Below are positions 1 to 27,373 of a stretch of DNA of 27,373 bases, piece by piece. Source of the stretch: a virus; IMG/VR virus record IMGVR_UViG_3300040943_000159, positions 1-27,373 of that record; one strand, written 5' to 3'. The notes under the pieces are model-generated. The model was not told the origin of the DNA. It was given only the letters and a program-made list of their open reading frames with translations, and made no database searches. The translations under genes were made by a program, and so were the position numbers. How positions within the stretch are numbered: the stretch's first letter is position 1; each line of letters opens with the position of its first letter.

Positions 1-948
1 ATGGGAACCACCAAGCCGCCATCGCCGACAACCGACTTGAGCGCTCTTCGCAGCGCCGCCAGCAAGCTGTCAAGCCTCAGCCTGGTGCAGGGCCTTTTGC
101 GGATCGCGCCGGGCCTGCCGCTGGCCGCCCTGGCCGCTGTGGTCATCATGTTCTTTGCTTGGTCGTGCGAGCACCGGGCGCGGCAGCGCGAGGCGGTCGA
201 GGCCCAGCAGATTAAGAAACAGAGCACGGAACAGATTTCGCGCTTGCAGCAACAGGCCTCGAGCGCGCTTAAGGACGCCACCGAGAGCGCCCAAGCGGCG
301 AAGGAACTCGAGGGCCAACGGCAACAACTCACGCGCCAGGCCGATGCATTGCAACAGAGTCTCGAGTCGCTCCGCAAAGAAGAGCTTACGCACGACAGCG
401 AGCTGGCCAGCCAATCTACCGAGCAAGTGGTGAAGCAGGTGATGGCACGGCTGCAAGTAGCACAGGCACTTTTGCCTGTGCCTGCGAACTCGGCGGCGCG
501 CCAAAACCCGCCGGGAGGAGTGCCTGCGCTACTCGTGCCGGGCAATGCGAGGGCATCCCAAAAGCCGCAGGCAGGAGTGCCTGCGCCACCGGGAGCGCCT
601 GTGCCACAGAATGGCGCCGCGGCGCTGGTGCTCTCGGACCAGGGAGTGAGAAAAGTCGAAAGCGCTTTCCTGGAGCTTGATTCCTGCCGCCAGCAAAGCC
701 AGGTCATTGCCCAGCAAGTGTCGAACTGCGAGCAGCAGACAAAGCTCGACTCGGTGCTCGAAGAACAACAGGCCGGGGCGATCTCGAAGCTCAACGCAGC
801 TCTGGCCGACAAGGACCAGATACTCGCCCGCAGCGAAGCGGCGCATCGCGCGGAGCTCAAGGCCGTTCGCGGCACCTGGCGGACGCGCTTATACCACGCC
901 GCGGAAATCTTCGCAGGTGGATTCATAGCGGGGGTGCTTGTCCGATGA
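1..948 (+). CDS. Membrane-anchored coiled-coil protein, possible spanin-like/lysis-region protein
   Basis: The product is 315 aa. A hydrophobic segment at about residues 38-55 (LPLAALAAVVIMFFAW) is followed by a long Gln/Glu/Ala-rich coiled coil (about 60-130) and a second one (about 220-290). The C-terminus is glycine-rich and hydrophobic (AEIFAGGFIAGVLV). This topology (N-terminal anchor plus periplasmic helix) resembles inner-membrane spanins (Rz), which sit in this part of Mu-like genomes; no family signature proves it. Residues about 154-203 are a low-complexity Pro/Ala/Val segment encoded by an inserted repeat (see the repeat at 459-607). The ATG is the first base of the window, so the true start may lie upstream. 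The stop overlaps the next start (ATGA), which implies translational coupling. Confidence 0.7.
   Translation: MGTTKPPSPTTDLSALRSAASKLSSLSLVQGLLRIAPGLPLAALAAVVIMFFAWSCEHRARQREAVEAQQIKKQSTEQISRLQQQASSALKDATESAQAAKELEGQRQQLTRQADALQQSLESLRKEELTHDSELASQSTEQVVKQVMARLQVAQALLPVPANSAARQNPPGGVPALLVPGNARASQKPQAGVPAPPGAPVPQNGAAALVLSDQGVRKVESAFLELDSCRQQSQVIAQQVSNCEQQTKLDSVLEEQQAGAISKLNAALADKDQILARSEAAHRAELKAVRGTWRTRLYHAAEIFAGGFIAGVLVR
459..607 (+). repeat. In-frame palindromic/direct repeat island inside the first gene
   Basis: A perfect hairpin CACAGGCA-CTTT-TGCCTGTG lies at 461-480. Two near-identical direct copies follow: GGGAGGAGTGCCTGCGCTAC (513-532) and GGCAGGAGTGCCTGCGCCAC (570-589). The stretch stays in frame and encodes a low-complexity linker between two coiled coils. 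From memory, 'GGAGTGCCTGCGCTAC'-type units are a common dispersed repeat of Acidobacteriota; this was not verified here. Confidence 0.75.
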
Positions 949-1442
949 ACCCTTTGGACTTTCAGCATGTAGCGATTTGGTGGGGCCCCGGCGTTCTGGT
1001 TCTGATCGCTTTCGGCTGGGGATTTTTCCGTCTGGCGCAGTACTGGATTGAGAAGTCGATGGATGTCAAGCGGCTGCAGATGGACGGAGCCTACGGCCTG
1101 GTGCGGCAATACATCGAGAAGTTCCTGGGCGCACAAAGCGGCCAGGCGGACGCGCTGGCGCGCCTCGCGAGCTGCGTCGAGCATCACGAGTCGCAGGAGA
1201 GCTTCGAGCACCAGGAAATCCTGATTGCCCTGAAAGCCATGCACCATGACATGAACAGCTTGCGCTGCCGCGCTACCGATGATTTTTGCGCGTTACGTTC
1301 CAAGTCTGGGCTGCCGGTGCGAACCAGTGCTTTCCCCGAATTAAGACGTGAATCTCATTCGCCGGAATTCAGATCGTTGCGTGATCAGTCCGAGGAGCCG
1401 GCGCCGGACCCAGCAGAAACGAAACAGGACTCAAGGAGCTAA
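945..1442 (+). CDS. Single-pass membrane protein, Mu gp25 (DUF2730)-like position
   Basis: The product is 165 aa with one strong N-terminal transmembrane segment (about residues 12-33, GPGVLVLIAFGWGFFRLAQYWI). A charged helical region with His/Glu-rich coiled-coil character follows (about 40-105), and then a polar, probably disordered C-terminus rich in Ser/Glu/Pro. In Mu-like phages a small membrane protein with a coiled coil (DUF2730 group, gp25) sits just before the gp26/gp27/gp28 genes, exactly as here. The assignment rests on topology and synteny rather than clear sequence motifs; a holin-like protein is an alternative. It overlaps the upstream stop by 4 nt. An AAGGAG at 1433-1438, inside its 3' end, serves the next gene. 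Confidence 0.6.
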   Translation: MNPLDFQHVAIWWGPGVLVLIAFGWGFFRLAQYWIEKSMDVKRLQMDGAYGLVRQYIEKFLGAQSGQADALARLASCVEHHESQESFEHQEILIALKAMHHDMNSLRCRATDDFCALRSKSGLPVRTSAFPELRRESHSPEFRSLRDQSEEPAPDPAETKQDSRS

Positions 1443-1448
1443 TCAACC

Positions 1449-1763
1449 ATGGCTGCAAGTGTTCGTTATAAGGAACTTATTCGGGGAAAGATCCTCTATT
1501 ACCTGGGACTCATCTACCCCCAAGCAGCGACTTTGCCTCTTCTGCAAGGTGAGCTGGACATTATTGGGTATCCCATACCCTTGGAAGACTTGAATTTTCA
1601 TATCGCCTACCTCGCCGAAAAAGGGCTGTTAGCTGTCGAGCATGTGCGCGGGCCCCGCTCGCGACGTGAAATTCCACTGGTGAAGATCACCGCCCAGGGG
1701 ATCGACTATTTCGATGGCCGCCTTCCGTTCGACGAGGGAATCTACGTGGAGCCCCGGCAATGA
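1449..1763 (+). CDS. Mu gp26-like winged-helix phage protein (VpaChn25_0724-type)
   Basis: The product is 104 aa. The N-terminal region (RGKILYYLGLIYPQ..LLQGELDIIGYPIPLEDLNFHIAYLAEKGLLAVE) has the layout of a winged helix-turn-helix: helix, helix, recognition helix, then a two-strand wing (VKITAQGIDYFDG). This is the typical pattern of the small HTH protein found between the gp25 and gp27 homologues of Mu-like prophages, whose precise role is unknown. AAGGAG at 1433-1438 is a good ribosome site. Its last codon overlaps the next gene (ATGA at 1760-1763), so gp26- and gp27-like proteins are probably co-translated. Confidence 0.7.
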   Translation: MAASVRYKELIRGKILYYLGLIYPQAATLPLLQGELDIIGYPIPLEDLNFHIAYLAEKGLLAVEHVRGPRSRREIPLVKITAQGIDYFDGRLPFDEGIYVEPRQ

Positions 1764-2563
1764 AGAAACGCGCTCAAATCGCCACAGCCGTGGAAATCGC
1801 CAACGGGAAGGTAATCGAGCAAGCGCCGGCGTCTACCGACTCGACGACCGAAACCCATTCGGGGCCTGCGGCCCGGCAGGGAGCGAACGAACAGAACGGC
1901 CGGGAAGCGGCTTCCGCGGCCGACGATGCGGCGCCCGCCACCGAGAGCCTTGCGAAGAACCCCGTGTTGCGCGATGGGAAGGCGCAGAAACTGGTTGATA
2001 AGTTGCTTACCGAGGGTTCGACCTTTGAAGAGGTCGTCGAGACGGCGAATGAATGCGGCGTCCCCGGGATCACCCTCACCGCCGTCAAGAGTTACTTTCA
2101 GGGAAACCCGCAACTGCAAGCCCAGCGCGTGCACTACCTGGTTGAAACGGGTGAATCGCTGCTGGCGGGCCTGGGCGACCCCGAATCCGCGGAAGCGCGC
2201 TTGGCAAAAGCCGCGTTCCTGACCGGCTACTTGAACCTCTACCAGGACGCCCCGCCGATTACGCCCAAGGATGCTGAGCACGCCCGCATGGAGCGCGCCA
2301 ATCTGAACCTCAAGCACAAACTCCTCGTCGTGCAGAGGGACAAGGCCCGGCAGGCCCTTAGATTTACGGAAGAGAGAATGCGCACTCTCGTGCTGACGCA
2401 GCAGAAGCTCAGGGAAGAGATTGGGACGCTGCAGCAGGATGCCAAGCGACAGCAGTCCGGCGAACCCCTGGGGCCGGCGATGCTGCAGAGAATTCAGCAG
2501 ATCTACGGACTGACTTGTCAGCCGGTGCTCAATGGGGGACGTGGCGATGCCGCGAAAGCGTAA
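1760..2563 (+). CDS. Probable terminase small subunit (Mu gp27/DUF3486-like)
   Basis: The product is 267 aa. Residues 1-70 are polar and low-complexity. Residues about 75-115 (LVDKLLTEGSTFEEVVETANECGVPGITLTAVKSYF) form an HTH-like helical DNA-binding module as expected for a terminase small subunit. Residues 150-245 are long helices with Arg/Glu/Gln, coiled-coil-like (RMRTLVLTQQKLREEIGTLQQ). Position directly before the terminase large subunit and after the gp26-like HTH gene matches Mu gp27 (DUF3486). It is longer than usual (about 180-200 aa in the family, from memory) because of the low-complexity N-terminus. Its 3' end overlaps the next gene's start in another frame. GGAG at 1748-1751 is the likely ribosome site. 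Confidence 0.6.
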   Translation: MKKRAQIATAVEIANGKVIEQAPASTDSTTETHSGPAARQGANEQNGREAASAADDAAPATESLAKNPVLRDGKAQKLVDKLLTEGSTFEEVVETANECGVPGITLTAVKSYFQGNPQLQAQRVHYLVETGESLLAGLGDPESAEARLAKAAFLTGYLNLYQDAPPITPKDAEHARMERANLNLKHKLLVVQRDKARQALRFTEERMRTLVLTQQKLREEIGTLQQDAKRQQSGEPLGPAMLQRIQQIYGLTCQPVLNGGRGDAAKA

Positions 2564-3842
2564 CAAGCCGCAAAGCAGTCGAAAGTCGAAAGTCAAAATT
2601 CGAAAGTCGACCGTCGACACTCGACCGTTGACGGGCGACACTCGACAGGACCCGACTGCGAGGCGACGGTTGAGAAACACGAAGCCTGTCATCCTTCGCT
2701 CCCCCGAAAATGACTTCCCTCCTCAGTTGGAGGAGGGGTTGGGGGTGGTGGGTGCGAGCACCGCGACACCACCAACCACCCCTGACCCCTCCTTAGCAAG
2801 GAGGGGAATCGTTTCCATGCCAGGTGGTGAGCCGGAGGATCATGGAATCCTCTGCCAGGGTGACAGTCGTGCTTCGAGAGATGCAAGAGAAGATGTGACC
2901 GTCCTGCCTTCCTTAGCTCCGGTTCTGCAATTGCTTCCTTATCAGCGCCGCTGGGTTGAGGATGATTCACACCTCAAGATCGTGGTGAAGGCTCGTCAGA
3001 TCGGCTATTCCTTCGCCGCCTCGATTCGCGCTCTGCTCGAATGCCTGAAGAAAAAGACAACCTGGATATTCCTTTCCAAAGGCGAGCGGCAATCGCGGTT
3101 GCTGATGGAAAAAGTCCAGGAGCACATTAAATCTTGCGGGATTCTGGCGCGGGCCTGCGAATCGAGCTTTTTCGAAGGCACGCTGATTAAACAGTTGGAA
3201 GTCCGCTTCGCCAACGGATCGGTCATCTACGGCCTTCCCGCCAACCCTGACACCGCGCGCGGCTACTCGGGCAACGTCACTTTGGATGAGTTCGCTTTCC
3301 ATGCAGACGCTGACAAGATTTATACCGCCCTCTTCCCTACCATCACGCGCGGGTATGGCCTGGAAGTCATCTCGACGCCCAACGGGCAGCAAGGGAAGTT
3401 TTACGAACTGGCGAAAGCGGCAGGATTGACGGAATCGGGTGATCGGGAGATCGGGAGATCGGGAGAACAGTCGAAATTGGAAATCCGCGACGAATTCCGG
3501 CTCTCGAACTTAGATTCTTCTGTTCACCCGATCATTGTTTCACCCGATCACCCGATCACCCGATCATCCGATCGCCTGGTGTGGTCCGCCCATTGCGTGG
3601 ACATTTACGAGGCCATCCGCCAGGGGCTCAACATCGACTTGCAACTGCTCCGCGCGGGTTGTGACGACGAAACTTCCTGGCAACAGGAATACTGCTGCCA
3701 GTTCGTCTCGACCGCGGAAAATTTTATCCCACCCGCACTCATCGCCCAGTGCGTCAGCGCCGAGGCCAGCGCGGACTGTCCTCTTCAGTTCCTGGCCTCG
3801 GGGCGCCCCGCCCCAGTTGGGAATCAGCGAGTTTTCACGTAG
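2547..3842 (+). CDS. Terminase large subunit, ATPase half (Mu gp28-like; frameshifted)
   Basis: The reading frame gives 431 aa from ATG 2547; an alternative ATG is at 2532. The packaging ATPase begins at about residue 130 (LLPYQRRWVEDDS, a Q-motif-like start). It has a Walker A-type KARQIGYS (about 147-154), a Walker B VTLDEF (about 243-249) and a coupling motif ISTPNG (about 275). These mark the gp28 family that powers headful DNA packaging. The first about 110 residues are encoded by repeat DNA (2577-2650 and 2698-2815) and have no protein-family look. A further in-frame repeat lies at 3433-3574 after the STPNG motif. The frame stops at 3842, before the nuclease domain, which continues in another frame (3749-4657). 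So the gene is split, either truly or by an assembly error. Confidence 0.8.
   Translation: MPRKRNKPQSSRKSKVKIRKSTVDTRPLTGDTRQDPTARRRLRNTKPVILRSPENDFPPQLEEGLGVVGASTATPPTTPDPSLARRGIVSMPGGEPEDHGILCQGDSRASRDAREDVTVLPSLAPVLQLLPYQRRWVEDDSHLKIVVKARQIGYSFAASIRALLECLKKKTTWIFLSKGERQSRLLMEKVQEHIKSCGILARACESSFFEGTLIKQLEVRFANGSVIYGLPANPDTARGYSGNVTLDEFAFHADADKIYTALFPTITRGYGLEVISTPNGQQGKFYELAKAAGLTESGDREIGRSGEQSKLEIRDEFRLSNLDSSVHPIIVSPDHPITRSSDRLVWSAHCVDIYEAIRQGLNIDLQLLRAGCDDETSWQQEYCCQFVSTAENFIPPALIAQCVSAEASADCPLQFLASGRPAPVGNQRVFT
2577..2650 (+). repeat. GTCGAAAGTCGA / GTCGAGTGTC inverted array in terminase N-terminus
   Basis: The left arm has repeated GAAAGTC units. The right arm (GACACTCGACCGTTGACGGG...) reads on the opposite strand as GTCGAGTGTCG-type units. 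The array is translated in frame as an Arg/Lys/Ser-rich segment (RKSKVKIRKSTVDTRPLTGD). Confidence 0.6.
2698..2815 (+). repeat. Large GC-rich palindrome inside the terminase reading frame
   Basis: GGAGGAGGGG, then GGGGGTGGTGG, are answered about 30 nt later by CCACCAACCACCCC and CCCCTCCTTAGCAAGGAGGGG-type sequence, so the whole piece can fold as a long stem with hairpin tips. It keeps the frame open and encodes Pro/Thr/Gly-rich sequence. From memory, this is a dispersed genomic palindrome type. Confidence 0.65.
3433..3574 (+). repeat. GATCGGGTG/CACCCGATC inverted array inside terminase ATPase gene
   Basis: The left arm (3433-3470) is ATCGGGTGATCGGGAG followed by more GATCGGGA units. The right arm (3523-3574) is ACCCGATCACCCGATCA-type units. 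The interior carries TCGAAATTGG / CCGGCTCTCGAAC material resembling the TCGAAATT family. The array is translated in frame between the ISTPNG motif and the C-terminal ATPase helix (WSAHCVDIYEAIRQG). Confidence 0.8.
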
Positions 3843-4657
3843 GAGCGCAAGGTCCCGTACCTCCAACCACGGGGAGTGACCATGCGCTTGTGGAATCGCA
3901 TGGTCATGCACCCCTACCTGCGGACTTTTACATGGGCATCGATATCGGCCGGCGCCACGACCGGACGGTTTTTTGGGTGGACGCAGTACAGGTGTCAGGT
4001 GCCGGGTGTCAGGTGTCAGATTCCAGGTACCAGTCGCAAAGCACGGAGGGTCTGGTCCCTGACACCCGAAACCTGACACCTGGCGCCTGTCGGGTCGCCG
4101 TGACGCGCATGGTTCGCACGTTTTCGAATACACCGTTCGCCGAGCAGCTTGCCTTCGCTCGGGAGATTCTCTCCTTGCGACGTGTAGGGGGGCCCCTTGG
4201 GGTCCCCGAGGGACGGCAAGCCCTCCCCCCACAGTCGGCGGGGGAATATCTGATTCGGCGCGCCTGCATTGACTCCACGGGCATGGGCGCGCCGCTGGCG
4301 GAATCGTTGCAGCAGGAATTTGGTCCGCGCGTCGAGCCGGTGACGTTTACGGCGGCGGTAAAAGAAGACATGGCGTATCGCGTCCGGCGGCGCATGGAAC
4401 AGCGGCTGGATCTTATCCCGGATGCGCCGCAAATCGCTCGCGCCTTTAGCGCGGTGAAGAAGCTCGTCACGCTCTCGGGCAACACCCGCTTTGATGCCGA
4501 GCGTACGGACCAGGGGCACGCGGATGAATTCTGGGCCAAAGCCCTTGCCGACCTCGCGGCCGAACAGCCCGTCGCTTCCAGCTTGAGCGACGGGGCGATT
4601 GTGGGAACGCCACGCGCGTCCGTGTGGATGCCCGCGCCGCTGCCGTCCGTGTTTTAG
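3749..4657 (+). CDS. Terminase large subunit, nuclease half (Mu gp28-like; separate frame)
   Basis: The open frame is 302 aa. The RNase H-like nuclease begins at about residue 61: MGIDIGRRHDRTVFWVD supplies the first catalytic Asp, RRACIDSTGMG (about residue 170) the second, and GHADEFWAKALADLA near the C-terminus carries the third acidic position typical of terminase nucleases. The first about 60 residues overlap the ATPase half in another frame and look like junk. ATG 3932, directly before GIDIG, is the first start that makes protein sense. Two repeats interrupt the domain in frame (3989-4089 and 4183-4233). Together with 2547-3842 this makes one complete gp28 protein broken by a frameshift in 3780-3930. 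Whether a separate subunit is made, ribosomes shift, or the gene is dead cannot be decided from sequence. Confidence 0.75.
   Translation: MRQRRGQRGLSSSVPGLGAPRPSWESASFHVGAQGPVPPTTGSDHALVESHGHAPLPADFYMGIDIGRRHDRTVFWVDAVQVSGAGCQVSDSRYQSQSTEGLVPDTRNLTPGACRVAVTRMVRTFSNTPFAEQLAFAREILSLRRVGGPLGVPEGRQALPPQSAGEYLIRRACIDSTGMGAPLAESLQQEFGPRVEPVTFTAAVKEDMAYRVRRRMEQRLDLIPDAPQIARAFSAVKKLVTLSGNTRFDAERTDQGHADEFWAKALADLAAEQPVASSLSDGAIVGTPRASVWMPAPLPSVF
3780..3930 (+). repeat. Hairpin-bearing insert at the terminase frameshift
   Basis: This stretch fits neither terminase half. It contains a perfect 9-bp hairpin GACCATGCG (3878-3886) / CGCATGGTC (3897-3905) with a 10-nt loop, and the stop codon of the upstream frame (3840-3842). 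A repeat insertion whose length is not a multiple of three would explain the broken frame. Confidence 0.5.
3989..4089 (+). repeat. GGTGTCAGG/CCTGACACC inverted array inside terminase nuclease
   Basis: The left arm (3989-4020) has CAGGTGTCAGGTGCCGGGTG-type units. The right arm (4058-4089) has CCTGACACC, CCTGACACC and GGCGCCTG. It is in frame and separates the first nuclease strand (MGIDIGRRHDRTVFWVD) from the next strand (VAVTRMVRTFS). Confidence 0.75.
4183..4233 (+). repeat. G-run/C-run hairpin inside terminase nuclease
   Basis: GTAGGGGGGCCCC is opposed by GGGTCCCC and then CCCTCCCCCCACA, forming a G-rich hairpin of about 50 nt. It is in frame, encoding a GPLGVPEGR-type loop just before the second catalytic motif. 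Confidence 0.55.
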
Positions 4658-4659
4658 CC

Positions 4660-4765
4660 GTAGCGCCGGGCTTTAGGCCAGCAGTGCTGCCGGCGGAATT
4701 TTGAATTTGCGATTTGTGATTTGTGATTTGTGATTGAGCAATTGCAATCACCGATTGCCAATCGG
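4660..4765 (+). repeat. Spacer with GTAGCGCC palindrome and GATTTGTG/CAATCACC inverted array
   Basis: A GTAGCGCCGGGCTTTAGGCC half-element (4664-4684) is followed by the GATTTGTG-family left arm (4699-4736) and a right arm CAATCACCGATTGCCAATCG (4745-4764). It directly precedes the portal ATG. A TTG at 4734 inside the array is in frame with the portal but makes no biological sense as a start. Confidence 0.75.
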
Positions 4766-4778
4766 AAATGAAAAAACG

Positions 4779-6341
4779 ATGAGTTGGTTTGAAACAGTTC
4801 GCCAGATCGTAACGCCGCAAACAAGCTACCCGATGGTGACTTTGTTCCCCGGGGGGCCGATCGGCAACGATGTGGGACTGAATCCCGCGGCCGCGCCGGG
4901 CGGCGGAGCAGTCCCCGAGGCGGCACCTCCCCCCACCTCTCCGAGGGGAGGTGGCGTCCTTGACTCCCGGCGCCTCGCACCCGAAACCTCCTTACGCGGC
5001 GCCGTCGGCACCGCCAATTTCGCTGGTTTCATCAGAGACCTGGGCGAGTACAACGCCGTCTTAGAAGGCCGCAATGCCTTCCTGATTTACGAAAAGATGC
5101 GGCGCTCGGATGCGGATGTGAGGGCGGCATTGCTCGCCTGCAAGCTGCCCATCCGGGCCGCAGACTACCAGATCGTGCCCGGCCTCAAAGAAAACGAGCC
5201 GGGCTTTGCCCTGGCAAAACAGATTGCCGAGGAAGTCCGGGACAACCTTTTTATAGGACTCGAATCGCCCACCAGCACGGGCTGCTGGGTAACTCAAAAC
5301 TTTGAAACGGTGAAAGAAAATGCGCTACTTTGTTTGGATTTCGGCTGTGCCGCGCACGAAGACTTATGGCACATCGATGGTGACAAAGTCCGGCTGCGCA
5401 AACTCGCGCCACGCCTCCCTTACACCTTCTATCGGTATCACGTCGATGAAGACGGGGAGTCGCTGCTCTTCCTGGAGCAGTATGGATATCGCGGAAACAA
5501 CTTCGTTAATGTGCTGGTCCCCGCCGAAAAACTCGCCTACTTTGTGAACGACATGGAGGGAGCGTACTTCTACGGGCGCTCCGTGCTGCGCGCGGCCTAT
5601 CAACACTGGTACATGAAAAGCCAGATCTACCGCATCGACGCGATCTCGATCAAGCGGAACGGCCTGGGCGTGCCCACCATCAAGCAGGGCGCCAACGTTT
5701 CCGCGGAAGACCGCAAGGCGTCGCAGAACTGGGTGCAAATGCTGGCCGCGCACGAGAGCACCGGACTCTCCTTGCCGAATGGGTGGGATTTCGCTCTGAC
5801 GGGAGTGTCCGGGCGCGTGCGCGACCCGCAGGCCTCGATCCAGCACCACAGCGAAATGATCATGCGCTCAGTGTTGGCAAACTTCCTGACCCTGGGGACG
5901 ACGCAAACCGGCTCGCGCGCCCTGGGCGGGTCAATGCGCGACTTCTTCTATCTCTCGCTCGAGGCAATTTCGCGCAAGATCGACGAGACCATCTCCAACA
6001 CCAGCATCCGGCGCCTGGTGAATTACAACTATACGCCGCAGCCGGGCCGGCGGCTTCCCTACCCTCGCCTCATCACCTCGAACATCCTGGTGGTTAACCC
6101 GCTCGAACTGCTCGAAGTGGCCAAGGACGTAGGGAGATTCGACGTGGACCTGCTGCAACCGGACAACGACACGGAGAACTGGATTCGCAAAAAGTGCGGC
6201 TTGCCGCTGAAGTCGAAGACGCCGCGCACCCGCTACGCGCCAGTGCAGGAGCGCATTCAAGAAACGGTCGAAAGCGATGCGCCCATTCAGCCGGAGACCC
6301 CGGCTGGCCGGGAGCGAAGCTCGGCCGCTGGCAGGGATTAG
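4779..6341 (+). CDS. Portal protein (Mu gp29-like, DUF935)
   Basis: The product is 520 aa from ATG 4779 (MSWFETVRQI), a normal size for DUF935 portals. The portal forms the dodecameric ring at the head vertex through which the terminase pumps DNA. Supporting sequence: DADVRAALLACKLPIRAADYQI (about residue 110), KVRLRKLAPRLPYTFYRY, PAEKLAYFVNDMEGAYFYGRSVLRAAYQHWYMK and IKRNGLGVPTI, the usual portal wing/stem pattern, and a helical C-terminus. Residues about 46-65 (PEAAPPPTSPRGG) come from a hairpin insert (4933-4955). The 5' leader is a repeat array and there is no strong ribosome site. The expected next gene, MuF/gp30, is missing. Confidence 0.85.
   Translation: MSWFETVRQIVTPQTSYPMVTLFPGGPIGNDVGLNPAAAPGGGAVPEAAPPPTSPRGGGVLDSRRLAPETSLRGAVGTANFAGFIRDLGEYNAVLEGRNAFLIYEKMRRSDADVRAALLACKLPIRAADYQIVPGLKENEPGFALAKQIAEEVRDNLFIGLESPTSTGCWVTQNFETVKENALLCLDFGCAAHEDLWHIDGDKVRLRKLAPRLPYTFYRYHVDEDGESLLFLEQYGYRGNNFVNVLVPAEKLAYFVNDMEGAYFYGRSVLRAAYQHWYMKSQIYRIDAISIKRNGLGVPTIKQGANVSAEDRKASQNWVQMLAAHESTGLSLPNGWDFALTGVSGRVRDPQASIQHHSEMIMRSVLANFLTLGTTQTGSRALGGSMRDFFYLSLEAISRKIDETISNTSIRRLVNYNYTPQPGRRLPYPRLITSNILVVNPLELLEVAKDVGRFDVDLLQPDNDTENWIRKKCGLPLKSKTPRTRYAPVQERIQETVESDAPIQPETPAGRERSSAAGRD
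4933..4955 (+). repeat. Hairpin insert in portal N-terminus
   Basis: CCACCTCTCC-GA-GGGGAGGTGG is a near-perfect 10-bp stem. It lies in frame within a Pro/Gly-rich linker of the portal and resembles dispersed 'CCTCTCC..GGAGAGG' hairpins elsewhere in the window (16050-16069). Confidence 0.65.
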
Positions 6342-6344
6342 AAG

Positions 6345-6411
6345 GTTGAACCGCAGAGCTCCGCTCTGCGCCGGCCCGACGGGTTTCGATTTTCGATATT
6401 CGATTTTCGGA
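6345..6411 (+). repeat. Spacer hairpin plus single TTCGATTTTCGA arm
   Basis: A perfect hairpin GCAGAGC-TCC-GCTCTGC (6353-6369) is followed by a lone arm of TTCGATTTTCGATATTCG-type units (6378-6411) with no matching partner. The hairpin sits just after the portal stop but has no T-tract, so an intrinsic terminator is unlikely. Confidence 0.6.
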
Positions 6412-6419
6412 TACTGAAC

Positions 6420-6725
6420 ATGACGATCTATAAGTCTCCGTACGAACAATTCGCGGTTTCGCTCGATTTCAGCGCGCACCTCGGAACAGGGAACACCGTC
6501 ACCACCATCGCTGCGGTAACGGCCATCAGTAATCTGACCCAGGCGAATTCGACGGCCGAGGTCATCGCCGCCGCACCCGCGCCGTCGATTTCTTCTTCCG
6601 GCACGGCGTTGGTGTTCGAAGTGACGGGAGGAGTGGCTGGGGAGACACACCTGATCTCCGTTCAAGTCGTTTCGTCGATCGGGGAGAAGCACCAGGAAGA
6701 CGTGACGCTGCGGGTGGTGGAGTAA
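6420..6725 (+). CDS. Small phage beta-sandwich structural protein
   Basis: The product is 101 aa. The pattern (Y..FAVSLDFSAHLGTGNTVTT..AV..ISNL...SISSSGTALVFEVTGGVAGETHLISVQVVSSIGEKHQEDVTLRVVE) is an Ig-like beta sandwich. It resembles a family of about 110-aa phage proteins with 'LDF/DWS..LG.DTI..S...GGTAG..Y.V...ITT..GR.D..TL.L.V'. Such proteins are usually near head-tail genes; their exact role is not established. It lies between portal and an exported protein, where MuF would be expected. The ribosome site is weak (GGATACTGAAC before ATG). Confidence 0.65.
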   Translation: MTIYKSPYEQFAVSLDFSAHLGTGNTVTTIAAVTAISNLTQANSTAEVIAAAPAPSISSSGTALVFEVTGGVAGETHLISVQVVSSIGEKHQEDVTLRVVE

Positions 6726-6734
6726 GGGAACGTG

Positions 6735-6766
6735 AACCGAGTTGGTGATTTGTGATTGGTGATTTG
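6735..6766 (+). repeat. Single GATTTGTG-family arm
   Basis: GTTGGTGATTTGTGATTGG continues as GTGATTTGCG without a right arm. It occupies the leader between two accessory genes; AAGGAG (6772-6777) for the next gene follows directly. Confidence 0.6.
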
Positions 6767-6787
6767 CGTTTGAAGGAGATTGGTGAA

Positions 6788-7336
6788 ATGAACAACAGGA
6801 TTCAGGACCCAGGTTTCAGCTTTTGGCAGCGATCGAGCCTCGCACTGCCGCTTATGGCGACGCTGATCTTACTGCTGGCTGCCTACTGCGTAATCCCGGC
6901 TGCATATTCCGTGAAGGCGGCGCCGGCGGCGAACGTACAGCCGCGTCCGGTGGGTGTAGTGACGGATACGCCAGGGATTACGATAACGAGCGCCGTGGCA
7001 ACCACCAGCGCCACTCCTACCACGAGTGCGCACGAGGCCCAGGTTCTTTGGACCTTTGGCACGGTGAGCGGCACTTACACAAGTTGCGCGGTGCAAGCCA
7101 AGACCAGCTACGACGGCGTGAACTACCTTTCCTTCGGGTCTCCGGTAACGGTGACGGCAACGACAGGTACCCTCAACGCTTGGACCCTCATTGAGCAACT
7201 CGGGACAAGCTCCGTGACGACTTCGACTGCAAGCCCGACGGCGGCGCTGGGGTTTGGACAAGTGACGGAGTTTACCTTTTCCTGCTCGAGTTACGGAACG
7301 GCCGCACCGGTGAGTATTAACGTGATCTACAGGTAG
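6788..7336 (+). CDS. Exported beta-rich protein of unknown function
   Basis: The product is 182 aa from ATG 6788, chosen because AAGGAG (6772-6777) is well placed; an upstream ATG (6752) lies inside repeat DNA. Residues about 16-45 (RSSLALPLMATLILLLAAYCVIPAAYS) form a signal peptide or N-terminal anchor. The rest is Thr/Ser/Ala-rich beta sequence with Cys residues near 98 and 166 that could form a disulfide. A secreted or membrane-tethered protein between portal and capsid protease is unusual for virion morphogenesis genes. A lysogeny moron or a surface-acting accessory protein is a guess. No family was recognised. Confidence 0.6.
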   Translation: MNNRIQDPGFSFWQRSSLALPLMATLILLLAAYCVIPAAYSVKAAPAANVQPRPVGVVTDTPGITITSAVATTSATPTTSAHEAQVLWTFGTVSGTYTSCAVQAKTSYDGVNYLSFGSPVTVTATTGTLNAWTLIEQLGTSSVTTSTASPTAALGFGQVTEFTFSCSSYGTAAPVSINVIYR

Positions 7337-7337
7337 C

Positions 7338-7437
7338 AAGGATCTGAAATTTGAGATTTGAGATTGAGATTTGAAATTTGGAATTCGAGGTTTGAGAACT
7401 GTGATTTGCGATTCGGCTCCGATCGGCAATCGCAAAT
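7338..7437 (+). repeat. TTGAGATTTGA / ATTTGCGATT hairpin array before protease gene
   Basis: A GATTTGAGATT-type arm (7341-7400) leads into a hairpin ATTTGCGATT (7403-7412) / AATCGCAAAT (7428-7437), a perfect 10-bp stem. The protease ribosome site (GGAG, 7438-7441) begins right at the end of the right arm. Confidence 0.7.
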
Positions 7438-7448
7438 GGAGATTGACT

Positions 7449-9467
7449 ATGGCAGAACGTGCCACCTTGAAGCAGTACTTGATCGTTGATGCGGACGGAA
7501 GAGGCCATATGCCCGTGCGTGATACCGCGGACGGACCGCTCAACCACGACCTTATGAGCGTCGCCTGGGCCGTGTTGCACGGCGGATATCGCGGAATCAG
7601 GTACGAAGGGCTGGGAAAGATCGCGGCGGTCAAGAAGCTCAGGACGCTCTATAGGGTCGAGGGGATGGACGAACCGAACGCGCAGGGGGCAGATGGGGAG
7701 ATGGTGAGATTGGCAGATGGGCAGATGGGCACATGGGCAGATGGCGAGAATTCCAGAATCCGAATTCAAAATTCCAGAACAGCAATCGACCCGCGTCCAT
7801 CGACAATCGGCAATCAACGATCGACGACGGACTACCCACACGCTGCAACCGGCACTCATCCATCTGCAATCGACCATCGTCATTCGACCGCCGTCAATCC
7901 CGATGGGCCGCGATTCGTGGTGATGCTTTCTGAGCCGCCGGGCGCGGGCCTGATTCGGATTCCAATTGCCGTGACTGGCCAATGGAAAGGCGCGGAAAAG
8001 GAATTCTCGATTGGAGTCGACGATCTGAAGGAAATCCGGGAGAACTTTCGCAACAAGCCGACGCGGGAAATCAACGTCGATTACGAGCACGCCTCGGAAG
8101 TGCCTTTTGGAACCGGTGGGCCGGTGTTGTCGGCCGGCAGGATCGTGAAGTTGGATGATCCGGAGAAATTCAATGGATCGGGAGATCGAAAGATCGAGAG
8201 ATCGGGTGAACAACAAACAACCCGCTTGAGCAATTCGAATGTTCGCCCGATCAGCGGATCACCGGATCGCCCGATTGCTCACCCGATCACCCGATCACCA
8301 GATCACCAGATCCGCCACATCCTGTGGGGCTGGTACGAGCCTACGGACAGGGCGCGGCAGCTTATCGCAGCGAAGGAGTATCGCTACATTTCCCCGGCCA
8401 TCCGGTGGGGCGCAAAGGACAAGGTGACAGGGAAGGTCGCTGGAACTGTTCTCACTAGTGTGGCCCTGGTGAATAAGCCGTTCTTGGAAGAGATGCCCGA
8501 GATTCACTTGTGTGAAGTGGACGGTACGAGGACGTTTGTGAGTCTGGGCCAACTCCACCTTCCCGCGCCTGTCAACCAGGATCCGGGATTCAGGACTCGG
8601 GATTCAGGATTCGGAAAATCGGGTGATGGGATGATCGGGAAAACAGAAGTGCGGGAGCCGGGAGCCAGAAGTCAGAAGCCGGGAACCACAAGCTCCTCAC
8701 TCGTCACTCGTCACTCGTCACCGTTAGAAAAGGAGAAGGAAATGGCAAAAACTCTGAAATTGAAGTGCCTCACCGACGAACACATCGAAAAGCATGGCCT
8801 CGAGCCGGAACTGAAAGGCAAGATTGGAGTCTTCGACGGTGAGGAATTGATCGGCGTTGCGGACGGCGCCGAAGGTTGGGAAACCAAACACGGCGACGGC
8901 GAAGACGCCAAGAAACTGGCGGAGGTTTTCGCGTCTGAAATCGGGCTGCCAGGGTTGTCGATGGTGGATATCGCCGCCCTGGTGAGGCGCGGGTTCGAAG
9001 CCCCGCTGGATCATTTCGCCGCCCTCTCCGAAAGCATCCACGACGGCCGGATGAACCTGCTGGAAGCCGGCAAGCTGGCGGACGCGGGGCGGGTTAGTTT
9101 TTCCACCGTACTGCGAGCTCAAGAAGCCGAACGCAGAGTGGACGCGGCCGTGAAAGCGGGTAAGGTGCTGCCCAAAAACCGCGCTCAGGCGCTGAAGCTG
9201 GCGCTCTCCGATGCGGCGGTGTTTAGCGCGCTGGTCGAGCACTCTCGGCCGGTGGTTGACCTCCGCAGTCATGGCCACGCGGGCGGCGGCGAACAGCCCA
9301 CCGCGCAACAGGCCCTGATGGCGGAAGTGAACGCCTACGCCAAAGAGAATAAGTGCTCCCTCAGCGCGGCGCTCTCTGATGTGACCAAGCGCAACCCGGA
9401 ACTCTGGCGGCTGTACTCGGAAGAGATTGTTACCGCCGTCGAGGCAGCAGCAGAAGAAGAAGAATAA
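7449..9467 (+). CDS. Mu I-like capsid maturation protease with C-terminal scaffold
   Basis: The product is 672 aa from ATG 7449; the ATG at 7371 lies in repeat DNA. Residues 1-80 (MPVRDTADGPLNHDLMSVAWAVLHGGYRG) look like a small separate domain. The protease (PF10123-like, Mu I) starts at about 155 (RFVVMLSEPPGAGLIRIPIAVTGQW). It includes INVDYEHASEVPFG (about 205), GWYEPTDRARQLIAAKEYRYISPAI (about 295) and SVALVNKPFLEEMPEI, the usual Mu I order. The C-terminal 241 residues are a helical scaffold with its own start (8742). The protease cleaves scaffold during prohead maturation. Three repeat arrays (7689-7905, 8175-8312, 8580-8722) are translated in frame and fall at domain edges or a loop. 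The protein is much longer than the Mu homologue because of them. Confidence 0.8.
   Translation: MAERATLKQYLIVDADGRGHMPVRDTADGPLNHDLMSVAWAVLHGGYRGIRYEGLGKIAAVKKLRTLYRVEGMDEPNAQGADGEMVRLADGQMGTWADGENSRIRIQNSRTAIDPRPSTIGNQRSTTDYPHAATGTHPSAIDHRHSTAVNPDGPRFVVMLSEPPGAGLIRIPIAVTGQWKGAEKEFSIGVDDLKEIRENFRNKPTREINVDYEHASEVPFGTGGPVLSAGRIVKLDDPEKFNGSGDRKIERSGEQQTTRLSNSNVRPISGSPDRPIAHPITRSPDHQIRHILWGWYEPTDRARQLIAAKEYRYISPAIRWGAKDKVTGKVAGTVLTSVALVNKPFLEEMPEIHLCEVDGTRTFVSLGQLHLPAPVNQDPGFRTRDSGFGKSGDGMIGKTEVREPGARSQKPGTTSSSLVTRHSSPLEKEKEMAKTLKLKCLTDEHIEKHGLEPELKGKIGVFDGEELIGVADGAEGWETKHGDGEDAKKLAEVFASEIGLPGLSMVDIAALVRRGFEAPLDHFAALSESIHDGRMNLLEAGKLADAGRVSFSTVLRAQEAERRVDAAVKAGKVLPKNRAQALKLALSDAAVFSALVEHSRPVVDLRSHGHAGGGEQPTAQQALMAEVNAYAKENKCSLSAALSDVTKRNPELWRLYSEEIVTAVEAAAEEEE
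7689..7905 (+). repeat. In-frame multi-family repeat block in protease gene
   Basis: Tandem GATGGGCAGATGGGCA-type units (7689-7747) are followed by AATTCCAGAATCCG-type units and then ATCGACCATCG/ATCGACGAC-type units on the complementary side (7786-7900). The frame stays open, giving a Gly/Asp/Ala- then Ser/Thr/Arg-rich linker between the N-terminal domain and the protease core. Confidence 0.7.
8175..8312 (+). repeat. GATCGGGAG/CACCCGATC inverted array inside protease domain
   Basis: The left arm (8175-8209) has GATCGGGAGATCGAAAG-type units. The right arm (8242-8312) has GCCCGATCA, GATCACCGGATCGCCCG and ACCCGATCACCCGATCA units. It is in frame between SAGRIVKLDDPE and HILWGWYEPTDRARQ, presumably in a surface loop. 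Confidence 0.8.
8580..8722 (+). repeat. In-frame GGATTCAGG, GGGAGCC and TCACTCGTC arrays before scaffold start
   Basis: GGGATTCAGGACTCGGGATT units (8584-8618), then GATCGGG, GGGAGCCGGGAGCC and three tandem TCACTCG units (8698-8720) follow in succession. All are translated in frame. The block separates the protease domain from the ribosome site of the nested scaffold start. Confidence 0.7.
8742..9467 (+). CDS. Internal in-frame scaffold protein (Mu Z-like)
   Basis: The product is 241 aa, in frame with and identical to the C-terminus of the protease gene. ATG 8742 has a strong ribosome site, AAGGAG at 8730-8735 with a 6-nt gap, better than most gene starts here. MAKTLKLKCLTDEHIEKHGLEPE starts a fresh fold. 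Residues 60-241 are mainly helical (EAERRVDAAVKAGKVLPKNRAQALKLAL, AEVNAYAKENKCSLSAALSDVTKRNPELWRLY). In Mu, gene Z is nested in the 3' end of gene I and encodes the scaffold; the arrangement is the same here. The scaffold should be made in excess and removed by the protease. Confidence 0.75.
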   Translation: MAKTLKLKCLTDEHIEKHGLEPELKGKIGVFDGEELIGVADGAEGWETKHGDGEDAKKLAEVFASEIGLPGLSMVDIAALVRRGFEAPLDHFAALSESIHDGRMNLLEAGKLADAGRVSFSTVLRAQEAERRVDAAVKAGKVLPKNRAQALKLALSDAAVFSALVEHSRPVVDLRSHGHAGGGEQPTAQQALMAEVNAYAKENKCSLSAALSDVTKRNPELWRLYSEEIVTAVEAAAEEEE

Positions 9468-9470
9468 CAA

Positions 9471-9592
9471 AATCGGGTGATCGGATGAACACGTTCTGAT
9501 TGGCGATTGCTGATCGAAGAACGATATCGCAAATCAGAAATCACAAATCGCAAATGGTTCACCCGATCTCGCGATCACCCGATCACCGGATC
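9471..9592 (+). repeat. Nested palindrome: GATCGGGTG family enclosing GATTTGTG family
   Basis: The outer left arm (9471-9489) is ATCGGGTGATCGGATGAA. The inner left arm (9496-9516) is CTGATTGGCGATTGCTGATC. The inner right arm (9524-9557) has AAATCAGAAATCACAAATCG. The outer right arm (9558-9592) has TTCACCCGATCTCGCGATCA and more. The two families are arranged concentrically, like brackets, and could form one long cruciform. Confidence 0.8.
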
Positions 9593-9603
9593 AAATAGGG
9601 GAT

Positions 9604-9673
9604 CCGCGCCTCTTACGCGCGGAGCCCCGGACCGTCCGGTCCGGGGCGGAGCCCTGTACCAGACGGTACAGGG
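9604..9673 (+). promoter_or_regulatory. Tandem perfect hairpins abutting a ribosome site
   Basis: CCCCGGACC-GTCC-GGTCCGGGG (9625-9646) and CCCTGTACC-AGAC-GGTACAGGG (9652-9673) are perfect 9-bp stems with 4-nt loops, preceded by a weaker CCGCG..CGCGG pair. The second stem ends 5 nt before AAGGAG (9679-9684) of the next gene, so folding in mRNA could affect its translation or stability. The regulatory role is inferred. Confidence 0.55.
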
Positions 9674-9692
9674 AGGAGAAGGAGAAAAAATC

Positions 9693-10082
9693 ATGTCCGA
9701 TGGAACCGTAAATACACCGTATTCGCCGCCCGAGACGTGCCTCGGAGGGGCTTGGCCGGCGAACGTGAAGTTGATGTTTGACACGGCCTTGGCGTCGCAG
9801 ACCAAGATTCTGACCGACGCGCAAAACGCCGCTAATATCGCGCTGCTCAACGCGGTCGGGGTAGCTCATGCTGTTGCACAACAGGGTCTTCGCCACGCTG
9901 AACTGGCCCTAGCCGACCAGTGGCAGGAGCAGGCAACCAGCAGCGTGATCGGCGATGACGACTTGGCCAAAATCACCCAGGCCGTGACCGCTGCCATCAC
10001 CGCCGTACTGTCCAACATGGCGACCGGTAGGCCGGTGGTGAACCCCACGGGAACCACATCGGCCCCGGTGCCGACGCCTTAA
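9693..10082 (+). CDS. Small helical protein of the capsid gene cluster, function unknown
   Basis: The product is 129 aa from ATG 9693, chosen for AAGGAG at 9679-9684; the frame is open upstream only through repeat DNA. The middle (VKLMFDTALASQTKILTDAQNAANIALLNAVGVAHAVAQQGLRHAELALADQWQ) is continuous Ala-rich helix. A second helix (DDLAKITQAVTAAITAVLSNM) and a Pro/Thr tail follow. It lies between scaffold and the DUF2190-like cement gene, so a capsid-assembly or minor head role is likely. A faint resemblance to R-body (RebB-type) helical proteins was noted but not trusted. No family was recognised. Confidence 0.6.
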   Translation: MSDGTVNTPYSPPETCLGGAWPANVKLMFDTALASQTKILTDAQNAANIALLNAVGVAHAVAQQGLRHAELALADQWQEQATSSVIGDDDLAKITQAVTAAITAVLSNMATGRPVVNPTGTTSAPVPTP

Positions 10083-10085
10083 CCG

Positions 10086-10237
10086 CGGATCGGGAGATCG
10101 AGCAGCCAGCTCTCAGCTATCAACTGCCGATCTCCCGACTACCAGAGCCGAACATGTAGCGCTGACCTTCAGAGCCTGCCCCGAGCGGAGCGAAGGGTCA
10201 GCAACAATCAGGATGCCGGCCTAAAGGTCGGCGCTAC
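10086..10237 (+). repeat. Spacer with GATCGGGAG pair and GTAGCGC..GCGCTAC palindrome
   Basis: A short GATCGGGAGATCG (10086-10098) and its answer CGATCTCCCGA (10128-10138) are followed by a palindrome from GTAGCGCTGACCTTCAG (10156-10172) to CTAAAGGTCGGCGCTAC (10221-10237). The palindrome's last base touches the GGAGG (10238-10242) of the next gene. Confidence 0.7.
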
Positions 10238-10250
10238 GGAGGAAAAACGA

Positions 10251-10730
10251 ATGAGTGACATCACTGCGATCGACCAAAGCTACCATTTGAATTACAACAT
10301 CCAAGTCGGCAAGTTCACCTGCCTGGCAGCGGATTCCACGGTCTCTGCCGACGGGTGCAACGTGCCGAGCGGGGCCAACGCGCCGTTCTTGGGCGTGGCG
10401 CAGGAATCCATTTTGCCGGACGCCATGGCCGACTATTCCGGCGGCCTGTACACGCTTACCAGCGGCGCCGCCTGGCCCACCAATTCCGTTCCGGCGAGCG
10501 GACTGGGGCGCAACATCCGCACCCGCATCTTCGGGATCTCGCGGGTGGTGGCGTCCGGAGCGATTTCGCGCGGCGCTAATGTGAACATCGCCAACGTGCA
10601 AGGCCAGGTGAAAGCGGTCAGCGAAGCCGTCGGCACGTACATCAACGTGGTCGGCATCGCCATCGACGCAGCCGTCAACCCCGGCGACGTGATCCGCGTG
10701 CTGGTGATGCCCTTTACTTACAAAATGTAA
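10251..10730 (+). CDS. Capsid cement/decoration protein (DUF2190-like)
   Basis: The product is 159 aa. The pattern (QVGKFTCLAADSTVSADGCNVPSGANAPFLGVAQES..., then FGISRVVASGAISRGANVNIANVQGQVKAVSEAVGTYINVVGIAIDAAVNPGDVIRVLVMPF) is the beta-rich DUF2190 arrangement: 'G..V.LDA.G.V....G...I.GVA', then 'GVA...A..G..V.V'. Such proteins bind the outside of the shell or stabilise it. The position just before the capsid gene agrees. GGAGG (10238-10242) is a strong ribosome site, and high expression is expected. Confidence 0.75.
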   Translation: MSDITAIDQSYHLNYNIQVGKFTCLAADSTVSADGCNVPSGANAPFLGVAQESILPDAMADYSGGLYTLTSGAAWPTNSVPASGLGRNIRTRIFGISRVVASGAISRGANVNIANVQGQVKAVSEAVGTYINVVGIAIDAAVNPGDVIRVLVMPFTYKM

Positions 10731-10732
10731 CC

Positions 10733-10990
10733 AAGGTGTCGGGTGTCAGGTTTCAGGGGTCGGGGCCCCGTCGGCGGCATCCCCACGAGCTCGTCGCGGG
10801 TGCTCTGGCACCTGAAACCTGGCACCTGACACCTTTCTCGGGCGTCCGCCAGGGCGTTCGCCTGGATCGTCCGCTCGCGGTGGTGCCCTGGATAACTCCG
10901 AGCCGAGAAACTGCAGTGCCTGGTGCTTAGTGCCTAGCGGAGAACGACCATCCCGTGGACACTAGGCACTAGGCACTAGCCACTAGCCAC
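10733..10990 (+). repeat. Three successive palindromic elements before the major capsid gene
   Basis: First, AAGGTGTCGGGTGTCAGG (10733 onward) is answered by CCTGGCACCTGACACCTT (10818-10835); the arms agree almost throughout. Second, a TCTCGG...CCGAGA frame encloses CCAGGGC (10849-10855) / GCCCTGG (10885-10891). Third, AGTGCCTGGTGCTTAGTGCC (10914 onward) is answered by CACTAGGCACTAGGCACTAG (10959 onward). GGAGG (10993-10997) follows at once. No credible gene is present in these 274 bases. Confidence 0.8.
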
Positions 10991-11004
10991 TTGGAGGATA
11001 ACTA

Positions 11005-11934
11005 ATGCCCAGTCTCAACCAGATTCACGTTGACGAGGCGCTAACCCAGATCAGCATCGCCTATCGCAACCAGGCTTTTGTTGCGGAGGAAGTGCTGCCA
11101 GTCGTGCCCGTCCTGAAGAAGAATGACGTGTTCTTCAAGTTTTCCAAGCAGCACTTTCGCGCGTATAAGGATGCTTACGCGGCCGGCCAGCGGGCGCAGC
11201 AGATCGAAGTCGATCTGGACGCGCGTGGATTCTACATGGCCGATGGACACGCCCTCGAGGACTCCATCACTGACGACGAGCGCGAACAGGCGGACCCGAG
11301 CGCACAGATCGAAATCGAAAAGACCGAGAAGCTCACCAACATCATCGCGCTCAACGAAGAAATCAATCTCTTCAACAACATCCTAACGCCCACCAACATA
11401 ACCCAGAACCTCACTCTCTCCGGAACTTCGAAGTGGTCGGATTACGTCAATTCAGACCCGGTCAGCGTCGTTCTGGCGGCGCGCCGCACAGTGCAGCAGC
11501 AGATCGGAGATTTCCCCAACTATCTCTTGCTCGCCCAGTCGGTGGTCGATGCGCTCGCCAATCACCCCCGCATCCTGGATCGCGTGAAGTATACCGCCAA
11601 CGGCGCCAGAAACCAGCTCGACGAGCAGGACCTGGCGCGGGTCTTCAAAGTCGACAAAGTGCTGGTCTCAGCCGCAATCTACCAGACCTCGAATGAAGGC
11701 GAAGCGGACAACTTGGGCTACCTTATGGCCAATAATGCCCTGCTGTTTTACCGCCCGCCCCGGCCCGGCCTTCGTGTGCCCAGCCTGGGCTACACCTTCT
11801 TCTGGGCGAAGCGCAGCGGAGTTCTGAGATGGCGCGAAGCTTCGCTGGAATCGGATTTCCTGCGTGTTAAGAAGTACTACGCCCAACAGCTCGTGGCGTC
11901 CGCGGCGGCGTACCTGTGGCTGAACTGCGTTTAG
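11005..11934 (+). CDS. Major capsid protein
   Basis: The product is 309 aa, the right size for an HK97-fold coat. Support: the N-terminal LNQIHVDEALTQISIAYRNQAFVAEEVLPVVPVLKKNDVFFKF, typical of phage coat proteins ('..A..y.....iad.l.P.v.V....g.y..f..'); an acidic helical spine (DDEREQADPSAQIEIEKTEKLTNIIALNEEINLFN); and a C-terminal domain with AARRTVQQQIGDFPNYLLLAQSVVDALANHPRILDRVKYT and a VDKVLVSAAIYQT strand. It looks more like the coat family of non-Mu phages than Mu T, so the shell gene may have been exchanged. GGAGG at 10993-10997. Confidence 0.8.
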   Translation: MPSLNQIHVDEALTQISIAYRNQAFVAEEVLPVVPVLKKNDVFFKFSKQHFRAYKDAYAAGQRAQQIEVDLDARGFYMADGHALEDSITDDEREQADPSAQIEIEKTEKLTNIIALNEEINLFNNILTPTNITQNLTLSGTSKWSDYVNSDPVSVVLAARRTVQQQIGDFPNYLLLAQSVVDALANHPRILDRVKYTANGARNQLDEQDLARVFKVDKVLVSAAIYQTSNEGEADNLGYLMANNALLFYRPPRPGLRVPSLGYTFFWAKRSGVLRWREASLESDFLRVKKYYAQQLVASAAAYLWLNCV

Positions 11935-11941
11935 AGCGGCC

Positions 11942-12040
11942 CAGTAGCCAGGGTTAGCGCAGACTGCCGGTTTTGTAGTCTGCGGCTGGTCCCAAACCGT
12001 TCGAAAAACCGCGGACCGCAAAACCGGCGGTCCGCGCTAC
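11942..12040 (+). repeat. GTCTGC and CGGACCGC..CGGTCCGCGCTAC palindromes
   Basis: AGACTGCCGGTTTTGTAGTCT (21 nt, 11960-11980) forms one hairpin. GCGGACCGCAAAACCGGCGG continues into TCCGCGCTAC (12011-12040), a second palindrome ending in GCGCTAC (12034-12040). AGAGGA of the next gene follows 1 nt later. Confidence 0.7.
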
Positions 12041-12050
12041 CAGAGGAAAC

Positions 12051-12260
12051 ATGAAAATCGAGATTCTGAATCCAATCGAGCACGATGGCAAGCGGTTTGA
12101 ACGCGGTGTAGTGGTGCTGGACGAAGAACTGGCGAAGATCTTCGTGAAATTCAAATATGCCGCGCGGGAGGCGATCAGTGCAGTTGAAGCACCCGCACCG
12201 GTAGCCAGCGCGAAAGGGCTTCCAGCAACTCCCACGACCGCGCCGGGCAAAACGAAGTAG
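12051..12260 (+). CDS. Small phage head protein (MKIEILNPIEHDGKRFERG type)
   Basis: The product is 69 aa. The N-terminal motif 'MK(I/V).(I/V)..PI.HDG.R...G.V...(D/E)E..A...' is common in about 50-80-aa proteins found next to capsid genes of many phages; their role is not known to me. The C-terminal third is Ala/Pro/Thr-rich and probably disordered. AGAGGA at 12042-12047 serves as ribosome site directly after a repeat. Confidence 0.65.
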   Translation: MKIEILNPIEHDGKRFERGVVVLDEELAKIFVKFKYAAREAISAVEAPAPVASAKGLPATPTTAPGKTK

Positions 12261-12280
12261 CAAGCAGTCAGGCAATCCGA

Positions 12281-12354
12281 ATGTAGGGGCCGTCAGCGTA
12301 TCCCCTACACAAGTTCAAAGACCCGCGGAGACCCCAAACGGAGTTCCGCGCTAC
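12281..12354 (+). repeat. GTAGGGG/CCCCTAC and CGCGGAG..CTCCGCG-like palindromes
   Basis: GTAGGGG (12284-12290) pairs with CCCCTAC (12302-12308). Then ACCCGCGGAGACCCCAAACG runs into GAGTTCCGCGCTAC, ending with GCGCTAC at 12348-12354. GGAGG (12356-12360) of the next gene follows after 1 nt, the same layout as at 10237 and 12040. Confidence 0.7.
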
Positions 12355-12364
12355 CGGAGGTTCT

Positions 12365-12652
12365 ATGGCAGTCAGCGTTTCACTGACAGAGCAGTTCATC
12401 GAAGAAAGTTTGGCCGGTCCCTTCATTAAGAACGCCAAACTCACCGTAATCGGACTTACGGCCGGCGCAAACAATAGCGTGCCCCACGGCCTGAACGATG
12501 GCAAAGGGAACGCCGTCACGCCACTCACCGTCTCGATCGAGCCGAGCTCGAGCAACAATTTTTACGAGTATCAGGCTGCCGACAGCACCAACATCTACGT
12601 TGGCGTCGGGTCGGGCACGGGAACGTCGTGCAACATCTATGTTGAATACTGA
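12365..12652 (+). CDS. Small beta-rich virion protein, function unknown
   Basis: The product is 95 aa. Alternating hydrophobic strands (AKLTVIGLTAGANNSVPHGLND, TPLTVSIEPSSSNNFYEYQAADSTNIYVGVGSGTGTSCNIYVEY) suggest a beta sandwich or fibre-like head protein. The 'ANNSVPHGLG...TP..V.I.P.....YE...ADSTN.YV......T..IYVEY' pattern occurs in small phage structural proteins of unknown role. GGAGG (12356-12360) is a strong ribosome site. It sits in the coat-to-connector interval, so a capsid-bound accessory protein is the natural reading. Confidence 0.6.
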   Translation: MAVSVSLTEQFIEESLAGPFIKNAKLTVIGLTAGANNSVPHGLNDGKGNAVTPLTVSIEPSSSNNFYEYQAADSTNIYVGVGSGTGTSCNIYVEY

Positions 12653-12655
12653 AAG

Positions 12656-12757
12656 GAAGGATTCAGGATTCAGGATTCGGGATTCAGGGGCAAGCCGCAT
12701 CGATCAGATTGTGGCGCGACCTGGTCCTGACACCAGGATCCTGAATCCAGAATCCTC
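12656..12757 (+). repeat. GGATTCAGG/CCTGAATCC inverted array
   Basis: The left arm has four GGATTCAGG/GGATTCGGG units (12658-12688). The right arm GGATCCTGAATCCAGAATCC (12736-12755) ends 3 nt before the next ATG. The core between the arms is about 45 nt of non-repeated sequence. It replaces any obvious ribosome site for the connector gene. Confidence 0.8.
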
Positions 12758-12759
12758 TT

Positions 12760-13236
12760 ATGAGCTACTGCACCGTTGATGACGTTTGTACAGCGTTTCC
12801 ACGTTTCGTGCGGAATGCTGCCAATTCGATTCAGGACACCCAGATCCAGGACTGGATCGACGACCGCAAGGCGCGCATCCGCTCCGCGCTTTACGCGCGG
12901 GGCATAGATCCCGACGCAATGGCGCTGACGACCGACCAGGCGAACTTCCTTCGGGCGCTTAATCGCGACGGGGCCATTGCGGACGTCGCCGACGCGTTGC
13001 AAGGAAATGTCTCGCTGCAAGCGGGCGAAGAGTCCGAGGCCACTCAGCGGCGGAAGTCGTACGAGCTGCAAATTGCAGAGATCAAGCAAGGTCTCTACGA
13101 CAAGTTCTTTAGCCAGCTTGCCAGGACGGTCGAGATCGAGCCCACGCTGGGCGGTACGGCGGGCGGCGAGACAGACCGCTCCACCGCCCCGGAACGCGGT
13201 GAGAATAAATCCTTCAGCAAGGATCAAGTGTTTTGA
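12760..13236 (+). CDS. Head-tail connector/completion protein (Mu gp36-like, DUF1320)
   Basis: The product is 158 aa. The start MSYCTVDDVCTAFP and the following helices (NSIQDTQIQDWIDDRKARIRSALYARGID, DQANFLRALNRDGAIADVADALQ, RKSYELQIAEIKQGLYDKFFS) match the DUF1320/gp6-like adaptor fold, which begins 'MSY.T..DL......' and closes the portal after DNA packaging. The C-terminus is polar. There is no Shine-Dalgarno sequence: the repeat's right arm (AATCCTCTT) touches the ATG. The stop overlaps the next start (TGATG). Confidence 0.75.
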   Translation: MSYCTVDDVCTAFPRFVRNAANSIQDTQIQDWIDDRKARIRSALYARGIDPDAMALTTDQANFLRALNRDGAIADVADALQGNVSLQAGEESEATQRRKSYELQIAEIKQGLYDKFFSQLARTVEIEPTLGGTAGGETDRSTAPERGENKSFSKDQVF

Positions 13237-13790
13237 TGTGGACCTCATACTACAACGCGGGCTTATCGAAGCAGGTGGTAAGGCAACTCCTGGCGGTGAT
13301 CAATCGCGACATTCAGGCGGCGCTGGATTTTGTCGCGGGCGTACCTGGGAGTTACGCGCCCTTCGCCGAGTACGATCTGGCGTCGCTTCCCGTGCAGCAG
13401 TTCCCAGCGCTTCTGCTGACTCCCGATACGCTGGCCGTCGAAGAACAGGCAAACTTTACCCTGCACCAGACCATCGGGCTCACCTGCGTCGTTACAGTGG
13501 CGCATCAGGACCGCAATGCCTTGGCCGAACTAATCCAGGATTACGTGCGTGCTTTCCGTGCAATTCTCGATTCGCTTTGGGAATTGACACCGGGCGATTT
13601 TCTGCTCACGAATCTTCCCTTGCCTTTTCCGCCTTTTCCGCAGGGCGCACTTTCGCCAGGATTGGCAAGCGGAAAACTCACTAGGCTTTTTGCCGAGCGC
13701 CATACCTTTGAGGAAATTCGCCGCGCAGCCCAAAGCGGGTTTGTTATGGCAGCAACGATGTCGATCCTGGCGGAGATCGAGGAAAACTAA
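13236..13790 (+). CDS. Tail terminator/completion-type protein (Mu gp37-like position)
   Basis: The product is 184 aa from ATG 13236, overlapping the upstream stop. It shows the alpha/beta pattern of tail terminators: N-terminal helix (QVVRQLLAVINRDIQAAL), strands (FPALLLTPDT, TIGLTCVVTVAHQD), long helix (ALAELIQDYVRAFRAILDSL) and C-terminal strands (GFVMAATMSILAEIEEN). These proteins cap the tail tube and join it to the head. An imperfect in-frame hairpin with TTTTCCGCC / GGCAAGCGGAAAA (13622-13675) encodes a Pro-rich loop. The assignment is by position and fold pattern, without a firm family match. Confidence 0.6.
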   Translation: MWTSYYNAGLSKQVVRQLLAVINRDIQAALDFVAGVPGSYAPFAEYDLASLPVQQFPALLLTPDTLAVEEQANFTLHQTIGLTCVVTVAHQDRNALAELIQDYVRAFRAILDSLWELTPGDFLLTNLPLPFPPFPQGALSPGLASGKLTRLFAERHTFEEIRRAAQSGFVMAATMSILAEIEEN

Positions 13791-13791
13791 T

Positions 13792-13914
13792 GAATCGGGT
13801 GAACGGGTGAATTATTTATGATTTGTGATTTCTGATTTGTAATTGGGCGTTTCACGCACCAATCACCAATCGCCAATCACAAATTGTCCGAACGATCACC
13901 CGATCACCCGATTG
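13792..13914 (+). repeat. Nested palindrome before tail tube gene
   Basis: The outer left arm (13792-13813) has GAATCGGGTGAACGGGTGAA. The inner left arm (13818-13846) has TGATTTGTGATTTCTGATTT. The inner right arm (13859-13885) has CCAATCACCAATCGCCAATC. The outer right arm (13894-13914) has GATCACCCGATCACCCGATT. It has the same concentric layout as 9471-9592. The outer arm's last base begins GAGGAG (13914-13919), the tube gene's ribosome site. Confidence 0.85.
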
Positions 13915-13924
13915 AGGAGAGAAC

Positions 13925-14713
13925 ATGGCTCCAAGTTTATCGCCGACAGCAATTCATCAAGGCCCGGGCCGGTTGTGGCTGTACGTGCCTGAACCTGCCC
14001 ACGGAAACCGGATGGTTATCGGGGCGGACGGTTCGCCCACGCAGGCCACCGGACTCGGGTCCTGGGCTGCAACGACTGCCTACGTGCTCAGCCAGATGAT
14101 CAAAGACGCGAACAACAATACAGAACTCTGCCTGGCGGCCGGGACTTCCGGCTCCTCCGCACCGTCCTGGCCCAGCGCTCCCGGCCCGGCCCTCAGCGAT
14201 GGAGGGGCTGCCTGGCTGTTTGTCGGGCCCTACGGCGCTTACTTTGCTGGTGCGACGGAGGGGGCGATCACTTCCACCATGACGCCCAAGTATCAAGAGA
14301 TTGCAGCCGACCAGGTGGCATCGCCCGTCGATGTCGTGATGACCTCCGATGCCTACGAGATTGACGTTACCATCAAGCAGTCGAATCTGGCCAACTTGAT
14401 CAGCTTCTTTCCTCCCGGCACCTTCTCGACGGGTACGGACGCCAACCAGCCTGCCGGTGCACAGGCGTATGAGCAGATCACTTTCGGAGGCATCATCCCG
14501 GTGCCCAAGTTCGGCGTCGCAGTAATCTCTCCGCGGCGAGACGCCACGGGCAAGTTCGTGGTCTCACACCTTTACCAAGCTTACCAGGCAGAGGCCGTCA
14601 AGCTTCCCTTCCAGCGCGGGAAAGAAACTACTTTCGGAGTGAAGTTCAAGGGTATCGCGGATTCCACCCGTCCGGCGGGGGACCAGGTGGGAATGGTGTG
14701 GAGACAAGTCTGA
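13925..14713 (+). CDS. Tail tube protein with inserted carbohydrate-binding-like module
   Basis: The product is 262 aa. The tube body is residues 1-38 and 105-262: beta pattern with GATEGAITSTMTPKYQEIAADQVASPVDVVMTSDAYEIDVTIKQSNLANLISFFP, then VPKFGVAVISPRRDATGKFVVSHLYQAYQAEAVKLPFQRGKETTFGVKFKGIAD. This is the usual 'D....P.d...t.e...i...l.e......l' signature of siphophage tube subunits. Residues about 44-104 (GSWAATTAYVLSQMI..CLAAGTSGSSAPSWP..LSDGGAAWLFVGP) form a small module with the 'W.A.TAY..G....Y.C..AGTSG...P.WP......DG...W' signature found in many phage surface proteins. It would project from the tube. GAGGAG (13914-13919) is the ribosome site. Confidence 0.7.
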   Translation: MAPSLSPTAIHQGPGRLWLYVPEPAHGNRMVIGADGSPTQATGLGSWAATTAYVLSQMIKDANNNTELCLAAGTSGSSAPSWPSAPGPALSDGGAAWLFVGPYGAYFAGATEGAITSTMTPKYQEIAADQVASPVDVVMTSDAYEIDVTIKQSNLANLISFFPPGTFSTGTDANQPAGAQAYEQITFGGIIPVPKFGVAVISPRRDATGKFVVSHLYQAYQAEAVKLPFQRGKETTFGVKFKGIADSTRPAGDQVGMVWRQV

Positions 14714-14838
14714 CCGATGATCGGTTGATTCGGTGAAGGGGTGATTGGGTGAACGGTAGTCGACTTCGATTTTCCCCGTTGCGATCGGGACAATCGATTG
14801 CTTCGCTCGCTCTCGCCCTGACACCGGCCAGCGGATCG
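14714..14838 (+). repeat. Degenerate GATTGGGTGA array and hairpin spacer
   Basis: Degenerate units GATCGGTTGATTCGGTGAAG and GGGTGATTGGGTGAACGG form a left arm (14717-14757). A partial answer (CGATCGGGACAATCGATTG; GGATCGGGAGG) follows. The array is less regular than others and is probably decayed. Confidence 0.5.
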
Positions 14839-14852
14839 GGAGGATGGAAACA

Positions 14853-15035
14853 ATGAAGGTCCAAGTGGATGAGCTGAGTATTTTCATTGGCCTCGATGGG
14901 CTGGCGCAGGCGAAGCCTCCCCAGGCCGCAGTAGTGGAAGAACTCGTCACAGTGGCGACGGCAGAAGCCATCCTTCGGGCGCTTCAAGCCGAGTGTTGGG
15001 AGGATGAACTGAAGTTATATCGGCTGCTGAATTGA
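14853..15035 (+). CDS. Small acidic protein between tube and chaperone genes
   Basis: The product is 60 aa from ATG 14853, spaced well from GGGAGG (14838-14843); an in-frame ATG at 14844 is too close to that site. KVQVDELSIFIGLDGL is strand-like and VATAEAILRALQAECWEDELKLYRLL is helical. No family was recognised. A tail-assembly accessory role is suggested only by position. Confidence 0.45.
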   Translation: MKVQVDELSIFIGLDGLAQAKPPQAAVVEELVTVATAEAILRALQAECWEDELKLYRLLN

Positions 15036-15040
15036 CGGTT

Positions 15041-15285
15041 TGAACAGCTCGTGTCCTGAGTCAGAAGTTCGTCAAGAGAGTTTTTCTTATGTGCGACCGC
15101 TTCTTAGAGCCCCTTCAGGGGCGGCATAGAGTAGCCCAGGGCGTGAGCCCTGGGTCAGATGGCCCTCGCCCCGTCCGTCGGTTGACGGACTACAGTCTGC
15201 CGCCCGTCCACTGGCGGGCTGAATTCTTCAACGAACTTCTAACTCGGGGCACCAGAAATGACAAGAGTTTTTCCCGATCACGGGT
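15041..15285 (+). repeat. Multi-hairpin island, non-coding
   Basis: In order: GCCCCTTCAGGGGC (15109-15122), CCCAGGGC-GTGA-GCCCTGGG (15135-15154), GTCCGTCGGTTGACGGAC (15173-15190) and CCCGTCCACTGGCGGG. These are flanked by AGTTCGTCAAGAGAGTTTTT (15066-15085) and a reversed GAACTTCTAACTCGGG. No gene is credible. From memory, the GCCCC..GGGGC plus CCCAGGGCGTGAGCCCTGGG pair is a frequent dispersed element in Acidobacteriota. Confidence 0.6.
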
Positions 15286-15304
15286 TTCTCGATGGTAGGT
15301 TGCT

Positions 15305-15790
15305 ATGACAACTGGAAACGGAATCGCAACGGCCGCTGACTTCCGCAAGCTGGCCGAAGAGAGTGCCTTCGAAGAAGCAAGGCGCGTGGTATTACCCGTG
15401 AGTGGTTACGCGGTGATGCTTCGACGACCCACAAAGTTCTATTGGGCGTTGCGCCGCAGCGGGTGGCCTCCGGAGTTACGCGAGAAGCTGGATCTGGTCG
15501 GCGTCGGTGTGCGGACGGACCTGACCGCCGAGGAAACACTTTTGCTTGTTCACGAGGACCGGCAGATGCTCTGTGAGGCCTTCGTTGACCCGAAGCCCTC
15601 TCTCGAGCCAGGCGCAACGCAGTTCGATCCCAACTGGCTCCCTGGAGAGGACGCGGAGTTTATTTTGAAGTACCTGCGAGGCCAGGTCCTGGCAAACGGC
15701 CAGGATCTGGAGTCCTTTCCTCGCGTCGAGTCGGGACTTATTGAGGGAAGCGGCTGCGATGGGACGGATGTACGGCAAAACACCGAGTGA
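15305..15790 (+). CDS. Tail assembly chaperone, upstream frame (G-like)
   Basis: The product is 161 aa. Support: ADFRKLAEESAFEEARRVVLPVSGYAVMLRRPTKFYWALRRSGWPPELREKL, then DLTAEETLLLVHEDRQMLCEAFVDPKPSLEP and EDAEFILKYLRGQV. This is the general layout of gpG-type chaperones, which coat the tape measure during tail assembly, and it lies between tube and tape-measure genes as expected. From about residue 140 on the sequence no longer looks conserved, while the overlapping frame (15669-15908) does. This fits a G/GT programmed frameshift. The ribosome site is weak (AGG). Confidence 0.7.
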   Translation: MTTGNGIATAADFRKLAEESAFEEARRVVLPVSGYAVMLRRPTKFYWALRRSGWPPELREKLDLVGVGVRTDLTAEETLLLVHEDRQMLCEAFVDPKPSLEPGATQFDPNWLPGEDAEFILKYLRGQVLANGQDLESFPRVESGLIEGSGCDGTDVRQNTE

Positions 15791-15908
15791 GATGCTTTTC
15801 CAGGCCGTGGCACATTGGAGAATTGACGAAGCCGCCACGCAGACGCTGGTATCCGCAGATGACACGGATCGCGCAGATGAGAGAAAGGCCAAGAACATCT
15901 TTTGGTGA
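15759..15908 (+). CDS. Tail assembly chaperone, downstream frame (T-like), short overlapping gene
   Basis: The product is 49 aa if started at ATG 15759: MGRMYGKTPSEMLFQAVAHWR, then IDEAATQTLVSADDTDRADERKAKNIFW. The frame is open from 15669 and upstream reads SRDLLREAAAMGRMYGKTPSEM, protein-like. It overlaps the G-like gene in the +1/-2 frame. Mu is known for a -2 shift at this place, whereas most phages use -1. It could be made by frameshift as a G-T fusion (about 190 aa) or from its own start (GAGGG at 15743-15747, loosely spaced). No clear slippery heptamer was identified. Confidence 0.55.
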   Translation: MGRMYGKTPSEMLFQAVAHWRIDEAATQTLVSADDTDRADERKAKNIFW

Positions 15909-16124
15909 GTTTGTCAGTTGTCAGTCGTCAGCTCTCAGTAAGAACCGCTTTCTGGGAACCGACGACCGTGACGGATCGATGGTCCTTGAAGCGACCCCTC
16001 ACCCGTCCCCGTCAGCTGACGGGCTGATGAACGCGCCGGCAGCGGGACACCCTCTCCCCAGGGAGAGGGCGCGGAATTCTAGGTTTTGAACTGAAAACTT
16101 ATAACTGAGAACCGAGAACTGAAA
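15909..16124 (+). repeat. Spacer: TCAGTTGTCAG/AACTGAGAACC inverted array with inner palindromes
   Basis: The left arm GTCAGTTGTCAGTCGTCAGC (15914 onward) is answered 150 nt later by AACTGAGAACCGAGAACTGA (16103-16122). Inside are a 16-bp perfect palindrome CCCGTCAGCTGACGGG (16008-16023) and CCCTCTCCC-CA-GGGAGAGGG (16050-16069). The right arm touches the tape-measure ATG and leaves no ribosome site. Confidence 0.7.
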
Positions 16125-16928
16125 ATGGCCACTGACAAATCCAAAGGCAGGGGAAGCGCGCCGGGCACAACGGGAACGCGGTCAAACTCGATGGTCGACC
16201 TGAATCGGGAGATCGTCGCGCCACTTCAAGAGTTCGATAGTCTGGCCCGGCAGGTTTCCGAGGATATGACAAACCAACTGGCGCCGAGCATGCAGACTTG
16301 GGCGAGCGAAGCGACGCAGTCGATCAACGCGGCTCAAAGCGCCATGCAGAACTTTCAGATGGTAGCCAGCGGGGCATTCATGGCTACCGCCGATGCCATG
16401 ACGGCGGCGGGGATCGCAGCTTCAGTCTACGGAGATAATGTCGGCAAAGCGATGGAACAGGCCGCGAAGGCCGCCCTGGCCTCCGTTTCGGAGCAGGCGG
16501 GCGTCAACGCGCTTAATGCTTTGGCGCAGGGTCTTTGGTTTCTCGCACAATCAATCTTCTTCGGTGATCCCGACGCGGCGGCGGCGGCGGCCACAGATTT
16601 TGAAGCGGCGGCGGAGTGGGGCGCCATTGCCGGAGTGGCAGGCGCAGCGGCCGCGGCGATGCCTGGAGGCAAAAGCGCCAGCACCAACCGCGAGTCAGCC
16701 AGCCGCTCCAGTGGGGGCGGATATGGAAGCACTCCGCAAATGGGAACCTACGGTCTTGCCCCAGGCGCGGCCGGCGCGCTGAATCCCCCTAGCGGCAACC
16801 TGACTGTCATGGTGGTAGGTGATGCGCAAGCCGGCCAATGGCTCGCCACCACGCTGAACACGGCTGTGCAGCGTGGCGTGCCGCTGAACGCCACAACGGT
16901 GCAGAAGTCACCGTATGCGGCGGGTTGA
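16125..16928 (+). CDS. Short tape-measure protein
   Basis: The product is 267 aa, very short for a tape measure. Residues 25-130 are continuous helix (EFDSLARQVSEDMTNQLAPSMQTWASEATQSINAAQ...). The segment AAKAALASVSEQAGVNALNALAQGLWFLAQSIFFGDPDAAAAAATDFEAAAEWGAIAGVAGAAAAAMPGG matches the hydrophobic, Ala-rich C-terminal end of many tape-measure proteins. A Gly/Ser linker and a small C-terminal domain (NLTVMVVGDAQAGQWLATTLNTAVQRG) follow. At the usual about 0.15 nm per residue the tail would be about 40 nm. The alternative is a remnant whose N-terminal part was lost. There is no Shine-Dalgarno sequence. Confidence 0.65.
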   Translation: MATDKSKGRGSAPGTTGTRSNSMVDLNREIVAPLQEFDSLARQVSEDMTNQLAPSMQTWASEATQSINAAQSAMQNFQMVASGAFMATADAMTAAGIAASVYGDNVGKAMEQAAKAALASVSEQAGVNALNALAQGLWFLAQSIFFGDPDAAAAAATDFEAAAEWGAIAGVAGAAAAAMPGGKSASTNRESASRSSGGGYGSTPQMGTYGLAPGAAGALNPPSGNLTVMVVGDAQAGQWLATTLNTAVQRGVPLNATTVQKSPYAAG

Positions 16929-16929
16929 G

Positions 16930-17049
16930 GGAAAGGTTCAAGGATGAAGGCTAAAGGCTGAAAAAGGAAGGACAAAACGTGAAAGAGCAAGGACGGAGGC
17001 AAGGCCAAGAGGGCGGTCTCTAGACTTTATCCTTCACACTTTAGACTTT
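16930..17049 (+). repeat. AAGGATGAAGGCTAAAGG / CTTTATCCTTCACACTTTAG array
   Basis: The left arm (16932-16975) has AAGG-rich units such as AAGGCTAAAGGCTGAAAAAG. The right arm (17021-17049) is TTTATCCTTCACACTTTAGA followed by CTTTATG. The right arm ends at the next start codon with no ribosome site. Confidence 0.6.
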
Positions 17050-17433
17050 ATGGCATACCCACAGATTATTTACGATCCGGGAATCGGCCCAGTGACTCTG
17101 GCGTTTCTGCATCCCCCACGTAAGGTACCGGCTTACGATTACAGCGCGGTCCGGCACGATAACATTTCGAGCGCCGGTGTGCGCGAGGCCGTGCTTGAAC
17201 GGATTGACACCTTCCTCGAGTTGGAAATGGAGTGGGTAACCGTCGGCGCAGACGTACAGGCTTGGAATCAGTTCATGCAATTTGCGCTCAGCGGCGGGCA
17301 GTTCGGCTACTATCCGGACGCCTCCCAGCCGGCATTTACCAACTACTGGCTCGAGGACACCAATTGGACGGCGGGCTATAAAGCGCCGGGACAGTATTCT
17401 TTTAAGTTGAAGTTCAGGCAAGTGGTCACATGA
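17050..17433 (+). CDS. Distal tail protein, function unknown
   Basis: The product is 127 aa. Mixed alpha/beta: VTLAFLHPPRKVPAYDYSAVRHDNISSAGVREAVLERIDTFLELEMEWVTVGADVQAWNQFMQFALSGGQFGYYPD and KAPGQYSFKLKFRQVV. The phrase 'R.....S.SG..E.v..R....l...m..v......W..F...A..G..F.Y.PD' resembles tail-tip adaptor proteins that follow tape measures. It probably joins tube and hub. The leader is a repeat arm. Confidence 0.6.
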   Translation: MAYPQIIYDPGIGPVTLAFLHPPRKVPAYDYSAVRHDNISSAGVREAVLERIDTFLELEMEWVTVGADVQAWNQFMQFALSGGQFGYYPDASQPAFTNYWLEDTNWTAGYKAPGQYSFKLKFRQVVT

Positions 17434-17588
17434 ATCCGGTGATCGGGAGATCGGGTGACTGGATGAATGGCCGAAAATCGAAATTCGAAACTCGAAATTC
17501 GCCGTTACGGACTTCCGATTTTCGAGTTTCGAATTTCGAGTATCGGGTTTTGCGTTCATCCGATCACCCGATCTCCCGATCACCCGAT
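17434..17588 (+). repeat. Nested palindrome: GATCGGGTG family enclosing TCGAAATT family
   Basis: The outer arms 17434-17467 and 17555-17588 match in about 31 of 34 positions as reverse complements. The inner arms 17471-17501 and 17515-17547 share a 20-nt perfect reverse-complement match (TCGAAATTCGAAACTCGAAA). The whole element can fold into a single stem of more than 60 bp with a small loop. This is the clearest example of the concentric architecture. Confidence 0.9.
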
Positions 17589-17602
17589 CTTCGGACGAAG
17601 TT

Positions 17603-17785
17603 ATGATTCAAGGAAACCAAACTTGGGCGCAAGCCTTGGCGCAAGCGCAGAAGCAGCCCTACTACTTAGTCGAGATTCCGGACTTCGCCATCGCCATCGC
17701 GAGCTTTTCTGTAACGGCTAACGTCGCGATAACCCTCAGCGGGTATGGTGTCACGCTGTACGGCGTTGGCGGTTACGGAACGTAG
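17603..17785 (+). CDS. Short N-terminal hub-like fragment
   Basis: The product is 60 aa. TWAQALAQAQKQPYYLVEIPDFAIAIASFSVTAN resembles the beginning of siphophage hub proteins ('..P.YL.EIPD...IASF'), normally continued by 'YL.IP.G..Q.VN.L.G.SSLG...I..IDP'. That continuation occurs here about 965 residues into the next gene. The fragment ends with GYGVTLYGVGGYGT, echoed as GYGVGLYGIAPYGT near residue 650 of the next protein. It may be a remnant split from the hub gene by insertion, or a small gene in its own right. It is preceded by repeat DNA and has a weak ribosome site. Confidence 0.5.
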   Translation: MIQGNQTWAQALAQAQKQPYYLVEIPDFAIAIASFSVTANVAITLSGYGVTLYGVGGYGT

Positions 17786-17877
17786 AAAGGATTAAGGATT
17801 CGGGATTCAGGATTCAAACGGAGAACTCACTTGGTTCCTGCTGAATCCCGAATCCTGGATGCTAAATCCTGGATTTA
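17786..17877 (+). repeat. GGATTCAGG/CCTGAATCC inverted array before hub gene
   Basis: The left arm (17786-17816) has AAGGATTCGGGATTCAGGAT. The right arm (17837-17877) has CTGAATCCCGAATCCTGGAT and AAATCCTGGATTTAG. It ends 4 nt before the hub ATG, leaving no ribosome site. Confidence 0.8.
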
Positions 17878-17881
17878 GAAA

Positions 17882-20800
17882 ATGGCAACGGTCTCACAAT
17901 ATTATCCAGGCGATCTTTACGGCGACGTTGCCCAGTCGCTCGCCTGGCTCTATGCGCAGCAGGAAAAGCTGGTTCAAGGTTGGGACGCGAACGCGCTGGA
18001 GACCGGCTTTCCAGTAACCGCATGGCCGGGCGCCCCATGCGTCCCGACGACCCCGCCCTTTATCGAATGCGGCATTGTTTCGCAGAATGACCTAAGTCAG
18101 TTTGCGCAGACCGCTTGCGAGACCATCGTCATGATCCCGCCCACCATATTAATGCTGGGGATGGACGACCAGCTTGGTCCGGACGGTTGCCCTATTGACC
18201 TCTCGCCCATCCCACTTCCTTACGGGCCCCTTTTACCGCCAGTGCTTCCTGTCACGGCTGTCGAGATCAGCGCCTATTACCAGCAAATGTGTGCTGACAG
18301 CCCCAATGGCTGCGTGATCAACGGCGTCACTTATCCAGTGCTGCCGGGGCTGACGATCAACGGCTACCTGTTCAACCCCCAGCAAGTGATGACGAACTAT
18401 CGCATCGACCTCTTCGCTCAAACAGACATCTTTTATTACCAGGGATCAGCGGTCGGTACTGGCCCTTACACGTCAGGGCCGCTGGAAGGGCAATACCCCG
18501 CACCTTCGCAATTTCAATCGCTTCTGGTCCAGCAAGGACTTTACGGTTATTGGGGCGCGCAGGTGCCCTATCCGGGACTGATCATCGCGGTGCTCTACCC
18601 AACCAGCGTCCCACAGCCGGCGCCGGGCTGGTCGGGCGCATCCCTGCCAGCCGGCTGGCTGTGCCACTCGAATACAGGAGTTGGCTATAAGCTGACAGAT
18701 TATTTCGCGCGAATCTACGCCAAGACGGACGTTGAATACCTCCAGGAAGATAACATCCCGATTATCGTACAGGACGATTACCACGCCCGCTGTGGCTCGA
18801 GTCATCCGCTTAATCCCGGCACGCCAACCGTGCACGTGATGTACAACGATCCTGTGAAGGGTCCCACACAGGTTTGCACTTCGCTCGCGGCCGACTGGGC
18901 ATTCCCCACCTTGCCGCTCAGCTATGTTGTTCCCACGTCCGACCCGCTCTACCTCCCCGATCCCACGATAACCAACGGGGCCGCCCTCCAAAACCGCAGC
19001 TGCATCTACGATTGCGCGCTGGCGATCATCGCGTTCACGGCCTCGGGGAACTTTGTGGCAGCGGCGCGCATCATCGAGCAGCTTGAAGAAATTCTGGACA
19101 CCCCCGGCTATCTGCCCGTGATTATCTTCGAGAATGGTGAAGACGGACACTCGACGACGCGCTGGACGAAGAGCAACCCCGCAGATTCAGTAACTGATAT
19201 AAACGATCCCACGCAGCCGCCATACGGTGACGGTTTGGTGGTGGATTTCCACGCGTTGTCTGCCAATGACACCTTCACTTACTGCGGCACTGGACTACCA
19301 GATATCACGGACACACAGGTCCAGTTCCAGCACAAAGAAGTCCAGGCCGTCACCTTTAATTTTGCCATCGGCGTCACCACGGCCGCGGGAAAGGTGACGA
19401 GTGTCCAGGTAACCTCAGGGACTCCGGCGCCGGCGGTTCTGAACGGAACCGTGATCACCATCGCCGTCGGTCCAGGGAGCGGCATCTACCGTTTCGAACT
19501 GGTGAACGTGGCCGGCGTGGTCTCGACACTCGCCGGTGACACGCTCACTTCGATCAATAGTTTTGTGGTTGCGCTGACGGCGGCGGGCGATATGTACTTC
19601 GATAACTTCTCCGCCGGAAATGTCCTAACGGCCAATTCTCTCGCCTTCAGTTACGACACTTACAACGGCCTAGCGGATCAGGCTTACATCCGTGCCGGGG
19701 CCATGGCATGGGTGTGCTATGCCTACTGCATCTACATGCAGCTCACCCAAGATTACAGCCCGGCTCTCTATCTCCAGCGCATGCTCGAATTCCTTATGAC
19801 CCTTCAATCCACCACCGGAGGCGGTTACGGAGTGGGGTTGTACGGCATTGCTCCATATGGGACCGGGGATATCACCGGCGGTCTCTTTTACCTTGGCTTT
19901 GGCACCTATGTCAATCCCGGGTATCAGTTCGTGCCTGGCATTCAGTGTCGCGTCTCGACCGAACACCAGATCGACCTCTATTTTGCTTTCCAGCGCAGCG
20001 CCGCAACGCTGCCCACTGCAGCGATTCAGCTTCAGAAAACCGGCACACTCACTCCGGCTCAGGCCGCAGCGCTGAATGCCACGGCAGCGCAGGTTGCCCT
20101 CGCGTCGAACACCATCGCCACAAACGTTGTTGGCAACCTCTATATTCCCCCCAGCAACGGCGTGCCCGGCCACTTTGCTCAGGGAGCCGGAACTGATGCC
20201 GCCCCGCCTGCGGGCCTCGACACCAGCCAGGCATGCGATGCCGCGGGCACTTGGGCTGCGCTTTTCTGCCACGCCATCGGGCGTGACGACTTGGCACTCG
20301 AATGTCTCGAGTTCGTCGATCAGAACTTCCGGCTTCAGAATCAGCAGATACAGTTATCCTCGGCGACTAATTCCTATAACGAAACTTACCAGCAGCTAAC
20401 CCCGTTCAGTGGATTCAAGTTTTTCAACGATTCTCCGGGAGGCTATTCGGGCTCACCTCTGAGCGTCTCGCAAGAACAGAGTTGGAGCATGCTTCTGGCT
20501 TTGCTGACTCTGTACAATGTCTCAGGGGTATCCAGTTATTTTGCGGGCGTCTACGGCAGCCTCGACGCCTACCTCACCACGCTGATCACCAGCCAGCGCA
20601 CCATGCGTTCCACCACCGGCGATGGCTCGCTGCTGATGTATTCCCTGGCCTCGCGCGACTTACCTTATGAGTTCGAGGTCTGGCCGGCCTTCACTGCCAC
20701 AGCATGGTTTTATCTTGTCGCGACGCATCCTGGCTTGCTTCTCACTTTGGGTAATACTCCAACCATTATTCCTTACCTTCAAATCCCCCAGGGGGCAAGC

Positions 20801-22231
20801 CAATCTGTGAATGAGCTGGAAGGAGCCTCCTCGCTGGGCAGCATGACGATTTCCTGCATCGACCCCAACGGCACGCTCAAGGGACTGGCAGCTCAGGATG
20901 TGTTGATCGGCAGAGTGATTCAGCTCAAGCAAGGATTTCCGGGCATGGCCGTGGGCGACTTCACTACCCTGCAAACCATGCAGATCACCCAGGTTGGCCA
21001 GGACGCGGACGGACGCATCACCATCCAATGCGCGGACGTTCAGCGCTTCATTCAGGGAATGCAGATCTGGCTGCGGGGCGGCCCGCTTTGGTGGGCGCCG
21101 AGCGGCCCCACGGCACAGCAGCCCGTGGGAGCATCCTGGCTCGAGAACGGCTTTGCGGTAAGCGACCAGAACCCGCGGTATGTGGCCGGCAATCCTATCG
21201 ACATTATTCTTGCGGTGCTTCAGAACGAGTTAGGGGTGGGCCAGGATCCCGCCCTCCTCACTTCGAATTACGTGATGCAAAGCCTCGTGCCCGTGTACGA
21301 ATCGCAGCAAAACTATGATCCCTTGCCACCGCCGGAAGGCTGGGCCATTTATTTGCCGGGTCAGGACCCGACGCTGATAAATCCCAATCTGTATATCGAC
21401 GTGCCGGGCTTGCTGGCCTTGCGCGACGGGGAGTTCTCAGGCGTCTGGTTTGATTTTGTCATTACTCGGCCTATAGATGGAAAGCAATTCATCGAAGAGC
21501 AAATCTTGAAGCCCCTGGGCCTTTATTGGATTGTCCGCGCCGATGGCCACCTCTCGCTCAAGACCATGAAGCCGCCCCTCGAGCAGACGCCCGTCTTCGC
21601 CTTCAGCGCCAAAAACATCATGGGAATCCCCCAGACCCAGCGGCAGAACATCATCAACCTGGCCACTTTTCAACTGGACGTGCAGCAAGGTGGCGTCACG
21701 ACGGCGGCACGCACTTACGGCTACCAAGTGAGCTACGAGCAGCAAACCTCGCTTCAAACCTACCGCCAAGTCTTCGAACAGCAAATTCAGTCTACCGGCT
21801 TGCGCGTGGCGCGCGGCGGCATGATGCTCTCCCGCTTGCTCTCCGATCGCATCTTTCGCCGACACGCTTTCGGTCCGCCCACTTACAAACTTACCGCGCA
21901 GCTCGCCACGCTGCCTGTGGAGTTAGGCGACTATGTTTGGCTGAGCCACCCGAACGTCCTGGACCTTCAATCAGGCAAGCTGGGGTTGAACAATGTAGTC
22001 TGCGAAGTGCTCGATCGGCAGCCCAACTACGCCCGGGCCACAGTTGATTTCACTCTGCTTGATACGCGCTTCATCAGTATCTCGCCTCCTTACCAGATCG
22101 CGGCAGCCTCCCAGAATATTCCTCCCTGGAGCCAGGCTTCGACCCAGCAGCGAGCGCAGTACATGTTCATCTCCTCCGCAAGCACGGGCGGCGAGAACAG
22201 CGACGGGACGGCGGGGAACACAATCTTTTGA
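17882..22231 (+). CDS. Giant tail hub with N-terminal alpha/alpha-toroid-like domain
   Basis: The product is 1449 aa. Residues about 1-960 look enzymatic. Paired amphipathic helices (SCIYDCALAIIAFTASGNFVAAARIIEQLEEIL about 370; AYIRAGAMAWVCYAYCIYMQL about 600; CRVSTEHQIDLYFAFQRS about 690; CDAAGTWAALFCHAIGRDDLALECLEFV about 780; SMLLALLTLYNVSG about 865) suggest an alpha/alpha toroid as in glycoside hydrolases and lyases. An inserted beta domain lies at about 440-580. Residues about 965-1449 are a tail-hub core: YLQIPQGASQSVNELEGASS, VLIGRVIQLKQGFPGMAVGDFTTLQTMQITQVGQ, GVWFDFVITRPIDGKQFIEEQILKPLGLYWIVRADGHLSLK. The protein probably sits at the tail tip and may degrade a host surface polysaccharide. 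Catalytic residues cannot be assigned by eye. Confidence 0.7.
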   Translation: MATVSQYYPGDLYGDVAQSLAWLYAQQEKLVQGWDANALETGFPVTAWPGAPCVPTTPPFIECGIVSQNDLSQFAQTACETIVMIPPTILMLGMDDQLGPDGCPIDLSPIPLPYGPLLPPVLPVTAVEISAYYQQMCADSPNGCVINGVTYPVLPGLTINGYLFNPQQVMTNYRIDLFAQTDIFYYQGSAVGTGPYTSGPLEGQYPAPSQFQSLLVQQGLYGYWGAQVPYPGLIIAVLYPTSVPQPAPGWSGASLPAGWLCHSNTGVGYKLTDYFARIYAKTDVEYLQEDNIPIIVQDDYHARCGSSHPLNPGTPTVHVMYNDPVKGPTQVCTSLAADWAFPTLPLSYVVPTSDPLYLPDPTITNGAALQNRSCIYDCALAIIAFTASGNFVAAARIIEQLEEILDTPGYLPVIIFENGEDGHSTTRWTKSNPADSVTDINDPTQPPYGDGLVVDFHALSANDTFTYCGTGLPDITDTQVQFQHKEVQAVTFNFAIGVTTAAGKVTSVQVTSGTPAPAVLNGTVITIAVGPGSGIYRFELVNVAGVVSTLAGDTLTSINSFVVALTAAGDMYFDNFSAGNVLTANSLAFSYDTYNGLADQAYIRAGAMAWVCYAYCIYMQLTQDYSPALYLQRMLEFLMTLQSTTGGGYGVGLYGIAPYGTGDITGGLFYLGFGTYVNPGYQFVPGIQCRVSTEHQIDLYFAFQRSAATLPTAAIQLQKTGTLTPAQAAALNATAAQVALASNTIATNVVGNLYIPPSNGVPGHFAQGAGTDAAPPAGLDTSQACDAAGTWAALFCHAIGRDDLALECLEFVDQNFRLQNQQIQLSSATNSYNETYQQLTPFSGFKFFNDSPGGYSGSPLSVSQEQSWSMLLALLTLYNVSGVSSYFAGVYGSLDAYLTTLITSQRTMRSTTGDGSLLMYSLASRDLPYEFEVWPAFTATAWFYLVATHPGLLLTLGNTPTIIPYLQIPQGASQSVNELEGASSLGSMTISCIDPNGTLKGLAAQDVLIGRVIQLKQGFPGMAVGDFTTLQTMQITQVGQDADGRITIQCADVQRFIQGMQIWLRGGPLWWAPSGPTAQQPVGASWLENGFAVSDQNPRYVAGNPIDIILAVLQNELGVGQDPALLTSNYVMQSLVPVYESQQNYDPLPPPEGWAIYLPGQDPTLINPNLYIDVPGLLALRDGEFSGVWFDFVITRPIDGKQFIEEQILKPLGLYWIVRADGHLSLKTMKPPLEQTPVFAFSAKNIMGIPQTQRQNIINLATFQLDVQQGGVTTAARTYGYQVSYEQQTSLQTYRQVFEQQIQSTGLRVARGGMMLSRLLSDRIFRRHAFGPPTYKLTAQLATLPVELGDYVWLSHPNVLDLQSGKLGLNNVVCEVLDRQPNYARATVDFTLLDTRFISISPPYQIAAASQNIPPWSQASTQQRAQYMFISSASTGGENSDGTAGNTIF

Positions 22232-22238
22232 GAGTGGA

Positions 22239-22389
22239 CAATGGTTTTGGAAACTGGAAAACGGAAATCGGAAAATGGGTCCTGGGATTCGTTCCCCGCT
22301 GTGATTTCCACCCCTCAGCCTCGATTCTCCATTTTCCAATTTCCATTTCCAATCTCCGTTTGCCAGCTTCCATTTTCCAGTTTCCAGAA
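22239..22389 (+). repeat. TGGAAACTGGAAA / TTTCCATTTTCCAG inverted array
   Basis: The left arm (22239-22278) has TGGAAACTGGAAAACGGAAA. The right arm (22325-22389) has TCTCCATTTTCCAATTTCCA and further TTTCCA units. The core is about 45 nt. It ends about 10 nt before the next ATG. Confidence 0.75.
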
Positions 22390-22398
22390 TGGTGACGA

Positions 22399-22884
22399 AT
22401 GTCTCAACTAACATTGAGTTCGATTCCCGGCTTTTTCGATCTTGCAGATAGCGCCATCGCTGCCGGCCAGCCCCTGACGGACGACAGCATGCTGAAAATC
22501 TCCCACAACGCCAAGTTTGGCGCCGTGCGCAGCAAGCTGATTTTCATGGGCTTCTACGCGAACGGCAACACCGTGCCCACGCCAATTGATCCTGACGACG
22601 GCTACTCCTATTCGCGTGCTGAATGCCAATTCGTCTGGCTGATCTACGGCAATCGTGCCCCCGCCCCGGGATTCGTTCCCGGCCAGGCGGCTCCTCCAGC
22701 CCAGGCCAATTCACAGGCGGGCTCGCTCTATAACTTTCCCGGCGCCTGGGACATTTGCGATGCGACGGGTGCAGTCAGCCTTCGGACAACTTACTGGCAA
22801 AACGGAACGGAAGTTGTGACCAACGACGGAATCATTAAGGTTTATGCAGTCTGCTTGCGCTTGAGCTTGAACAGCGCAAATTGA
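22399..22884 (+). CDS. Tail-tip accessory protein, function unknown
   Basis: The product is 161 aa. The N-terminus (GFFDLADSAIAAGQPLTDDSMLKISHNAKFGAVRSKLIFMGF) recalls the 'D..lt......i..N..FG.vr.E....GF' region that several tail-fibre attachment proteins share. The rest is beta-rich with a Pro/Ala loop (APAPGFVPGQAAPPAQANSQAG) and a C-terminal strand pair. It follows the hub, so a tail-tip or fibre-base role is likely. No family was recognised. A weak GGTGA at 22390-22394 precedes the ATG. Confidence 0.55.
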   Translation: MSQLTLSSIPGFFDLADSAIAAGQPLTDDSMLKISHNAKFGAVRSKLIFMGFYANGNTVPTPIDPDDGYSYSRAECQFVWLIYGNRAPAPGFVPGQAAPPAQANSQAGSLYNFPGAWDICDATGAVSLRTTYWQNGTEVVTNDGIIKVYAVCLRLSLNSAN

Positions 22885-22888
22885 GAAA

Positions 22889-22968
22889 TACAGGATTCAG
22901 GAGTCAGGATTCAGGATTCAAAAACGAAACCCGGTGCCCTGAATCCTGAATCCCGAATCCTGAATCCT
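22889..22968 (+). repeat. GGATTCAGG/CCTGAATCC inverted array before fibre gene
   Basis: The left arm (22891-22920) is CAGGATTCAGGAGTCAGGAT plus a further TCAGGATTCA. The right arm (22938-22968) is CCTGAATCCTGAATCCCGAA plus TCCTGAATCCT. It has the shortest core of the family (about 17 nt). GGAGG at 22969-22973 immediately follows the right arm. Confidence 0.85.
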
Positions 22969-22980
22969 GGAGGTTCCTAA

Positions 22981-23622
22981 ATGGCGGTAACAAGAACAGT
23001 TCTCCCGCGCAAGGGTTTAATCCAATCCCAACACGGCCTGACCAGCTATGAGGCTGACCAGGACCAAAACTGGACGCTACTCGACGCGAATGTGGCATTC
23101 ATGAGCGACCTTCCTGTATCCCTCTTTCAGCCCCTCGGGTGTAACGGGTTGGTGTCGGGATTCGTTCTCTCCACATCCAGCTCCTTGGTCCCTGGCATCA
23201 CGTCGGGGGCGCTTTTCGCACAAGGCTTAGACTATGTGCCTACTAGCGCACCCACGCTGGGACCTGCGCCTGCGAGCCAAACCAGCTACCTGTTTTATAA
23301 CTCGACCAGTGGGTTTTACTACCAAACCGGGGCGGTAGGCGCGACCGCCGGCGACGCCCTGCTGGGCATCGTCACAACCAATGCCACCACAGTTACCGCC
23401 GTCCAGCCAGCGACCACTATCTTCGGAGCGGTGAGCGTGACTTCCAGCGCGGCGGGCAACGGCATAGTTCCACATCTGCTCGGTCGCTGTCCCCTTTGCG
23501 CTTTTATTCAAATGACTAGTGCCGGCGCCATTTGGTTCCAAACGCCCACTAACTACGACAGCACGAACATCTATTTTGTAGCCTCCGACGCGGGAGTTAC
23601 CGGAAGGGTGGTCGTGTGGTGA
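22981..23622 (+). CDS. Tail fibre/receptor-binding-like protein
   Basis: The product is 213 aa. RKGLIQSQHGLTSYEADQDQNWTLLDANVAFMSD resembles the N-terminal 'P.....NAYE.DQN.NW..lD.n' anchor region of small tail-fibre or tip proteins. The rest is Ser/Thr/Gly-rich beta sequence (TSGALFAQGLDYVPTSAPTLGPAPASQTSYLFYNSTSGFYYQTGA..GDALLGIVTTN..) of fibre type, ending IYFVASDAGVTGRVVVW. It is the last phage gene seen, as expected for a receptor-binding protein at the end of the tail cluster. GGAGG at 22969-22973. Confidence 0.6.
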   Translation: MAVTRTVLPRKGLIQSQHGLTSYEADQDQNWTLLDANVAFMSDLPVSLFQPLGCNGLVSGFVLSTSSSLVPGITSGALFAQGLDYVPTSAPTLGPAPASQTSYLFYNSTSGFYYQTGAVGATAGDALLGIVTTNATTVTAVQPATTIFGAVSVTSSAAGNGIVPHLLGRCPLCAFIQMTSAGAIWFQTPTNYDSTNIYFVASDAGVTGRVVVW

Positions 23623-23835
23623 GAAAACAGGGTTCACCACGCCGACCGAGCTGAGCCCTCGTCAAACGTCAATTACGTGGCGTCAGGATCTAAAGGGCAA
23701 CGAGAGCCGCAATAGCGCCTAGAGAGATAGCTCCTGCCTGAACTTCGTTGGCTAGAACCCAGTGGCCATCTCATTTGTCGCATCCCACCATCCCGGTGCC
23801 TTCCTTTGGGTTATACTAGTCCCAGGGGATAAACT
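23623..23835. other. Spacer at the phage-chromosome junction
   Basis: These 213 bases have no credible gene and none of the palindromic arrays. The prophage right end should lie here or within the next gene's leader, but no Mu-type end repeat or 5-bp duplication could be defined without the left end. A TATACT at 23812-23817 resembles a -10 box for the following gene; no convincing -35 was found. Confidence 0.4.
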
Positions 23836-24201
23836 ATGTTCTTCTTACGCATTGCCTCCTTTTCAATAGCTATGGTGATGTTTCTGCCTATTGGCGCATG
23901 GGGCTCACGAGCTGAGGTCCAGCCGGGTGCAATTCTGCGCGCGGCCCGTGCAATGGATTTCACTTTGGAAGGAACCATCAACACTCTGGACCACAATAAA
24001 CTCACCGTTCACACCGAAGACAACATCATTTTCCATGTGACTTACGATGATAAGACCGAGTTCAAGGATGAAGACGGCAAGCCCAACCAGAGCACCGACC
24101 TTAAAGTGGGCCTAAGGATCAGGGTGGAAGGGGATCTTGCCGAAAGCGGCGAGATTGCCGCCGAGAGGATTACACTGCTAAAAACACCGCCCCAAAAGTG
24201 A
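23836..24201 (+). CDS. Exported DUF5666-like small beta protein (host gene)
   Basis: The product is 121 aa. Residues 1-27 (FFLRIASFSIAMVMFLPIGAWGSRA) are a signal peptide with a probable cleavage after Ala-Trp-Gly or Ser-Arg-Ala. The mature part has a five-strand OB-like repeat: FTLEGTINTLDHNKLTVHTEDNIIFHVTYDDKTEFKDEDGKPNQSTDLKVGLRIRVEGDLAESGEIAAERITLL. This is the DUF5666 pattern ('G.I......tl.v......v.vd..T.f......l..G..V.V.G....dG...A..I'). Its role is unknown, presumably periplasmic. AGGGGA at 23823-23828 is the ribosome site. It converges on dnaE2 with a 4-nt gap and no obvious terminator. Confidence 0.7.
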   Translation: MFFLRIASFSIAMVMFLPIGAWGSRAEVQPGAILRAARAMDFTLEGTINTLDHNKLTVHTEDNIIFHVTYDDKTEFKDEDGKPNQSTDLKVGLRIRVEGDLAESGEIAAERITLLKTPPQK

Positions 24202-24205
24202 ACCC

Positions 24206-27200
24206 TCAATGAAAGTCGTGTGAGGCCATTTCTGCGAAAGTTGCCGGTAGCGGCCGAACGTGTTCTGCTTTTACGGAAACTACACCTTCCTGGTTTTGCA
24301 GCTTGCCATCAATCAGCAAGAATTGTTGCTGGACCACAGTCGCATAATCTTCCTCAAACAATTGAGGCGTGATGATCGCGTTGGTGATGCCTGTTTCGTC
24401 TTCGAGGCTCAAAAAAACAAACCCTTTCGCTGTTCCCGGCCGCTGCCGGGCGATGACAGCTCCGGCAATCCGGACTGTCGATCCATTACGCAAAAGGTGA
24501 AGGTCGGCAGCCGATCGGACACCCTCTTTTCTCAACTGTGGCCGTTTGTAAGCCATAGGATGAAGTCCGATGGTCATTCCGGTGCCGCGAAAATCTGCCA
24601 CCAGCCTCTCCTCCGGTTTCATTGGAGCTAATGGAGAATTCTCGCCCCCAGAGGTTTGTTCGGGCAACCGCTCCAGCAGCGGACCCGCACGCCGTGCCGC
24701 CCGCTCGATCTGCCAAGACGCATCCCTCCGATGGAATCCAGACGATGGGGCTGCAATAACATTCAAAGCCCCGATATCCGCTAACACCGCCAATTCGGAT
24801 TTTTGGATTGCTGGGATACGAAGTTTCAAGTCATCGACCGAAGAGAACGGTCGAATGCGGCGCTCTTGCACGATCTGCAGTCCAGTCTCTTGCCGCAAGC
24901 CCTTAGCGTAGCGAAGGCCCATCCGCAAAGCAAAACCTTGCTTGTATCTTTCGAGCGTGCAAACCCAATCCGAACGAGTCACATCAATCGGATTGATCTT
25001 CAGACCATGCCTTTGCGCGTCCTTCACAATGGTCGCCGGCTGGTAGAATCCCATGGGCTGGTTGTTCAAGAGCGCCGCTGTAAAGGCCGCAAGGTAGTGG
25101 CACTTCAAGAAGGCGCTGGCATACGCCAGCAGAGCAAAACTTGCAGCGTGCGATTCCGGAAACCCGTACAGCGCGAAAGAAGTAATCGCCTTTACAATTT
25201 TGTTTTGCGTCTCCGCTTCAATCCCTTTTTTGGCCATTCCGGCGCGCAGCTTTATCTCAATGTCCTTCATCCGTAGCTCGGAGCGTTTGAATCCAAAGGC
25301 CCGCCGCAAATCTTCCGCCTCTCCTCCCGAGAAGCCTGCGGCGATCATTGCCATGCGCAGCAACTGTTCCTGGAAAAGCGGCACGCCGAGCGTGCGTGCC
25401 AGTACGGGTTCGAGCGAAGGGTGCAGGCAGTGGGGCAATTCGCGACCCTGCCGCCGCTTCAAGTAGGGGTGAACCATTTTGCCGACAATCGGGCCGGGGC
25501 GGATGATGCCCACTTGAACCACAATATCGTAAAAGCATTTTGGTTGAAGCCGCGGCAAGAAAGCCATCTGCGCTCGGCTCTCGATCTGGAACATTCCCAC
25601 CGTGTCCGCTTTCTGCAACGCGGCATAGACCGTTGGATCATTGGGCGGCAAATGCGCCAGGTCAATCTTCTCCTTGTAATCTGCCCGGATAATCTCGATA
25701 CAATCCTCCAAAACAGCCATCATGCCCAGGCCGAGCAGGTCCACTTTCACGATCCCCATGTCGGCGCAATCCTCTTTATCCCATTGCACCACCACCCGTC
25801 CAGGCATGGCGGCCGGCTCGAGTGGAACAATAGAATCGAGCTGTCCCTGACACACGACCATCCCGCCGGAATGCTGCCCCAGATGGCGGGGTATATCCTG
25901 GGCCATCAGGCACAGCTCGACGAATTTCCGGATTTGCAGGTTTTGGTAATCCAGGCCTGCTTCGCGAACGTGGCCCTCGAGCGTCTGGCCCGGGTCGGGG
26001 TACTGCCAAGCTCCTACCAAGGTTGAAATACGATCGAGAACTTCCGGCTGGAAGGAAAGCACCTTGCCAATTTCGCGTGCCGCGGAGCGCCCGCGATAGG
26101 TGATGACGTTCGCCGTCATGGCCGCGCCCAATTTTCCATACCGCTCGTAGACGTATTGAATCGCCCGTTCACGCTGGGGGCCACTGGGAAGGTCGAGGTC
26201 GATGTCGGGCCATTCGCCGCGCTGCTCAGAAAGAAAGCGCTCGAAAAGCAGGTCCATTGCAACAGGGTCGACCGCAGTAATGCCCAGCGAATAACACACC
26301 GAGCTGTTGGCCGCAGAGCCGCGTCCTTGCACCAGAATATTCTGTCCCCGGCAGAAGCGCACAATATCCCACACAATCAGAAAATACCCCGGCAAATCGA
26401 GCTTTTCGATTAAGGCAAGTTCGCGCTCAACCTGTTTTCGAGCTTTCTCGTTATGCAATCCGTATCGAGCGATCATCCCATCTTGGACACGCCGCCGCAG
26501 GAAACTCATTTGAGTTTCGCCTGCGGGAACTGGATACTTCGGAAACTGATACCCCAAATCGTTAAGGGTGAATTCCAAACGCGAGGAAAGAATCCCGGTA
26601 TTCTCCACTGCCTCAGGAAGGTCGGAAAACAGGCGCGCCATCTCATCCGGCGCCTTGAGGTAGCGCTCGGAGTTCTGGGAAAGGATTCGCCCGGCTGTGG
26701 CAAGTGTCCGATGGTTCCTGAGGCAAGTGAATGCGTCGAGGAGTTGACGTTGTTCCGGGCGTGCATAACATACCCCGTTTGTCGCCAGAAGAGGCAGGCG
26801 CAGTTTCCTCGCGATTTCTATAGCCGCCTGGTTTCGCCTTTCCTCTGCACGGTTGAAATGCCGCTGGAGTTCGACATAAACGTTGTCCCGGCCAAACACC
26901 TGGCAAAGCTGGTCTACTTTCTCAATTCCCGCCCGGATTTCGCCCGTTGCCAAAGCATATGCCAGCGGTCCTTCGTCTCCTCCGGTCAGGCAAACAAGGC
27001 CGGACGCTTTCAGCGCCATCTCTTCATCGAGAACATAACCATCCTCTTTCCTTCCTCTCAATTTCATTTGGGTTATCAGCCGGCAAAGGGCTTGATAGCC
27101 GGCGCGCGATTTGACGAGCAGGGCATAACGCCAACCTTGTGACGATACCAGCTCGGCACCGATGTGAGGGCTAATGCGTGATTTCCGTGCCGCGAGATGA

Positions 27201-27373
27201 AAGCGGGGTGATCCATAAACACCATTGCGGTCAAGGAGCGCCATGGCCGGCATCTGGTGGCGCGCACACAGGCTCGCCAGTTCCTCCGGGGTGCATGCGC
27301 CTTCAAGAAAACTAAAGGCAGAACGCGCGTGAAGCTCAACATAGCTCAATCGAAGGCCCCCCGAACGAACCAC
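24206..27373 (-). CDS. dnaE2: Error-prone DNA polymerase III alpha, DnaE2/ImuC (5' end at or near window edge)
   Basis: The product is 1055 aa, close to full length for DnaE2. The GTG at 27371-27373 could be the start, or the gene may extend a few codons beyond. Domains: PHP (YVELHARSAFSFLEGACTPEEL; second His of the usual H-x-H is Arg); polymerase palm with WPDIDLDLPSGP (about 390) carrying catalytic Asp; HLGQHSGGMVVC (about 495); CADMGIVKVDLLGLGMM; GMFQIESRAQMAFLPRLQP and IIRPGPIVGKMVHPYLKRRQG (about 630); GFPESHAASFALLAYASAFLKCH (about 735); C-terminal OB fold (TVRIAGAVIARQRPG...ETGITNAII, about 960). It performs mutagenic translesion synthesis, usually with ImuA/ImuB, which would lie beyond the right edge. 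SOS control is expected but its promoter is outside. Confidence 0.93.
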   Translation of the reverse strand: MVRSGGLRLSYVELHARSAFSFLEGACTPEELASLCARHQMPAMALLDRNGVYGSPRFHLAARKSRISPHIGAELVSSQGWRYALLVKSRAGYQALCRLITQMKLRGRKEDGYVLDEEMALKASGLVCLTGGDEGPLAYALATGEIRAGIEKVDQLCQVFGRDNVYVELQRHFNRAEERRNQAAIEIARKLRLPLLATNGVCYARPEQRQLLDAFTCLRNHRTLATAGRILSQNSERYLKAPDEMARLFSDLPEAVENTGILSSRLEFTLNDLGYQFPKYPVPAGETQMSFLRRRVQDGMIARYGLHNEKARKQVERELALIEKLDLPGYFLIVWDIVRFCRGQNILVQGRGSAANSSVCYSLGITAVDPVAMDLLFERFLSEQRGEWPDIDLDLPSGPQRERAIQYVYERYGKLGAAMTANVITYRGRSAAREIGKVLSFQPEVLDRISTLVGAWQYPDPGQTLEGHVREAGLDYQNLQIRKFVELCLMAQDIPRHLGQHSGGMVVCQGQLDSIVPLEPAAMPGRVVVQWDKEDCADMGIVKVDLLGLGMMAVLEDCIEIIRADYKEKIDLAHLPPNDPTVYAALQKADTVGMFQIESRAQMAFLPRLQPKCFYDIVVQVGIIRPGPIVGKMVHPYLKRRQGRELPHCLHPSLEPVLARTLGVPLFQEQLLRMAMIAAGFSGGEAEDLRRAFGFKRSELRMKDIEIKLRAGMAKKGIEAETQNKIVKAITSFALYGFPESHAASFALLAYASAFLKCHYLAAFTAALLNNQPMGFYQPATIVKDAQRHGLKINPIDVTRSDWVCTLERYKQGFALRMGLRYAKGLRQETGLQIVQERRIRPFSSVDDLKLRIPAIQKSELAVLADIGALNVIAAPSSGFHRRDASWQIERAARRAGPLLERLPEQTSGGENSPLAPMKPEERLVADFRGTGMTIGLHPMAYKRPQLRKEGVRSAADLHLLRNGSTVRIAGAVIARQRPGTAKGFVFLSLEDETGITNAIITPQLFEEDYATVVQQQFLLIDGKLQNQEGVVSVKAEHVRPLPATFAEMASHDFH

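Follow-up and report, generated by a model that had tools for sequence, protein, structure and literature searches.

The window analysed here, the whole stretch of 27,373 bases of an IMG/VR record, carries a Mu-like head and tail module encoding terminase, a Mu portal protein, a Mu I protein and capsid, and is a Mu-like Acidobacteriota prophage. Its right end holds a DUF5666 gene and dnaE2, both on the minus strand, which probably represent host flank. The encoded DnaE2 is closest to proteins of Acidobacteriota (72%; an Acidipila MAG, Ca. Acidiferrum and a gp2 MAG). A search for a close prophage among 396 Acidobacteriota genomes yielded distant capsid relatives only and did not find the host species. 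The large terminase is split (2532–4657): one ORF encodes the ATPase part, and a second ORF, overlapping the first in another frame, encodes the nuclease part; since a phage relative, G1, shows the same split (about 3786–5419), this is probably no sequencing error. The single match to an Rfam curated family in the window is Acido-Lenti-1 (15108–15154, minus strand; 53 bits, cut-off 37), located in the gap between ORFs 13925–14713 and 15305–15790.

Between two genes of this phage lies a palindrome composed of two different 8-letter repeats, one nested within the other (Table 1). It begins exactly at the base following the stop codon of the upstream ORF and ends 14 nt ahead of the next ATG; this copy is thus intergenic, unlike the in-frame copies in terL and the I protein gene. 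The sequence-only reading had described outer arms pairing at about 31 of 34 positions around inner arms with a 20-nt perfect match; the arms were assigned to two unrelated families of degenerate microrepeats, arranged like brackets and able to form a stem of more than 60 bp. Both arm figures were reproduced at exact coordinates, the perfect run being TCGAAATTCGAAACTCGAAA, and the bracket order of unrelated families is supported. Folding gave a strong stem for RNA and DNA alike: 64 bp and −99.5 kcal/mol for the RNA of 17434–17588, and −67.6 kcal/mol for the DNA of 17400–17620, compared to −31.5 ± 3.4 in shuffles (z −10.7), with 0 of 200 shuffles folding as well. The inverted repeat at this locus scored 25, whereas the best one in three dinucleotide-shuffled versions of the window reached 14.

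The same reading had separated the element from REPs, MITEs and terminators, and all three distinctions stand. Its arms consist of degenerate 8-nt tandem units lacking a GTAG or CGTC tag and a conserved 20–40-nt sequence, interiors are not common to the copies, and the stem is followed by no T-run, nor were terminator-like sites detected within 16900–17900. Searches at the palindrome for an Rfam curated family, and around it for a promoter, were negative.

Table 1. Components and neighbours of the nested palindrome, and further microrepeat palindromes in the window.
Feature	Position	Strand	Remarks
Upstream ORF, 127 aa	17050–17433	+	conserved in relatives, without family match
Outer left arm	17434–17467	+	four units, ATCGGGTG family; 31/34 complementary to 17555–17588
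Inner left arm	17471–17501	+	TCGAAATT family; 28/31 complementary to 17516–17546
Central loop, 14 nt	17502–17515	no strand	read from the sequence
Inner right arm	17516–17546	−	pairs with inner left arm 17471–17501
Outer right arm	17555–17588	−	CACCCGAT reading; convergent with outer left arm
Downstream ORF, 60 aa	17603–17785	+	its start codon bounds, on the right, the segment exchanged among relatives
ATCGGGTG bracketing a TCGAAA-like core	3434–3572		in frame in terL; nested layout by eye
CAGGTGT-family palindrome	3989–4082		terL C-terminal ORF; frame open
ATCGGG-family palindrome	8176–8312		in frame in the Mu-like I protein gene
Nested arrays, ATCGGGTG outer and ATTTGCG inner	9470–9592		junction of I protein and next ORF; layout by eye
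GGTGTCA-family palindrome	10733–10835		ahead of capsid gene
AGTGCCT-family palindrome	10915–10984		ahead of capsid gene
AGGATTC-family palindrome	12658–12756		
Concentric two-family palindrome, ATCGGGTG outer and ATTTGTG inner	13793–13913		second clear case
AGGATTC-family palindrome	17788–17870		past the 60-aa ORF
GGAAACT-family palindrome	22245–22389		
AGGATTC-family palindrome	22891–22969		kept in G1

The element is not a one-off, because the window carries about 12–15 palindromes of 7–8-nt microrepeats. They belong to many families, including ATCGGGTG, TCGAAATT, AGGATTC, GGTGTCA, AGTGCCT, ATTTGTG, GGAAACT and others. Irregular forms occur as well: at 8571–8721 left arrays of several families stand opposite an unrelated right array, and half elements are represented by L119, which retains one arm only. 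GTAG-type REP-like palindromes were observed in the same kind of slots (window 11955–12039, L021 5200–5280 and G1 4830–4895, the last in terL). Ahead of the capsid gene, two family-swapped palindromes are separated by a partly conserved stretch of ~80 nt (about 10836–10914; CTCGGGCG...GATAAC...), present in the same gap of G1 and G2 and possibly a regulatory element.

Five relatives from other metagenomes are collinear with the window, their proteins being mostly about 70–88% identical, and most of the orthologous gaps in them hold a palindrome, usually of another family. The shared sites are stop-to-start gaps and, inside terL and the I protein, linkers that take inserts in frame. At the gap under study the window carries ATCGGGTG and TCGAAATT, G1 carries CAGTTGT, L21 a GTAGGGGCG palindrome and L23 AGTCGAAA, while G2 is concentric again, with AGCTGAAA outside and AATGGTG inside. 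This gap in L21 and terL site 2 of G1 are among the slots occupied by GTAG-type REP palindromes. At the I protein site 8176–8312, G2 has a GGGAATA palindrome instead. Not all coding copies keep the frame, as the I protein of G1 shifts frame at its first insert, and gaps without a palindrome exist: in L21 and L23 the ORF after the tail gene follows within a few bases. Fold z-scores fell below −3 in 51 of 72 gap or insert segments of the six collinear phages, picked around genes of this one clade (median −4.1), versus 0 of 56 control windows.

Between L21 and L23, identity at the 17434–17588 gap is 0.51, against 0.45 in shuffles and 0.94 and 0.93 in the flanks; another gap of the same pair shows 0.99. 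For most pairs, orthologous gaps are no more alike than shuffled sequences, even with 93–97% identity in the flanks, while other gaps of the same phage genomes reach 0.97–0.99, and one gap is 97–99% identical in three assemblies. Unrelated gap content beside near-identical flanks therefore indicates that whole palindromes are exchanged at fixed sites.

Arms may also enclose native sequence. A portal segment that is also found in G3 (PGDTSK.LP.GR...PAK.R..QA) lies between ATCGGG arms in L195, and in L23 arrays of the ATCGGG family flank a small ORF. This ORF (MKIPVDEL.../MKVQVDEL...; L023 3028–3370, window 14711–15050) is absent from G1, G2 and L21, which have other palindromes at that place. 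Towards the end of its coding sequence, the p161 gene of L21 and L23 contains a GCCCGCC..GGCGGG pair (L023 about 3910, L021 about 3750) that seemingly surrounds a resident 8-nt stretch present in G2 (about 13350).

The bracket order, too, recurs elsewhere: a systematic scan of two-family arrangements found eight nested, none crossed and one or two side by side, four of the nested cases being separate loci within one host genome, G191. Each family always has one strand first, and array pairs converge. Homotypic neighbours are arranged as X..X′ in 58 cases and in reverse in 0, with polarity labels taken from palindromes in the same data and family patterns made by hand from them; the 44 heterotypic neighbours, some of which are degenerate members of one family, divide into 22 +−, 13 ++, 7 −− and 2 −+. 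Close pairs across whole genomes, read by eye from listed hits and counted independently of the palindrome-derived labels, gave convergent-to-reverse ratios of 14:0 for CACAGAG, 14:0 for CACGGAG and 7:0 in G415 for ATCGGG, the outer family at 17434–17588, or 35:0 for the three motifs combined. A comparison of 74 loops found likeness between non-orthologous ones only where repeats lay within the loop; apart from repeats, the sequences compared offered no source for the loops, which can be native coding sequence.

Evidence on how the two arms relate to each other is mixed. The sub-variant CAGAG or CGGAG is uniform across both arms in 28 pairs, with one mixed pair (G191 C11), and the arms must therefore be coupled somehow. 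In the dnaE2 gene of G022 (L107), CACAGAG stands in place of the relatives' CACGGAG in every unit of the two arms, around a partly conserved loop, showing that two arms can be rewritten together. In tight families, by comparison, an arm resembles its partner about as much as it resembles arms of other elements (21.5 vs 20.8 for ATCGGGTG, 19.4 vs 19.4 for AGGATTC). At 17434–17588 the left arm has its best match in its own right arm (25 vs at most 21), but six arms of other elements match the right arm better (26–29) than its own left arm does, making the arm-copy evidence for this element equivocal. Variable unit positions pair at 77% versus 46% expected, a figure inflated by the choice of best register; an interpretation of the arms as simple inverted copies, drawn from it, was dropped after comparison with decoy arms.

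Some Acidobacteriota genomes contain hundreds of microrepeat palindromes each, with many families per genome. In the sampled hosts, metagenomic drafts covered mostly by contig starts, the gp2 MAG and Ca. Acidiferrum have none, others have densities of 0.06–0.9 per 10 kb, and G191 reaches 1.2; phages show 0.8–4 at the same threshold. The outer ATCGGGTG family is present in 3 of the 396 genomes, G415 alone giving 80 hits. One permissive linker of dnaE2, the gene of the error-prone polymerase, between ALN(S/E)(V/I) and HRRDALW, takes in-frame inserts of several families across species (CACGGAGG, GTGGCCA, GTACCGA, AGTTTCA, CAGTTCT and others), for example at L042 7747–7884; the sister genome L058 is empty there, as is the window's own dnaE2. 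At a different dnaE2 site, G191 carries a concentric insert, CACGGAGG outside and ATTTGCAA inside, in frame and without a stop codon. Palindrome density is not tracked by the number of Y1 transposase genes (PF01797 in all 8 genomes, 3–18 copies), nor, in the sampled genomes, does abundance follow the counts of reverse transcriptases (RVT_1).

We propose, with a probability of roughly 60%, that the segment, which consists of two convergent array pairs, the TCGAAATT pair lying in the loop of the ATCGGGTG pair, belongs to a large neutral or selfish class whose members give way to unrelated families over short times. Such pairs would occupy slots tolerating extra DNA in some Acidobacteriota and their Mu-like phages, namely stop-to-start gaps and permissive in-frame linkers. 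The arrays would be deposited as pairs facing inward from either side of any intervening sequence, the palindrome being a by-product. The concentric form would come about when a further pair is added later inside an existing loop, so that the inner pair is presumably the younger; the neutral or selfish status of the pairs is likewise what we infer. Inward laying in pairs would account for the bracket order, the polarity, the unique loops and the native sequence found between arms. As to the modes of growth suggested from the sequence alone, stepwise addition of arms fits this scheme, while template switching across a hairpin is unsupported, given the fixed polarity and, in tight families, arms that are not specifically alike.

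The arrays themselves may arise when the 3′ ends on the two sides of a break or gap are extended directionally, by a slippage-prone or templated process, and then joined; this origin is a guess and an unlikely one. It would fit the fixed polarity, the unique loops, the heterotypic arms, the nesting without crossing and the coupling of sub-families. In its telomere-like form, likewise unlikely, a healing process in Acidobacteriota and their phages would extend both 3′ ends with short family-specific repeats, repair would leave convergent arrays around a loop, and repeated events would create concentric families. Three points count against the inward laying of pairs: the same families turn up in different species, as would not be expected of a strictly local process, both arms usually share a sub-variant, and the counts of Y1 transposases and reverse transcriptases do not track abundance. 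Fixed polarity could also be compatible with a binding-site function.

Fixed polarity, nesting, unique loops and a weak unit-by-unit match of arms disfavour template switching, transposition of whole units and terminators. Mobile palindromic elements akin to RPEs, REPs or MITEs nevertheless deserve attention, although we regard them as unlikely; they would transpose as complete hairpins, and the inner hairpin would have entered the loop of the outer. Insertion of a ready-made palindrome would fit the in-gene frames, the shared hot spots, the nesting and the fixed polarity; the GTAG-type REP palindromes in some of the same slots and the combination of ATCGGGTG with TCGAAA, present in the window at both 3434 and 17434, speak in the same direction. 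However, copies of a family have arms in common and not loops, and the lack of any special likeness between partner arms in tight families, the heterotypic arm pairs and the arms around native coding sequence argue against such elements. Their density is also unrelated to transposase counts. Neither insertion ends nor target duplications could be made out in the comparisons of the relatives' gaps and of dnaE2, which included no clean occupied and empty pair of sufficiently recent origin.

Slightly less probable is that a nucleoid or regulatory protein binds both arrays of a pair, with selection keeping them convergent at a variable distance, as proposed for Geobacter metallireducens. Convergence, variable unique loops, 3–5 units and many families all match the account of that bacterium in PMC2700814, whose class 2 unit, TCTCCGTS[Y], equals CACGGAGA read on the other strand. 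Against such sites speak the swapping of unrelated families at one site between close relatives, the many families per genome, the in-frame copies in dnaE2, terL and the I protein, and the nesting of different families.

Inverted duplication of one array by template switching or hairpin-primed synthesis is improbable. Variant units stand in register in some elements, including 17434–17588 (the GGGAG unit 2 and the GGATGAA inner end), as this process would predict. Yet switching would yield X..X′ and X′..X alike, and each family shows one polarity; it further predicts arms copied unit by unit, which the tight families do not display, and arms of different families can pair up. To the same low degree we consider an RNA hairpin or terminator that selection maintains between the phage genes, acting in mRNA stability or translational insulation and bound to structure but free in sequence. 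Its argument is that structure is kept and sequence is not, because differing palindromes sit between the same genes; the absence of a T-run, terminator-like site or Rfam match here, the in-frame copies within genes, which it leaves unpredicted, and the gaps devoid of a hairpin in L21 and L23 oppose it. An assembly artefact is conceivable, as inverted repeats are prone to misassembly and the phage records are all metagenomic, but it is very improbable in view of palindromes at the same sites in five independent assemblies, the gap that is near-identical in three of them and frames open across most coding copies.

If paired inward laying is right, repeats noticed piecemeal in single genomes would be one general, rule-bound feature of phages and hosts, whose arrays fill neutral DNA and insert peptides into working proteins. 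The rules of polarity, bracket order and site re-use make the origin of paired heptamer and octamer arrays testable, and the five collinear relatives, with gaps differing mainly in their palindrome, offer a natural experiment.

A concentric two-family order, a polarity rule or a family exchange at fixed sites was not found described in the open-access literature, and full-text searches with the motifs of six families led to unrelated papers only. GTAG- and CGTC-tagged REPs are small palindromes between or inside genes, including dnaE2, and sometimes occupy the same gene site in two species (PMC3733652). They measure 20–40 bp and have a tag and a conserved sequence, whereas the arms described here are tandem microrepeats without a tag, around unique loops; unlike REPs and BIMEs, their abundance does not follow the RAYT/Y1 transposase. 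Rickettsia palindromic elements, ~150 bp long and inserted in frame in unrelated genes, form several families (PMC10969869). The in-frame insertion into terL, the I protein gene and dnaE2 is similar, but RPE families have a conserved sequence and encoded peptide, and the elements studied here have in common only 7–8-nt units that turn over at fixed sites. MITEs combine terminal inverted repeats with a shared interior, and interiors are not shared here. In Beggiatoaceae, heptameric TAACTGA repeats are arrayed ahead of start codons (PMC4679880); the CAGTTNT arrays found here share their unit class with TCAGTTA, but the Beggiatoaceae repeats are direct, with a single inverted case reported in that genome.

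The closest known system, next to REPs and RPEs, is the paired hepta- and octanucleotide arrays of Geobacter metallireducens (PMC2700814). They occur in many copies, each array having 3–5 tandem 7–8-nt units and a partner at varying distance on the other strand; classes 1–3 of these 'putative global regulator binding sites' were distinguished, with IHF- or HU-like proteins proposed as putative binders, and the proB–proA spacer contains different repeats in two Geobacter species. The arrays are presented there as regulator sites of one bacterium, and not as concentric, as in-frame exchanged inserts or in phages, and the consensus units given in the text do not include ATCGGGTG and TCGAAATT. The architecture is the same as here, two arrays of 3–5 tandem 7–8-nt units on opposite strands with variable spacing, and the class 2 unit corresponds to the CACGGAGA family of Acidobacteriota hosts.
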